DNA of 53,354 nucleotides, taken from positions 1-53,354 of the forward strand of contig JAFTCX010000028.1 in NCBI GenBank assembly GCA_017454485.1, in the 5' to 3' direction. Positions 1-53,354 of the stretch are shown one piece after another (position 1 is the first letter of the stretch; each line of letters starts with the position of its first letter). The stretch is from Clostridia bacterium. Lineage in GTDB: Bacteria; Bacillota; Clostridia; Oscillospirales; Acutalibacteraceae. The notes beneath the pieces were generated by a model that was not told the DNA's origin, ran no database searches, and was given only the letters and a program-made list of their open reading frames with translations. The position numbers were made by a program, and so were the translations under genes.

Positions 1-229
1 GTTGATTTCCGGCGAAGATCAAACGCTGCTGATCGGGCGCAATGCCCTCTTTTTCCTGAATCTTCTGCTTGATATTCTCCACCGTATCGTTGGGTTCCAC
101 ATCGAGCGTGACGGTTTTGCCTGTCAGGGTACGCACAAAAATCTGCATGGCAAAGGCGTTGACGGAAAAGAGCGCCGTCAGCACAAGAACGAGCACGAGG
201 GTGAAAAGCTTTGTTACTGTTTTTTTCAT
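1..229 (-). CDS. Secreted ubiquitin homologue (3' end outside window)
   Basis: The 76 visible codons encode a signal peptide of about 27 residues (basic MKK start, Leu/Val-rich core, ending NAFA), then a sequence that begins [15 protein letters not shown] and continues through [16 protein letters not shown]. Against eukaryotic ubiquitin from memory, 39 of 49 residues match. Differences include K6R, S20N, A28Q, P37A and K48N. Lys11, Lys27, Lys29, Lys33, Leu8 and Ile44 are kept. The A-F-A site would release a mature protein starting exactly at ubiquitin Met1. Start ATG at 229 follows AGGAGA at 235-240. It lies 29 bp after the prfB stop with no terminator between, so prfB readthrough is likely. 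The C-terminal tail, which would decide whether it can be conjugated, is not visible. Function is unknown. Exported ubiquitin is known from Bacteroides fragilis; transfer from a eukaryote is an inference. Confidence 0.93.
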
Positions 230-258
230 GAGATTCTCCTTCTTCTTTTTATTCTTAT

Positions 259-1386
259 TTACTGCTCGCTGCTTTGCAGCGCGTCGAGCGACTGCTTTTT
301 CAGATAGGCGTTGATGAAGCCGTCCAGATCGCCGTCCATCACAGCGTTGATGTTGCCCATCTCGTAGCCCGTGCGGTGATCCTTCGCAAGCGTATACGGC
401 ATGAACACATAGGAACGGATCTGGCTGCCCCAGCCGATCTCCTTCTGGTCGCCCTTGATGTCCTCAATTTTATCCAGATGCTCGCGCTCCTTGATTTCGA
501 TGAGCTTGGACTTGAGCATACGCATACAGACCTCTCGGTTCTGATGCTGGCTGCGCTCCACCTGACAGGACACGACGATGCCCGTGGGAATATGGATCAA
601 GCGCACGGCGGAGGACGTTTTGTTGACCTTCTGTCCGCCTGCGCCGGAGGCACGGTAGACCTCCATTTTGATGTCTTCGGGCTTGATCTCGACCTCGATG
701 GTATCGTCAATTTCCGGCATGACCTCGAGCGAGGCGAAGGAGGTGTGGCGGCGTCCGGAGGAATCGAACGGCGACACGCGCACCAGACGGTGCACGCCCA
801 TTTCGCTCTTGAGATAGCCGTAGGCGTTTTCGCCCTCCACAACCACAACCGCAGATTTCAAGCCGGCCTCGTCGCCGTCCAGAAAATCCACCGTTGTGAA
901 CTTGTAGCCGTGCTTCGTCGCCCACTGGTTATACATACGGAACAGCATCTGGCACCAGTCCTGCGCCTCGGTTCCGCCTGCGCCGGCGTGGAAGGTCAAA
1001 ATGGCGTTCAGTCCGTCATATTCGCCGGACAGCAGCGTGGCAAGCGTTTGCTTTTCCAGCTCGGCTTCCACAGCCTCCACGCTTTCGCGGCAGTCGTCAA
1101 GCAGATCAAGATCGCCCTCCTCGTCGGAAAGCTCGATCATCACCAGCGCGTCGTCAAACGCGGTCTTCAGGTCGTTATAGGCTTTGATTTTGTTTTTGAG
1201 CATGGAGATGCGCTGCAGCACCTTTTGCGAGCCCGCAAGGTCGCCCCAAAACGCCTCGTCGGTCGTTTTTGCTTCCAGCGTTTCCAGCTCCTGCTGCATC
1301 TCGCTCAGGCCGACCGCCGAAGCAAGCTCCTGCAGCGGCTTTTCGCTTTCCAGCAAACGTAAACGTAATTCTTCAAATTGAATCAT
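259..1386 (-). CDS. prfB: Peptide chain release factor 2
   Basis: Class I release factor that recognises UGA and UAA stop codons and triggers peptidyl-tRNA hydrolysis in the ribosome. The 375-residue protein has the RF2-type anticodon tripeptide in [14 protein letters not shown] and the catalytic GGQ motif in [15 protein letters not shown]. The start is ATG at 1386, opening [13 protein letters not shown], with AGGAAA about 8 bases upstream; an in-frame extension to 1446 has no ribosome binding site. The gene is in a single frame: the usual in-frame UGA programmed frameshift near codon 25 is absent, so autoregulation by frameshifting is not expected. The secreted ubiquitin gene follows 29 bp downstream. 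Confidence 0.96.
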
Positions 1387-1425
1387 GGCAATGGTTTCCT
1401 TTCTGCCGAACAATATACAGATTAT

Positions 1426-1453
1426 ATTATACACGAATATTTCCAATGTGCAA
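1426..1453 (-). promoter_or_regulatory. Predicted sigma-A promoter of prfB-ubiquitin unit
   Basis: On the minus strand TTGCAC and TATAAT are separated by 16 bp, about 40 bp upstream of the prfB start. It is divergent from the promoter at 1507-1534. Confidence 0.6.
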
Positions 1454-1506
1454 CCATAATTTCAAAATTATTTTCGCGGAAAAACGCACAAAATACTGAA
1501 AACCGA

Positions 1507-1534
1507 TTGCTTTTTTTCAGAAAAGCGGTACAAT
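1507..1534 (+). promoter_or_regulatory. Predicted promoter of the RING-like gene
   Basis: TTGCTT and TACAAT with a 16-bp spacer end 32 bp before the start codon at 1567. Confidence 0.55.
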
Positions 1535-1566
1535 AGAGAAAAAGAAACCCCTGAAAGGATTGTTCT

Positions 1567-2619
1567 ATGGACTATCGAAACCGAATTTGTGACGCCTGCG
1601 GTCTGCCCTTGCGCGAAGACGAAGACGTTGTGGTTTGCCCGGACTGCGGAACGCCGCAGCACCGCGCCTGTTTTGAAAAAAACGGGCAATGTATCCACGC
1701 CGACCGCCACGGCGAAAACTTTGATTGGAGCGCTGAAGCGGGCGAAGCGCCGATGCAAAAAAACGGCGCACGCTGCCCCGTCTGCGGCCACGAAAACGCG
1801 CCGAACGCCACCGAATGTGCGCGCTGCGGCCAGCCGTTTTCCGACGAAGCGCCCATGCTTTCACGCCCCTTTTCTCCGCAGCAAACCGTCAGCGCCGCCC
1901 GCCTTGTGGAGGATTTGTTTTTTGACGCGCCGAACGGCGAAGCGGAGCTTGCGCTTGACGACGACGAGCGCGAGCAGGTGGAATTTGTGCTCTCGCAGCG
2001 GATGCTGCAGGCCACGCCCGGCATGACCGAAGCGCAAACGCAGGAAAAGCTTTGCGGCCACCCCCTGCGGCAGGTGATGACGTTTCTTTCCTCCCATGCG
2101 CTCACCTTTGTCAATAAATTCCGCAAATTGGAAAACGGCAGCGCCTTCACCTGGAACTGGGCCGCGTTTTTCCTGACGCCCTATTGGTTCTTTTACCGCA
2201 AGCTCTATAAGCCCGGCATCGTGGTGCTGACCGTGCGCATCTGCCTTGCCATTGCAGTCTACGGCCCCGTCACCCGCGTGAGCGAGCTGATGATGACGCT
2301 CTCTCAAGCCGCGCAGGACGGTTCGCTCACCGAGGCGATGTATGCGTCCACCATGGAACAGATCAGCACCTATGCGCCGGTGATGATCGTTTCGCTCGGC
2401 GTCTTGCTGCTGCTGGCTTTTCTTTCCGGCCTGCTGGCCGACCGACTGTATCACCGCCATGTGCAGCGCACGCTCGACCGGCTCAAGCAACTGGAAAGCC
2501 GCGACGCCTTTTTGGTTCATTTTCTGCGAAACAGTGCGGTCAGTCCCCTGCTTGCCGCAGTGAGCTACGCCGCAATTTCCATCATTCCGAATCTGATTAT
2601 GACATTCGTTGTCCGTTAG
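1567..2619 (+). CDS. RING-like / zinc-ribbon membrane protein (Prok-RING_1 with DUF2628-like C-terminus)
   Basis: A 350-residue protein. The N-terminus carries a cross-brace-like Cys/His array: C8-x2-C11, C24-x2-C27, H32-x2-C35, then C42 and H44. This is the spacing expected of a prokaryotic RING-finger family. A separate zinc ribbon follows (C70, C73, C84, C87). After an acidic linker, three hydrophobic blocks at roughly 195-235, 275-300 and 323-350 resemble DUF2628 membrane proteins. ATG at 1567 has AAAGGA about 7 bases upstream. galU starts 10 bp after its stop, so the two are probably cotranscribed. From memory, the bacterial RING family is sometimes found near ubiquitin-system genes, which makes the secreted ubiquitin 1.3 kb away notable. 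The RING part should be cytosolic, however, while the ubiquitin is exported. E3 activity is not shown. Confidence 0.72.
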   Translation: MDYRNRICDACGLPLREDEDVVVCPDCGTPQHRACFEKNGQCIHADRHGENFDWSAEAGEAPMQKNGARCPVCGHENAPNATECARCGQPFSDEAPMLSRPFSPQQTVSAARLVEDLFFDAPNGEAELALDDDEREQVEFVLSQRMLQATPGMTEAQTQEKLCGHPLRQVMTFLSSHALTFVNKFRKLENGSAFTWNWAAFFLTPYWFFYRKLYKPGIVVLTVRICLAIAVYGPVTRVSELMMTLSQAAQDGSLTEAMYASTMEQISTYAPVMIVSLGVLLLLAFLSGLLADRLYHRHVQRTLDRLKQLESRDAFLVHFLRNSAVSPLLAAVSYAAISIIPNLIMTFVVR

Positions 2620-2629
2620 GAGGATCACC

Positions 2630-3511
2630 ATGAAAGTCAAAAAAGCAATCATTCCCGCTGCGGGACTCGGCACCCGGGTGCTGCCCGCCTCCAAATCCAT
2701 TCCGAAAGAGATGCTCAACATTGTGGATCGCCCCGCGATCCAATACATTGTGGAAGAGGCCGTTGCCGCCGGCATTGAGGACATCCTCATCATCACGAAC
2801 CGCGGCAAAGGCGCCATTGAGGACCATTTTGACCACGCGTTTGAGCTGGAAGCGAATCTCAAAAACGTACCCGGCAAGGAAAAAATATATGCCGACGTTG
2901 TTGCGCCGGCCAACATGGCGAACATCTACTTTTTGCGTCAGAAGGAAACAAAGGGTCTTGCCCACGCGATCCTTTGCGCAAAAAGCTTCATCGGCAACGA
3001 GCCGTTCGCCATCCTTTACGGCGACGACGTCACGGTCAACCCCGGCGGAACGCCCGTCATCGGCCAGCTTTGCGATTGCTTTGCGCAGTACGGCAAAGGC
3101 ATCGTCGGCGTGAAAGAGGTGCCGCGCAAGGATGTGAGCAAATACTGCTCGCTCGATGTCACGCCGGTCAAGGACCGCCTCATGGATGTGCACAACATCA
3201 TTGAAAAGCCGACGGAGGATCAGATCATCTCCTGCTATTCGATCCTCGGGCGCGTGGTGATGCCGCCGGAAATTTTCGACATCATTGCCCGCACGCCGGA
3301 GAACCCGAAGGCACACGAGGTCTACTTCACCGATTCCATGACCATCCTCGCCAAGGAAAGCGGCCTGCAGGCGCTTGATTTTGAGGGCACGCGTTTTGAC
3401 ATGGGCAACAAATTCGGCATTATGCAGGCGAACTGCGAACTGGCGCTGCAGCACGACGAGATCGGCGCGCAGTTCCGCGAATACATCAAGGCGCTGGCAA
3501 AGACGCTGTAA
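2630..3511 (+). CDS. galU: UTP-glucose-1-phosphate uridylyltransferase
   Basis: Makes UDP-glucose from UTP and glucose-1-phosphate for cell-envelope glycans and galactose interconversion; cytosolic. The 293-residue protein has the nucleotide-binding signature AAGLGTRVLPASKSIPKEML near the N-terminus, the internal KGLAHAILCA motif, and IEKPTEDQ typical of bacterial GalU. Length is normal. Start ATG at 2630 is preceded by GGAGGATCACC. The upstream RING-like gene ends at 2619, so translation may be coupled; a longer in-frame start inside that gene is not needed. Confidence 0.95.
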   Translation: MKVKKAIIPAAGLGTRVLPASKSIPKEMLNIVDRPAIQYIVEEAVAAGIEDILIITNRGKGAIEDHFDHAFELEANLKNVPGKEKIYADVVAPANMANIYFLRQKETKGLAHAILCAKSFIGNEPFAILYGDDVTVNPGGTPVIGQLCDCFAQYGKGIVGVKEVPRKDVSKYCSLDVTPVKDRLMDVHNIIEKPTEDQIISCYSILGRVVMPPEIFDIIARTPENPKAHEVYFTDSMTILAKESGLQALDFEGTRFDMGNKFGIMQANCELALQHDEIGAQFREYIKALAKTL

Positions 3512-3568
3512 AGTGCTCTGCTTGATTTTTGCAGCAATCACGCAACAGGAGAAAAAGGGGATTTTGCC

Positions 3569-4120
3569 ATGAAAAGATTCCTTCAGTCGATGGACACGAC
3601 GGTCTATGTAAAATTTTGGACGGTTGTATTTGCGTTTTTGATCACGATTTTTCCAAACAGTTCCACCATCGTGCTCGGGCACCACATCACACAAAACAGT
3701 GTGACGAATAACGCGCCGGTCATTGCCGAAGCGTTCAAAGAAAAAGACGCCGACCCGCTCCTTGCGCGTTTGTGCGCAAACATCAAAAGGAACGACCCGG
3801 ACGCCCAAGAACATCTCCGGGAGATGTTCGATCTCATACAGGGCGATGTGCAAGCAGCCGAATGGGAGCTTTGCTCCGGTCCGGTTTCGGCAGATCAGGA
3901 CAAAATCTGTCAGGCGAAGCTGGCCATTCATATTTTGGCAGACCGTCCGTATCAGGCGGATATTTGCTGGGAAATTTTGAACGAAGATCATATGGAAGAG
4001 GCCGGAATCAAAGCGATCATTCTGTCCGATGTTGCCCGGGGAGCAGATCAACCGGTTCGCCTGTTTGAGTTGAAAGCCACCGAGGGCGTCTACGCGCTGG
4101 ACGCAGAACCGACCCCATAA
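3569..4120 (+). CDS. Small membrane-anchored or exported protein of unknown function
   Basis: A 183-residue protein I cannot assign to a family. One hydrophobic segment at about residues 13-36 looks like an uncleaved signal anchor or signal peptide. The rest is hydrophilic and acidic, with two Cys residues near the middle and a Cys in an AIHILADRP-YQADICW stretch. A GGAGAAAAAGGGG purine-rich region precedes the ATG at 3569. It follows galU by 57 bp on the same strand and ends before a bidirectional terminator at 4178-4226. It may therefore be the last gene of the RING-like/galU unit. Confidence 0.7.
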   Translation: MKRFLQSMDTTVYVKFWTVVFAFLITIFPNSSTIVLGHHITQNSVTNNAPVIAEAFKEKDADPLLARLCANIKRNDPDAQEHLREMFDLIQGDVQAAEWELCSGPVSADQDKICQAKLAIHILADRPYQADICWEILNEDHMEEAGIKAIILSDVARGADQPVRLFELKATEGVYALDAEPTP

Positions 4121-4177
4121 CCGGACGCGGCAAAAACGGGGCTGCTGCGTTTTTCAAAACAACCGAAACATAAACAT

Positions 4178-4226
4178 AAAACAGCGCTTATCGGCAAGAA
4201 CCGTCTTGCAGGTAAGCGCTGTTTTT
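4178..4226. terminator. Bidirectional intrinsic terminator
   Basis: AAAACAGCGCTTA pairs with TAAGCGCTGTTTTT, and an inner GCAAGA/TCTTGC stem adds to it. It serves both the gene ending at 4120 and the convergent epimerase ending at 4229. Confidence 0.88.
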
Positions 4227-4228
4227 AT

Positions 4229-5227
4229 TCACTGTTTTTTTGCGTTCTTTTCTTTGATCCAAGCCACGGTGTCGCGCAGCGATTCATACGCCGACATCGG
4301 CGCGTAGCCAAGATCCGCCGCCGCCTTTTCATAGCTGAAATTGCAGTTTTCGCAGATTTTGTTCAGCGAGAACGGCGTCACGACCGGCGGCAGCTTCATC
4401 AGCTTGAAAAACACCGCAATGGCCGGACAAAGGCGCAGCATGGTCTTTTTGCCAAGCCCGATTTTCGGCGGCTTTTTCCCGTTGATTTTTGCAAGCGTCC
4501 CAATGAATTCCTCCACAGAAAGGCGCTCGCCGCAAAGGTAATAGCATTCGCCGCCGCGTCCCTTTTCCGCAGCAGCGATCATACCGTCTGCCACGTCGCG
4601 CACATCAACGAAATTATAACCGCCGAAGGTCAGCGTGACCGGAAACAGCCCCTTCAGATACAGCTCGATCATTGTGCACACGCTGTTGGTGCCGTAGATG
4701 TCGTTCGGGCCGATGCAGCAGCTCGGCTGTACCACGACGGTTTTCAGCGTCTCGTCGTTGGCATCCATCACGAACTGGCTCGCCGCCGCCTTGGATTTTC
4801 CGTAGGCGCCCACAATGCGGTCGGGATCGAACGAGGTCGGCTCAACGATCTTTTCCATATCGTCCGACACCGGCACACAGTCCACGGACGAAACATACAC
4901 AAGGTTTTTCACGCCGCATTTTTTGCAGGCGGCAACCACGTTTTTGGTGCCCTCAAAGTTCACCTTCCAAACAAGCTCGTCGCGCTCGCCGGTAATATCC
5001 ACAATCCCGGCCACATGATACACCGTTTCCGCGCCGGCAAAAGTCTTTTCCAGATAGTCCGGATCCGTGATGTTGCCGATGCATTTTTCAAAGCCGAGAT
5101 GATCGAATTCGGTGCAGTCAAAGAGCATGGCAAGGCGCACATCCTCTCCGCGTTCGGCAAGCGCGTGCACAAGCGCATAGCCGAGATATCCGTTTGCGCC
5201 GGTGACGACGCTCAAGTGATTTGCCAT
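4229..5227 (-). CDS. NAD(P)-dependent epimerase/dehydratase (extended SDR, 3-beta-HSD-like)
   Basis: A 332-residue extended short-chain dehydrogenase. The Rossmann motif TGANGYLG lies at residues 9-16, and the catalytic Tyr-x3-Lys is seen in YGKSKAAASQF. NAD-binding and membrane-sugar or steroid-type dehydrogenases share this arrangement, so the substrate cannot be told from sequence alone. Start ATG at 5227 follows GGAGGATAAACCT. Upstream in-frame sequence to 5446 is inside the hairpin block and has no coding character. It stands alone, convergent with the preceding gene. Confidence 0.86.
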   Translation of the reverse strand: MANHLSVVTGANGYLGYALVHALAERGEDVRLAMLFDCTEFDHLGFEKCIGNITDPDYLEKTFAGAETVYHVAGIVDITGERDELVWKVNFEGTKNVVAACKKCGVKNLVYVSSVDCVPVSDDMEKIVEPTSFDPDRIVGAYGKSKAAASQFVMDANDETLKTVVVQPSCCIGPNDIYGTNSVCTMIELYLKGLFPVTLTFGGYNFVDVRDVADGMIAAAEKGRGGECYYLCGERLSVEEFIGTLAKINGKKPPKIGLGKKTMLRLCPAIAVFFKLMKLPPVVTPFSLNKICENCNFSYEKAAADLGYAPMSAYESLRDTVAWIKEKNAKKQ

Positions 5228-5277
5228 AGGTTTATCCTCCATTTTTTCATAACTATAGCATAAAATCGAAAAAATGC

Positions 5278-5482
5278 AAGCGCTGCATATGCGCTTCTGC
5301 CGTGCAAAGCTGCGCTTTGCGCGGCACCGCGGCGGCGGAACCGCGCTGCTGCGCAGCAGCGCGGAATCGAAGGCGACCGCCTTCGATTTGCCCCGTGCAG
5401 CGCACGGGGCATTCCGCCGCCGCCTTTTCGCCGTTTTGCAACGCAAAACGGCGAAAAAAAGCTGCGGCCTTCAGCCGCAGCT
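5278..5482. repeat. Block of consecutive perfect hairpins
   Basis: About 200 bp between the epimerase and gap genes is almost wholly inverted repeats with 2-7 nt loops. The arms are at 5278-5296, 5299-5325, 5341-5364 (24-bp perfect palindrome), 5366-5387, 5391-5409, 5430-5452 and 5460-5482. Longer arms (GCGGCGGCGGAA near 5329-5340 and its complement near 5412-5423) allow a nested cloverleaf. Only the last hairpin has an obvious role, as the gap terminator. Confidence 0.85.
5453..5482 (-). terminator. Terminator of gap
   Basis: On the minus strand AGCTGCGGC-TGAAG-GCCGCAGCT is followed by a run of seven T, starting 16 bp after the gap stop codon. Confidence 0.88.
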
Positions 5483-5497
5483 CCAGCGCTTTTTTAA

Positions 5498-6532
5498 TTA
5501 CAGCTCTGCGAAATATTTGATCGTGCGGACCATCTGAGAGGTGTAGGAGTTCTCGTTGTCATACCAGGAGACAACCTGAACCTCATAGAGACCGTCGCCG
5601 AGGTCGATGACCATGGTCTGGGTCGCATCAAACAGAGAACCGAACTTCATGCCGATGACGTCGGAGGAGACGATGGGATCTTCGTTGTAGCCGAAGGATT
5701 CGCTTGCAGCAGCCTTCATAGCAGCGTTGATGCCTTCCTTGGTCACGTTTTCGCCCTTGACAACAGCGGTCAGGATCGTGGTGGAGCCGGTGGGCACGGG
5801 CACGCGCTGAGCGGAGCCGATGAGCTTACCGTTGAGTTCCGGAATGACAAGGCCGATCGCTTTTGCAGCGCCGGTGGAGTTGGGAACGATGTTCGCAGCG
5901 CCGGCACGGGCTCTTCTGAGGTCGCCCTTTCTGTGCGGGCCGTCCAGGATCATCTGATCGCCGGTATAAGCGTGGATGGTGCTCATGATACCGCTCTGGA
6001 TGGCAGCATAATCGTTGAGCGCCTTTGCCATGGGAGCCAGGCAGTTCGTGGTGCAGGAAGCAGCGGAGATGATCTGATCGTCAGAAGTCAGAGTGTCATT
6101 GTTCACGCTGAAAACGATGGTCTTGAGGTCGTTGCCGGCCGGAGCGGAAATAACAACCTTTTTCGCGCCTGCGTTGATGTGTGCCATGCTCTTTTCCTTG
6201 GAGCAATAGAAACCTGTGCACTCAAGGACAACGTCAACACCGATTTCGCCCCAGGGCAGCTCGGCAGCGTTCGCCTTTGCATAGATGGTGAGCACTTTGC
6301 CGTCCACGGTGATGGTGCCGGCTTCGTCATCTGCAGTCACGGTGTGAAGATTTTCGCCGATTTTGCCGCAGTAGCCGCCTTGTGCGGTATCGTACTTGAG
6401 CAGGTGTGCGAGCATGGACGGTTTGGTAAGATCGTTGATCGCAACGACTTCATAACCTTCCGCGCCGAACATCTGACGGAACGCGAGACGACCGATACGG
6501 CCAAAGCCGTTGATTGCAACTTTCACTGACAT
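5498..6532 (-). CDS. gap: Glyceraldehyde-3-phosphate dehydrogenase, type I
   Basis: Glycolytic enzyme that oxidises glyceraldehyde-3-phosphate to 1,3-bisphosphoglycerate with NAD in the cytosol. The 344-residue protein has the NAD-binding NGFGRIGR at residues 9-16 and the catalytic Cys160 in [12 protein letters not shown], followed by the conserved HAYTGDQ segment. Length is normal. ATG at 6532 has GGAGGTAAATCTT upstream. It is monocistronic, with a strong promoter at 6579-6607 and a terminator at 5453-5482. Confidence 0.97.
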
Positions 6533-6578
6533 AAGATTTACCTCCGAAAAATGATGATTGAAAAAAATTTTCGTGTAT

Positions 6579-6607
6579 ATATTAGCCTAAATTGCCTTTT
6601 TTTGCAA
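6579..6607 (-). promoter_or_regulatory. Predicted promoter of gap
   Basis: Minus strand TTGCAA and TAATAT with a 17-bp spacer, 47 bp upstream of the start codon. Confidence 0.65.
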
Positions 6608-6672
6608 CCAAAAATTGAAAAAAGATGCCCCGATTTTAAAAATTTGTGAATCTCAACCAAAAAGCTGTCGCT

Positions 6673-8073
6673 TCACAGTCCATTTTTCGCCGCACTGCTG
6701 CCGGCTGCAAAGGTCACGCGAAAGACCGTTCCCTCTTTCTCGCTGCTTTCGGCGGTGATGGTCGCACCGATGAGCGACGTGATCTGCTTGAGGATCGGCA
6801 GTCCCAGCCCGTGGCCGCTTTTGGAAGCGCGCACTTTGTCGCTGCGGTAAAACCGCTCAAACACATGCTCCAGATCCTCCGGGGCAATCACGGCGCCGAA
6901 ATTCTGCACGGTTAAAACAGCGTTCTTTTTTCCTGCCTGCAGCGTCACACGCACCCGGCCGCCGTCCGGCTCATATTTGAGCGCGTTGTCCAGCAAGCTG
7001 TTGCAGATGCGCTCGGCATATTCCGTTGTTGCAAGCGCACGCACCTCCTCTGCGATCGCGTCCTCAAGCGTGATGCCGCGGTCAAACGCCACGGATTCCA
7101 TTTGCAAAACCGCCTTTTCCGCCGCACTCGTCAGATCCACGGAAACGGTCTGCACGCCCTGCTGCATCGCCTCCAGCGACGAGAGCGAAAGCATTTCATG
7201 GATCATGCCCATCATGCCCTTGGCGGCGTCCTCTGTTGCATCCAGCCACTGTTGCTGCGAAGCGACGGTTTCCGTGGGATTGCTTTTCATGATGGAGTTG
7301 TTGGCAAGAATGACCGTGATCGGCGTTTTCAAATCGTGCGAAACGTCGTCCACAAACTGCCGCTGCAGCTCCATTGCGCGTTCCATCGGGCGCGCCGCCA
7401 GCTTTGACAGCCACAAGCTGATCAGCAGCAGCAGCCCCATCGCCAGCAGAAAGCCTGCGGCATACATAGCGAACACCCGCAGCAGCTGGTTGGTAAAGTA
7501 CGTCTCATTCGCAAGCGCGATCTTCCAGCCGCCGTCGGCGATCTCTTTGTAATAAAACAGCCCGAGCTCCCGCAGCTTTCCGAACGACGCCTCCTTTTCC
7601 AGCAAAGCCGCCACCGCCTCGTTGATCACGGCGTCATCGGTCGTTTCAACGCTCTTGGTGATGGAAATTTTTTCCGTCGCCGTGTCATAAAACGCTGTAA
7701 CGATCTTGTTGCGTTCCACGGAGACCAGCGCCTTTTTCATTGTCAGCGGCGCTTTTTCGCCCTTTTGCTCCGCCGGAACGCTTTCCGGCTTCTCCGGCGG
7801 TACGCCGTCCGCCGGATCCGGCTGCGGACCGGTCGGTTTTTCCGGCGGCGTTTCCTTTTCCGCTGTCTGTTCCGCACCGGCTGTTTCCTCCAGCGAGCGA
7901 AACTTTTCGTTTGGCGCGTCAAACAAATCCAACACCTGATTCATGGTGACGCGCACCTCTTTATATGCGCTTTGCACCTGCGTTACGCCAAGGCCCACAA
8001 GCACCGCCAGCAGCACGATGCCGACCAGAATCATGTTTGATACCACAAAGCGCCTGCGATAGCTGCTGAGCAT
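6673..8073 (-). CDS. Sensor histidine kinase, two transmembrane segments
   Basis: A 466-residue membrane kinase of the HPK1 type. TM1 is at about 13-35, and an extracytoplasmic sensor of about 160 residues contains a Pro/Glu-rich low-complexity linker near residues 65-110. TM2 is at about 195-220. The HisKA box FVDDVSHDLKTPITV has His246, the N box is SLLDNALKYEPDGG, and the G box is GHGLGLPIL. The start ATG at 8073 overlaps the stop of the upstream response regulator by one base (TGATG), so the two are translationally coupled. The signal sensed is unknown. Confidence 0.93.
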   Translation of the reverse strand: MLSSYRRRFVVSNMILVGIVLLAVLVGLGVTQVQSAYKEVRVTMNQVLDLFDAPNEKFRSLEETAGAEQTAEKETPPEKPTGPQPDPADGVPPEKPESVPAEQKGEKAPLTMKKALVSVERNKIVTAFYDTATEKISITKSVETTDDAVINEAVAALLEKEASFGKLRELGLFYYKEIADGGWKIALANETYFTNQLLRVFAMYAAGFLLAMGLLLLISLWLSKLAARPMERAMELQRQFVDDVSHDLKTPITVILANNSIMKSNPTETVASQQQWLDATEDAAKGMMGMIHEMLSLSSLEAMQQGVQTVSVDLTSAAEKAVLQMESVAFDRGITLEDAIAEEVRALATTEYAERICNSLLDNALKYEPDGGRVRVTLQAGKKNAVLTVQNFGAVIAPEDLEHVFERFYRSDKVRASKSGHGLGLPILKQITSLIGATITAESSEKEGTVFRVTFAAGSSAAKNGL

Positions 8074-8744
8074 CAGCCCACCTCCAATCGGTAGCCGAGG
8101 CGCTGAATGTTTTTGATCGTCACGCCCGATTTCAAGAATTTCAGCTTCTTGCGCAAAAAGGAAATGTAGACCTCCACATTGTTGTCCGTTGCGTCGGATT
8201 CCACGCCCCAGACCTTCACGATCATCATCTCCTTGGTGATCGTCGCGGTTGGGTTGTAAAGGAACAGCTTGAGCACCTCAAACTCTTTTCGGCTGAGCTG
8301 CACCCGTTCGGCGCCGCAGATCAGCTCGGCGGATTTGAGATCCAGCGAAAGATCGCCGAAGCGCAGTTGCTCCACAACGACCTGCCCCGTGCGGCGCGTC
8401 AGCGCATTCACGCGGGCGAGCAGCTCCTCGGTATCAAACGGCTTGGTCATATAATCATCCGCGCCGCTGTTCAGCCCGGTGACCTTATCGCGCACCGTGG
8501 TACGCGCAGTGAGCATCAGCACCGGCGTTGCAATCCCCTTTTGCCGCAGTTTTTGCACAACGCCGAAGCCGTCCAGCCCCGGCAGCATCACATCGAGGAT
8601 GATCAGCTCATAAGAGAACCCCTCGGCGTAATCCAGCGCAGACAGCCCGTCATGCACGGCGTCCACCAAAAAGCCGTGCTGCTCCAATATTTTTTGAATC
8701 GCATTTGCCAGCGAAACTTCATCTTCCACAACGAGAATATTCAT
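8073..8744 (-). CDS. Response regulator, OmpR/PhoB type
   Basis: A 223-residue regulator. The receiver domain has acidic pocket E7-D8-E9, phospho-acceptor Asp51 in LIILDVMLPG, and conserved Lys in MTKPFD. The C-terminal winged helix ends with the QRLGYRLEVG signature. I chose ATG at 8744 because GGAGG at 8751-8755 is 6 bases away; the ATG at 8750 abuts the Shine-Dalgarno sequence and cannot be used well. A TATAAT at 8775-8780 lies just upstream. Partner kinase follows directly. Confidence 0.95.
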   Translation of the reverse strand: MNILVVEDEVSLANAIQKILEQHGFLVDAVHDGLSALDYAEGFSYELIILDVMLPGLDGFGVVQKLRQKGIATPVLMLTARTTVRDKVTGLNSGADDYMTKPFDTEELLARVNALTRRTGQVVVEQLRFGDLSLDLKSAELICGAERVQLSRKEFEVLKLFLYNPTATITKEMMIVKVWGVESDATDNNVEVYISFLRKKLKFLKSGVTIKNIQRLGYRLEVG

Positions 8745-8839
8745 TGCCATCCTCCTTTGTCGCTTTGTAACGCCATTATACTACAAAACCAATCTGAAAA
8801 AAAGCTGAAAAAGAAAAAAAATTCGCCGCCGCGCAAAAC

Positions 8840-8871
8840 AAAAGCCGACCCCGCAGTTGAGGTCGGCTTTT
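8840..8871. terminator. Bidirectional terminator
   Basis: AAAAGCCGACC and GGTCGGCTTTT form an 11-bp stem with a 10-nt loop. It is downstream of the 40-residue peptide gene on the minus strand. Confidence 0.88.
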
Positions 8872-8893
8872 GCTTTTACAAGAGAAACCAAAA

Positions 8894-9016
8894 TCAGTCT
8901 TTCTTATCGAAGAAGCTCATGATCTTTTTCACAGCGTCCATGAAAAAGCTGATCGCTTCCTTTGCGTTTTCATACACTTCCAGCAGGGAATCCCAAACTT
9001 CTCTTCCGATTTCCAT
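8894..9016 (-). CDS. 40-residue amphipathic peptide, unknown function
   Basis: A small gene starting at ATG 9016 with GGAGAA about 8 bases upstream. It encodes a 40-residue peptide opening MEIGREVWDSLLEVYENAKE and ending in a helix rich in Phe, Met and Lys (SFFMDAVKKIMSFFDKKD). It has no signal peptide or Cys. The pattern of hydrophobics every 3-4 residues predicts an amphipathic helix. It lies 18 bp after the stop of the large surface protein and just before the terminator, so it is the second gene of that transcript. The tail resembles the helical tails on secreted proteins in this window (for example the end of the protein at 44809-46398). It could be an accessory or membrane-active peptide. 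Coding status rests on the start site, frame and context. Confidence 0.65.
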   Translation of the reverse strand: MEIGREVWDSLLEVYENAKEAISFFMDAVKKIMSFFDKKD

Positions 9017-9034
9017 GGTATTGTTCTCCTTTCA

Positions 9035-11806
9035 TCAGGTCGTTTCGCCGATATGGGCGGCAAGGTGGACAAAGATGTGGATCAGGCTGACGATCCAGCC
9101 GACCATCGGCGTATCCTTCCAACGCTCGTAAGCGTCGCAGAAGTCGCAGCGGAAATCACCCTTCGGCGCGGGCACAACGGGGGTATCCGGCGTGTCGGGC
9201 GTATCAGGCGTATCCGGGGTATCCGGCGTTTTTGCGCTGACGGTCACGGTGACGTCGATGTTTTCCACAATATTGTAGTTTGCGGTGTCGTCGGGCGTGA
9301 AGGTGGCCTTGAAGGTCTTTTCACCGGCTTCGCCGACGGATTCGCTGCTGTCTTTCCATGTCCAGCCTTCGGGCAGGGTCACATCGGCAAGGGTGTCGCC
9401 TTCGGTTGCGGTCAGACCGGTCGGCACGTCAAAGCGCGGATTCGCTTTGCCGACGGTGATGGTCACAGGCACTTCCACCACTGCGTAGTTATCGGTGTCG
9501 GTCGGGGTGAAGACGGCGATGAAGCTGTTTTCACCGGCGTTGCCCACGCTGGTGGTGTTGTCGTCTTTCCAGGCCCAGGTGCCGTTTTCATCGTCGGGCA
9601 GTGTCACATCGGCCAGCGTGTCGCCGTAGGTGGCGGTCAGGCCGGTGGGAGTATCATAGACCGGGATGGCTTTGCCGACATTCACAGGAACGTCGATGTT
9701 TTCAACGATGTTGTAGTTGTCGGTGTCATCGGGGGTGAAGGTCGCCTTGAAGGTCTTTTCGCCAACAGCGTCAAGGGGCGTGCTGTTCTCCTGCCATGTC
9801 CAGCCGTTGGGCAGGGTCACGTCTGCCAGCGTGCCGCCGACGGTTGCGGTCAGGTTTGCGGGGATCTGATAATCCGGGTTCGCTTTGCCGACGGTTACGG
9901 GAACTTCGATGTTTTCCACAGTGTTGTAGTTTGCGGTGTCGGCGGGCGTGAAGGTCGCCTTGAAGGTCTTTTCGCCAACATTGCCGACGGAGGTGCTGCT
10001 GTCTTTCCAGCTCCAGCCTGTGGGCAGTTGAATGCTTTCCAGCGTGTCGCCGTAGGTGGCAGTCAGATCGGCGGGAACGGTATAAGCCGGGTCGGCTTTG
10101 TCAATGGTATATTCCACAACGGCGGTCGCGCCTTCCACAGTGATGCGCGCCTGATAGGTGCCGGCGTTTTCGGGGGCGGCGTCAAGCTGCTGCTCGCCCT
10201 TGTAATACTTGATGTCGTCGGCGGAAACGGTTTTGCCCGTGGCTTCGTTGAACACGTCAACGCCGGTGAGCGTTGCGGCTGCGGATTTGCCGTCGCTGTA
10301 TCTGGTCTTTGCGGGGGCGTTGATCGTGAAGGAAACGGCACCATCCGGCAGATCGCAGTCAGCGTTCTGGCAGGTAGCGGTCAGGGTCGCAGCGTCAGCA
10401 GCATAGGTGAAGCTGTGATCGTGCAGCGGGGCGGCAAGCGTTGCAGCGTTGTCTTCCAGCATTGCGTAGCCTCTTTCCGCGTTGCCTGCCAGCAGGGTGT
10501 AGGGATAGTTCGTTTCGGGGTTCAGACCGGTGAAGGTCACACGGCCGCTGTTGACGGGCACGGTTTTGGTTTCGCCGTTCAGTGTAATGGTCAGCTCGCT
10601 GTCGCCGAGGTTGGGCAGTTCGCCGAAATCAAAGGTCAATTTTGTCGTTGTCGGCGTCACGGCAGGCTTGTTCAACACGATATATCTGAGAGATGCGTGC
10701 AGCGGCGAGCTTTCGCTGTACTGCTGTCTATGCATATTGCAATTGCTTGTAGTATAAATGGTATAGGGAACGTCAACAACGCCGGGGGCTTTCGCTTCAA
10801 AGGAACCGTATGCTGAATTATATACATTATCGTTCGGAATCACGCGCAGAATATCCTGATCGGCTTGCGACATATTATTAGGATCAAAGCTGACATAGTT
10901 ATAGGAGCAATCCACATGGGCAACGCCCGCTTTGCCGAGCACAGTCTTCAATCCATCCGAGGTGTTGCCGACAAACAAAATCGTTGAAATGCCGTTGGTT
11001 GCATTATTCAATTCGCTATTCGCCCAGGAAGAATTATAGTAATTGATGAGACTTCTTGAAGCGGTACCGAGTTTTTCAAGTTTTGTGCCGTCTTGAGAAA
11101 CACGGTAGACATTACAGTCGATGCGGCTAGATTGGGCGGTAGCGACACCATACGGTCCATATGTGTAGTACGCGCCTGTATTGTTCGCAGAATAGAACGG
11201 CGAGGGCTGCGTCGCAAGCTCAGAGTCGCTGCTTGAGCTCACAGCCCAATGAATCAAAAACGGGCCGGGATCGACTTCGCCGTCTTTTTTCACAACAGCC
11301 TTAAAGACCTGACCGGAATAGTCACCGGTACCCTTGCGGAAGCCCTCAATGGCAAGCTCATAGCCTGACACATCGATCGTGGACAAACAGTTCACCAAAG
11401 GATCATTTCTTTTGCCAATGACACGCAAATTCTTGCCAAGCTTTACGCTTGTCAGCGTACCCGAGATATTGAATGCCCCAATGGAGATCTGGGTTACGCC
11501 GTTGCCGATTTCAACGGACTTCAGCGCGTTGCAGTAAGAGAACCCTGAAAGCGAGGAAATGCCGTCGCCGATCACAAGAGACTTGACTTGCGGACATACG
11601 TTGTAAAACCAATCACTGCCTTGCGGTGAAAACGGACCGCTACCGGACACGGTCATAAGGCCGTCGTCGTCCAGCGTCCAGGTCGCGTCGCCAACTGTGC
11701 CGGTAGCGACCGCGGAAGCGGTGAACGCCATGCCGCCGAAGACGGACAGCACCAGCAGCAGCGAAAGCAGGATGCTGATGGGTTTACGGATGATAGATTT
11801 TTGCAT
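9035..11806 (-). CDS. Large secreted surface protein with BspA-type LRR and MBG repeats
   Basis: A 923-residue exported protein. The signal peptide covers about 1-34, ending in TASAVA. Next is a BspA-like leucine-rich segment (CPQVKSLVIGDG, NALKSVEIGNG), then a long unassigned middle region. A degenerate MBG-like module follows (KTVSADDIKYYKGEQ), then four near-identical MBG-type repeats of about 70 residues, each with a TATxGDTL and a GEKTFKATFTP core. A five-fold PDTP linker leads to a C-terminal segment with CDFCDAYERW and GWIVSLIH. Start ATG at 11806 follows GAGGAGGTAACC; upstream in-frame Met codons lack such a site. The protein probably binds surfaces or is displayed on the cell. The last 40 residues share a motif with the protein ending at 38071. 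A promoter, a CTTG repeat and a leader terminator lie upstream. Confidence 0.88.
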   Translation of the reverse strand: MQKSIIRKPISILLSLLLVLSVFGGMAFTASAVATGTVGDATWTLDDDGLMTVSGSGPFSPQGSDWFYNVCPQVKSLVIGDGISSLSGFSYCNALKSVEIGNGVTQISIGAFNISGTLTSVKLGKNLRVIGKRNDPLVNCLSTIDVSGYELAIEGFRKGTGDYSGQVFKAVVKKDGEVDPGPFLIHWAVSSSSDSELATQPSPFYSANNTGAYYTYGPYGVATAQSSRIDCNVYRVSQDGTKLEKLGTASRSLINYYNSSWANSELNNATNGISTILFVGNTSDGLKTVLGKAGVAHVDCSYNYVSFDPNNMSQADQDILRVIPNDNVYNSAYGSFEAKAPGVVDVPYTIYTTSNCNMHRQQYSESSPLHASLRYIVLNKPAVTPTTTKLTFDFGELPNLGDSELTITLNGETKTVPVNSGRVTFTGLNPETNYPYTLLAGNAERGYAMLEDNAATLAAPLHDHSFTYAADAATLTATCQNADCDLPDGAVSFTINAPAKTRYSDGKSAAATLTGVDVFNEATGKTVSADDIKYYKGEQQLDAAPENAGTYQARITVEGATAVVEYTIDKADPAYTVPADLTATYGDTLESIQLPTGWSWKDSSTSVGNVGEKTFKATFTPADTANYNTVENIEVPVTVGKANPDYQIPANLTATVGGTLADVTLPNGWTWQENSTPLDAVGEKTFKATFTPDDTDNYNIVENIDVPVNVGKAIPVYDTPTGLTATYGDTLADVTLPDDENGTWAWKDDNTTSVGNAGENSFIAVFTPTDTDNYAVVEVPVTITVGKANPRFDVPTGLTATEGDTLADVTLPEGWTWKDSSESVGEAGEKTFKATFTPDDTANYNIVENIDVTVTVSAKTPDTPDTPDTPDTPDTPVVPAPKGDFRCDFCDAYERWKDTPMVGWIVSLIHIFVHLAAHIGETT
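9184..9230 (-). repeat. 9-bp coding repeat (PDTP)n
   Basis: Five tandem copies of a CCGGATACG-like unit encode a Pro-Asp-Thr-Pro linker between the MBG repeats and the C-terminal module of the surface protein. Confidence 0.8.
9241..10100 (-). repeat. Four tandem MBG-encoding repeats, about 210 bp each
   Basis: Units of about 210-220 bp share long identical stretches, for example those encoding GEKTFKATFTP and LADVTLP. Copy number could change by recombination. Confidence 0.8.
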
Positions 11807-11857
11807 AAGGTTACCTCCTCTTTGCCTGCTTATGCGCACAGGCATGTTTTTGGAATT

Positions 11858-11896
11858 AAAAAACGGCCGCAACAAAGCACACGCCTTGTTACAGCC
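11858..11896 (-). terminator. Intrinsic terminator in the 5' leader of the surface protein gene
   Basis: On the minus strand GGCTGTAACAAGG pairs (with G-U wobbles) with CTTTGTTGCGGCC, followed by G and six T. It sits between the promoter at 11963-11991 and the start codon at 11806, so it may act as an attenuator. Confidence 0.7.
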
Positions 11897-11934
11897 GGTT
11901 TTTCAAAGGTGATTCAAAAAGGACAGAGTTACGG

Positions 11935-11956
11935 CTTGCTTGCTTGCTTGCTTGCT
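11935..11956. repeat. (CTTG)5 tetranucleotide repeat at the predicted transcription start
   Basis: Five perfect CTTG units plus CT, immediately downstream (in transcription sense) of the -10 box at 11963-11968. Slipped-strand changes would alter the 5' end of the surface-protein transcript. Confidence 0.85.
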
Positions 11957-11962
11957 AAAGAC

Positions 11963-11991
11963 ATTGTCGCATACGCCGCCATGCCTGTCAA
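11963..11991 (-). promoter_or_regulatory. Predicted promoter of the surface protein gene
   Basis: Minus strand TTGACA and GACAAT with a 17-bp spacer. The region 11992-12140 upstream is AT-rich and then holds a small GAAA-loop hairpin at 12102-12122; I see no gene there. Confidence 0.6.
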
Positions 11992-12140
11992 CCCCTCTTT
12001 GAATAATTATATATATTTTAGCATATTTTTTCTGATTTGTCTATAGAAATGGGAAATTTTTTCAAAGCTCGGAAAACCTCACACGACAAACCTCATCCAC
12101 CACACGCCGAAAGGCGTGCGGTTGGAAAGCAAAAAGCAAC

Positions 12141-12169
12141 AAAAAAACAGGGCGGTTCTCACCGCCCTG
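12141..12169 (-). terminator. Terminator of rpsB-tsf
   Basis: CAGGGCGG-TGAGAA-CCGCCCTG followed by seven T on the minus strand, 30 bp after the tsf stop. Confidence 0.9.
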
Positions 12170-12170
12170 C

Positions 12171-12198
12171 TGACTGCTAACAGCTAACAGCTAACTGC
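12171..12198. repeat. Four 7-bp repeats abutting the tsf stop codon
   Basis: TGACTGC, TAACAGC, TAACAGC, TAACTGC run without gaps up to the base before the tsf stop codon at 12199-12201. Confidence 0.85.
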
Positions 12199-13305
12199 TT
12201 ATTTCACCATGCTTGCGATTTCAGCCGCAAAGTTGTCGGCCTTCTTCTCAATGCCTTCGCCGCGCTGGAAGCGGGTGAAGCCGGTGACTTTGATATCTGC
12301 GCCGAGCTTCTTTGCAACGTCGGCCACATAGCCGGCAACATTGCCGTCAAAGAGATCGGTGCGCACAAACGCCTGGTTGAGCAGGCAGATTTCCTTGATC
12401 TGCTTGGAGATGCGGCCTTCCACGGCTTTGCCGAAGATCACGTCGTTCACAAAGGTTTCCTTGAGAGAAACAGCAACCTCGGCCAGCTTCGCGATGCCTT
12501 CCTTGGAAAGGAAGTTGAACAGGAACTTGTTGTTCTTCTGCTCTTCATAAGCGGCCTCGTCTTCTGCGCTCCACGCCTTGTCGGCAAGCACCTTTTCAAA
12601 GACCTTCTTGAGGATGGGCTTCGGCAGGGTGTCGGGCTTGTTGAGCGCGCTTTCAATCGTGATGAGCTTCATCTTTGCAAGCTCTTCGTCGGAAATATCG
12701 CTTTCGCTCAGATATTCGGGGCTCATCGCCGCGATCTGCATGGCAATGTTCTTGCCCATCGCAGCAAATTCGTCCTTCGCTGCGGTAGCGTCGTCGGTTT
12801 CAAACTGCACCATAACGCCAACAGAGCCGCCGGCATGGATGTAGGTTTCCACAATGCCTTCCACACGCGCAAAGCGGCGGACCTTCATGTTTTCGCGGAT
12901 GGCAAGGAAGAGCTCCTGCACAGCGGCCTCAACGGTCGCGTCCTCGCCGGAAACGGTTTCCTTGAGCAGCGCATCGACGTCTGCCGGGTTCTTGTCGGCA
13001 ACGGTCTTTGCAATTTTGTTTGCAAGCTCCACAAACTGCGGGTTCTTCGCAACGAAGTCGGTCTCGCAGTTGACTTCCACAAGCACGCCGACCTTGTTCG
13101 CCTTGTCGTTATAAGCAACAACAACGCCTTCTGCGGCAACGCGGGAAGATTTTTTCTGCTGGGTCGCAAGTCCTCTTTCCTTGAGGATCTCGTTGGCCTT
13201 TTCCATATCGCCTTCGGCTTCCACGAGGGCTTTTTTGCATTCCATCATGCCGACGCCGGTCTTTTCGCGCAGCGCCTGAACATCTTTTGCGGTAAATGCT
13301 GCCAT
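12199..13305 (-). CDS. tsf: Translation elongation factor Ts, long form
   Basis: Guanine nucleotide exchange factor for EF-Tu. The N-terminal UBA-like and TDFVAKNPQF signatures are clear (VQALREKTGVGMMECKKALV, then EVNCETDFVAKN). At 368 residues it is longer than most bacterial EF-Ts, which are about 200-310. Extra sequence lies around residues 215-290 (PKPILKKVFEKVLADKAW through FLFNFLSKEG), before the C-terminal GRISKQIKEICLLNQAFV core. It is downstream of rpsB by 12 bp: the rpsB stop overlaps the AAGGAGG of tsf, a standard translation operon. The stop abuts 7-bp repeats and a terminator. Confidence 0.95.
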   Translation of the reverse strand: MAAFTAKDVQALREKTGVGMMECKKALVEAEGDMEKANEILKERGLATQQKKSSRVAAEGVVVAYNDKANKVGVLVEVNCETDFVAKNPQFVELANKIAKTVADKNPADVDALLKETVSGEDATVEAAVQELFLAIRENMKVRRFARVEGIVETYIHAGGSVGVMVQFETDDATAAKDEFAAMGKNIAMQIAAMSPEYLSESDISDEELAKMKLITIESALNKPDTLPKPILKKVFEKVLADKAWSAEDEAAYEEQKNNKFLFNFLSKEGIAKLAEVAVSLKETFVNDVIFGKAVEGRISKQIKEICLLNQAFVRTDLFDGNVAGYVADVAKKLGADIKVTGFTRFQRGEGIEKKADNFAAEIASMVK

Positions 13306-13317
13306 AGTTGTTCCTCC

Positions 13318-14055
13318 TTATTCAGCGGCTGCTTCTTCTGCCGGAGCAGCTTCTGCTGCGGGCGCGTTGGATTCGCCCTGTCTGCCTTCGATGATCGCAT
13401 CGGCCATCGCGCCGGAGATCAGGCGAACGGCACGGATCGCGTCGTCGTTGCCGGGGATGACATAGTCCACTTCGTCCGGGTCACAGTTGGTGTCCACAAT
13501 GGCGATGATGGGGATGCCCAGCTTGTGCGCTTCCGCAACAGCGATGCGCTCTTTGCGCGGGTCAACGATGAACAGCGCGTCCGGCTGCTTCTTCATGCCG
13601 GTGATGCCGCCCATGAATTTTTCAAGCTTTTCGATCTCAAGCTGCAGCTTGATGACTTCCTTCTTCGGCAGCATTGCGAATGTGCCGTCGGTCTCCATCT
13701 GCTTGAGCTGAGCCAAGCGGCGGATTCTCTTTTGGATCGTGCCGAAATTGGTCAGCATGCCGCCGAGCCAGCGAGCGTTGACATAGGGCATGTCGCAGCG
13801 GGCCGCTTCTTCGCGGATGGAATCCATCGCCTGCTTCTTTGTGCCGACAAACAACAGCGTGCCGCCGTTTTCGGACAGCTCGCGGACAAAGTTATACGCT
13901 TCGTCAAGCTTGCGAACGGTCTTCTGCAGGTCGATGATGTAGATGCCGTTTCTTTCTGTGAAAATGTACTCCGCCATTTTCGGGTTCCAGCGTCTTGTCT
14001 GGTGGCCGAAATGCACACCGGCTTCAAGAAGCTGCTTCATTGATACAACTGCCAT
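13318..14055 (-). CDS. rpsB: 30S ribosomal protein S2
   Basis: A 245-residue ribosomal protein of the small subunit. The S2 signatures are [19 protein letters not shown] near the N-terminus and [19 protein letters not shown] in the middle, followed by an Ala/Glu-rich tail. Start ATG at 14055 has AAGGAGGATATAACC upstream. First gene of rpsB-tsf, with a promoter at 14165-14193. The leader of about 100 nt may carry S2 autoregulation, but I do not recognise a defined structure. Confidence 0.97.
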
Positions 14056-14164
14056 GGTTATATCCTCCTTAAAAATGTTTGTAACCTCCGAAAGAGCAAA
14101 GGACTGCCGCGCGGTTTTCACCGCGAACAGGGCAGACTGACCCCTTCCGTGCGTTATCCGTTGC

Positions 14165-14193
14165 ATTATAGCACAGGCAAACGTAAAATGCAA
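14165..14193 (-). promoter_or_regulatory. Predicted promoter of rpsB-tsf
   Basis: Minus strand TTGCAT and perfect TATAAT with a 17-bp spacer, 110 bp upstream of rpsB. Confidence 0.75.
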
Positions 14194-14238
14194 GGTTTTT
14201 TTGAAAAAAGTTTTGCGATACCGTCTCTTCGTCAAATT

Positions 14239-14267
14239 TTGACAAATTCTGCCGTTTCTGATAAAAT
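14239..14267 (+). promoter_or_regulatory. Predicted promoter of the small toxin gene
   Basis: TTGACA and TAAAAT with a 17-bp spacer. Transcription would begin near 14274, giving a leader of about 105 nt. Confidence 0.7.
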
Positions 14268-14329
14268 CTCCACGGTATCGAAAGATGCCCCTGGAGTGAT
14301 CCAACACGGTGGACGGTTGCCCTCTTCGC

Positions 14330-14371
14330 GGAGGGATTTCCAGTCCCTCCGACGTAAAAACGAAGGAGGGA
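14330..14371 (+). promoter_or_regulatory. Switchable hairpin over the toxin ribosome binding site
   Basis: TCCCTCC at 14344-14350 can pair with GGAGGGA at 14330-14336 or with the identical GGAGGGA at 14365-14371, which is the toxin Shine-Dalgarno sequence. The two hairpins exclude each other, giving an open and a closed translation state. Confidence 0.65.
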
Positions 14372-14378
14372 TGCCATT

Positions 14379-14489
14379 ATGCAGTATGTGACGCTTTCCG
14401 ACTTGCTGACATTGTTGTTATTACTTACAACCGTTGTCGGCCTTGTTTTTGAAATGACCGCATACAACACGCATAATAAAAAGAAATAA
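14379..14489 (+). CDS. Small hydrophobic putative holin-like toxin of a type I toxin-antitoxin system
   Basis: A 36-residue peptide opening MQYVTLSDLLTLLLLLTTVV and ending in a basic NKKK tail: one membrane helix plus a positive C-terminus. This fits the putative holin-like toxin family (TxpA/BsrG-like), which depolarises the membrane when made in excess. GGAGGG at 14365-14370 lies 8 bases before the ATG. The gene has its own promoter, a leader with a self-pairing ribosome binding site, a 3' hairpin at 14484-14520, and an opposing consensus promoter at 14570-14598 for an antisense RNA. It lies between the rpsB promoter and murC, unrelated to either. Toxicity is inferred from family and layout. 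Confidence 0.8.
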   Translation: MQYVTLSDLLTLLLLLTTVVGLVFEMTAYNTHNKKK

Positions 14490-14520
14490 CCGCCCCTAAA
14501 CCCAACGGCAGCGGTTATTT
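14484..14520 (+). terminator. 3' hairpin of the toxin mRNA
   Basis: AAATAACCGC pairs with GCGGTTATTT around a 17-nt loop. The stem overlaps the toxin stop codon and lies inside the predicted antisense overlap. Confidence 0.65.
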
Positions 14521-14563
14521 CAACCAACACTTAGGGTGAACCGTATACCGGATCACTCCTTGC
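14484..14563 (-). ncRNA. Predicted antisense antitoxin RNA (3' end undetermined)
   Basis: A consensus promoter at 14570-14598 would start a minus-strand RNA near 14563, which is complementary to the 3' end of the toxin transcript, as in TxpA/RatA-type pairs. I give 14484 as a minimal extent; no clear T-rich terminator marks the end. Confidence 0.5.
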
Positions 14564-14569
14564 ATTTAT

Positions 14570-14598
14570 ATTATATCCGCTATCGGCAGCTTTGTCAA
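14570..14598 (-). promoter_or_regulatory. Consensus promoter of the antisense RNA
   Basis: Minus strand TTGACA and TATAAT with a 17-bp spacer, a perfect sigma-A consensus. It faces the toxin gene and is 500 bp from rpsB, which has its own promoter. Confidence 0.75.
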
Positions 14599-14914
14599 GC
14601 TCTTTTGCACAAACACAGCCGCACGAATTTGAAAAGAGCTTCACGTAAAGCGCATTTGTGCCGAGGGTTTTCCCCGGCACTATTTTTCATACGGCTCCCG
14701 CCGTATTCGCAGGGAGAGCGCCAGGCTCTCCCCTTTTTTGTGCGGAGAAGCTGCAAACGCATTGCAAAGAACAGAAGGGGAACGAAAAACTGCGTTTGCA
14801 GCTTCGCACCGGTCTGTGCCTTGCGGATGGGCGTCAAAGGTTTCTTCGCCTTTGGAATCGCCGTTTTTTCTCCGCTGAACATAGTATCACCATGCATCCG
14901 CAAAAGATACATGG
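14597..14914. repeat. Second hairpin-rich intergenic block
   Basis: No gene is seen between the toxin module and murC. Instead there are successive inverted repeats: 14597-14641 (AAGCTCTTTT/AAAAGAGCTT), 14658-14680, 14689-14706, 14712-14732, about 14741-14808 (long arms carrying AAGCTGCAAACGCA), 14830-14862 and 14887-14914 (TCACCATG/CATGGTGA). The hairpin at 14712-14739 has a T-run and is a plus-strand terminator. Confidence 0.75.
14712..14739 (+). terminator. Terminator within the hairpin block
   Basis: GGGAGAGC-GCCAG-GCTCTCCC followed by C and six T. Confidence 0.75.
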
Positions 14915-14930
14915 TGACGGGTGGATTTTT

Positions 14931-16307
14931 TTACTTTTTTTCAAGCCGTGCCTTCATCATCTTTGCGGCCTTGTAAATATCGCCGCAGCCGAGCGTGATG
15001 ATCAAATCGCCGGGTTGTGCGTTTTGCAGCGTGTAGTCCACAACCTCCTCAAAGGTGTTGAACCAGACGGAGCCGGGAATTTGTTCGGCGAGGTCCTTCG
15101 TGTAGATGCCGTAGGTGTTCACCTCGCGCGAGCCCATGATTTCGGTCATGACGCAGCGGTCGGGAATTTGCAGCACACGCACGAAATCGTCGAACAAGAT
15201 TTTCGTGCGCGAATAGGTGAACGGCTGAAACACTGCCCACACCGTGCGGTAGCCCATCTGCATCACAGAGGAAAGCGTCGCCTGCAGCTCGTTCGGATGG
15301 TGGGCGTAATCGTCGGCGATCGTGATGCCGTCGATCTCGGCAAGAATTTCAAAGCGTCTGCCCGCGCCGGCAAACGCGCCGATCCCCTTTGCGCAGTCCG
15401 CATAGGATACGCCGGCGTTCACGGCGGCGGCAAAGGCGGCAAGGGCGTTGAGGATGTTGTGTTTGCCGGGGATCTTCAGCTGCAGGTGCGCCACGGTTTC
15501 GCCCCTGAAAAGCACATCGAAGCCGGCAAACGCTCCGCGTTCATAGGTAATATTCGCAGCGCTGTAGTCGTTGCTTTCGTTCAGGCCGAAGGTGATCTTT
15601 TCCTTGTCCAGCCCTTCCACTGCCTTTCGCGTGTTGACGTCGTCGCCGTTATAGATCAGCGTGCGGCTTGTCAAAGCGGAAAACTTGCGGAAGGAGGCAA
15701 TGATGTTTTCGAGGTTTTTGAAATATTCAAGATGGTCCTCGTCCACATTGAGAATCACCGCGACCGAAGGCGACAGCTCCAGATAATGATCCTTGTATTC
15801 GCACGCCTCGCACACAAGCATCTCGTTGTCCCCCGCTCTGCCGTGCGAACCGATCAGCGGCAGCACACCGCCGATGACCGCGCCGACGTCTTTTCCGGCA
15901 CTGAGCAGAATCTGCGTGAGCATCGCCGTGGTCGTCGTCTTGCCGTGGGTGCCGCAAACGCCGATACAGTTGCGATAGCGGCGGGTGATCGCTCCAAACA
16001 GCGCCGCACGCTCAAACGTCGGGATGCCGCTGCTTTTTGCCGCAAGCAGCTCCTCGTTATCGGGCAGAATCGCGGCGGTATAGATGATCAGCTCCGCGCC
16101 GTCAAGGTTTTCCGCCTTTTGGCCGAGGATGACCTTGCAGCCGAGCGCGCGCAGATGGTCGATGTTGTCGCCGGTGTTGTTGTCGGAACCCTGCACGGTA
16201 TAGCCCCAGGAAAGCAGAATTTCCGCCAGCGGGCACATGCCGGAGCCGCCGATGCCGATGAAATGCACCGTTTTGACCTGTCCGAGCAGTTGATCGATCG
16301 TCTTCAT
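14931..16307 (-). CDS. murC: UDP-N-acetylmuramate-L-alanine ligase
   Basis: Adds the first amino acid of the peptidoglycan stem peptide to UDP-MurNAc using ATP; cytosolic. The 458-residue protein has the N-terminal UDP-binding FIGIGGSGMCPLAEIL, the ATP-binding GVCGTHGKTTTTAML, and the VDEDHLEYF and DDYAHHPNEL motifs of the Mur ligase family. ATG at 16307 is preceded by AGAAGGAATCTTC. Transcribed alone from 16340-16368 and divergent from dpaA. Confidence 0.97.
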   Translation of the reverse strand: MKTIDQLLGQVKTVHFIGIGGSGMCPLAEILLSWGYTVQGSDNNTGDNIDHLRALGCKVILGQKAENLDGAELIIYTAAILPDNEELLAAKSSGIPTFERAALFGAITRRYRNCIGVCGTHGKTTTTAMLTQILLSAGKDVGAVIGGVLPLIGSHGRAGDNEMLVCEACEYKDHYLELSPSVAVILNVDEDHLEYFKNLENIIASFRKFSALTSRTLIYNGDDVNTRKAVEGLDKEKITFGLNESNDYSAANITYERGAFAGFDVLFRGETVAHLQLKIPGKHNILNALAAFAAAVNAGVSYADCAKGIGAFAGAGRRFEILAEIDGITIADDYAHHPNELQATLSSVMQMGYRTVWAVFQPFTYSRTKILFDDFVRVLQIPDRCVMTEIMGSREVNTYGIYTKDLAEQIPGSVWFNTFEEVVDYTLQNAQPGDLIITLGCGDIYKAAKMMKARLEKK

Positions 16308-16339
16308 GAAGATTCCTTCTTTACTTTGGTATTCGTATT

Positions 16340-16368
16340 ATTATATCGCATTTTTGCGTTTCTGTAAA
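16340..16368 (-). promoter_or_regulatory. Predicted promoter of murC
   Basis: Minus strand TTTACA and TATAAT with a 17-bp spacer. Confidence 0.7.
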
Positions 16369-16406
16369 CACCTTTTTTATCAATTCTTTTTACCCGGATT
16401 TCATCG

Positions 16407-16434
16407 CACAAAGCGGCGGCATCAGGCATACAAT
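16407..16434 (+). promoter_or_regulatory. Possible mother-cell (sigma-K/sigma-E type) promoter of dpaAB
   Basis: A -10-like CATACAAT at 16427-16434 is preceded by CACA at 16407-16410 with 16 bp between, matching the AC-N16-CATA pattern. No sigma-A promoter is obvious. This fits late sporulation control known for dipicolinate synthase. Confidence 0.5.
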
Positions 16435-16460
16435 GGCGTGTGAGTCGAAGGAGGGATTCC

Positions 16461-17291
16461 ATGGAAGAGAACATCGTTTTGCTTGCCGGAGACGCGCGTG
16501 CGCGTGCGCTGCTGCATCTGCTGCAAGCGAAAGGAAAAACGGCCGCCCATCTGAGCGCCTGCCGCTCGGTCGAAGCGCTGAAAGCAGAAATTACAAACGC
16601 GGGAACGCTTGTCCTGCCCGTTCCGCTCAGCCGCGACGGCGTGCATCTTTCCGGCAGCGGTGAGGCGTGCATTTTGCTTTCGGATGTGCTTTGCGCGCTG
16701 CAAAAGGGACAGCGTGTGTTCGGCGGCGGATTTTCCGACGCACACCGCGCGGCGATGGAAGCAGCAGGCGCGACGGCGGTCGATTTTTTGAAAGATGAAT
16801 CGTTCGTGCTGAAAAACGCAGCGTTCACTGCGCAGGGCGCACTGCGGCTGCTGTTGGAGCACACGAGCGAACCGCTGCAGAACCTGCCGGTGCTTGTGAC
16901 AGGCTTCGGCAAAGTCGGAAAAGCGACAAGCGCACTGTTGAAAAGCGTCGGCTGCCGCGTCACGGTTGCGGCGCGAAACGAAGCGCAGCGCACCGAAGCG
17001 CGCCTTTCCGGCTGCGAAGCGGTGACGCTCTCGTCGCTGTCGGCGCAGACCGCCGCCGTTTTTAACACTGTGCCCGCAAGGATCTTTTCCGCGCAGGCGC
17101 TCTCGCAGTTTGCCGAAGGGACGCTGTTCCTCGAGCTGGCGTCCGCGCCGTTCGGCGCCGAGGAAAAGGAGGTGCGCGCGCTTGGCCTGCACCACATCCC
17201 TGCCGCCGCGCTGCCCGGAAAATTCGTTGCCGCCGGGTGCGCAAAGGCGATGCTTGCTCTGTTGGAAACCGACGCGGCCACGGGGAGGTGA
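16461..17291 (+). CDS. dpaA: Dipicolinate synthase subunit A
   Basis: With DpaB, makes dipicolinic acid, the calcium-chelated core solute of endospores, in the mother cell. The 276-residue protein has an N-terminal DpaA domain (LLAGDARARALLHLL, and PVPLSRDGVHLSGSG around the substrate-proximal region) and a Rossmann dehydrogenase-like domain with VLVTGFGKVGKA. Start ATG at 16461 follows GGAGGGATTCC; an upstream in-frame Met lacks a site. The stop is four bases before the dpaB start. Presence of this pair marks the host as a spore former. Confidence 0.93.
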   Translation: MEENIVLLAGDARARALLHLLQAKGKTAAHLSACRSVEALKAEITNAGTLVLPVPLSRDGVHLSGSGEACILLSDVLCALQKGQRVFGGGFSDAHRAAMEAAGATAVDFLKDESFVLKNAAFTAQGALRLLLEHTSEPLQNLPVLVTGFGKVGKATSALLKSVGCRVTVAARNEAQRTEARLSGCEAVTLSSLSAQTAAVFNTVPARIFSAQALSQFAEGTLFLELASAPFGAEEKEVRALGLHHIPAAALPGKFVAAGCAKAMLALLETDAATGR

Positions 17292-17295
17292 TTGT

Positions 17296-17868
17296 TTGAA
17301 CAAAGCGACCCTCGGCTATGCCATGACCGGTTCGTTCTGCACATTTGAAAAAAGCCTTGCGCAGCTCCAAACGCTCATAAAAGAAGGCTATGCCGCGCTG
17401 CCGATCCTTTCGTTTCACGCGGCGCAGACCGACACGCGTTTCGGCAAGGCAAAGGATTTCATCGCGCGCATGGAAGACCTGACCGGCCACGCGGTGCTGC
17501 AAACGCTGACAGCCGTGGAACCCCTCGGTCCGAAAAAGCTGTGCGATCTGCTGATCGTTTCGCCCTGCACGGGCAACACGCTCGGCAAGCTTGCCGCCGG
17601 CATCTATGACACGCCGGTCACGCTCGCTGTCAAATCCCAGCTTCGCGCCGGCCGGCCGGTGCTGCTCGGCGTTTCCACCAACGACGCGCTGGAAGGCTCC
17701 GCCGCAAGCATCGGCAAGCTGCTTGCACGGCGCGGCATCTTTTTCATTCCGCTTTCTCAGGATGCGCCGAACCATAAGCCGCGCTCCGGCGTGTGTGATT
17801 TTTCAAAAACGCTTTCTGCCGCCGAAGCGGCTTTGCGCGGCGAACAGCTCCAGCCGATGATTTTTTAA
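17296..17868 (+). CDS. dpaB: Dipicolinate synthase subunit B
   Basis: Flavoprotein-like partner of DpaA. The 190-residue protein opens near LGYAMTGSFCTFEK and has SPCTGNTLGKLAAGIYDTPV and the GVSTNDALEGSAASIGKLL tail typical of the family. A TTG start at 17296 is 7 bases after GGAGG inside the dpaA stop region; the first in-frame ATG would remove conserved N-terminal residues. Cotranscribed with dpaA. Confidence 0.93.
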   Translation: MNKATLGYAMTGSFCTFEKSLAQLQTLIKEGYAALPILSFHAAQTDTRFGKAKDFIARMEDLTGHAVLQTLTAVEPLGPKKLCDLLIVSPCTGNTLGKLAAGIYDTPVTLAVKSQLRAGRPVLLGVSTNDALEGSAASIGKLLARRGIFFIPLSQDAPNHKPRSGVCDFSKTLSAAEAALRGEQLQPMIF

Positions 17869-17874
17869 AACCCC

Positions 17875-17903
17875 TTGTCAACCGGCGGCGTTTTCGATAT
17901 AAT
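17875..17903 (+). promoter_or_regulatory. Predicted promoter of the TPR/DUF4037 pair
   Basis: TTGTCA and TATAAT with a 17-bp spacer, 21 bp before the ATG at 17925. Confidence 0.7.
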
Positions 17904-17924
17904 GAAGGGCAGGAGGCGATCAAC

Positions 17925-18761
17925 ATGAGCTCTTTTTTGGAGAAGGAAGATTACACGGAGCCGCGCTGCTTGATCTGCGACATTGACCCGAGCAGCGAAC
18001 AGGCCCATGTGCAGGCGGTCCCCGTCGGGCGGATTTTGGAAAAGCTCGACGCGTTTTTGGATCGCAACGACACCGAAAACGCAAAGCGGCACCTGCTTTA
18101 CTGGATTGAAGAGGCCAAGGCCGGACACGACGCGCGCGGACAGTTCACGCTCACCAACGAATGGATGGGTCTTGCGCGTAAGCTCGCGCTCAGGGATGAG
18201 GCGATCAAAGCCGCCGAAGACACGCTTGCGCTTGCAAAGCAGCTCGGTCTGACGGAAAACGTCACCGGCGCCACAGCGCTGCTCAATGCCGGCACCGTCT
18301 ATAAAGCATTCGGCGATGCGGCAAAGGGTCTGCCGCTGTTTGAAAAGGCAAAGGCGATCTATGAAGCCGGCCTTGCCCCGAACGACGAGCGGCTGCCCGG
18401 GCTTTACAACAACATGGGGCTGCTGCTCACGGACCTCGGCCGGTATGACGAAGCGAAGGCGATGTATGATAAGGCGCTTACGCTGACAAAAAACGACCCC
18501 CGTCGCGCCGGTGACGCGGCGATCACGCTGCTCAACGAAGCGAACCGCATTGAGGCGCAAAAGGGTCTTGTGGACGGCAACGACGCCATTCTCGACTGCC
18601 TTGACCAAGCGCAGGCGCTGCTGGACAGCGACACGCTGCCGCACGACAGCTATTACGCGTTTGTCTGTGAAAAATGCGCCCCCACCTTCGGTTACTACGG
18701 CTATTTTGCCGTGCACGACGCGCTGCTTTCGCGCGCAAGGAGCATCTATGAAGGGGCTTGA
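17925..18761 (+). CDS. Tetratricopeptide repeat protein
   Basis: A 278-residue cytosolic protein made mostly of helical TPR-like units. The clearest are about residues 80-110 (LARKLALRDEAIKAAEDTL) and 155-185 (LYNNMGLLLTDLGRYDEAKAM). A Cys-pair is near the N-terminus (RCLICDIDP). GGAGG precedes the ATG at 17925. Its 3' end overlaps the next gene by 14 bp, so the two are coupled. From memory this TPR and DUF4037 arrangement recurs in Clostridia; no activity is known to me. Confidence 0.85.
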   Translation: MSSFLEKEDYTEPRCLICDIDPSSEQAHVQAVPVGRILEKLDAFLDRNDTENAKRHLLYWIEEAKAGHDARGQFTLTNEWMGLARKLALRDEAIKAAEDTLALAKQLGLTENVTGATALLNAGTVYKAFGDAAKGLPLFEKAKAIYEAGLAPNDERLPGLYNNMGLLLTDLGRYDEAKAMYDKALTLTKNDPRRAGDAAITLLNEANRIEAQKGLVDGNDAILDCLDQAQALLDSDTLPHDSYYAFVCEKCAPTFGYYGYFAVHDALLSRARSIYEGA

Positions 18762-19677
18762 GCTGTCGCAGAAGTTTTATGAGACCTACGGCGCGCCGAT
18801 GCTGCACGCGCAGTTCGCGCCGTTTGAAGAGATCATCGCCGTCGCCCTTTGCGGCAGCGGCTCGGAATGCTTCGGCTTTGACGACGAGATCTCGCGCGAT
18901 CACGATTTTGAGCCGGGGTTCTGTTTGTTTCTCCCCGGTGAAGACGTGATCGACCGGCGCACGGCGTTTTTGCTTGAACGCGCTTATGCAAAGCTGCCCA
19001 AAGAGTTCCTCGGCTTTTCGCGTGCGCCGCTCTCCCCTGTCGGCGGCAACCGCCACGGCGTTTTGCGCATGGATGAGTTCTTCGCCGGAAAGGTCGGCGC
19101 GGCAGACGGCAAGCTGACGCTTGCGCAGTGGATGCAGGTGCCGGAGTTTTATCTTGCCGAAGCGACCAACGGCAAGGTGTTCCGCGACGACTGCGGCGCG
19201 TTCACCGCCGTGCGGGAGCGGCTCTCACAAATGCCGGAGGACGTGCGGCTGAAAAAGCTGGCCGGTTCGCTGCTGCTGATGGCGCAAAGCGGACAATATA
19301 ACTACGAACGGTGTCTTTTGCACAAAGAGCCCGGCGCGGCGGCATTGGCGCGCGGCGAATTTGTGCGTGCGGCGCTGCACGCGATCTTCTTGCTCAACCG
19401 CGCCTATTTACCGTTTTATAAATGGCAGTTCCGCGCCCTGCGGGAGCTGCCGCAGCTTTCCGAGCTTGCGCCGGTGCTGCTGCGATTGCTCACAGAAACA
19501 GACAGCGACGCGGCTTTGGCAGACATTGAAGCGATTGCGCAAGCGATCATCGCCGCGCTGCAAGCCCAGAATCTGACCGCGCAGACCTGCGGCGACCTTG
19601 AAAAGCACGCCTACGCGGTCAACGACCGCATAGGCGACCCGCAGGTGCGCAATCTGCACATTCTGTCCGCCGTTTGA
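18748..19677 (+). CDS. DUF4037-type nucleotidyltransferase-like protein
   Basis: A 309-residue protein. The segment VALCGSGSECFGFDDEISRDHDFEPGF contains Gly-Ser and paired Asp residues (SRDHDFE) reminiscent of nucleotidyltransferase-fold active sites. Residues after about 170 are helical. AAGGAG lies before the ATG at 18748, inside the end of the TPR gene. A substrate cannot be inferred. The TPR partner suggests it modifies or binds a protein or RNA target. Confidence 0.8.
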   Translation: MKGLELSQKFYETYGAPMLHAQFAPFEEIIAVALCGSGSECFGFDDEISRDHDFEPGFCLFLPGEDVIDRRTAFLLERAYAKLPKEFLGFSRAPLSPVGGNRHGVLRMDEFFAGKVGAADGKLTLAQWMQVPEFYLAEATNGKVFRDDCGAFTAVRERLSQMPEDVRLKKLAGSLLLMAQSGQYNYERCLLHKEPGAAALARGEFVRAALHAIFLLNRAYLPFYKWQFRALRELPQLSELAPVLLRLLTETDSDAALADIEAIAQAIIAALQAQNLTAQTCGDLEKHAYAVNDRIGDPQVRNLHILSAV

Positions 19678-19742
19678 ACAAAACGCCGGCAAAAGAACTT
19701 GCTTTGCAAAAGCATACAAAAAAGGCTTTTTCAAAAACAAAA

Positions 19743-19786
19743 AGAAGAGATTGCAGTCAGAAAGGCTGTAATCTCTTTGCTTTATT
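19743..19786. terminator. Terminator between convergent genes
   Basis: AGAGATTGCAG pairs with CTGTAATCTCT (one G-T), flanked by A-rich and T-rich sequence. Confidence 0.75.
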
Positions 19787-19807
19787 ATGCTCTTTTTATG
19801 CCGCGCT

Positions 19808-21370
19808 TTATTTCACGACCGCAAACATCACATTGGACGGATCGGAATAGATCTTGTTGCCCTTTGTGTTGGTTATGTAGGAGCACACATAGAAATAATA
19901 GCGCACCCCGGACGTGAGATTGTTGACAGCGGTTTCGGTCTTTCCGCTTTTGACGGTGCGGACCTCTTCAAAGCCGCTGTTTGCGTTTGTGGAAGCAAAC
20001 ACGGAATAGCCCTCGGCCTTTTTGCTTGCGGTCCACTGCAGCCAGACCTTGCCCTGGCCGTTGTCGATGTCCGTCAGCTTGACGCCGGTCGGACGTGTAT
20101 ACACGGAAAGCTCGCTGCCGTCGCAGTACACCGTGTCGCTGCCGTTTTTGGCATACGCGGCGACCTTAAACGTGTAGCGGGTACCTGCCTTGAGATTTTT
20201 GATCGTGCAGGTCAGCTCATCCGCTTCCATGCGGCGCAGCTTGACCCATTCGCCATCCACAAGCTGATAAATGCGGTAGCCCTGCGCGCCGCGGAAGGCG
20301 TCCCATACTACGGTCACGGTGTCGGCTGTTTTTTCGGTCACATCAAAGCCGCTGATCGTGCCGCTTTCAAATGCGTCAAGGGAAAGCTTCGGTGTGGTGA
20401 TCGTCTGCTTTTCGCCGCATTTTTCGCAGACCATGATCTTTTTGCCCGGCGTGTTGAACGTCGGATCAACGACCTTGGTCGTTTCAAAACGGTGCTCCAG
20501 GCATTCGACGTTGAATTTGATCGTGTTGTCGCAGTCGCCCATAAAGCCGTTTGCGGCGTTATACGCAAACACGCGCACTGCAAAGCGGCCCAGACCGAGC
20601 TTGGAAAGATCAAGCGTCACGCGGCGCTCCTGCGCGCCGACCGGAATGGCGATTGCGTTTTCCCAATCAAAGTCGTCGCCGGTTTTTTTCGCAATATACA
20701 CACCGTAGCCGGTGTAGTTGCCGCTTGCCTTGTTCCAGTTGATGTTGATCAGCCGGTCAATGTCCAGCGTCTTATCGTCCGCCTTGGAGGTCGGCAGCAC
20801 CGCGGAGATGTTGTTCACGCAGAAGTTCGGCCAGTAGGTGTTCACGGCTGCTGCGGCGCGGCTGGCAGAACGGGAAGCGCGGTTGGACGGCACTTCGAAA
20901 TAGTAGCACCAGTAGTAGCCCGCGTTATATGCGCCTTCCTGCGTGTTGGGCACGGAGCGCATATAGTTGTAAATTTTCCGGAACTCGCTTTTCTGCAGCT
21001 CGTGCTTGAGATAGGCAAGCTGGCCGGTGATGCTCAGGTAATCATAGCCGTTGTTGTTGCAAAAGCTCATGAGATTGCGGAAGCGTCCGCCGTTCCACTG
21101 GCAAAGACCGCCGGAGGGCAGGCCGTTGCTGTCGATGATCACCAGCGCGGGGTTGAAATCGGATTCGTGCTCAATGTTGGACATGATGCCGCAGGCGGCG
21201 GCGGAATTAAAACCGATGTTTTGCGTCAGATAAGAAAACACCTGGGATCTCCTGGACGTGGCGTTCGCGGCGGATGCACGCGGCGCAGAAGCGGAAACTG
21301 CCACGGTCAAGAGGAGAGAAAAGAACAGAGAAAGCGCAAGAGACTTGAACGCCTTATTTGCCTTTTTCAT
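19808..21370 (-). CDS. Secreted phage-type lysozyme with fibronectin type III domains
   Basis: A 520-residue exported protein with a signal peptide of about 35 residues ending around ASAANA. Residues 40-180 resemble the phage tail lysozyme family (GIMSNIEHESDFNPALV with the likely catalytic Glu, then GGLCQWNGGRFRNLMSFC, then EGAYNAGYYWCYYFEVP). A Cys-pair motif MVCEKCGEK lies near residue 300. Two fibronectin III domains follow (DTVTVVWDAFRGAQGYRIYQ and GKVWLQWTASKKAEGYSVF). ATG at 21370 follows GTGAGGTGATGAC. No phage genes are nearby, so this is probably a cell-wall hydrolase for remodelling or competition. It has its own consensus promoter. Confidence 0.88.
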   Translation of the reverse strand: MKKANKAFKSLALSLFFSLLLTVAVSASAPRASAANATSRRSQVFSYLTQNIGFNSAAACGIMSNIEHESDFNPALVIIDSNGLPSGGLCQWNGGRFRNLMSFCNNNGYDYLSITGQLAYLKHELQKSEFRKIYNYMRSVPNTQEGAYNAGYYWCYYFEVPSNRASRSASRAAAAVNTYWPNFCVNNISAVLPTSKADDKTLDIDRLININWNKASGNYTGYGVYIAKKTGDDFDWENAIAIPVGAQERRVTLDLSKLGLGRFAVRVFAYNAANGFMGDCDNTIKFNVECLEHRFETTKVVDPTFNTPGKKIMVCEKCGEKQTITTPKLSLDAFESGTISGFDVTEKTADTVTVVWDAFRGAQGYRIYQLVDGEWVKLRRMEADELTCTIKNLKAGTRYTFKVAAYAKNGSDTVYCDGSELSVYTRPTGVKLTDIDNGQGKVWLQWTASKKAEGYSVFASTNANSGFEEVRTVKSGKTETAVNNLTSGVRYYFYVCSYITNTKGNKIYSDPSNVMFAVVK

Positions 21371-21506
21371 GTCATCACCTCACTTTAAGATTACAACCGT
21401 TCGGTTGTTTTCGGAAAAGGACTCGATGGATGGAAAGTCAATTTCATTTGTCTTTTTGCCCAGTTGATACGGGTCGTTTTTGTGCACATTGAACACAACG
21501 CTGGAT

Positions 21507-21535
21507 ATTATAGCAGGCTTTTCAAAATTTGTCAA
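21507..21535 (-). promoter_or_regulatory. Consensus promoter of the lysozyme gene
   Basis: Minus strand TTGACA and TATAAT with a 17-bp spacer. The leader of about 130 nt contains an ACAACCG/CGGTTGT hairpin near 21390-21405. Confidence 0.78.
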
Positions 21536-22160
21536 CCCCCAAATTTCAAAATCAGCTTTTTCGGGCTGATTTTTGCCCGAATTTCAGCTTTTTACTTCCT
21601 CGCGCATTGTTTTTCACTCCCCGCCGGACGGCTTGTCTGCGTGTCAAATTTCGCCTGTTTTTCTTCGGCAAAAAAGCGGCAGTTTTTGCGCTGAAATCCA
21701 CGGAGCTTTTCCGAAAAAAGAATTGACCGCCCGCGCGGCGGTCTATACATTTTCGCTTCGATTTTTTTGCATTTCTTTTTCTGCCGAGCGTGGATCTGTT
21801 GCTTGAAAAAATGCGGACTTTTTTGGTCACTTTTTCAATTTTCGTATTATTTATGATTTATTTTTTACAGTTCTGATAAATATTTTGGAAGAATTTACCA
21901 AAGCCTTCCGATTTCTCCCCTGCCGCAAATTGCGGCCGAAACTGCAGAGCTTCGCGCGCCGGTTTTTCAAAAAGAGTTCAAATACGTTCTGCCGTTTCTT
22001 CGCGCGCGCGTATACTATTATATTATATCACTCTGAAAAAGTTGGCTCTGCGGCGCAGAAAATGAATTGCGTGTTTCTATACTATTATATATAGGTCAAA
22101 TTCGAATTCTTTTCTTCCAAAAAACAACATGGCGACATTTTTCCATTATTTGTCTATACC
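21536..22160. other. AT-rich stretch without a recognisable gene
   Basis: About 600 bp with T-rich tracts on the plus strand, and two copies of a TATACTATTATAT motif at about 22010 and 22079. Short open frames are of biased basic composition and lack ribosome binding sites. I see no tRNA, riboswitch or transposon end. Confidence 0.5.
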
Positions 22161-22237
22161 GTGAAAAACTGAAAAAAAAGCCGCCTTTGCGGCTCCTTCC
22201 GTAAGGAAATATTGCGGAAGGGAGCCACTTCGGGCGC

Positions 22238-22271
22238 AAAAAAGCGCCGTGCAGGCAGCACAGCGCTTTTT
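22238..22271. terminator. Terminator after the Cys/His-rich protein gene
   Basis: AAAAAAGCGC pairs with GCGCTTTTT around an inner GTGC/GCAC stem. Two more hairpins (AGCCGC/GCGGCT and CCTTCCG/CGGAAGG) follow at 22180-22222. Confidence 0.85.
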
Positions 22272-22285
22272 GTTTGAACTTGTTG

Positions 22286-24022
22286 TCAGGTTACGTTCGG
22301 AACCACGTTGGTCTGGGTCTTCGTGTAGTGAACGACGCCGCATTCGCATTTCTCTTTGATGCCGAAATACTGCCACCAGATCTTCACGAAGTAGTACAGG
22401 AGCTTGCCGTACCATTTGTCGTTATGGCACAGGCAGGTGCAGAACTGCGTTCCGCATTCGTCGCAATAACCGTCGTGGTTGTCGTCTTTATGGCTGTCGC
22501 GCTTCGCGACCGCTTTCGTCTCCGTGTAGCCGCAATTCGCGCATTGATACACAGCGTTGCCGCCCTTCGTGCAGTCTACCTTTCCAGTCAGCTTGAGGTC
22601 ATGTGCGGCAAGGGGGATTTCTTCGGTGCGGTTGGTCGTTTTGCAGACCTTGCACGTTTCAACCTTGATGCCCTTTTCCTTGCAGGTCGCCGGCTTGGTC
22701 ACGACCCATTCATACTGATGACCGGTCGCAAGCAGCGGGGTCTCGATCTCTTTGCCGCAGATTTCGCAATAGGAGACTTCCTTGCCGTCCTTGAGGCAGG
22801 TCTTCGCAACGCTCTTGGCCTTGTTCACTTTCCAGGAATGCTCGTGCGGAAGGGGATCGGTGATAACGTCGCTCTTGGTGACCTGCTGGTAGACATAGGT
22901 GCCGTCATTCAGCGTATAGTTTTTTGCTTCCTTGTCAGTAACCTTAATCGCAAATACAGCACCGTCAACTTGTCTGGTTGGACGAATGAAGTATTCGGTG
23001 ATGGTGTTGCCGTCTGCATCCTTAGACGCGGTGCATTCCCAATGCTCTTTGCAGCCTTCGTGGGAAACTGCGGGGGCGGTGTACGGTTTATAATTATAAA
23101 CATGTTTGCCGGGAGCCTTCACAACAATAGCGTTAGTCTTACCGAAATATTTATCCGGCTTCACAACCAAACCGCAGCGCACGCAAAGTTCGCCATCTTC
23201 GGTGTAACCGTCTTCCATGCAGGTAACAGCTCTCTTGGTAACCTTCTGATAATCATGACCCTTTGCAGGAATGACTTCGGGCTTCTTGTACTGCTCACCG
23301 CAATACTGGCAGTTCATACCGGCAGTTCTTCCCGGTACGGTGCAAGTCGCAGCAATAGCTTCTTCGCCCTTCACAACAACCATGCTATGATCTTTCTTCG
23401 GAATCGTTGCGCCGCCCCATGTCCACTTTTGGCACTTTGTGCACTGCTCACCGTTTTCATGACCGGCCTTTTTGCAGGTTGCAGCTTCTGCCGGCACAAG
23501 TTTGAGATCATGAGAGCCAACAGCAATTGTTTCAGACTTCACAGGAGTACCGCACATCAGGCAATTCTTGGTGCGAGTGAAAGCAGCCTTTGTGCAATCG
23601 GCACCAGCCGGAACCGTCCACTCCAGTTCGTCTTCCGGAGTATGAGGAATGGTTGAACCAATCTCAAATGTTTCGGTTTCGCTGTACGTATCGCACACTG
23701 TGCACTTTTTGTAATAGACTGCTTTTTTCTGACAAGTCGCTTCGCTTTTGCGGTGTTCAGAGCCGGAAGCTGCCCACTTGTCAAAGTTGTGAACGACAAC
23801 GCTGCTCGCCGAAATTTCGGAACCGCCTGGAGTTGCAAAGTATTTGCCGCAAGAGCAAGCATAATATCCGATATTACCGTGTTCGGTCGCTGTCGCATCC
23901 TTCGCAGAAACCCAATTATAACTATGAACATGGTTTTCCGCAAACACGCCCATCGGCAGCGCGGTCATCAGCATGAGCGCAGCCAGCAGGAGCGAAAGCG
24001 ATTTGATGAAAGTTTTTTTCAT
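22286..24022 (-). CDS. Secreted Cys/His-rich repeat protein with CxCH...CxCGxxHY tail
   Basis: A 578-residue exported protein; signal peptide about 1-28 (ending MGVFA). The rest is a series of about eight modules of 45-60 residues of the form ATC-x3-G-x5-C-x2-C-x10-14-GH, for example CKKAGHENGEQCTKCQKW and CLKDGKEVSYCEICGKE. The paired Cys and trailing His suggest metal-bound or disulphide-linked knuckles. The C-terminus has CTCLCHNDKWYG, a hydrophobic aromatic helix (LLYYFVKIWWQYFG) and CECGVVHY. ATG at 24022 follows GGAGAATG. Function unknown; surface location is likely. The tail is a recurrent but, to my knowledge, unnamed module of clostridial secreted proteins. Confidence 0.82.
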   Translation of the reverse strand: MKKTFIKSLSLLLAALMLMTALPMGVFAENHVHSYNWVSAKDATATEHGNIGYYACSCGKYFATPGGSEISASSVVVHNFDKWAASGSEHRKSEATCQKKAVYYKKCTVCDTYSETETFEIGSTIPHTPEDELEWTVPAGADCTKAAFTRTKNCLMCGTPVKSETIAVGSHDLKLVPAEAATCKKAGHENGEQCTKCQKWTWGGATIPKKDHSMVVVKGEEAIAATCTVPGRTAGMNCQYCGEQYKKPEVIPAKGHDYQKVTKRAVTCMEDGYTEDGELCVRCGLVVKPDKYFGKTNAIVVKAPGKHVYNYKPYTAPAVSHEGCKEHWECTASKDADGNTITEYFIRPTRQVDGAVFAIKVTDKEAKNYTLNDGTYVYQQVTKSDVITDPLPHEHSWKVNKAKSVAKTCLKDGKEVSYCEICGKEIETPLLATGHQYEWVVTKPATCKEKGIKVETCKVCKTTNRTEEIPLAAHDLKLTGKVDCTKGGNAVYQCANCGYTETKAVAKRDSHKDDNHDGYCDECGTQFCTCLCHNDKWYGKLLYYFVKIWWQYFGIKEKCECGVVHYTKTQTNVVPNVT

Positions 24023-24073
24023 GAAACATTCTCCTTCTTTTGTGGCATTCAGCCATTTTATTTTAGCTTAATA

Positions 24074-24102
24074 AGCATACCATCTTTTTATGAAAAAATC
24101 AA
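24074..24102 (-). promoter_or_regulatory. Predicted promoter of the Cys/His-rich protein gene
   Basis: Minus strand TTGATT and TATGCT with a 17-bp spacer. Confidence 0.6.
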
Positions 24103-24115
24103 GCCCGTTCATCGA

Positions 24116-24145
24116 AAAAACGCGGTCAAATTCTTAAGACCGCGT
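24116..24145 (-). terminator. Terminator of alr
   Basis: ACGCGGTC-N10-GACCGCGT followed by a T-run on the minus strand, 40 bp after the alr stop. Confidence 0.85.
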
Positions 24146-24183
24146 TAATTTTATGTTAAGCAACTCCAAATGTTGCAGCTTTC

Positions 24184-25323
24184 TTAAAATTTCTGCGTCC
24201 CGTTCACATAAACGCGGTGCACGCGCGGCATGAAATTGCAGATCACCTCATAGCCGAACGAGCCGATCTTTGCGCCGATTTCGTCCGCCGAAAGCGTGTG
24301 TGCGCCGTCGGTGCCGAGAATCACCACGCGGTCGCCGGGCTTCACATCGCCCGCGCCGGTCACGTCGACCATGATCTGATCCATGCAGACCTTGCCGACC
24401 ACAGGCGCTTCGATGCCGCCGACCAGCACGCTGCCGCAGCCCGTGAACGCACGGTTGAACCCGTCGGCATAACCGATGCTCACCGTGGCAATTTTGCGGC
24501 GTTCCGGCGTAAGATAGGCGCGGCCGTAGCCGATGGCGGTGCCCGATTCCACGGTCTTGACATGGATCACATGGCTGAACACCTGCATCGCAGGGCGCAG
24601 CTTCACCTTTTTTTGGTCGACCTCGTCGGACGGATACAGCCCGTAAAGCGCGATGCCAAGGCGCACCATGTCGTAGGGACGGTCAAATTCCATGGCGCCG
24701 GCGCTGTTGCAGATGTGGCGGATCGGAATACGCACACCGCGGCGCTCCAGCATGGCAAGGAAGGCGTCAAACCGCGCGGTCTGCTTGTGCGCCTCGCTTT
24801 TATCGGCGCAGTCCGCAGTGGCGTAGTGGCTGAAAATGCCCTCCACCTGCAGTCCCGGCAGCGCACAGATTTCGCGCACACAGTCGGCGGCTTCTTCGCA
24901 CACGGGAAAGCCGATGCGTCCCATGCCGGTGTCCACGGCGATGTGCACCGTGGCGCGTTTGCCCAGCTCGAGCGCGCGCTCGGAAAGCAGCTTTGCCTCG
25001 TCAAGGTTATAAAGCGTTGCGCGAATATCGTGCGAAAGCAGCATATCATATTCGCGCGGATCGGTGTAGGAAAGGATGAGGATCGGTTTTTGGATCCCCG
25101 CCTGCCGCAGCTCCACGCCCTCATCCACCGCCGAAACGGCGAAAAAATCGGTGCGCGACTGCAATTGATGCGCAACGGCAACCGCGCCGTGCCCGTAGGC
25201 GTCGGCCTTCACGATGGAAAGCACCTTGACGTTTTGCGGCAGCAACGCACGCAGCGCGTCAAAGTTTTCCGTGATCGCGCCGAGGTCGATTTGCGCATAG
25301 GTTCTGTAATAACGGTTGTTCAA
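24184..25323 (-). CDS. alr: Alanine racemase
   Basis: PLP enzyme that converts L-alanine to D-alanine for peptidoglycan; cytosolic dimer. The 379-residue protein has the PLP lysine Lys39 in VKADAYGHG and the second-base Tyr region AIGYGRAYLTPERR, with normal length. The start is TTG at 25323 (TTG AAC AAC), with GAGGGGG about 11 bases upstream; no in-frame ATG precedes the conserved Lys. A TATAAT at 25343-25348 with TTGCAT 15 bp upstream may be the promoter. ddl and murF for the same pathway lie 9-11 kb away. Confidence 0.95.
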   Translation of the reverse strand: MNNRYYRTYAQIDLGAITENFDALRALLPQNVKVLSIVKADAYGHGAVAVAHQLQSRTDFFAVSAVDEGVELRQAGIQKPILILSYTDPREYDMLLSHDIRATLYNLDEAKLLSERALELGKRATVHIAVDTGMGRIGFPVCEEAADCVREICALPGLQVEGIFSHYATADCADKSEAHKQTARFDAFLAMLERRGVRIPIRHICNSAGAMEFDRPYDMVRLGIALYGLYPSDEVDQKKVKLRPAMQVFSHVIHVKTVESGTAIGYGRAYLTPERRKIATVSIGYADGFNRAFTGCGSVLVGGIEAPVVGKVCMDQIMVDVTGAGDVKPGDRVVILGTDGAHTLSADEIGAKIGSFGYEVICNFMPRVHRVYVNGTQKF

Positions 25324-25392
25324 GCCTGAACAGCCCCCTCTGATTATACTTGTATTACAGCAGATGCAAAAGCTGTCCGCCGTATGCCTGTA

Positions 25393-27462
25393 TCAGGTCA
25401 TTTCAAACATGCCGGTGTAAAGCTGGTAATACTTGCCGCCGAAATCGATCAGGCTTTGATGGTCGCCGTGCTCAATGATTTCGCCGTCCTCCAGCACCAC
25501 AATGTTCTGCGAGTTGCGCACAGTGGACAGACGGTGCGCGATGACCAGCACGGTCTTGCCGTCCATGAGCTGATCCATGCCCTTTTCAATCTGGCGCTCC
25601 GTGCGCGTATCCACGCTGCTTGTCGCTTCATCCAGCACCAGCAGCGGACGGTTGGACACCGCGGCGCGCGCAATGTTGAGCAACTGCCCCTGTCCCTGGC
25701 TGATATTCACGCCGTCGGCGCGCAGGCTGGTCTCATAGCCCTCGGGCAGCTTTTCGATGAAGGAATGCGCATTGGCGAGCTTTGCCGCCGCAACGACCTC
25801 TTCATCGGTCGCGTCAAGCTTGCCGTAGCGGATGTTTTCGGCAATCGTGCCGGCAAACAGACGCGCATCCTGCAGCACAAACGCCATCGACGAGCGGAGA
25901 TCGCCCTTTTTGATGTCTTTGATGTTAATGCCGTCAATGGTGATTTCGCCCTCCTCCACTTCATAGAAGCGGTTGATGAGGTTCGTAATGGTGGTTTTGC
26001 CCGCGCCGGTGGAGCCGACAAAGGCAAGCTTTTTGCCGCTTTCGGCGTGGGTGGTCACATGCTTGATGACGTTGTGCCCTTCCTCATAGGCGAAGGTCAA
26101 GTCTTTGATGTCCACCTCGCACTTCACAGGCACATAAGCGGCTGTGCCGTCTTCCTGCGGCACCTTCCACGCAAGCTCGCCATTTTCCTCGTCCTCTTCA
26201 TAGCCCATGATGCCCTTGACAACCTTGGCGAGCGTAACAGAGCCGCCGTCCTCTTCAAAGGGCGTGTCGAGCACTTCAAAAATGCGTTCCGCGCCGGCCA
26301 AAGCCGAAATCAGCGAGCTGTAGCAGCCGGCAATGGAGATCACCGGGCCGCCGTAGCCGGAGGCGTAGTTCAGATAGACGATCAGGTTCGCAACGGACAT
26401 TTTGCCCTTGAGCACCATGCCGACGCCGAGAGAGACGGAAATCGCATAGTTCACGCGGGCGATCATGGAAACAATGGGACCCATGAAGCCGCCGATGATG
26501 TTCGCCTTGACGCCGATCTTTCGGTAGTTTTCGTTCAGCTCATTGAAGCGCGCCTTGCTGCGGTCTTCAAAGCAGAACACCTTGACGGCCTTGATGCCGC
26601 GGATGTACTCTTCCATATAGCCGTTGCATTCCGCCATCGCCTTCTGGTGCTTTTTGAACAGCGGCGAGCAGATGTTTGTGATGCCGACAACAACGAGCAC
26701 CATCAGCACGACCGCGACGGTCAGCGTGAGCGTAATCTTCCAACTGTAATACAGCATGATCGACAGCGTCATGATCGCCTGAATGGACGAGGAGATGATC
26801 GTCGGAAAGCTGTCGTTGACAAGGTCGTTGATGCGGCCGACGTCGCTGGTGAAGCGGCTCATGATCTCGCCGGTTTTGTGCTTGTCAAAATAGCTGACGG
26901 GCAGATACTGCAAATGGTTGAACAGATCGCGGCGCAGCGTGCGCACCGTGTCGACTGTGACGTGCAGCATCAGCTTGGTGTAGATGATCGACATCGTTGC
27001 GGAAAGCAGGTTGGCAATCGCCATGAACACAACGTAGCGGATGATGACCGCCATGGCGGAGTTCTTGTCCATATTGCCCTTGACGACCACCTGCTCCAGC
27101 GTGTCGTAGATCGGCTGCATCAGCAGCGCGGCAACGGTACCGATGGCGGTGGACAAAACCACACAGATCGCAACGATGATCAGTCTGCGCTTGTGAACGG
27201 TGATATAGGAAATCAGGCGCTTGGCCGCCTTTTTGACGTCCTTGGGCTTGTTCTTTTCCTTCTTTTTCTTTTCTTCCAGCTCTTCCGGGGTCAATTCCCT
27301 TGCCGGACGGGCGCGGCGCGTTCTTGCGGTTCTGCCTTTTTTCTGCGTGTCTTCAGCGGCAACAGCTTCGGGCGTTTCGTCCTTCGCGGGCGCATCGGTC
27401 ACAGCCGCGTCTTTCACTTCGGGCGTGTGTTGCTCTTCGAACGCTTTGTTCTTTTCGCTCAT
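25393..27462 (-). CDS. ABC exporter subunit with consensus Walker B glutamate and charged N-terminal extension
   Basis: A 689-residue half-transporter. The first 85 or so residues are an unusual Ala/Glu/Lys-rich, probably disordered extension (TPEELEEKKKKEKNK). Then six predicted membrane helices, then the nucleotide-binding domain with Walker A FVGSTGAGKTTITNL, signature ISQGQGQLLNIARA, and Walker B LLVLDEATSSVD with the catalytic Glu. The start ATG overlaps the stop of the upstream ABC gene (ATGA), so the two form a heterodimeric multidrug-type or peptide exporter. The partner has the degenerate site. Substrate is unknown. Confidence 0.93.
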   Translation of the reverse strand: MSEKNKAFEEQHTPEVKDAAVTDAPAKDETPEAVAAEDTQKKGRTARTRRARPARELTPEELEEKKKKEKNKPKDVKKAAKRLISYITVHKRRLIIVAICVVLSTAIGTVAALLMQPIYDTLEQVVVKGNMDKNSAMAVIIRYVVFMAIANLLSATMSIIYTKLMLHVTVDTVRTLRRDLFNHLQYLPVSYFDKHKTGEIMSRFTSDVGRINDLVNDSFPTIISSSIQAIMTLSIMLYYSWKITLTLTVAVVLMVLVVVGITNICSPLFKKHQKAMAECNGYMEEYIRGIKAVKVFCFEDRSKARFNELNENYRKIGVKANIIGGFMGPIVSMIARVNYAISVSLGVGMVLKGKMSVANLIVYLNYASGYGGPVISIAGCYSSLISALAGAERIFEVLDTPFEEDGGSVTLAKVVKGIMGYEEDEENGELAWKVPQEDGTAAYVPVKCEVDIKDLTFAYEEGHNVIKHVTTHAESGKKLAFVGSTGAGKTTITNLINRFYEVEEGEITIDGINIKDIKKGDLRSSMAFVLQDARLFAGTIAENIRYGKLDATDEEVVAAAKLANAHSFIEKLPEGYETSLRADGVNISQGQGQLLNIARAAVSNRPLLVLDEATSSVDTRTERQIEKGMDQLMDGKTVLVIAHRLSTVRNSQNIVVLEDGEIIEHGDHQSLIDFGGKYYQLYTGMFEMT

Positions 27463-29282
27463 TGTGCCAACACCCCTTCCTGCTGAGATACGAAGATCTC
27501 CTGATAGATCTCATTGTTCTTGACCAGCTCGTCATGCGTGCCCATGCCGCAGATTTTTCCGTCGTCGAGGATGATGATGCGGTCGGCATCCATGATGGAC
27601 GTGATACGCTGGGCGATGATGATCTTGGTGATGTTTTTGAACGCGTCGGAACGCAGCTCGGCACGCACCTGCGCGTCAGTCGCGGTATCCACAGCGCTGG
27701 TGGAGTCATCCAGAATGAGCACCTTCGGCTTTTTGATGAAGGCGCGCGCCATGCAAAGACGCTGGCGCTGGCCGCCGGAAACGGTGTTGCCGCCGTGGCC
27801 GAGCTCGGTATCGTAGCCGTTTTCTTTTTCCATGATGAAATCGTGCGCCTGCGCGGCTTTTGCGGCTTCGATCACCTCTTCGTCCGTGGCGTCCATCTTG
27901 CCCCAGCGGATGTTTTCGGCGATGGTGCCGGAAAACAGCATCGTTTGCTGCAGCACAACGGACACGCCGTCGCGCAGATTCTTGAATTTATAATGCTTGA
28001 CGTTTTCGCCGCCGACGAGCACTTCACCCTCGGTTGCGTCATACAGGCGCGGGATCAGGTTGACCAGCGTGGATTTTGCGCTGCCGGTCGCGCCGATGAT
28101 GCCAAGCATCTCGCCTTCCTTCACGGTCAGGTTGATGTTTTCAAGAATGTTCTTTTCGGCCTCTTCGCTGTATTTGAAGCTGACGTTTCGGAATTCCACA
28201 GAGCCATCCTTAACCGTCAGTGCCGGATCGCCGTCGTTGTCGTTGATGGCGGGTTCTTCATTGAACACCTCGTTGACGCGGGTGATGGACGCACGCGCCA
28301 CGATCATGGACACAAAGACCATCAAAATCACCATCAAAGAGGACAGCACCTGTGAGATGTAGCTGACAAAAGCGGTGAGCTGACCGATCGTCAGTCCGTC
28401 GGTCACACCGGCGAATTTATCGCTGATGATGACATTGCTGCCGTAAAGCATCGTAAAGATCGAGCACGCGTACATGACGATCATGATGAACGGAGAGATG
28501 AAGATGACCAGTGTCTGCGCGCGGATGTTCGCGTCGGCCACAAGGTCGATGATCTTCTGAAAGCGCGTTTTTTCATATTCTTCGCGCACAAAGGATTTGA
28601 CCACGCGGATGCCGTTGATGTTGCCGCGCAGCGTACCGTTGAAATCGTCGGTGCGCTTGAGCATTTCCTTGAACAGCGGCACGGCCTTTTTGCCCAGCAC
28701 GATCAAAATCAGCGCGATCGCCGGAATTGCGGCGTAGAAGATGCGCGACATGGTGCGGCTGATGTCCAGCGCGTATTTCAGCGCCATGATCAGTGTGAAG
28801 GGACCTTTGATGAAGATCACGATGATGTTGGAAAACAGCGACTGGATGCGCGAGGTGTCGGAGATCATGCGCGTGATGAGCGAGCCGACCTTGATCTTAT
28901 CGATGTTTTCAAAGGAAAGATCCTGAATCTTGTTGAACAGCGCCGAGCGCATATTGGCGCCGAAGCCCATCGTTGCAATGGACGAGCAGCGCGAAGAGAT
29001 GTAGCCGACGACCAGCGTCAAAAGGCAGAAGCCGAGCATTTCCAGCAGCTTCATGTGCAGCGTGTGCATAGAAAATTCGGGCGTGTCGGCAAGGTAGATG
29101 TAGTCCACCAGGTTGCCCATGATCTTCACGAGTTGCAGACCGATCACAACGTCCACAAACACCATGACGGGCGTCATGAGCGTGAGGATCCAGTAGCCCT
29201 TGATAAAACCGAAATAGCGTTTCAGATTGCCTTTCTTTTTCGGTTCTTTTGTTTTTTCAGCGGTTGGGGTTTGTTTTGCCAA
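27459..29282 (-). CDS. ABC exporter subunit with degenerate ATPase site
   Basis: A 607-residue half-transporter: membrane domain at about 25-320, then NBD with Walker A GATGSAKSTLVNLIPR, a proper signature VSGGQRQRLCMARA, and Walker B LILDDSTSAVD in which Asp replaces the catalytic Glu. This asymmetry is typical of BmrCD/TM287-288-type heterodimers. TTG start at 29282 with AAGGAGGTATC 9 bases upstream. First gene of the pair. Confidence 0.93.
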   Translation of the reverse strand: MAKQTPTAEKTKEPKKKGNLKRYFGFIKGYWILTLMTPVMVFVDVVIGLQLVKIMGNLVDYIYLADTPEFSMHTLHMKLLEMLGFCLLTLVVGYISSRCSSIATMGFGANMRSALFNKIQDLSFENIDKIKVGSLITRMISDTSRIQSLFSNIIVIFIKGPFTLIMALKYALDISRTMSRIFYAAIPAIALILIVLGKKAVPLFKEMLKRTDDFNGTLRGNINGIRVVKSFVREEYEKTRFQKIIDLVADANIRAQTLVIFISPFIMIVMYACSIFTMLYGSNVIISDKFAGVTDGLTIGQLTAFVSYISQVLSSLMVILMVFVSMIVARASITRVNEVFNEEPAINDNDGDPALTVKDGSVEFRNVSFKYSEEAEKNILENINLTVKEGEMLGIIGATGSAKSTLVNLIPRLYDATEGEVLVGGENVKHYKFKNLRDGVSVVLQQTMLFSGTIAENIRWGKMDATDEEVIEAAKAAQAHDFIMEKENGYDTELGHGGNTVSGGQRQRLCMARAFIKKPKVLILDDSTSAVDTATDAQVRAELRSDAFKNITKIIIAQRITSIMDADRIIILDDGKICGMGTHDELVKNNEIYQEIFVSQQEGVLAQ

Positions 29283-29301
29283 TCGAGATACCTCCTTTTG
29301 A

Positions 29302-29326
29302 AATTCGGAATTCCGAATTCCGAATT
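29302..29326. repeat. 7-bp repeats (AATTCSG), upstream of ABC genes
   Basis: AATTCGG, AATTCCG, AATTCCG and AATT in register, immediately upstream of the ABC ribosome binding site. Confidence 0.8.
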
Positions 29327-29521
<195 letters not shown>

Positions 29522-29522
29522 T

Positions 29523-30887
29523 TCAGAGCAGCGCGTTTGCGATGGAAAAATAGATCAGCAGCGAGATCGCGTCGACCATGGTGGTGATCATGGGACCGGC
29601 CATCAGCGCCGGGTCAAGGTGCAGCAGCTTTGCAATAATCGGCAAGGTGCAGCCGATGATCTTTGCAACAATCACAGCCGCAACAATGGCAAGGCACACC
29701 ACAAGGATTACGCCGTTGGAGGTGTCGCCGCCGATGATGAAGCGCAGCAAGATCATACGCGCCGCGTTTGCAAGCGAGAGGGTGACGCCGACCATGACCG
29801 AAACGCGGATTTCCTTCCACAGAACGCGGAAATAATCCTTGATCTGGATCTCGCCGAGCGCAAGGCCGCGGATGATCAGTGTGGAGACCTGATTGCCGGC
29901 GTTGCCGCCCGTGTCCATCAGCATCGGGATGCAGGCGGTCAGTCCGGCGATGGTGGCAAGCTTTGCCTCAAAGCCTTCGATGATCTGCCCGGTGAACGTG
30001 GCGGAAACCATCAGCACCAGCAGCCAGACGATGCGGTTCTTTGCCAGCACAAAGACGTTCGTTTTCAGATATTCGTCCTCGGACGGGCGCAGCAACGCCA
30101 TCTTTTCAAAGTCCTCCGTGGCCTCTTCGTCGATGATGTCCACGATGTCGTCGATCGTGATGATGCCGACCAGACGATGCTCCTTGTCGACCACGGGCAC
30201 ACTCAAAAGGTCATATTTTTTTGCAATGGCGGCAACCTGCTCCTGGTCGTCGAGGGTGGAGACGAAAATGAGCTGTTCGTCGTCGGACATGATCTCGCGC
30301 AGGGGCGTGTCCTCATCGTTGAGGATCAATCGCCGCAGCGGGATCGTGCCGACCAGATGACGGCCGCGGTCAATGCAGTAGCAGGTGTAGATTGTCTCCT
30401 TGTCCACACCGGTGCGGCGAATGTTTTTGATCGCTTCGCCAACCGTCCAGTCGTCGTGCAGCTCCACCATTTCAATGGTCATGGCGGAGCCGGCGGAATT
30501 GTCGGGATATTCCAAAAAGCGGTTGATGATCTCGCGGGTCTCCTTGTCCGTGTTGGCAAGCACCTTGCGCACCACGTTGGCGGGAACCTCTTCCAAAAAG
30601 TCCACCGCGTCGTCCACGTAAAGGTCATCGATCAGCCGCTCCACTTCCTTGTCCGTGATCTTTTCCACGATCGTCTGCTGGGCGTCGGAATCGAGGTATG
30701 CGAACACGTCGGCGGAGCTGTCTTTGGGGAGAATGCGGAAGGCTTTGACCAGCCGCTGGTCGTCATCCAGACTCATGATGAATTCAGCGATGTCCGGATA
30801 TGCCATTTCCCGCAGCCGCGTGCGCAAGGCGGGATAATCCTTGCTCTCCAAAAGCGCGGTCAGTTCTTCATACAGCGTTTCGTTCAT
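29523..30887 (-). CDS. mgtE: Magnesium transporter MgtE
   Basis: Mg2+ channel of the MgtE family. The 454-residue protein has an N-terminal superhelical domain (to about 130), two CBS domains at about 135-255 that gate the channel by binding cytosolic Mg2+ (VPVVDKEHRLVGIITIDDIVD), and a membrane domain with five helices from about 285. It includes the pore motif PMLMDTGGNAGNQ. ATG at 30887 has only a weak GGTGAG site 4 bases upstream, which may keep translation low or regulated by the structured leader. Single gene with its own promoter at 31108-31137. Confidence 0.95.
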   Translation of the reverse strand: MNETLYEELTALLESKDYPALRTRLREMAYPDIAEFIMSLDDDQRLVKAFRILPKDSSADVFAYLDSDAQQTIVEKITDKEVERLIDDLYVDDAVDFLEEVPANVVRKVLANTDKETREIINRFLEYPDNSAGSAMTIEMVELHDDWTVGEAIKNIRRTGVDKETIYTCYCIDRGRHLVGTIPLRRLILNDEDTPLREIMSDDEQLIFVSTLDDQEQVAAIAKKYDLLSVPVVDKEHRLVGIITIDDIVDIIDEEATEDFEKMALLRPSEDEYLKTNVFVLAKNRIVWLLVLMVSATFTGQIIEGFEAKLATIAGLTACIPMLMDTGGNAGNQVSTLIIRGLALGEIQIKDYFRVLWKEIRVSVMVGVTLSLANAARMILLRFIIGGDTSNGVILVVCLAIVAAVIVAKIIGCTLPIIAKLLHLDPALMAGPMITTMVDAISLLIYFSIANALL

Positions 30888-31101
30888 TGGCTCACCGTCT
30901 TTCTGCGGCCGTTTTTTCTATTGCGGCCGCGTCTTGTACAGACGCCAAAAGAACACGCTCAGCAATTCGGCAAAAGCGCGGCGTCTGCGTTTGGTTTTTT
31001 GTTCGTTCGTCGCCCTTTAGGGTAACTGTCACCGTCCACTGCAGACGCACCTCCTTTTGCGCGGATCGTTTGATGAAAGGATTGCCCCAAAAATCGGGGT
31101 A
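30888..31101 (-). promoter_or_regulatory. Structured 5' leader of mgtE, class not recognised
   Basis: A leader of about 215 nt. Arms GCAAAAGG...CGCTTTTGC and GCGTCTGC...GCAGACGC enclose a loop holding GGTGACAGTTACC and CCCTAAAGGG. A GCGGCCG/CGGCCGC hairpin then lies just before the start codon. Layout suggests a metal- or ligand-responsive element, but it does not match the M-box sequence I know. Confidence 0.5.
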
Positions 31102-31107
31102 GAGTTT

Positions 31108-31137
31108 ATTTTACTACATTTTGACATAAAAAGTCAA
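31108..31137 (-). promoter_or_regulatory. Predicted promoter of mgtE
   Basis: Minus strand TTGACT and TAAAAT with an 18-bp spacer. Confidence 0.6.
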
Positions 31138-31206
31138 TAAAAAACAATGAGAGTTTTTTGGTCAAATTGCCTGTTTGTTCATGCAGAATGCACAGCGCAA
31201 ACAGCC

Positions 31207-32199
31207 TCAGTTCGTGCCTGCGGCGGCATAAAAACGCAAAAAATCCTCGGTCGCCTTGCCGCCCTCGAAAAAGTCGATCGAAAACGGCTTCCCCTCGCGC
31301 AAGCAGGTATAAAAATCACGAAACAGCGCGGGATGTCCCCCGCCCCAGTAATCCTTGCCGACCGTAGCGTTCTGCACCTTGCCGGTCAGCTTTTCCACCT
31401 GACCGTCCGCAGAAAACGCATAAAGCTCCGCGCCCGAAAGATGCAGCGTGCCTTTTTCGCAAAACAAATCCATTTGCACATTCGCGTTGCAGGAAAACGC
31501 AACCGTCGCGTCCATCTGCGCCGTGATGCCGTTGGCATAGACCATGCGCACCAGCGCGGTGTCCTCCACATCGATCACACCCTGCAGGTGATCGTTGGAA
31601 ATGTGCGCCGTGCAGGACTGCATATCAGCGCCGATGAGATAGCGCAGCAGGTCCACGGTATGGATGGACTGATTGACAAGCACGCCGCCGCCCTCGGTGG
31701 ATTTTTTGCCGTGCCATTCGTCGCTGTAATAATCCGCGCCGCGACACCAGAGCACATGGGCAGCCGCCGCCTGCAGCGACCCGTAGGCAGAAGCAGCCAG
31801 CAGCTTCCCGGCGAGCTGCACACCGGCGTTATAGCGGTTTTGAAAGCAGACGCCGCATTGTTTGCCGCTTTCCTTCTGCGCCTGCCGCAAACGTGCAAGC
31901 CCGTCGGCGCTGATGGCGCAGGGCTTTTCGCAAAGGACATTGCAGCCGCGCCGCAGCGCTTCGCACGCCATGTCCACATGCAGATGATGCGGCGTGCAGA
32001 TATGCACCGTGTCGGGACGCTCTTCGTCAAGCATAGTAATATAATCCGTATATGCGCGGCAGCCGTACTTTTGCGCCGCCTTTTCGGCGCGCGCCGCCAC
32101 ACAGTCCGCGACCGCAACAAGCGTCACGTCCTCCATCGCGTCCAGCGCCGAGAGATGCACACGGGAGATGTTGCCGCAGCCGATCACTGCCGCCCTCAT
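31207..32199 (-). CDS. Gfo/Idh/MocA-family oxidoreductase
   Basis: A 330-residue NAD(P)-dependent dehydrogenase. The N-terminal Rossmann motif is AAVIGCGNISRVHLSA, and the conserved EKP motif appears as CEKPCAISADGL. The C-terminal domain is the usual Gfo/Idh open sheet. It probably oxidises a sugar or cyclitol. ATG at 32199 overlaps the stop of the upstream isomerase by 4 bp, so both act in one catabolic step chain. Substrate unknown. Confidence 0.9.
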   Translation of the reverse strand: MRAAVIGCGNISRVHLSALDAMEDVTLVAVADCVAARAEKAAQKYGCRAYTDYITMLDEERPDTVHICTPHHLHVDMACEALRRGCNVLCEKPCAISADGLARLRQAQKESGKQCGVCFQNRYNAGVQLAGKLLAASAYGSLQAAAAHVLWCRGADYYSDEWHGKKSTEGGGVLVNQSIHTVDLLRYLIGADMQSCTAHISNDHLQGVIDVEDTALVRMVYANGITAQMDATVAFSCNANVQMDLFCEKGTLHLSGAELYAFSADGQVEKLTGKVQNATVGKDYWGGGHPALFRDFYTCLREGKPFSIDFFEGGKATEDFLRFYAAAGTN

Positions 32200-33065
32200 G
32201 CGCCGATCTCCTGCAGCAGTGCGTGCAGCGCATCCGCTGCCGCCTTGAAGGATGCCGCGTGGCTCTCATAAGCGCCCTTGGGCATCGCGCGTCTGGTTTC
32301 GCCGCCGGTTTCAAGGTTTTGCAGTCCGTCAAACACCTGCAGATGCGGCTCAAGCGTGAGCATCACGTCGCCCGTGCGCTTGGAAACGGCGGAAAGAATC
32401 GCTTTCACATTGCCGTCGCCTTCGCCGACAGGCACAACGGAAGCATCGGCAAACAGCGCGTCCTTCATGTGCAGATATTCCGTATAAGGCGCAAGCAGCT
32501 CAAACGCGCGCAGTGTGTCTTCGCCGCACTGAACAAAGTTTGCCGGATCAAACACACCGCGCAGGTGGCTGCAGTTTTGCAGCAGATCCAGACAGCGGTC
32601 AGCCGTGTCGCCGTAGATGCCCTTTTCGTTTTCGTGGCACGCGAGCACGCCGTTCGCGTATGCGTAGTCCGCCATGGTCTGCACCTGTTCGAGCACGCGT
32701 TCACGGTTGGCCGCATGGTCGTCCCCGGCGTCAAAATAAAAGCTGAACAGCCGGATATACGGCGCAGAGAAGATGTTCGCCACTTCGACCGTGCGCTTGA
32801 ACGCTTCAAAATGCGGCGCAAAAGCCTCTTTGATGTTGATTTTGCCGTAGCCGGAGCCGATGGAGCCGACGCGCATGCCGCTGTCGTCCAGTTCGCGGCG
32901 CATCTCCTTTGCCGCAGACGCGGGGAGCTTGTTGATATTCATTTCTTTGCCGAAGCCGCGCAGCTCCATGTGGGTGATTCCGTTCGCCTTGCAGGCAGCG
33001 ATCTGCCCGGACAGTGTCGCTTCGCCGCACTCATCACTGAACGCGGAAAGAATAAAGTTCGCCAT
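32196..33065 (-). CDS. Sugar phosphate isomerase/epimerase (xylose isomerase-like TIM barrel)
   Basis: A 289-residue protein of the AP endonuclease 2/xylose isomerase-like fold. Metal-ligand-like segments are ACHENEKGIYGD and TLEPHLQVF, with Glu and His spaced as in the family. ATG at 33065 is 7 bases after GGAGG. It is coupled to a Gfo/Idh oxidoreductase, which suggests inositol-like or keto-sugar metabolism. Confidence 0.88.
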   Translation of the reverse strand: MANFILSAFSDECGEATLSGQIAACKANGITHMELRGFGKEMNINKLPASAAKEMRRELDDSGMRVGSIGSGYGKINIKEAFAPHFEAFKRTVEVANIFSAPYIRLFSFYFDAGDDHAANRERVLEQVQTMADYAYANGVLACHENEKGIYGDTADRCLDLLQNCSHLRGVFDPANFVQCGEDTLRAFELLAPYTEYLHMKDALFADASVVPVGEGDGNVKAILSAVSKRTGDVMLTLEPHLQVFDGLQNLETGGETRRAMPKGAYESHAASFKAAADALHALLQEIGA

Positions 33066-33097
33066 TTTGCCAACCTCCGAATTCCATAGTAATATAA

Positions 33098-33126
33098 AGT
33101 ATAACACTGTTTGTCCGGCTGTGCAA
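33098..33126 (-). promoter_or_regulatory. Predicted promoter of isomerase-oxidoreductase pair
   Basis: Minus strand TTGCAC and TATACT with a 17-bp spacer. Confidence 0.65.
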
Positions 33127-33185
33127 GCTGTTTGGAAGCGGAAATTCCGTTTTTCACAAAAAAAGAAGAAAATCAAAAAAAGGGC

Positions 33186-33214
33186 TTGACATTTGAACAG
33201 AAATACGCTATTAT
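33186..33214 (+). promoter_or_regulatory. Predicted promoter of tRNA-Lys
   Basis: TTGACA and TATTAT with a 17-bp spacer, 17 bp before the tRNA. Confidence 0.75.
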
Positions 33215-33231
33215 ATTTGAGCTGTTGAGAT

Positions 33232-33307
33232 GATCCATTAGCTCAGCCGGCAGAGCACTTGACTTTTAATCAAGGTGTCCGGAGTTCGAATCTCCGATGG
33301 ATCACCA
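33232..33307 (+). tRNA. tRNA-Lys (anticodon TTT), CCA encoded
   Basis: The acceptor stem is GATCCAT at 33232-33238 with ATGGATC at 33297-33303. The anticodon stem is CTTGA/TCAAG with loop CTTTTAA, so the anticodon is TTT at 33265-33267. The T arm holds GTTCGAATC. The 3' ACCA at 33304-33307 is genomic. A terminator follows at once. Confidence 0.96.
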
Positions 33308-33313
33308 GCAATC

Positions 33314-33347
33314 ACCTCTTTTGTCCGATCGGGCAGGAGAGGTTTTT
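33314..33347 (+). terminator. Terminator of tRNA-Lys
   Basis: ACCTCTTTTGTCC pairs (with G-U) with GGGCAGGAGAGGT around a GATC loop, then five T. Confidence 0.85.
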
Positions 33348-33366
33348 CTTTTCGAAAAATCGCAAA

Positions 33367-33624
33367 CACCCGTTCAACACCTACGGCGTTTCATGGAACG
33401 AAACGGAATATGTGTTCTATATCAACGGTGTTGAAACCGGTCGTTCCTCTTTCGGCGGAACCTCCCGCGTGCCGGAATATCTGCTTTTGACCGCAGAGGT
33501 CGGCGGTGCCAACGGCGTTGCCGCTGCAAGCTGGGCCGGAGACGCGCTGCAAAGCGATGCGGAACCCACCGATTTCGTCATAGACTATGTCAGAGCCTAT
33601 CAGTATCGTTCACTGCTCGGTTGA
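33367..33624 (+). pseudogene. C-terminal remnant of a GH16 family glycosidase
   Basis: About 85 codons without a start or ribosome binding site encode the end of a beta-glucanase/laminarinase-type GH16 domain: TYGVSWNETEYVFYINGVET, VPEYLLLTAEVGG, and FVIDYVRAYQY before the stop. The catalytic ExDxxE region is missing. The fragment begins 20 bp after the tRNA-Lys terminator and ends before another terminator. It looks like the leftover of a deletion or integration event at the tRNA, and no product is expected. Confidence 0.8.
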
Positions 33625-33651
33625 TTTATCTTTGCGGCAAACAACAGAATA

Positions 33652-33688
33652 AAAAAGATGACAGCGCGCTTGACACTGTCATCTTTTT
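33652..33688. terminator. Bidirectional terminator
   Basis: AAAAAGATGACAG and CTGTCATCTTTTT with an 11-nt loop, between the GH16 remnant and ddl. Confidence 0.9.
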
Positions 33689-33713
33689 CTATATCGTTTT
33701 CAAGTAAACCGAA

Positions 33714-34958
33714 TTACCGTTTTGCGCCCTTGGAGCCCTTTGCGCCGCCGAAGGACACGCCCTGCAGAACGTTGGAGTCGAACGCATAGGTGATGTCCTC
33801 GTTTTCGCGTTCGCGTTTGAGCGACAGCGAAATCATCTCGTTGATGAGCTTTTCATACGGCACGCCGATCGGCTCCCAAAGATAGAACGAAAGCGAGCCG
33901 GGAATGGTGTTGATCTCGTTGAGCCAGATGCTGCCGCTCTTCGTGTCCATCATAAAATCGATGCGTGACACGCCGGAACAGCCCAAACATTGAAACGCCC
34001 GCACAGCCATGTCCTGAATCGTCGCCTTTTGCTCCGGCGTGATATCCGCCGGAATTTTGCGCTTGAGTGTCGCCATGCCCTTGCTGCCGCCGCTTTTTGC
34101 GCCTTTCGCACCCTTCGCGCCGCCTTTGGCGCCCTTTGCGCCGCCGCTGCCGTCGCCGATGTATTTGTCCTTGAACGACAGAATCTCATCCGCGTTGATC
34201 GGCTCCTCGCATTCCGAGGCGCGGGCGCTTTCGTAATCGCCGAGCACGGCGCAGTTGATCTCCTTGAGGTTTTGCACCGCCATCTCCACCAGCACCTTTT
34301 GCGCGTAGCAAAACGCGGTATCCAGCGCTTCAAAGAGCTTTGCGCGGTCGTTTGCCTTGCTGATGCCGATGGAAGAGCCGAGGTTCACGGGCTTGACGAT
34401 GACGGGATAGCCGATGCGTGCTTCGATCTCGTTCACAACGGCCTCGCTGTCGCGGTCATACTGCTTCGCCGTGTAGCACTTGCAGTCCAGCACGGGAATG
34501 CCATTGTCCTTGAGCACGGTCTTCATCACATATTTGTCCATGCCCACCGCAGACGAGAGCACATCGCAGCCCACATAGGGGATGTTCAGCATCTTGAGAT
34601 AGCCCTGCAGCGTGCCGTCCTCCACGTTCGTGCCGTGCACGATCGGAAACGCAATGTCGATGTAATCCACATAGCTCTTGCGCATGGACTTGAACGGATA
34701 AGCGAAGAGTTTCACGCGCCCCTCGTCATTGATGAGAATCACGCGCCGGCTGATCTTCAGCAGATGCGGCAGATCGGTATAGCTTTCGATCTGGCCGATC
34801 TCATAGCCGGTATAAAACTTGTTGTCCTTGGTCACATAGATGGGGATCACGTCATATTTGTTTTGGTCGATGCTTTGAATCGCCTGAATGGCGGAGATGA
34901 TGGAGATTTCATGCTCCACACTTTTTCCGCCGAAAAGAACGCCGACTTTGATCTTCAT
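33714..34958 (-). CDS. ddl: D-alanine-D-alanine ligase with Gly-Ala-Lys repeat insert
   Basis: Joins two D-alanines for the peptidoglycan stem using ATP; ATP-grasp fold. The 414-residue protein has the N-terminal VLFGGKSVEHEISIISA and VKPVNLGSSIGISKA motifs and the C-terminal WLNEINTIPGSLSF. It is longer than the usual 300-370 residues. At about residues 269-293 there is a GGAKGAKG-type tandem repeat within the flexible loop before SKGMATLKRKIPADI, and the protein ends in a similar FGGAKGSKGAKR tail. ATG at 34958 lies 15 bp after murF. The low-complexity Lys-rich segments are unusual. Confidence 0.93.
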   Translation of the reverse strand: MKIKVGVLFGGKSVEHEISIISAIQAIQSIDQNKYDVIPIYVTKDNKFYTGYEIGQIESYTDLPHLLKISRRVILINDEGRVKLFAYPFKSMRKSYVDYIDIAFPIVHGTNVEDGTLQGYLKMLNIPYVGCDVLSSAVGMDKYVMKTVLKDNGIPVLDCKCYTAKQYDRDSEAVVNEIEARIGYPVIVKPVNLGSSIGISKANDRAKLFEALDTAFCYAQKVLVEMAVQNLKEINCAVLGDYESARASECEEPINADEILSFKDKYIGDGSGGAKGAKGGAKGAKGAKSGGSKGMATLKRKIPADITPEQKATIQDMAVRAFQCLGCSGVSRIDFMMDTKSGSIWLNEINTIPGSLSFYLWEPIGVPYEKLINEMISLSLKRERENEDITYAFDSNVLQGVSFGGAKGSKGAKR

Positions 34959-34973
34959 AGCTGTCCCCTCCTC

Positions 34974-36545
34974 TTAATAGTTGTCGGGCAGGTCGTTTTC
35001 CAGCAAAATGACCTTTTTCCGCTCGCCCGAAGACAGCGCGTACACACGCGTGAGCGCCTCCCCGATGGAATCCGCAACAAAAATCTTTGATTCGTCAAAT
35101 CCGGCGTCAAGCAGTCCCGCCCGGATCGGCTTTGCATGCTTATGTCCGACAAGCGCCGCAAAGTCGCAGACCGCGGCGGCGTTTTTGCCGAATTCGCGGT
35201 TGAGCTCCTCCTGCTTTTCGCCAAGCTCGACCATGCCGGGTGTGACAAGGATCTTGTAGCCGTCAAACAGCGCAAGGGTCTCCAGCGCGGCCTTTGTGCC
35301 GGACGGATTCGAGTTGTAGGCGTCGTCGATGATCGTGCAGCCGTTCTTTTCGGAAAGCTCCAAACGGTGCGGCACACCTTCCAGCTTGCGCACCTGCCCC
35401 TTCAGCTCGCGCAAGGGGATGCCGAGCTGATGGCTGACGGCAATCGCGCCGGTGATGTTGAGCACATTGTGGCGGCCGAGCAGACGGGTGGAAAAGCGTT
35501 CGCTTTCGCCGTTCGGCGCGGTCACGGTAAAGGTCGTGCCGCGGTCGGAAACCGAGACGTCCGTGGCAACATAGTCCCCCTCGCCGCCGAGCGAATAGCG
35601 GATGCACGGCCGATTGCAGCCGTGGTCGCGGATGTTTTCGTCGTCGCCGTTGAGGAAGAGCATACCGTCCGCCGGCAGCGCGTCCGCAAGCTCAAACTTG
35701 GTGTTTTTCACCGCGTCAAGCGTTTTAAAGGATTCCAGATGCTGCGGGCCGATGGATGTGATGATTCCGTGCTTCGGATGTACGATGTCGCACAGCTCCT
35801 TGATGTCGCCGACCCATTTCGCGCCCATTTCGCAGATGAAAACCTCATGCGTGGCGCGCAGGGATGTGCGGATTGTTTTTACAACGCCCATCGGGGTGTT
35901 GTAGCTTTCCGGCGTCATGAGCACATTGAACTTTGCACGCAAAAGCGTGTTGAGAAAAAACTTCACGCTCGTTTTTCCGTAGCTGCCGGTGATGCCGATG
36001 ATCGTCAGATCGTCGCAGGCGGCAAGCAGCCGCTTCGCGTCGCGGGTATAATAGGCGTTGATCGCAAGCTCGATCGGCTTGTTGATGAGATTTGCGAGGA
36101 ACACCAGGTATTTGCCGATCAGATACAGTCCGAGCAGCACGCACAGCGCGATCGTCTCGCGGTGCGACGGAAATGTGAGCGCAGCGCTGACGATGATTGC
36201 GGCGGCGCAAAGCAGGCCGATCGTCACAAACATGCGCTTGACGCGCGGGGTATACACCAGCGGCTTTTTGCCTTTGTGCGGCCACTCAAAGGGAATGGCG
36301 ATGCAAAGCAGCAAGAAGCAAAAGAACAGCTTGAGATTGATATTGAACGGAATGAGCGCAACCACCAGCATCAGCACCGCAAGCATATTATGCGGCAGCG
36401 CACGGAAGCTGTTTTGGCGCATCCATTTAAAATGCGTGTCAAAGCGGTAGGAGTTGAGCTGGAAATAGTGCATGGAATCCAGAATGCAGAGCATTTCGAC
36501 CACACCGAACGTGATCACGCAAAGCAGATAGAGTGAAAATGTCAT
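34974..36545 (-). CDS. murF: UDP-MurNAc-tripeptide-D-alanyl-D-alanine ligase, membrane-anchored form
   Basis: Adds D-Ala-D-Ala to the UDP-MurNAc-tripeptide. The 523-residue protein differs from classical MurF: the first 155 or so residues are hydrophobic with about five predicted membrane helices (for example LLCVITFGVVEMLCIL and NMLAVLMLVVALIPF). Then come the Mur ligase central domain with ATP motif IGITGSYGKTSVKFFL and the C-terminal domain (IIDDAYNSNPSGTKAALE). The normal UDP-binding N-terminal domain is replaced. ATG start; stop 15 bp before ddl, and an alpha/beta hydrolase gene 12 bp upstream. It probably works at the membrane. Confidence 0.92.
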   Translation of the reverse strand: MTFSLYLLCVITFGVVEMLCILDSMHYFQLNSYRFDTHFKWMRQNSFRALPHNMLAVLMLVVALIPFNINLKLFFCFLLLCIAIPFEWPHKGKKPLVYTPRVKRMFVTIGLLCAAAIIVSAALTFPSHRETIALCVLLGLYLIGKYLVFLANLINKPIELAINAYYTRDAKRLLAACDDLTIIGITGSYGKTSVKFFLNTLLRAKFNVLMTPESYNTPMGVVKTIRTSLRATHEVFICEMGAKWVGDIKELCDIVHPKHGIITSIGPQHLESFKTLDAVKNTKFELADALPADGMLFLNGDDENIRDHGCNRPCIRYSLGGEGDYVATDVSVSDRGTTFTVTAPNGESERFSTRLLGRHNVLNITGAIAVSHQLGIPLRELKGQVRKLEGVPHRLELSEKNGCTIIDDAYNSNPSGTKAALETLALFDGYKILVTPGMVELGEKQEELNREFGKNAAAVCDFAALVGHKHAKPIRAGLLDAGFDESKIFVADSIGEALTRVYALSSGERKKVILLENDLPDNY

Positions 36546-36557
36546 GGTGCTACCCCC

Positions 36558-37325
36558 TCACGAAATGTTCATAAACGAAGCGATCACACGCAAGAAGCGC
36601 TGCGGCTGCTCCAAAAACGAAAAGTGTCCCACGCCCTCAAACGTGACAAGCGCGCTTTCCGGCATCAGCTTTTCCATCGTCTGCCCGTCAGACAGCGGCG
36701 TGGCGGTGTCGGCTGTGCCCCAGATCAAAAGCGTCGGGCATTTCACGCAGGGCATCAGATCGCACAGATCCTCGTTGACAACCTTGACGAGCGTTTCACG
36801 CATCACGGGCGAAGCGGCGTTGTAGTCCGCCGAACCGTTGCGCCGGCGCATGGACTCCATCAGATGCGGGAACACTTTTTCCATCGTGTCCTTTTTCACC
36901 ACGTGCTTCACCGCGCTGTAAACGCCTTCCTTTGCGCGGCGCAGCGGCGTTTTTTCGGGCTTGACCCCGGCGGCGTCCACAAGAATCACCTTTTCCACCG
37001 TGAACGGCAGATTGCGCGCGCACAGCTTGATGATGACGCGCCCGCCGAACGAATGGCCGAGCAACGTGATTTTTTCAAACGAATAATCCTTCAAAAAGTC
37101 CAGCACAAAATCCACATAGGCATCCACGTCCCACGCCTCGGGCGGCTCCTGACTTTCGCCGTGACCGGGCAGATCGAGCGCGAGCACCTTGTATTTTTGT
37201 TTGAGCAGCGAGATCGTATCGGCGAACAGCTTGATGTTTGCGCCCCAGCCGTGCAGCAGCAGCACAAGGTCGCCTTCGCCCTCGCAGATATAGTTGATGG
37301 TCAGACCGTTGAGTTCCTTTGTCAA
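36558..37325 (-). CDS. Alpha/beta hydrolase
   Basis: A 255-residue hydrolase with oxyanion segment LLHGWGAN, nucleophile elbow LLGHSFGGRVI (Ser), Asp in IWGTADTATPL, and His in GVGHFSFLEQP, so the catalytic triad is complete. No signal peptide, hence cytosolic. TTG start at 37325 with AGGGGGAACC upstream. First gene before murF and ddl, 12 bp apart. It may clear or release an ester in wall-precursor or lipid metabolism; the substrate is unknown. Confidence 0.9.
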   Translation of the reverse strand: MTKELNGLTINYICEGEGDLVLLLHGWGANIKLFADTISLLKQKYKVLALDLPGHGESQEPPEAWDVDAYVDFVLDFLKDYSFEKITLLGHSFGGRVIIKLCARNLPFTVEKVILVDAAGVKPEKTPLRRAKEGVYSAVKHVVKKDTMEKVFPHLMESMRRRNGSADYNAASPVMRETLVKVVNEDLCDLMPCVKCPTLLIWGTADTATPLSDGQTMEKLMPESALVTFEGVGHFSFLEQPQRFLRVIASFMNIS

Positions 37326-37464
37326 GAATGGTTCCCCCTGAAAAAAGTATTTTACACTGATATTTACGCATAACTATGCTTAGTATAGCACATACTGAAA
37401 ATAATTTCCACTGGATTGCGGGAATTTTTCAATTTTCAAGAATTTTTTTCAAGGAGGTACTCCG

Positions 37465-38001
37465 ATGGAGCTCAAAGGAACCAAAACCGAACTCAATCTG
37501 CTCGCCGCGTTTGCGGGCGAATGTCAGGCAAGAAGCAAGTATGACTTCTTTGCCGAAAAGGCGAAAACAGACGGCTTTGAGGAGATTGCCGGCATTTTCA
37601 CCAAAACCGCCGACAACGAAAAAGAGCACGCCGCGCTGTGGTGGCGGCTGCTGTCCGGCGGCGCGGGCGAAACGCAGGACAATTTGCAAAACGCCTGCGG
37701 CGGCGAGCATCACGAATGGACCGAGATGTACCCGGAATTTGCCGAGACCGCGCGGCAGGAGGGATTCGAAAGCATTGCGGCGCTTTTTGAGGACGTTGCG
37801 CGCATTGAACAAAGCCACGAGCAGCGCTTTCAGGCGCTGTTTGACACGATGAAGGCAAAAGAGGTGTTTCAAAAAAGCGACGCCGAAACCTGGGTCTGCA
37901 CATCCTGCGGCCACGAGCATTACGGCAACGACGCGCCGCAGTGCTGCCCGGTTTGCGGAAAAGAGCAGGCGTATTTTGCGGTGAAAGTCGAAAGTCGTTA
38001 G
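37465..38001 (+). CDS. rbr: Rubrerythrin
   Basis: Non-haem diiron peroxidase that reduces hydrogen peroxide in anaerobes, fed electrons through its rubredoxin-like domain. The 178-residue protein has the diiron helices with GECQARSKYDFFA, NEKEHA and IEQSHEQRF. The C-terminal rubredoxin knuckles are VCTSCGHEHYG and CCPVCGKEQAYF. AAGGAGG precedes the ATG at 37465. The stop codon TAG is part of a 7-bp repeat series. Monocistronic and divergent from the hydrolase gene. Confidence 0.95.
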   Translation: MELKGTKTELNLLAAFAGECQARSKYDFFAEKAKTDGFEEIAGIFTKTADNEKEHAALWWRLLSGGAGETQDNLQNACGGEHHEWTEMYPEFAETARQEGFESIAALFEDVARIEQSHEQRFQALFDTMKAKEVFQKSDAETWVCTSCGHEHYGNDAPQCCPVCGKEQAYFAVKVESR

Positions 38002-38019
38002 TCGGTAGTCAAAAGTATA
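37985..38019. repeat. Five 7-bp repeats overlapping the rubrerythrin stop codon
   Basis: AAGTCGA, AAGTCGT, TAGTCGG, TAGTCAA, AAGTATA in register; the last codons and TAG stop of rubrerythrin fall within them. Confidence 0.85.
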
Positions 38020-38051
38020 GAAAAGCCCCGCCGTGGATGTCCATGGCGGGG
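38020..38051 (-). terminator. Terminator after the secreted peptidase gene
   Basis: CCCCGCCGTGGA and TCCATGGCGGGG form a 12-bp stem with a 2-nt loop; CTTTTC follows on the minus strand. A close relative is at 41306-41336. Confidence 0.8.
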
Positions 38052-38070
38052 TGTGGCGTTGGAAAACGAT

Positions 38071-40965
38071 TTATTTTTTCGCACCAAAGATGGAGAAGAG
38101 GATGTTGTGGATGAGCTTGACAAGCCAGCCGAACAGACCATTATGGACTTCGCCGCACCATTTGCAGGCGTTGTTGATGGCGGCGGGCTGTGCGGGCTCA
38201 GTCGGTTTGGGATCGGGAGCGTTTTTGATTATAAATTTCGCCTCGGAGGACGGACCTCCCTCGTCAAGATTTGCCAATGTGAGAACACCATACGTGTCAT
38301 CATCTACTTGGTCAAAGTGATACGTTTGACCCATGTAGGTGAAAGCAGCATTGTCCTTCTGCGGAATAATCTGCGCCTGTTCAGATTCGGCAGAAAGCTC
38401 GTACATGTAATACTCTCCGAACTCGGTGCCGCATTCCATCGGATATCCTTTTGTGTTTTTAATAACAATTTCATCGGCGCCGGCATAAAAGGCGCGAGAT
38501 TCGTCATAATCCTTGGCAAGATTGAAAAATTCCGGCATATCTCGAAGCGCAATGCAATCGATTGAAACGTCAAAGGTTGCAGGCGTCTGAACTATGCTTC
38601 CGTTGGAGCTTTTATAAAAATATGTTTCTGTGTTAGGATAATTATTGTCGTAAGCATAAAGTCTTTCCTGTCCATCCACGACTTTATACCGCAAGAAGTT
38701 GACGGCGTGTCCGCCGGGCTGAATTGTTCCGTCCCTATCAAGGTACTTCCCTCTGTAGCCGATCTGCAAAGTACCTTTGTCGTCGTATTGATGATTCTTT
38801 ACATAGTTTACAACTGCGTTCCAATCAGATGCAAGATTATAAGAGCCGGTAAGGTAGTAACTTCCGCCCGCCACGGTCGCACCTCTGGAATACTTTCCTT
38901 GGATTTTGTGGTAATAACAGATGATGCTTTTTGCAGTGGAGAAAGGCACAGTAAAGAGCTGTTCGCTGCTGGAAATGCCAATCATCGACGGATTCAAATA
39001 TCCCAGGTAATATCCTGAGCTTGTCACTGACATTCCGAAACAATGCCCGTTTGCATCATTATCTCCATAGTTTCTAAAACTATATGTCTCTTCACCCAAA
39101 TTATAGATGTTATTTACGGTCTCCTTCCACACCGCATACATCGTCGTATTCGCCGAGATCGTCACGCTGCTGCCCGCGGTGTACTTTGTGCCGCCGGCGC
39201 TGCCCATGGACCAGCCGTCAAACGTGGAGCCGGATTTGCTGATGGCGTTCGCTAGCTTCAGAGTCGGGTTCTTCGTAGATGAGATGCTGTAGCTGTTTGC
39301 ATACTGCGTGCCGGTCTGACTGGATGGGGTGGAAGAACCGCCGTTGGCGTTGTAAGAGAGGGTCAGCGTGCGCTGATACAGACCGTAGTAGGTCGTGTTC
39401 GCGCTGATGCTGTAGCTCGAGACCGCGCTCGCGTCAGCACTCGTGCCGGTCGCCCAGCCACGCTTTGTCCAGCCGGTATATGTGTTCTGCGTTGGTGCAG
39501 TAACTGTGCCGCTGGTCGCGTTGTTATAGATGGTGGTGCTTGCAGTTCGTGTTGTTTGGCTTGTGCCGCTGTAGTCAATGAAGGTGCCGGTCAGCGTCTT
39601 TTTGAAGATCGCGTACAGCGTCACGTTGCTTGTGCCCATGTTCAGCAAAGACAGCGCCGTCGTTGCGTTTTGGTTGGTGTTCCAGCCGACAAACGTCCAT
39701 CCGCTCTTGGTCGCAGTCGGCGTCAGGTCAATGGCAGAACCTTCAGCAACGGTTGCGCTTGTCTTGGTTGCAGATGTTCCGCCGTTGGTGGAGTAGTTGT
39801 AGGTGACGGTGTGAGTGGTGGGTTCATCGTTAATCCATGTCGCATACATGGTTGTATTTTCGGAAATTGTTATGCTCTCTCCCGCTGCGTATTTCGTGCC
39901 GCTCGGGCTGCCTTTTGCCCAGCCGTCAAAGGTGGCGTTAGATTTTGTAGGAGCATCAGCAAGCCGTTTTGATAAACTACGTGGTGCAGTAATATCGTAG
40001 CTGTTTACAGACTGCCAAGTGGTGTAACTTTCAGGTGTCGGATCTCCGTCGTTGGCATCATAAGAAAGCGTTATATTACGATAATAGAGCCCATAATATG
40101 TTGTATCTGAAGAAATCCGAGCTTGGCTACTATCTGGTGAAAACTCATCTCCAACTCGGCTAATATCAGCCCCCGGGCCAATATCAGGCGTGCCTGTGCC
40201 CTCATACCACCAACTATATCTATTCCAACCGGTCATCGTATTCTGCGTTGGTTTTGTTATAACGGCGCCTATTCCGTTGTATGCCGTTCCAGAAACTGTT
40301 CTTGTGGTTTTTGTTGTGCCGTTATAGTCGATAAATGTTGCAGTGACATTTTTCTTATAAACAGGATACAGTTTCACATTGCTTGTTCCCATTGTCAAAG
40401 ATGTTAAAGCGGTAGTTGCAGAGGGATCCGTGTTCCATCCTAGAAATGTCCAATCACTGCTCACCCTGTATTCCCAGTCTCCTACCGTTAAATCCAAGGT
40501 CAGGTCGATTGCTGCACCTTCAGCAACACTCACACTTTTTTCCGACCAATAAGACTCCATCCAACCAGACAAATATATTTGACCAAAACGGGAGTAATAA
40601 GTAACAGTGTGCGATGTTGCCGCCTTAACATTCACCGTGATCGCTTGCGTATATTTTTTTCCATTGTAAGTCATTGTCAAAGTGAAGGTATCCGTGCCGA
40701 CGCTGCTGCCGGTCACAGAAACATATGTCTCACGCTGGCTGATGGAAATATGCGATACACTGCCAATAGAAAGCCCCACCGATTGACCTGCAGGCGTCGT
40801 GGAGTATGTAATGGTTCCGGTTTCGCCGACACTGATATTGAGCGTGTTGGTGGAAACAGTGATGCCGTTCGTTGCCGCAAACGCCACCGGCAGCGACAGC
40901 GCGATCATCATCAGCGCCAAAAAGACGGATAGGATGCGTTTTGTGGTTGTTCGTGTGTGTTTCAT
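38071..40965 (-). CDS. Large secreted protein: BIG2, InlB-like repeats, predicted cysteine peptidase, C-terminal CxxC/H module
   Basis: A 964-residue exported protein. The signal peptide spans about 1-31, followed by a bacterial Ig-like domain to about 115. Two homologous super-repeats of about 230 residues, each with InlB/Flg_new-type units (SGWTFVGWNTNQNATTALSL), cover about 118-610. Residues 630-800 look like a papain- or C39-like thiol peptidase: Cys642 in NGHCFGMSV, His753 in PGGHAVNFL, and Asp773 in AYDNNYP. I do not recognise the exact family. The C-terminus has CKWCGEVHNGLFGWLVKLIH, then a hydrophobic helix. ATG at 40965 follows AAAGGAGGAACC. It may cleave or bind host or bacterial proteins; the target is unknown. 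Divergent from a small DNA-binding protein. Confidence 0.82.
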   Translation of the reverse strand: MKHTRTTTKRILSVFLALMMIALSLPVAFAATNGITVSTNTLNISVGETGTITYSTTPAGQSVGLSIGSVSHISISQRETYVSVTGSSVGTDTFTLTMTYNGKKYTQAITVNVKAATSHTVTYYSRFGQIYLSGWMESYWSEKSVSVAEGAAIDLTLDLTVGDWEYRVSSDWTFLGWNTDPSATTALTSLTMGTSNVKLYPVYKKNVTATFIDYNGTTKTTRTVSGTAYNGIGAVITKPTQNTMTGWNRYSWWYEGTGTPDIGPGADISRVGDEFSPDSSQARISSDTTYYGLYYRNITLSYDANDGDPTPESYTTWQSVNSYDITAPRSLSKRLADAPTKSNATFDGWAKGSPSGTKYAAGESITISENTTMYATWINDEPTTHTVTYNYSTNGGTSATKTSATVAEGSAIDLTPTATKSGWTFVGWNTNQNATTALSLLNMGTSNVTLYAIFKKTLTGTFIDYSGTSQTTRTASTTIYNNATSGTVTAPTQNTYTGWTKRGWATGTSADASAVSSYSISANTTYYGLYQRTLTLSYNANGGSSTPSSQTGTQYANSYSISSTKNPTLKLANAISKSGSTFDGWSMGSAGGTKYTAGSSVTISANTTMYAVWKETVNNIYNLGEETYSFRNYGDNDANGHCFGMSVTSSGYYLGYLNPSMIGISSSEQLFTVPFSTAKSIICYYHKIQGKYSRGATVAGGSYYLTGSYNLASDWNAVVNYVKNHQYDDKGTLQIGYRGKYLDRDGTIQPGGHAVNFLRYKVVDGQERLYAYDNNYPNTETYFYKSSNGSIVQTPATFDVSIDCIALRDMPEFFNLAKDYDESRAFYAGADEIVIKNTKGYPMECGTEFGEYYMYELSAESEQAQIIPQKDNAAFTYMGQTYHFDQVDDDTYGVLTLANLDEGGPSSEAKFIIKNAPDPKPTEPAQPAAINNACKWCGEVHNGLFGWLVKLIHNILFSIFGAKK

Positions 40966-40989
40966 GCAGGGTTCCTCCTTTGTGATGTT

Positions 40990-41020
40990 TATTTGTAATT
41001 CATTTGTAATTTATTTGTAT
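40990..41020. repeat. Short direct repeats ATTTGTAATT in the leader
   Basis: Three copies of ATTTGTAATT/ATTTGTATT between the promoter and the start of the secreted protein gene. They could be binding sites for the divergently encoded ribbon-helix-helix protein. Confidence 0.55.
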
Positions 41021-41036
41021 TACAAACTACTTTAGT

Positions 41037-41066
41037 ATTGTATCATATAACAATCTCGTTTGTCAA
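41037..41066 (-). promoter_or_regulatory. Predicted promoter of the secreted peptidase gene
   Basis: Minus strand TTGACA and TACAAT with an 18-bp spacer. Confidence 0.65.
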
Positions 41067-41114
41067 GTTATAATTGAATACGAAATAAAATAAAACAGCA
41101 AGAGGTACCCCGGC

Positions 41115-41294
41115 ATGAATGAACCACTGAAAATCAAACGTCGCGGTGAGGACGGAACAAGAATCATCACCGTGCGCATCCGTGAAGAAACGCTCGCCGC
41201 GCTGGATAAGCTTGCGGGAGAAACAAACTACTCGCGCAACGAGCTGATCAACATCATGCTCGCCTATGGCGTGAAGAACGTGGAAATTGAATGA
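41115..41294 (+). CDS. Small ribbon-helix-helix (CopG/Arc-like) DNA-binding protein
   Basis: A 59-residue protein with a beta strand (TRIITVRIREE), then two helices (ETLAALDKLAGETNYSRNEL and INIMLAYGVKN). This is the ribbon-helix-helix pattern, in which the strand contacts DNA in a dimer. Start ATG at 41115 with AGAGGT about 8 bases upstream. It is divergent from the secreted peptidase gene across 149 bp holding direct repeats, so it may repress that gene and itself. No toxin partner follows it; the next feature is a terminator-like hairpin. Confidence 0.82.
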   Translation: MNEPLKIKRRGEDGTRIITVRIREETLAALDKLAGETNYSRNELINIMLAYGVKNVEIE

Positions 41295-41305
41295 AAAAGC
41301 AAAAT

Positions 41306-41336
41306 GCCCCGCCGTGGAATCACATCCACAGCGGGG
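41306..41336. terminator. Hairpin between convergent genes
   Basis: CCCCGC-C-GTGGA and TCCAC-A-GCGGGG form a stem like that at 38020-38051. The minus strand has short T-runs after it. Confidence 0.6.
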
Positions 41337-41347
41337 TCAAGCTTTGC

Positions 41348-41375
41348 TAAAGACTATAGACTACAGACTAACGAC
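41348..41375. repeat. Four 7-bp repeats overlapping a stop codon
   Basis: TAAAGAC, TATAGAC, TACAGAC, TAACGAC. Read on the other strand (GTCGTTA, GTCTGTA...) they match the family at 37985-38019, so the two sites are inverted copies 3.3 kb apart. Confidence 0.85.
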
Positions 41376-41547
41376 TTTGCTGATGACACTTGTCGTGCAT
41401 GGCGCAATGCTCGCAGCCGCAGCCGCAGGAGGAGGACGTTCCTGCTTTTTTGTCCTTGCGCAGTTTCCAAATGGCAAGCGCAACCACTGCGAGCAGCACC
41501 AACACAACAAGGATCGTGCCGCCGTTTGCCGCAAACCAGGCTGTCAT
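41368..41547 (-). CDS. FeoB-associated Cys-rich membrane protein
   Basis: A 59-residue protein with one membrane helix (LVVLVLLAVVALAIWKL) followed by a basic stretch and a Cys-rich tail (SSCGCGCEHCAMHDKCH). This matches the small proteins that follow FeoB in many Clostridia and may hand iron to or from the transporter. ATG at 41547 has AAGGAGGCGG upstream. It is 33 bp after feoB. The last codons and stop are encoded by 7-bp repeats. Confidence 0.88.
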   Translation of the reverse strand: MTAWFAANGGTILVVLVLLAVVALAIWKLRKDKKAGTSSSCGCGCEHCAMHDKCHQQSR

Positions 41548-41580
41548 GGCGACCGCCTCCTTTTTGTTGGATTTTTGAAA

Positions 41581-44061
41581 TTATTTCACAGTCAGCTTCG
41601 TGGCTTCCTTATAGGGACGGAAGAGCAGGAAGCAGACCAGTGCAAGCACTGCCAGCGCGCAGAGCAGACCGACGATGTGCAGGTCGCCCATGAACGCGGA
41701 CGCGATCTGATAGACGCACAGCGCGGTGCCGTAGGCAAAGACCGTCTGATAGCCGATGGCGAACCAGGTCCATTTTGCGTTGTTCATCTCGCGCTTGATT
41801 GCGCCGATGGCCGCAAAGCACGGAGCGCAAAGCAGGTTGAACACCAGGAAGGAGAAGCCGGACGCGCCGTTGAAGGCCGCGTGCAGCGCCTGCCATGCGG
41901 TCAGTTCGCCGCCGCCGTAAAGGATGCCCATGGTGCCGACGATGTTTTCTTTTGCCACAAGGCCGGTGATCGACGCCACAGCCGCCTGCCAGTTGCCCCA
42001 GCCGAGCGGTTTGAACAGCCATGCGAGCACGCCGCCGATGGCAGCGAGGATGGAGGAGTCGATTTCATCCTCGGCAAGCATACGGAACGAACCGTCCACA
42101 ACGCCGAAGTATGTGGTGAACCAGATGACGATTGTGGAAAGCAGGATGATCGTGCCGGCCTTTTTGATGAAGGACCAGCCACGCTCCCACATGGAACGCA
42201 GCACGTTGCCGAGCGTCGGCCAGTGATAGGCCGGCAGCTCCATGACGAACGGTGCGGGATCGCCGGAGAACATCTTTGTCTTTTTCAGCATAATACCGGA
42301 GATGATAATCGCCGCCATGCCGATGAAATATGCGCTGGTGGAAATCCATGCGGAACCGCCGAAGATGGCGCCCGCCACCATGGCGATGAACGGCACCTTC
42401 GCGCCGCAGGGGATGAAGGTTGTGGTCATGATCGTCATACGGCGGTCACGCTCGTTTTCAATGGTGCGCGACGCCATGATGCCCGGCACGCCGCAGCCGA
42501 CGCCGATGAGCATCGGGATGAAGGATTTGCCGGAAAGACCGAAGCGGCGGAAAATACGGTCGAGCACGAAAGCGATACGCGCCATATAACCGCACGCTTC
42601 CAGGAAAGCGAGCATCAGGAAGAGCACAAGCATCTGCGGCACAAAGCCGAGCACGGCGCCCACACCGGCGACGATACCGTCAAGGATCAGGCCGTTCACC
42701 CATTCGGCGGCGTTCAGCTTTTCCAAGAGATTTCCCACAAGCACCGGCACACCCGGCACCCAAACGCCGTAGTCCGCCGGATCCGGCGCTTCAAAGCCGT
42801 TTTCGCCGAGATAGGCCGCAGCGTCCGTATAGGTCATGGCGACGGTCTCTTCCTCGTCTGCGTCTTCGGGAATTTCGTTGTAATATGCGGTCAGCGTGGA
42901 AACTTCAAGCGTCTCCTCGTCTTCCACATCGACCTCGGCGGTCATTGCCGTGGGAACAAACGCGGCAAGCGCTGCTTTTGCGGTTTCCTCGTCAAAATCT
43001 TCCGCTTCCGTATCAAGGCCGGTGAACGCCTCGGCAGCCTGCATGGCGGCGGTGTAATCGTCTGCAACCTCTTCATAAGCGCTGCTGCCGATGCCGAACA
43101 GGTGCCAGCCGTCGCCGAACAGTCCGTCGTTTGCCCAGTCGGTTGCCGGTGCGCCGACGCCGACCATGGCGATCCAATAGACCGCGAACATGATCACGGC
43201 GAAGATCGGCAAACCCAGCCAGCGGTTTGTGACCACGCGGTCGATCTTGTCCGATGTAGACAGCTTGCCCGCGCCCGCTTTTTTATAGCAGGCCTTGATG
43301 ACCTTGCCGATATAGATGTAACGCTCGTTGGTGATGATGGACTCCGCGTCGTCGTCCAGCTCCTCCTCTGCGGCTTTGATATCCGCGAGGATGTGCGTCA
43401 TGGTGCTTTCGGGGATGTTGAGCTGTTCCAGCACCTTGTCGTCCTGCTCGAAGATCTTGATGGAATACCAGCGCTGCTGCTCTTCCGGCAGTCCGTGCAC
43501 GGCCGCTTCTTCGATATGGGCAAGCGCGTGCTCCACAACGCCGGAGAAGGTGTGCATCGGCACGGTCTTTCCGCTTTTTGCCGCTTCAATCGCCGCTTGC
43601 GCAGCCTCGGTGACGCCGGTGTTTTTCAGCGCGGAAATTTCAACGACCTTGCAGCCGAGCTGACGCGACAGTTCGGCGATGTTGATCTTGTCGCCGTTTT
43701 TGCGCACAACGTCCATCATGTTGATGGCGACCACAACGGGGATGCCGAGCTCGGTGAGCTGGGTGGTCAAATAGAGGTTGCGCTCCAGGTTTGTGCCATC
43801 CACGATGTTCAAAATCGCGTCCGGGCGCTCGCCGATCAGATAGTTACGCGCAACAACTTCTTCCAGGGTATACGGGGAAAGCGAATAGATGCCCGGCAGG
43901 TCGGTGATGACCACATCCGGCTGCTTTTTCAGCTTGCCTTCCTTTTTTTCAACGGTAACGCCCGGCCAGTTTCCAACGAACTGATTGGAACCGGTGAGCG
44001 CGTTGAACAGCGTTGTTTTGCCGCTGTTCGGGTTGCCCGCAAGGGCGATTCTCAAATTCAT
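41581..44061 (-). CDS. feoB: Ferrous iron transporter B
   Basis: Membrane Fe2+ importer with a GTPase domain. The 826-residue protein has the N-terminal G domain (G1 LAGNPNSGKTTLFNAL, the DLPGIYSLSPY switch, and the NIVDGTNLERN region) and a core of gate and pore helices with the FIPCGAKVPF motif. Between about residues 327 and 434 there is an acidic, Ala-rich insert (DTEAEDFDEETAKAALAAF), predicted soluble, not part of the basic family fold. ATG at 44061 with AAAGGA upstream. Last but one gene of the feoA-feoA-feoB operon, under an iron-type operator. Confidence 0.96.
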   Translation of the reverse strand: MNLRIALAGNPNSGKTTLFNALTGSNQFVGNWPGVTVEKKEGKLKKQPDVVITDLPGIYSLSPYTLEEVVARNYLIGERPDAILNIVDGTNLERNLYLTTQLTELGIPVVVAINMMDVVRKNGDKINIAELSRQLGCKVVEISALKNTGVTEAAQAAIEAAKSGKTVPMHTFSGVVEHALAHIEEAAVHGLPEEQQRWYSIKIFEQDDKVLEQLNIPESTMTHILADIKAAEEELDDDAESIITNERYIYIGKVIKACYKKAGAGKLSTSDKIDRVVTNRWLGLPIFAVIMFAVYWIAMVGVGAPATDWANDGLFGDGWHLFGIGSSAYEEVADDYTAAMQAAEAFTGLDTEAEDFDEETAKAALAAFVPTAMTAEVDVEDEETLEVSTLTAYYNEIPEDADEEETVAMTYTDAAAYLGENGFEAPDPADYGVWVPGVPVLVGNLLEKLNAAEWVNGLILDGIVAGVGAVLGFVPQMLVLFLMLAFLEACGYMARIAFVLDRIFRRFGLSGKSFIPMLIGVGCGVPGIMASRTIENERDRRMTIMTTTFIPCGAKVPFIAMVAGAIFGGSAWISTSAYFIGMAAIIISGIMLKKTKMFSGDPAPFVMELPAYHWPTLGNVLRSMWERGWSFIKKAGTIILLSTIVIWFTTYFGVVDGSFRMLAEDEIDSSILAAIGGVLAWLFKPLGWGNWQAAVASITGLVAKENIVGTMGILYGGGELTAWQALHAAFNGASGFSFLVFNLLCAPCFAAIGAIKREMNNAKWTWFAIGYQTVFAYGTALCVYQIASAFMGDLHIVGLLCALAVLALVCFLLFRPYKEATKLTVK

Positions 44062-44117
44062 AGCAATGGTCCTTTCTTTGAGGACAGTGTCCCTGTTCTT
44101 TGTTTGGTTCTGGTAAA

Positions 44118-44339
44118 TCAGCGAACCTCGATCATTTCGGCGTCCGCCTTGCGCAGCGAAAGCTCATAACCGCGCACGGTCACCTCAATCGGGTCGCCGA
44201 GGGGCGCAACTTTACGCACAAAAACCTCAACGCCCTTGGTGATGCCCATATCCATGATGCGGCGTTTGACAGCGCCCTCACCGTGGAGCTTCACCACCGT
44301 GCAGGTGGAGCCGATCGGAATTTCTTTGAGTGTTTTCAA
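44118..44339 (-). CDS. feoA: FeoA-type protein, copy 2
   Basis: A 73-residue SH3-like protein (EGAVKRRIMDMGITKGVEV, then ELSLRKADAEMIEV) that assists FeoB. TTG start at 44339 with GGAGGC 8-9 bases upstream; there is no in-frame ATG near. It lies between the first feoA and feoB. Confidence 0.92.
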   Translation of the reverse strand: MKTLKEIPIGSTCTVVKLHGEGAVKRRIMDMGITKGVEVFVRKVAPLGDPIEVTVRGYELSLRKADAEMIEVR

Positions 44340-44375
44340 TTCTATTTGCCTCCTTTCAACTGAAAAGCTGATTTG

Positions 44376-44588
44376 TTATACCATGATTTTCTGCGCCATT
44401 CCGGCGTCGATGGCAACACGTGAATCCTTGACGTTCACGATCACGTTGCCGCCGAACTGCGAAACGACGCTGACAGAAGCGCCCACAACAAAGCCGAGGT
44501 CCGCAAGGTGCTGCTTGACTTCCGGTTTGCCGCCGATGCGCTTGATGATGCTCTCTTCCCCCGCGTTGGTCAAAGTCAACGGGATCAT
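44376..44588 (-). CDS. feoA: FeoA-type protein, copy 1
   Basis: A 70-residue FeoA homologue (LADLGFVVGASVSVVSQFGG) with the family SH3-like fold. ATG at 44588 follows GGGGAGGG. First gene of the feo operon. Two different FeoA copies before FeoB is a common clostridial layout. Confidence 0.92.
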   Translation of the reverse strand: MIPLTLTNAGEESIIKRIGGKPEVKQHLADLGFVVGASVSVVSQFGGNVIVNVKDSRVAIDAGMAQKIMV

Positions 44589-44606
44589 AGACTTCCCTCC
44601 CCTTTA

Positions 44607-44626
44607 CGATTAGCCCTGGCTAATCG
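44607..44626. promoter_or_regulatory. Operator 1 of feo operon
   Basis: CGATTAGCC-CT-GGCTAATCG is a perfect 20-bp palindrome. The core TTAGC-N4-GCTAA is repeated at 44644-44657. Likely site for a metal-sensing DtxR-family or similar repressor. Confidence 0.7.
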
Positions 44627-44643
44627 TATGTCGAAAAAAATAA

Positions 44644-44657
44644 TTAGCCATCGCTAA
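44644..44657. promoter_or_regulatory. Operator 2 of feo operon
   Basis: TTAGC-CATC-GCTAA, 34 bp centre to centre from operator 1 and just downstream of the predicted transcription start. Confidence 0.65.
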
Positions 44658-44669
44658 CATCTCAATGCT

Positions 44670-44698
44670 ATTATAGTGCGCTTACCGCCGTTTGTCAA
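44670..44698 (-). promoter_or_regulatory. Consensus promoter of feo operon
   Basis: Minus strand TTGACA and TATAAT with a 17-bp spacer; both operators lie downstream of it. Confidence 0.8.
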
Positions 44699-44748
44699 GC
44701 ATTTATGTAAAAAAACAATGAGTTTTTTGCATTGACGCAAATTGAATC

Positions 44749-44777
44749 TTGCCTTTTTTGAATCCCTGTGCTATGAT
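44749..44777 (+). promoter_or_regulatory. Predicted promoter of the LCAT-like hydrolase gene
   Basis: TTGCCT and TATGAT with a 17-bp spacer. Confidence 0.55.
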
Positions 44778-44808
44778 GAGAGTAGAAAAAGGTCAAAGGA
44801 GGATCCTT

Positions 44809-46398
44809 ATGAAAAAAGCAAAGCTCTTTTTCTCGTTGATGCTGTGTGTGCTGCTGCTGGTTTCCACTGCCGCACCCGCATTTGCCGTTCCAAAAAGCGG
44901 CAGAGATGTGCCGAACATTCATGTACGCGGCATGGCCGGCGACCTTGTGAACGCGCAGGGCGAAGTGATCAGTGACCGCGCCTTTCCCGAAGGCGGCCTT
45001 GCCGGCATGGTCAAGGACTGCATGCCCTCATTTTTGAACGCGCTGAAAAAGAACGATCAGGCGTCGTGGGACGCCTATCGCGCAAAGCTCTTTCCGGCGG
45101 TGAAATCCTGCTTCGGCGATATGTGGCTGGACAACAACGGCGAAGCGTCCGACGGCTCCGATCAACTGGTCAGTTGGCGAAAGGAACCCATGACCGACAA
45201 CCGCGGCGCAAACGGCTACGGTTTTGACAGCTATCGCTTTCTCTATGACTGGCGGCTTGACCCGTTTGCAATCGCCGATGAGCTGAACGAATATGTGCAG
45301 CAGATCAAAGCCGTCACCGGCAGCGACAAGGTCAACATCAACGCCCGGTGCGAAGGCACGAACGTGCTGCTGGCATACTTTGCGAAATACGGCTATGCCG
45401 ACGTGAACTGCGCCGAATTTTACACTTCGGCCTCCAAGGGCTCCGAGCTTGCCGACGCGCTGTTTTCCGGCCATATCCACATCGACGGCGACGCGCTGGT
45501 GCGCTATAAGGACGCAAATCTCACAATCGACGATGAACTGACAAACGAGCTTGTGAACGCGCTGATCGAATTTTCGGGCGACACGCTGCTGCTGGACGTT
45601 GCGGCGTTTTCGATGGATCTGCTGTTCATGAAGCTCTATGACGAGGTCATTGCGCCGCTTGTGCTGGAAACCTACGGCACCTTCCCCTCCTTCTGGGCGA
45701 TGGTGTCCGAAGAGGACTACCCTGCCGCGCGCAGAAACATCTTCAAGGGCAAAGAGGACGCCTACGCCGGGCTGATCGAAAAGATTGAACACTACGACAA
45801 GGATGTCCGTCAGCACATGGACGAGCTGATGAAAGGCGCAAAGGAAGCGGGCGTGAAGGTTGCGGTCTTTGCGAAATACGGCGATTATCTGATTCCGCCG
45901 GTCACCGAAAACGCCAACGAGCTCAGCGACGACACGCTGCTGCTTTCCAAAGCCTCCTTCGGCGCAACAACGGCAAAATACGGCAGCGTGCTGCCGCAGG
46001 CCGTGCTGGACAGAGCCGCCGCGAACGGCACGGAAAAATACATCTCCCCCGACAGGATGGTGGACGCTTCCACCTGTTTGTTTCCGGACACGACCTGGTT
46101 TTTCTGGGGCTGCCCGCATGAAGACTTTCCCGATTACATCTTCGACGCCATGGCAAAGTTTTACTATGCCGACGGCGACATGACCGTGTTCAGCGACCCC
46201 ACTTTCCCGCAATATCTGATTGCACATCCGGACCCTGACGACGGCGAACGCGGCACGCTGGAGCCGATGAACGCGGAAAACGCGCCGAATCTTGTGACAG
46301 AAAAGCGCAATTTGCGCACCGTGGACTGGAAGGACATGATCCTGCGATTGCTCAAAGCTGTTTGGGCGTTCCTTTCCAACTGGCTGAAAAACAGATAA
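44809..46398 (+). CDS. Secreted LCAT-like alpha/beta hydrolase with Cys at the nucleophile position
   Basis: A 529-residue exported protein; signal peptide about 1-26. The segment FLYDWRLDPFAIADEL resembles lecithin:cholesterol acyltransferase-type lipases. The nucleophile elbow reads INARCEGTNVLL, so Cys181 stands where Ser is expected. The C-terminus is a short amphipathic helix rich in Trp, Leu and Lys (LLKAVWAFLSNWLKNR), like other tails in this window. ATG at 44809 has AAGGAGG upstream; a longer frame start at 44749 lacks one. It may hydrolyse or transfer acyl groups, or be inactive. It stands alone. Confidence 0.78.
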   Translation: MKKAKLFFSLMLCVLLLVSTAAPAFAVPKSGRDVPNIHVRGMAGDLVNAQGEVISDRAFPEGGLAGMVKDCMPSFLNALKKNDQASWDAYRAKLFPAVKSCFGDMWLDNNGEASDGSDQLVSWRKEPMTDNRGANGYGFDSYRFLYDWRLDPFAIADELNEYVQQIKAVTGSDKVNINARCEGTNVLLAYFAKYGYADVNCAEFYTSASKGSELADALFSGHIHIDGDALVRYKDANLTIDDELTNELVNALIEFSGDTLLLDVAAFSMDLLFMKLYDEVIAPLVLETYGTFPSFWAMVSEEDYPAARRNIFKGKEDAYAGLIEKIEHYDKDVRQHMDELMKGAKEAGVKVAVFAKYGDYLIPPVTENANELSDDTLLLSKASFGATTAKYGSVLPQAVLDRAAANGTEKYISPDRMVDASTCLFPDTTWFFWGCPHEDFPDYIFDAMAKFYYADGDMTVFSDPTFPQYLIAHPDPDDGERGTLEPMNAENAPNLVTEKRNLRTVDWKDMILRLLKAVWAFLSNWLKNR

Positions 46399-46415
46399 AA
46401 TGCAATGTAACAAAG

Positions 46416-46456
46416 AGCGCTTTTCGTTCGGAACAGACCGACGAAAAGCGCTTTTC
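46416..46456. terminator. Bidirectional terminator
   Basis: AGCGCTTTTCGT and ACGAAAAGCGCT form a 12-bp stem, with T-rich sequence after it, between convergent genes. Confidence 0.85.
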
Positions 46457-47764
46457 TTATTTTTTTTGAACGATCTCCTCCGCTGCGGAAGCCGACCGGA
46501 TACGCTCTTTGAGAGAAAGCAGCGTTTTCCCCTTGAGCGCCAGCTCCGTGTCGTTCATCTCATTCAGATAATACATCGTAAACAGCCGCAGCGCATAGGC
46601 GATATAGTAATACAGCAGGGCTGTGCTTCGATGGTTGATGGGAATTTGCAGCTCGTGCATGCGATGCTTCAGCATACGGACGAGATAAGCAAAGGTGGCG
46701 GGCATCAGATAGGAGATGCCGCCGTTGATAAAGATGTGCCGGATGCCCTCAAGCGGAAAACCGCGCATCTCTTTGCGGAAGGTTTGCAGATTTTGTTGTG
46801 TAAGCTCTTCGGGATGGTCAAGAAAATGAGAAAAGGCGGAAACACAGACGAGCGCCATGTTTTCCATCACCTTGGCACAATAATCCGTCGCGTCCTTGAA
46901 ATGCAAATAAAACGTCGCGCGCACATAACCCGCCGCTTCGCAGAATTCCGTAATGCTGATATCAAACAGACTGCGCTCGGTAGAGATCAGCTTGAGCGCC
47001 GCAAGGCCGAAAGTATAATAGGTTTGTGTTTCGCCGCCGTAACGGTGTTCAAACTGCTGCGCCACGTTTTCAATGAACGAAAGAGAAATGTCATAGGTTG
47101 GCAGATTCCGATCCGGAAACACATCCGGCGCAAGCGCGTCAATCGGAATCAGGCCGAACCAGGTGGAAAACAGCTCGGGAACAATCTGCAGATTATCCTT
47201 CACGCTGAATGACACCTGCTCTTCTGTTGAAAGCGAAGCGGAAAGCTGTGTAAACAGCGCACGCGCAACCTCATAAAGCAGCGTGCGGTTGTTCACATGG
47301 TGCGAGAGCAAAAACAGCGTTGAAAACCGCTCTTTCATCACGCGCCAGAGCGTGTCGGCGTATGCAAGCATGGTTTCCGGCGTTTTTTCGGCGGGAATTT
47401 CAATGGCCAGAAAGCGATCCAACTCATCCTTGCAGCAATCCTCATACAGCGCGTCGATGTTCGGATAAAGCTTATAAAAGGTACCGCGATTCACGCCGGC
47501 GGCCTTTGCAAGCGCCGTGATGGAAACCTTGTGGTAATCGCTCACACCCAAAAGCGTTTTTCCAAACAGCGCGTTTGCTTTTTTCGGCAGCGTGAGCATC
47601 AGCTTCGGATCATAAAAGCTGCAATAGGTTTTGAAATGCACATTTAGAATTTGTCCAATGCGCAAGCTGAACGCGATCTCCTGTTTTGTCGGGCGCATAT
47701 TGCTAAGTGCGGACAAAAACGCTTCTTTGATCCGCTCCTTCGCGGAGGCTTGTTGCATTTCCAT
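46457..47764 (-). CDS. Double TetR-family regulator
   Basis: A 435-residue protein with two TetR-type helix-turn-helix segments. The first, around residues 90-115, contains ITALAKAAGVNRGTFYKLYP. The second, near residues 265-290, contains ITEFCEAAGYVRATFYLHFK. Each is followed by a helical domain. This is twice the usual TetR length and may bind DNA as a monomer that mimics a dimer. ATG at 47764 has AAAGGAGA upstream; an in-frame ATG at 47803 would overlap the kinase. It is the last gene of the alarmone-synthetase operon. Confidence 0.85.
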   Translation of the reverse strand: MEMQQASAKERIKEAFLSALSNMRPTKQEIAFSLRIGQILNVHFKTYCSFYDPKLMLTLPKKANALFGKTLLGVSDYHKVSITALAKAAGVNRGTFYKLYPNIDALYEDCCKDELDRFLAIEIPAEKTPETMLAYADTLWRVMKERFSTLFLLSHHVNNRTLLYEVARALFTQLSASLSTEEQVSFSVKDNLQIVPELFSTWFGLIPIDALAPDVFPDRNLPTYDISLSFIENVAQQFEHRYGGETQTYYTFGLAALKLISTERSLFDISITEFCEAAGYVRATFYLHFKDATDYCAKVMENMALVCVSAFSHFLDHPEELTQQNLQTFRKEMRGFPLEGIRHIFINGGISYLMPATFAYLVRMLKHRMHELQIPINHRSTALLYYYIAYALRLFTMYYLNEMNDTELALKGKTLLSLKERIRSASAAEEIVQKK

Positions 47765-47787
47765 GAGGTCTCCTTTCAACGTTACCT

Positions 47788-49020
47788 TTATTTCAGTGCG
47801 CACACAAAGCGGATCACGCCGTTTTTCCAGTTGGCGCTGATCGTGCCGCGATACTGCTTGCAGATGCTTTCGGCAATGGAAAGACCGATGCCGTAGCCGC
47901 CGCGGTCAATGTTGTGCGACTTGTCTTCACGATAAAAGCGGTCAAAAAAGTGGCTGCAATCCACACCGGCGCCGTCGGCGTAATCGTTGGACACGGTGAG
48001 CAGCATGCCCTTTCCGTTTTTGAGCGTGTCCAGCGCAACGTGCACGCGGCCGTTTTCGTCGCAGTATTTGATGGCGTTGTCGATCAAAAGCGTTGTGAGC
48101 TGGCGGATTTTGCTTTCGTCCGCCTTGATGTGCACCGGGGATTTGATGGCGCGCTCAATCGTGACGCCGCGGCCGGCGGCCAGCGGCTCGTATGGGTCGA
48201 GCGATTCGGCAACGCAGACGGAGGCGTCGATCTCCGTCAGCTCCGTGCGGTCCTCCTGCTCCTGCGAGCGCGTGATCATCACGAGGTTCTGGATCATGCC
48301 GTTCAGGTGATCGACCTGCTTGAGCGTGGAGGCTGTCCATTCATTTTCGCCCCCGGTCAGCTCAAGCATCTCCGTGTTGGCGCGAATGACGGCAAGGGGC
48401 GTTTTCAGCTCGTGGCTGGCGTTTGTGATGAACCGCTTTTGCCGCGCGCTGTTTTCAATTTCGGGGCGGATTGCCCGCGCGGAAAGGCGGCGCACCAAAA
48501 AGAACATCACGATCAGACCGAACAGACCGAGCAAAATGGTCAGCAGCATGGTGCGCAGCGCGTTGTAGATGATGACTGAGCCGTCAAGGAACGCGAGCAC
48601 GATCTGGTTGTTTTCCAGCACGGCACGCTTGTAATAATAGCCGGCGTACTGCCCGCTTTTTGCGCTTTTTTCCAGCAACAGCGGCGCATATTCCTTGACG
48701 AGCGCAGTCTCGTCGCTCTTTGCGCTGTTGCTGATGAGCTTGCGCAGCTTGCCGTCGCTGTCAAAGCGCAGAATGAAAAAGGTGTTGCCGCCGTAGTTCG
48801 GCGAGATGATTTCGGAAAAGGAAAACGCGCGTGATTGCGAGTTTTGTTCCACCTTTTCGCCGTCGATCAGCCGATCCAGCGTGTCGTCCACCGAGACGCG
48901 GGAGATCAGATACGATCCCACGTTGACCGTGAAGCCGATGAACAGCATCACAAGGAAGATCGACAGCATGGAGATGACGATGAACTTGCGGCGAAGCTGA
49001 CGGATTTCACGGGTATTCAT
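47788..49020 (-). CDS. Sensor histidine kinase
   Basis: A 410-residue kinase. Two membrane segments lie at about 15-40 and 155-180, with a small extracytoplasmic domain between. HisKA is FITNASHELKTPLAVIRA with His203, the N box is LLIDNAIKYCDENG, and the G box is GGYGIGLSIAES. The ATG at 49020 overlaps the response regulator stop (ATGA) and has AAGGAGGG upstream. Confidence 0.94.
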   Translation of the reverse strand: MNTREIRQLRRKFIVISMLSIFLVMLFIGFTVNVGSYLISRVSVDDTLDRLIDGEKVEQNSQSRAFSFSEIISPNYGGNTFFILRFDSDGKLRKLISNSAKSDETALVKEYAPLLLEKSAKSGQYAGYYYKRAVLENNQIVLAFLDGSVIIYNALRTMLLTILLGLFGLIVMFFLVRRLSARAIRPEIENSARQKRFITNASHELKTPLAVIRANTEMLELTGGENEWTASTLKQVDHLNGMIQNLVMITRSQEQEDRTELTEIDASVCVAESLDPYEPLAAGRGVTIERAIKSPVHIKADESKIRQLTTLLIDNAIKYCDENGRVHVALDTLKNGKGMLLTVSNDYADGAGVDCSHFFDRFYREDKSHNIDRGGYGIGLSIAESICKQYRGTISANWKNGVIRFVCALK

Positions 49021-49697
49021 GCCGTGCCCTCCTTTTTGCAAAGCCGAAACGCGCCGCCGCGTTCGCCGTCAATGGTGACGGGTGAGCCGACCGATTGCAG
49101 CTTTCCCTTGAGATAGGAGATGTAAAGCCAAACCGTGTCCGCCTGCGCTTCGCGTTCGCCGTGCCAGACGTGTTCCAGCAGGAATTCACTCGTCAGCGCA
49201 AGGTCGGCGTTCGCCATCAGCGTTTTCATCAGCTCGAACTCTTTGATGGAAAGGCGCACGGAATTGCGCGCGATGAGCACCAGCCCGTCCGGGTCGAGCG
49301 TGACATCGGCAAATTGCAGCGCACTGTCCTCATAGACGTCGTGGCGGCGAATCATCGAACGCACACGCGCGAGCAGCTCTTTGATTGCAAAGGGCTTTGG
49401 CAGATAATCGTCCGCGCCGGCGTCGAGTCCGGCCACGCGGTCGTCGATCTCCGCTTTGGCAGTCAGCAGCATCACAGGCGTGCGGATATGGCGTTCCCGC
49501 AGCTCCCGCAGCACCTGCAGGCCGTCTTTTTTCGGCATCATGATATCGAGGATGATGCCGTCGTAGCTTTCGCTTTTCAAAAACGCAAGCGCCTGTTCGC
49601 CGTCGAACGCCTTATCCACAGCATAGCCCTGCAGCTCCAGCGCCGCACTCACGGCACGGTTCAGATCGGCGGTGTCTTCCGCAAGCAAAAGTTTCAT
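49017..49697 (-). CDS. Response regulator, OmpR family
   Basis: A 226-residue regulator: receiver with Asp51 in IILDIMMPKKDG and the conserved Lys in LPKPFA. The C-terminal winged helix has LFDVW-type SEFLLEHVWHGEREAQADTV. The start ATG overlaps the stop of the alarmone synthetase gene by four bases, so both are coupled. Confidence 0.95.
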   Translation of the reverse strand: MKLLLAEDTADLNRAVSAALELQGYAVDKAFDGEQALAFLKSESYDGIILDIMMPKKDGLQVLRELRERHIRTPVMLLTAKAEIDDRVAGLDAGADDYLPKPFAIKELLARVRSMIRRHDVYEDSALQFADVTLDPDGLVLIARNSVRLSIKEFELMKTLMANADLALTSEFLLEHVWHGEREAQADTVWLYISYLKGKLQSVGSPVTIDGERGGAFRLCKKEGTA

Positions 49698-50287
49698 TGG
49701 GTGTTCCTCCCGTCAAAGATCATATCTTTCAGCGTCTGCATGGAAACGTCGGTAGAGGCCAGCTCCTCCGCGCAGCGTTTCAGCTCGGCAACCAGCAGCG
49801 CCGTGTTCCCGTCCACGCTCTTTTTATATTTCAAATGGTGCTCCAGCGCCGCCCAGGTATCCATGGAGATCGTGCGAAGCTGGATTTCGGCAAACAAACC
49901 GTTTTCCGATTGCAAAATCATGTGATAGCTGCGGTAGCCGTTCGGCTTTGCGGCGCGGATATAGTCCTTTTCGTTGACAACGGTATATCCCGGCAGCGTG
50001 CGCAGTCGTTCGGCGATTTCATACACATCGTTCAAAAACGCGCACACCACGCGCAGGCCGATCGCGTCATGGATCACCGCAAGCGCGCTGTGGGTGGTTT
50101 CCGGCAAATTGTCGCGGCGGCATTTTTCGCGCATGGACTCCTCCGATTTGATGCGTGCAAGGCAGTGCTCCACCGGGTCAAGGCCGTTTTTCTCGCGCAT
50201 CTGCGTGCGCAGCGCCTCCACCTGTGCAGAAAGATCTTCGAGTACGCCCTGCATTTCCGGCAGCCGATCGGCATATATGCTTTCCAT
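49694..50287 (-). CDS. Small alarmone synthetase (RelA/SpoT domain)
   Basis: Predicted (p)ppGpp synthetase without a hydrolase or regulatory domain, cytosolic. The 197-residue protein has the RIKSEESMREKCRR segment, the AIGLRVVCAFLNDVYEIAE core, PNGYRSYHMILQ, and EIQLRTISMDTWAALEHHLK typical of RelQ/YjbM-type enzymes. ATG at 50287 follows GGAGGAAAAAACC. It heads an operon with a two-component pair and a double TetR regulator, so its expression may answer to the same signal. Confidence 0.92.
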   Translation of the reverse strand: MESIYADRLPEMQGVLEDLSAQVEALRTQMREKNGLDPVEHCLARIKSEESMREKCRRDNLPETTHSALAVIHDAIGLRVVCAFLNDVYEIAERLRTLPGYTVVNEKDYIRAAKPNGYRSYHMILQSENGLFAEIQLRTISMDTWAALEHHLKYKKSVDGNTALLVAELKRCAEELASTDVSMQTLKDMIFDGRNTQ

Positions 50288-50391
50288 GGTTTTTTCCTCC
50301 CGCCGTTTTTCGATTATTTTATCTTTTCAACTTTAATCTTAAAATAGAAGGAAGAAAAAGTCAAGGCAAAACACAGAAATTTCCGAACCAC

Positions 50392-50420
50392 TTGACGGTT
50401 TGGCGGAAATCATGTAAAAT
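50392..50420 (+). promoter_or_regulatory. Predicted promoter of propeller-carboxylesterase pair
   Basis: TTGACG and TAAAAT with a 17-bp spacer, 52 bp before the ATG at 50472. Confidence 0.65.
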
Positions 50421-50471
50421 AAAGGTACAAGCTGATTCACGCACAGTACCCGGACAAAGGAGTTTTGAACG

Positions 50472-51146
50472 ATGGAAAATGTATTTTCCGGCGAGATTCT
50501 GAACATCACGCCGTTTAAAAAAGGATTTGTGTTTGCCGCAAAAAAGCCGACATCCGACGGAAGGCTCGTTGCGCAGTTTTACGGCTATGACGCGGTCAAC
50601 GACGCGTTTGTGCATATCAAAAAGAGCGTCTATCTCAAGGTCAAATTCGGCTTTGAATATGAGGACATTGCCGCACAGCTCGGTGATTATGTTTCCTGCG
50701 ACGTCGGTGTGCTCGGCGACGGCAAGATCATGGCGGTCTTTCCCGGCGGCGAATATCACATCTTCAACACCGACGGTTCGCTGAACGTCTCTTCGCTTTT
50801 GACCTATCACGGCTCGCCCGTCTGCGACATCGCCGTGGACGGCGCATACATCTGGTGTGTGGTGCCGAACGAAAACTGCGTGGTCAAATACGCGCCGCGG
50901 GAAGGACGCATTCTGCTGCGTGTGGGCGGCGGCGAAACCACAGCGTTTGAGCGCCCCGGCGCGCTGACGCTCATCGGCAACACGCTGTACATCTGCAATC
51001 AGGGCTCCTACAAGGTGCGCACGCTGAACATTCAGACCAACACCGTGCGCGATTACCGTGTGTTTGAGGAGAAGGTCTATAAATATCTCAACATCGGTGC
51101 AAAAGAATTCGTCTGGCTGAAAAGCGGACTGTATCAGTTGGATTAA
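50472..51146 (+). CDS. Beta-propeller-like protein of unknown function
   Basis: A 224-residue protein with repeated strand-turn motifs (GDYVSCDVGVLGDGKIMAVF, GSPVCDIAVDGAYIWCVV, GALTLIGNTLYICNQGSY). These suggest NHL- or WD-type blades, although it is short for a full propeller. It has no signal peptide. AAAGGAG lies 7 bases upstream of the ATG. The carboxylesterase gene starts 12 bp after the stop, so they are probably cotranscribed. Confidence 0.72.
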   Translation: MENVFSGEILNITPFKKGFVFAAKKPTSDGRLVAQFYGYDAVNDAFVHIKKSVYLKVKFGFEYEDIAAQLGDYVSCDVGVLGDGKIMAVFPGGEYHIFNTDGSLNVSSLLTYHGSPVCDIAVDGAYIWCVVPNENCVVKYAPREGRILLRVGGGETTAFERPGALTLIGNTLYICNQGSYKVRTLNIQTNTVRDYRVFEEKVYKYLNIGAKEFVWLKSGLYQLD

Positions 51147-51158
51147 GGAGGCAGTTCT

Positions 51159-52982
51159 ATGAAGTTCAAAAAAGCGTTTGTTGTATTCTGGATCCTTTTT
51201 GCCGCAGTGTTTGCGGTGCTGCTGGAGCTCGGAAAGAACACGCTGTTCGGCTGGCTGCTTTGCGCTGTGCTGTTCGTATTGTTTTTCCTGCTGCACGGCA
51301 AGGTGCTTTCGCAAAAGAAAGCGATCGTGCGCCTTTTGACCTGGGTGCTGTTCACCCTGCTGCTTTTTGGCACATTCCGCATCAGCGCACCGCCGGAAAA
51401 GCAGCTTCCCGCCGTGGAGGGCAAGCATCCGGCTGAAACGCAGATTGTCACCGTCAAGGAAGGCCAACTGCGCGGTGTGAAAAACGAAGACGAAAGCGTG
51501 GAAGTATTCGCCGGAATTCCCTATGCCAAGCCGCCGGTCGGTGAGCTGCGCTGGAAAGCGCCGCAGGCCGCGGAAAAATGGGACGGAGTTCGCGTGTGCG
51601 ACACGTTTGCGCCGATGAGTATGCAGACGCGCACCAGCCCGATCATGGACACGCTCACGCAGCTTGTGGGCTTTCACCGTTTTGCCATCACGCCCAAGGA
51701 TAACTTTGTCGGCGCGATGAGCGAGGATTCTTTGTATCTGAATATCTGGCGTCCGGCCAATGTGACGGAAAACACGCCGGTGCTCTTCTTCATCCACGGC
51801 GGTTCGCTCACAAGCGGTCAGACCTTCGCCGGTGAATATAACGGCGAATCGCTTGCAAAAAAGGGCGTGGTCGTTGTCAACTGCGCCTACCGTCTGGGCG
51901 TGTTCGGTTATTTTGCAAGCCCTGAGCTTGCGCACGAGGACGAAAACGGCACCACCGGCAACTACGGTCTGCTCGATCAGATCGCGGCGCTGCGGTGGGT
52001 GCATGACAACATTGCCGCGTTCGGCGGCGACCCGAAGAACATCACGATTGCCGGTGAATCCGCCGGCTCGTCGAGCGTGAACGCCATCTGCGTTTCTCCG
52101 CTGGCAAAGGGACTGTTCAAACGCGCCATTGCCGAAAGCAGCGGTATCGCCGCCCGTGTGCCCTATCACACATTCCGCACGATGGAAAGCGCGGCGAAGA
52201 TGGGCAAGCAGATCATGGAAGAATTTGGCGCAGAAACGATCGAAGATCTGCGTGCGGTGCCGGCGGAAAAGCTGGTCAACACGCAGTATACCAACAGCGC
52301 CATGACGGTGGACGGCTATTCCATCATCGAGCAGCCGTTTTACACCTATTTGAAGAAGGAAAATAACGAAGAAGCCCTGCTCAACGGCTTTAACGCCCAC
52401 GAGTGCGACGTGTTTACTTTTTCACAAAAAGTAAACAGCGAAGACTATGAGGACGCGATCTCCGAGGTCGTCGGCAGCCATGCAGCGGACGTTGCCGCGC
52501 TTTATCCGCCAACGCCGCAGGACAAGGCGTATTCTCTGGCGCTTGTGGAGGCCGGCGGCGACGCCAAGGGCAGCTTTAACAAGGTTGTGTCCGCCGCCTG
52601 GTTCAGCTACAGCCACTATGTATGGTCAAACGATGTTGCCAATGAAAACAAAGATGTGTATCTCTATTACTTCACCAAGGACAACGGCAGTCTCGGCAGC
52701 AACCACGCCGGCGAGATGCCCTATGCCTACGGCAATCTGCACCGCCACGCAAAGCTCTATGACGAAACGGACTTTGCGCTTTCGGAAACGATGCAGCAGT
52801 ACTGGGTGAACTTTGCAAAAACCGGCGACCCCAACGGCGACGGGCTGCCGACCTGGCCGCGCTTCAACGACGACCGCACAAAAGTGCTGGAGCTCGGCGC
52901 AACCGTTGCGCCCACCACGCTGCCGGATCAAAAGCTCTTTGAAATTCTCGACACCTATCAGATGGAGAAGAGCGACGAGTGA
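51159..52982 (+). CDS. Membrane-anchored type B carboxylesterase
   Basis: A 607-residue esterase with three N-terminal membrane helices (about 5-25, 29-48, 59-75) and an extracytoplasmic catalytic domain. Family features are the oxyanion segment FFIHGGSLTSG, the nucleophile elbow AGESAGSSSV, and the early Cys and EDSLYLNIWRP signature of the cholinesterase superfamily. A His region NHAGEMPYAYGN lies late. AAGGAGG precedes the ATG at 51159. It is likely to cleave esters on carbohydrates or drugs at the cell surface. Its stop is followed at once by 7-bp repeats. Confidence 0.9.
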   Translation: MKFKKAFVVFWILFAAVFAVLLELGKNTLFGWLLCAVLFVLFFLLHGKVLSQKKAIVRLLTWVLFTLLLFGTFRISAPPEKQLPAVEGKHPAETQIVTVKEGQLRGVKNEDESVEVFAGIPYAKPPVGELRWKAPQAAEKWDGVRVCDTFAPMSMQTRTSPIMDTLTQLVGFHRFAITPKDNFVGAMSEDSLYLNIWRPANVTENTPVLFFIHGGSLTSGQTFAGEYNGESLAKKGVVVVNCAYRLGVFGYFASPELAHEDENGTTGNYGLLDQIAALRWVHDNIAAFGGDPKNITIAGESAGSSSVNAICVSPLAKGLFKRAIAESSGIAARVPYHTFRTMESAAKMGKQIMEEFGAETIEDLRAVPAEKLVNTQYTNSAMTVDGYSIIEQPFYTYLKKENNEEALLNGFNAHECDVFTFSQKVNSEDYEDAISEVVGSHAADVAALYPPTPQDKAYSLALVEAGGDAKGSFNKVVSAAWFSYSHYVWSNDVANENKDVYLYYFTKDNGSLGSNHAGEMPYAYGNLHRHAKLYDETDFALSETMQQYWVNFAKTGDPNGDGLPTWPRFNDDRTKVLELGATVAPTTLPDQKLFEILDTYQMEKSDE

Positions 52983-52985
52983 TTT

Positions 52986-53055
52986 CAGGGAGCAGAGGTC
53001 AGGTTACAGGGAACAGGGAACAGATTGCAGGGAACAGGTGACAGGGGTCAGGGAT
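52986..53055. repeat. Ten 7-bp repeats (CAGGGAA-like) after a stop codon
   Basis: Units CAGGGAG, CAGAGGT, CAGGTTA, CAGGGAA, CAGGGAA, CAGATTG, CAGGGAA, CAGGTGA, CAGGGGT, CAGGGAT are exactly in register, beginning 3 bp after the carboxylesterase stop. Confidence 0.9.
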
Positions 53056-53116
53056 CAGGAAAAGTCCTGAACTTTTTCGCTTCGGACTCCCCATAATGAA
53101 ATGAATCATGATAAAA

Positions 53117-53154
53117 CAAGGTTGCACCCAAGCAGATGCAACCTTGTTTTTTTT
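53117..53154 (+). terminator. Terminator of carboxylesterase unit
   Basis: CAAGGTTGCA and TGCAACCTTG with a 10-nt loop and eight T. Confidence 0.92.
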
Positions 53155-53225
53155 GATTATTCCGGGAAATAAAACGGGTGGAAATATTCAAAAGCACTTA
53201 ACAACTTAGTCCCTTATACTAAACA

Positions 53226-53354
53226 CTAATTAAAAACAGACAACAACCAATTTCTACCCGTGATGCTTTTTATCGTATCTTTTGTCAGGTTTTGTATCGT
53301 CTCACACAGTCTGTCTACAACCTTATCAAGCGATGCAAAGATTTCATTCCTAAA
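53226..53354 (-). mobile_element. C-terminal end of an IS630-like transposase (truncated by window edge)
   Basis: The last 42 codons (starting FRNEIFASLDKVVDRLC, then TKDTIKSITGRNWLLSVFN before the stop) match my memory of the C-terminus of IS630-family DDE transposases of Clostridia. The rest lies outside the window, so I cannot tell whether the element is intact, and I do not see its terminal repeat with certainty in 53160-53225. Base composition here is more AT-rich than in the neighbours, as expected for an insertion. Confidence 0.65.

What the first reader, a model, noticed from the sequence alone, without database searches (positions are those of the whole stretch)
1..229. Exported, nearly eukaryotic ubiquitin encoded by a Clostridium-type bacterium
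The gene encodes a signal peptide that ends in A-F-A directly before ubiquitin Met1. Of the first 49 mature residues, 39 match human ubiquitin, including the Leu8/Ile44 patch. Lys48 is Asn and Lys6 is Arg, while Lys11, 27, 29 and 33 remain. Loss of the main degradation-linkage lysine with retention of the interaction surface fits a secreted decoy or chain terminator acting on host or microbial eukaryote ubiquitin enzymes.
Basis: partly seen in the sequence, partly recalled or inferred. Interest (0 to 1): 0.95.

Follow-up and report, generated by a model that had tools for sequence, protein, structure and literature searches.

The report
Bacterial exported protein carrying ubiquitin
A gut-type bacterium has the start of a gene for ubiquitin, normally a eukaryotic protein tag, fitted with an export signal; complete relatives mostly carry ubiquitin at the front end of longer exported proteins rather than as a free tag, and its job is unknown.

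Summary
An ORF at window 229..2 (-) has a Shine-Dalgarno site and a signal peptide ending AFA directly before ubiquitin Met1; 39 of 49 residues match human ubiquitin (Pfam E 2.4e-18). The contig then ends. Neighbouring genes are bacterial. The Lys48->Asn change rests on a codon at window bases 5-7, and another contig of the same genome reads Lys there.

Eight of 33 other genomes of the genus have a ubiquitin-domain gene, against 4 of 393 others drawn from the order. A species-genome scan gave at least 441 relatives; I examined the best 80. Sixty-six have a recognisable signal peptide; 60 of these continue at least 40 residues past ubiquitin, only 10 keep Gly75-Gly76. Of 32 sequences scanned, 19 carry another module (dockerin, autotransporter, S-layer, LRR and others). 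In a sister lineage of the genus ubiquitin is the most constrained part (median pN/pS 0.16, tail 0.60); that lineage groups with Entamoeba ubiquitin.

Best reading: ubiquitin acquired from eukaryotes and displayed outside the cell as a non-covalent ligand. The decoy/chain-terminator reading is not supported: the conjugation end is mostly lost and the Ile44 patch is not specially conserved. Partner unknown. Secreted B. fragilis ubiquitin is the known precedent.

The parts
149..229 (-). Signal peptide [27 protein letters not shown]; cleavage after AFA would leave ubiquitin Met1 as mature N-terminus
   Evidence: a signal-peptidase-like motif directly before Met1 in 56 of 66 exported relatives by a lenient pattern; by eye and heuristic, not SignalP
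2..148 (-). Ubiquitin domain residues 1-49, cut by the contig end
   Evidence: PF00240 E 2.4e-18; 39/49 identical to human
5..7 (-). Codon 48 (AAT, Asn), 4 bases from the contig end; contig C64 has AAA (Lys) at the matching place
236..241 (-). Shine-Dalgarno AAGGAG, 6 nt before the ATG
   Evidence: sequence printed
259..1446 (-). Release factor gene (prfB type) directly upstream on the same strand, 29 bp gap; shows bacterial context; its place beside the ubiquitin gene is peculiar to the window
   Evidence: PF03462 and PF00472; the only release-factor match among ORFs of at least 90 aa in the loci then held was 36% identical, in L045; flanks of the unnamed genus loci L003-L012 were only about 1-1.5 kb

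Best explanation
The window holds the 5' end of a gene for an exported protein whose mature N-terminus is a eukaryote-derived ubiquitin domain. Shown by sequence: export signal, ubiquitin identity, bacterial context, patchy occurrence in the genus, constraint on the domain, and in many relatives a second, mostly surface-type module. Inferred: ubiquitin was acquired from eukaryotes (Entamoeba-like for one lineage of the genus; donor of the window's Arg6 lineage unknown), placed behind a Sec signal peptide, and presented at the exposed end of a cell-surface protein, for the window gene perhaps Ub plus an LRR-like region if contig C64 is its continuation or sister. It would act by non-covalent binding through its folded surface, not by conjugation, and in several relatives under a dedicated regulator. 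The most likely partner is a ubiquitin-binding protein met outside the bacterium, for example of grazing or co-resident protists; that last step is a guess (about 0.4), with competitor bacteria next.
For: Exported architecture: 66 of 80 loci by heuristic, four more by eye; 60 of the 66 continue at least 40 residues past ubiquitin. Of 32 ubiquitin sequences scanned with Pfam (chosen by me, window and C64 included), 19 have a non-ubiquitin module at or above cut-off: dockerin 4, autotransporter 4, SLH 1, LRR 2, others 8. Model of the L073 protein matches autotransporter EstA over the barrel and, separately, ubiquitin (TMt up to 0.97). Constraint: five genus genes of the Entamoeba-type lineage, 10 pairs, median pN/pS Ub 0.16, signal peptide 0.35, tail 0.60, Ub below tail in 10 of 10; eight Methylophilaceae genes, 28 pairs, Ub 0.26 vs downstream 0.55, Ub lower in 28 of 28 (44 of 44 with two doubtful rows kept). 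Window Ub 1-49 versus L035: pS 0.57, pN 0.057. GG kept in 10 of 66. 4GSW, E. histolytica ubiquitin, is the best single-domain PDB match of the L075-type domain, 145.3 vs 132.8 bits for human; starred clade in the tree. In the short genus proteins (about 145 aa) ubiquitin is the only Pfam domain (L075; L004 is the same DNA). Linked regulators: divergent LytTR gene 120-186 bp from the ubiquitin gene in 7 distinct loci (1.67 kb in an eighth), TetR gene overlapping or 4 bp upstream in 2 distinct loci, 209 bp in a third.
Against: The window's own C-terminus is unknown, and the window gene lacks the LytTR neighbour of its lineage: only domain-level LytTR hits in the own genome. The Ile44 patch is not conserved above other non-core sites, so there is no evidence for a eukaryotic ubiquitin-binding partner. 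Surface location is inferred, not shown. 13 of 32 scanned sequences have no second Pfam domain above cut-off. In 1 of 10 genus pairs the signal peptide has a lower pN/pS than Ub. In several chosen clostridial pairs pS of Ub and of the rest differ strongly (for example 0.16 vs 0.67, and 0.24 vs 0.10), hinting at domain swapping, so fusion age is unsure there. Bacteria from soil and water have it too. AlphaFold of L035 was poor (mean pLDDT 56). The C64 tail is not among the 19 tail hits of the own genome.
Confidence: 0.55

Rival explanations
1. Antibacterial factor like B. fragilis BfUbb: the exported ubiquitin inhibits competitor strains by an unknown mechanism.
For: BfUbb is secreted, its signal peptide cleavage also falls at ubiquitin residue 1, it lacks the terminal Gly and it inhibits other B. 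fragilis strains (PMC5705921, Discussion read; passages). Patchy occurrence in the genus (8 of 33 others) fits a competition factor; BfUbb too seems to need no immunity gene (same Discussion).
Against: BfUbb is free-standing; 60 of 66 exported relatives here continue at least 40 residues, many into anchoring modules.
Confidence: 0.2
2. Structural cap: the very stable ubiquitin fold protects or spaces the N-terminus of exported proteins; no specific partner.
For: Ile44 patch not specially conserved; core and F4 patch most conserved (0.875 and 0.881); ubiquitin is combined with many unrelated modules.
Against: The fold alone would probably tolerate more drift than pN/pS 0.06-0.22 at pS 0.35-0.78; proteins of about 145 aa have little else to protect; linked regulators suggest controlled use.
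Confidence: 0.25
3. First reader's decoy or chain terminator acting inside eukaryotic cells on E1/E2/E3 enzymes.
For: BfUbb can covalently bind human E1 and inhibits ubiquitination in vitro (PMC3352274, passages). Arg72 often kept (0.71).
Against: GG mostly lost, domain mostly the front of a longer exported protein; K48N insecure. No search for a delivery system was made.
Confidence: 0.07
4. Artefact: eukaryotic contamination or a chimeric contig.
For: The contig end lies in the gene; 10 of the 80 loci show no signal peptide and some look eukaryotic (for example polyubiquitin in L066).
Against: Bacterial signal peptide, Shine-Dalgarno and release factor gene on the same contig; homologues in the genus and on plasmid pRUMAL01 of R. 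albus 7, annotated 'ubiquitin family protein'; 14 of 15 rechecked source genomes have one copy, one has three.
Confidence: 0.02

Closest known systems
Bacteroides fragilis BfUbb (ubb)
   Same: Eukaryote-like ubiquitin with signal peptide cleaved exactly at residue 1; gut bacterium; no usable Gly-Gly end (PMC5705921 Discussion; PMC3352274 passages)
   Different: BfUbb is free-standing with a C-terminal Cys; relatives of the window gene mostly continue into tails or modules. The BfUbb sequence was not compared here.
Ruminococcus albus 7 WP_013483628.1, 'ubiquitin family protein' on plasmid pRUMAL01
   Same: Cultured Oscillospiraceae by NCBI name; signal peptide ending ANA directly before Met1, then a second region like that of signal-peptide neighbours without ubiquitin
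   Different: Lys6 type, not Arg6; on a plasmid; next to dockerin and PI-PLC genes
Eukaryotic ubiquitin, including Entamoeba histolytica ubiquitin (PDB 4GSW)
   Same: Sequence; L075-type domain nearest to 4GSW
   Different: Eukaryotic ubiquitin is conjugated through Gly76 inside cells; here exported and Gly76 mostly missing
Secreted ubiquitin of the nematode Globodera rostochiensis
   Same: Signal peptide plus ubiquitin plus C-terminal extension used outside the cell (as described in PMC5705921 Discussion)
   Different: Eukaryotic plant parasite; the extension is 12 aa and cleaved in the plant

Membership tests
Ubiquitin family (PF00240) | Sequence match above curated cut-off | tested here: met
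   66.1 bits vs 25.4 for residues 1-49; second half unseen in the window
Conjugable ubiquitin | Free C-terminal Gly75-Gly76 | tested here: inconclusive
   Window cut at residue 49; relatives: GG in 10 of 66; C64 reads LRLPSG and continues
Conjugable ubiquitin | E1/E2/E3 machinery in the organism | tested here: inconclusive
   E2 model PF00179: no hit in own genome (87% complete), 2 of 34 genomes hit; ThiF/E1-like 2 above cut-off in own genome, as in 11 of 14 controls; E3s not searched
Conjugable ubiquitin | Deubiquitinase in the organism | tested here: inconclusive
   UCH model found nothing in own genome nor in any control, so the search is uninformative
BfUbb-type exported bacterial ubiquitin | Signal peptide cleaved at ubiquitin residue 1 | tested here: met
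   AFA|Met1 in sequence, by eye; no SignalP, no protein data
BfUbb-type exported bacterial ubiquitin | Free-standing with C-terminal Cys | tested here: inconclusive
   C-terminus unseen; five complete genus relatives have extensions, two of them ending in Cys (L007, L009)
BfUbb-type exported bacterial ubiquitin | Inhibits related strains | not testable with these tools
   Needs bench work
Injected ubiquitin decoy | Delivery into eukaryotic cells | not tested
   No secretion-system search made; signal peptides point to Sec export

The most novel reading that the evidence does not exclude
Surface-displayed ubiquitin is a recurrent invention: bacteria and archaea of several phyla have repeatedly captured eukaryotic ubiquitin, kept it under purifying selection, and mounted it at the exposed N-terminus of exported proteins through whatever anchor they own (autotransporter, S-layer, dockerin, LRR and tail), often beside a dedicated regulator, to engage ubiquitin-binding proteins of protists or other eukaryotes met in rumen, soil and water.
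Probability: 0.35. Interest if true: 0.92.

Novelty: new variant of a known kind. Interest (0 to 1): 0.74.

Why it matters
The BfUbb paper calls B. fragilis one of a few bacteria with a eukaryote-like ubiquitin (PMC5705921). Here such domains occur at no fewer than 441 places in species genomes (some surely contaminants), and in the 80 examined mostly as the front module of longer exported proteins, constrained in the two groups tested. If there is a partner, ubiquitin has an extracellular life in bacteria independent of conjugation. R. albus 7, a cultured bacterium, makes the question testable now.

Tried and rejected
Eukaryotic contamination of the window: rejected. prfB as a linked partner: not supported. 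Phage carriage: no match in 50,697 phage records. Third copy in the own genome: none found. Lys48 loss as a signature: dropped. Ile44-patch selection: tested and not found; in the biased set of 70 it looked high (0.95 and 0.94), which I do not rely on. Structure of the LRR relative L035: too poor to use. Donor of the Arg6 lineage: no clear nearest PDB chain. The unknown protein beside Ub-autotransporter genes looked SET-like to me by eye; no Pfam hit in 4 of 4 and no PDB hit, so dropped. Papers on exported bacterial ubiquitin beyond BfUbb: none seen in the listings (open-access library only; most listed papers not opened); PMC3463472 is not held. PMC10579323, passages: eukaryotic-like genes in clostridial endosymbionts of termite protists, ubiquitinyl hydrolases but no ubiquitin mentioned in the passages.

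Biases: the 80 loci are the most query-like of 441 confirmed places and had to match DYNIQKE or MQIFV[KR][TN][LI]; the 26 pairs and the 32 Pfam-scanned sequences were picked by me. HMM-found sets are less biased. Loci dropped from the exported counts: the 10 of 80 with no signal peptide by heuristic or eye (L043, L044, L047, L052, L054, L060, L066, L067, L083, L089). L013, L014, L050 and L071 failed the heuristic and were added by eye, giving 70. The 56-of-66 motif count is lenient: L020, L027, L065, L082 and L085 may be cleaved earlier. L053 has a stop at ubiquitin residue 74. In one search, 1 of 45 pairs was dropped (no synonymous difference), L105 has a different downstream part and L106/L107 are near-identical; one search leaves out L105 and L107. 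L010 was left out as nearly the same as L012; one search leaves out the Arg6-type L005 and L006.

Full report
What is there. The window is one whole contig (G000:C86) of a 2.42 Mb draft genome in 90 contigs, 87% complete. At its left end, on the minus strand, an ORF starts at 229 and runs off the contig at base 2. It has a Shine-Dalgarno AAGGAG 6 nt before its ATG, a 27-residue signal peptide ending AFA, then ubiquitin from Met1 to Gln49. Pfam ubiquitin scores 66.1 bits; 39 of 49 residues equal human ubiquitin. Nearby genes are ordinary bacterial ones: release factor, nucleotidyltransferase, GAPDH.

What is not secure. The contig ends at residue 49. Another contig of the same genome, C64, starts within a ubiquitin C-terminal half that reads Lys48, continues through LRLPSG into a leucine-rich-repeat-like region and ends in a hydrophobic tail (436 aa open frame; LRR_4 25.1 bits, just below its cut-off of 27). 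Laid together by eye, 13 of 14 bases of the two ends agree, the mismatch being codon 48; a script found no exact overlap. They may be one gene split by the assembler or two genes. RUG12588 has three ubiquitin matches, two of them very alike (L025, L035); in G004 and G019 the second match is a divergent internal domain. No third copy was found in the own genome. I left the pieces apart.

Distribution. With the Pfam model, 8 of 33 other genomes of the genus have a match (G010 only the divergent internal one) and 0 of 25 genomes of other genera in the same draw. In a wider draw from the order, 5 of 394 including the own genome. None of 50,697 phage records; 2 of 72,556 plasmid records, one of them R. 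albus 7 pRUMAL01 at 81% identity, the other 46%. By record title they are rumen and gut Clostridia first, then Dyella, Conexibacter, Leeia, Loktanella, Sphingomonas, Methylotenera, Akkermansiaceae, Methanothrix and others. Fifteen source genomes rechecked whole: 14 have one ubiquitin match, one has three. Methylophilaceae: 10 of 187 genomes; Dyella: 2 of 6.

Architecture. By a home-made heuristic 66 of 80 loci are exported; in 56 of the 66 a signal-peptidase-like motif sits directly before Met1 (lenient pattern), and 10 of 66 keep Gly75-Gly76. Sixty of the 66 continue at least 40 residues past residue 76. Four more loci were accepted by eye. Of 32 ubiquitin sequences scanned with Pfam (window and C64 included), 19 have a non-ubiquitin module at or above cut-off: dockerin in L018, L020, L026, L065; autotransporter in L037, L059, L061, L073; SLH in L039; LRR in L013, L023; Glug in L048, L049; and one each with SdrD_B, Big_2/Flg_new, YDG/MBG, FGE-sulfatase, CBM_X2 and Cthe_2159. 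Thirteen have none. A model of the L073 protein (mean pLDDT 74, pTM 0.60) matches autotransporter EstA over the barrel and solved ubiquitins over the N-terminal domain. In the genus the short proteins (about 145 aa) are signal peptide, ubiquitin, linker and tail. A model of such tails finds 19 places in the own genome at E up to 0.1 (4 below 0.001); 18 end an ORF, by eye, 14 with a CxxC motif. The C64 tail is not among them.

Neighbours. In the Arg6 lineage a divergently transcribed LytTR-type regulator lies 120-186 bp from the ubiquitin gene in L013, L014, L016, L028, L034, L041 and L046, and 1.67 kb away in L023 (L006 and L005 are the same DNA as L013 and L014). It accompanies both LRR-type and dockerin-type genes. 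Among 59 relatives a near-identical homologue (92-100%) occurs in G004 and G019, the two with such a gene, and a 53-aa piece at 94% in G023, which has no ubiquitin match; the own genome has only domain-level hits. So the window gene, with prfB upstream, lacks it. In the Entamoeba-type lineage a TetR-family gene lies directly upstream: gap 4 bp in L075 (= L004), 4-bp overlap in L008, 209 bp in L003. Four Ub-autotransporter-type loci (L037, L050, L069, L071) have an unknown protein of about 330 aa next door in differing orientation.

Selection. In five genus genes of the Entamoeba-type lineage (10 pairs) median pN/pS is 0.16 for ubiquitin, 0.35 for the signal peptide and 0.60 for the tail, with Ub pS 0.35-0.78; Ub is below the tail in 10 of 10, below the signal peptide in 9 of 10. 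In eight Methylophilaceae genes found by HMM (28 pairs) medians are 0.26 and 0.55, Ub lower in 28 of 28. In 26 pairs chosen by me Ub is lower in 26, though in several of these pS differs much between the two parts, which hints at swapping of the domain. The window's 49 codons differ from L035 at pS 0.57 and pN 0.057. Where downstream parts are homologous and pS agrees, as in Methylophilaceae, the constraint probably acted after the fusion, inside bacteria. Against a specific eukaryotic partner: in 24 HMM-found sequences the Ile44 patch (0.755) is not above random non-core positions (p about 0.76), Gly76 is 0.04 and Arg72 0.71. Site groups were assigned from memory.

Origin. The tree of 94 domains has few columns, mostly open forks and an unsettled bootstrap, but one starred branch (100/99) joins Entamoeba ubiquitin with seven bacterial domains: five of the window's genus (L003, L007, L008, L009, and L075, the same DNA as L004 of G015) and two goat-gut Clostridia by title. 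The window's fragment by its substitutions (R6, V13, I26, Q28, E32) belongs to the other, Arg6 lineage of rumen Clostridia; it was not placed in the tree and its donor is unknown. So the genus probably received ubiquitin at least twice (inference).

Mechanism. Shown by sequence: export signal, ubiquitin identity, constraint, fusion to further modules in many relatives, loss of the conjugation end in most. Inferred: display at the outside and non-covalent binding. Guess: a protist partner (about 0.4), against a competitor bacterium as for BfUbb, or no partner at all. The precedent is B. fragilis BfUbb, secreted, cleaved at residue 1 and inhibitory to other strains (PMC5705921, Discussion read, passages; PMC3352274, passages).

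Verdict.

Noticed in passing
window 1567-2619 (+): Prok-RING_1 (75.8 bits) plus DUF2628 protein about 1.3 kb from the ubiquitin gene. Possibly coincidence; a RING-like protein near a ubiquitin gene deserves a check in relatives.
   Followed up: partly
own genome, loci L118-L136: A C-terminal signature like CxxCGxxHxGFFGxIIxFFHxIL ends an ORF at 18 of 19 hits (14 with CxxC), many of them long; perhaps an undescribed sorting or anchoring tail of this group.
   Followed up: partly
L013:8774-9658 (-), L016:8892-9731 (-) and equivalents: LytTR-type regulator with an uncharacterised N-terminal half, divergent to exported ubiquitin genes in 8 distinct loci.
   Followed up: partly
L071:11198-12202, L069:8738-9742, L050:3609-4607 (-), L037:200-1189 (-): Unknown protein of about 330 aa next to exported ubiquitin genes in different orientations; no Pfam or PDB match.
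   Followed up: partly
L114:1327-3231 (G001) and L115 (G010): 634-aa protein in G001 (a like open frame in G010) with an E2-like UBC domain, hydrophobic segments and a C-terminal FHA domain; 2 of 34 genomes.
   Followed up: partly
L113 (R. albus 7 pRUMAL01): The ubiquitin-family gene lies among small signal-peptide proteins, a dockerin protein and a PI-specific phospholipase C gene.
   Followed up: partly
L021 and L080: Signal peptide directly before ubiquitin in contigs titled Methanothrix and Methanotrichaceae (archaea); in L021 fused to SdrD_B and DUF11 repeats.
   Followed up: partly
L073, L037, L059, L061 (Pfam-tested); L050, L071, L101-L103, L106-L110 (by similarity or length): Ubiquitin as passenger of small autotransporters, mostly in Betaproteobacteria by title, including copies about 60% identical to human (L109, L110).
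   Followed up: partly
L010, L011, L012: Divergent ubiquitin-like domain inside long proteins of the same genus, not at the N-terminus.
   Followed up: no
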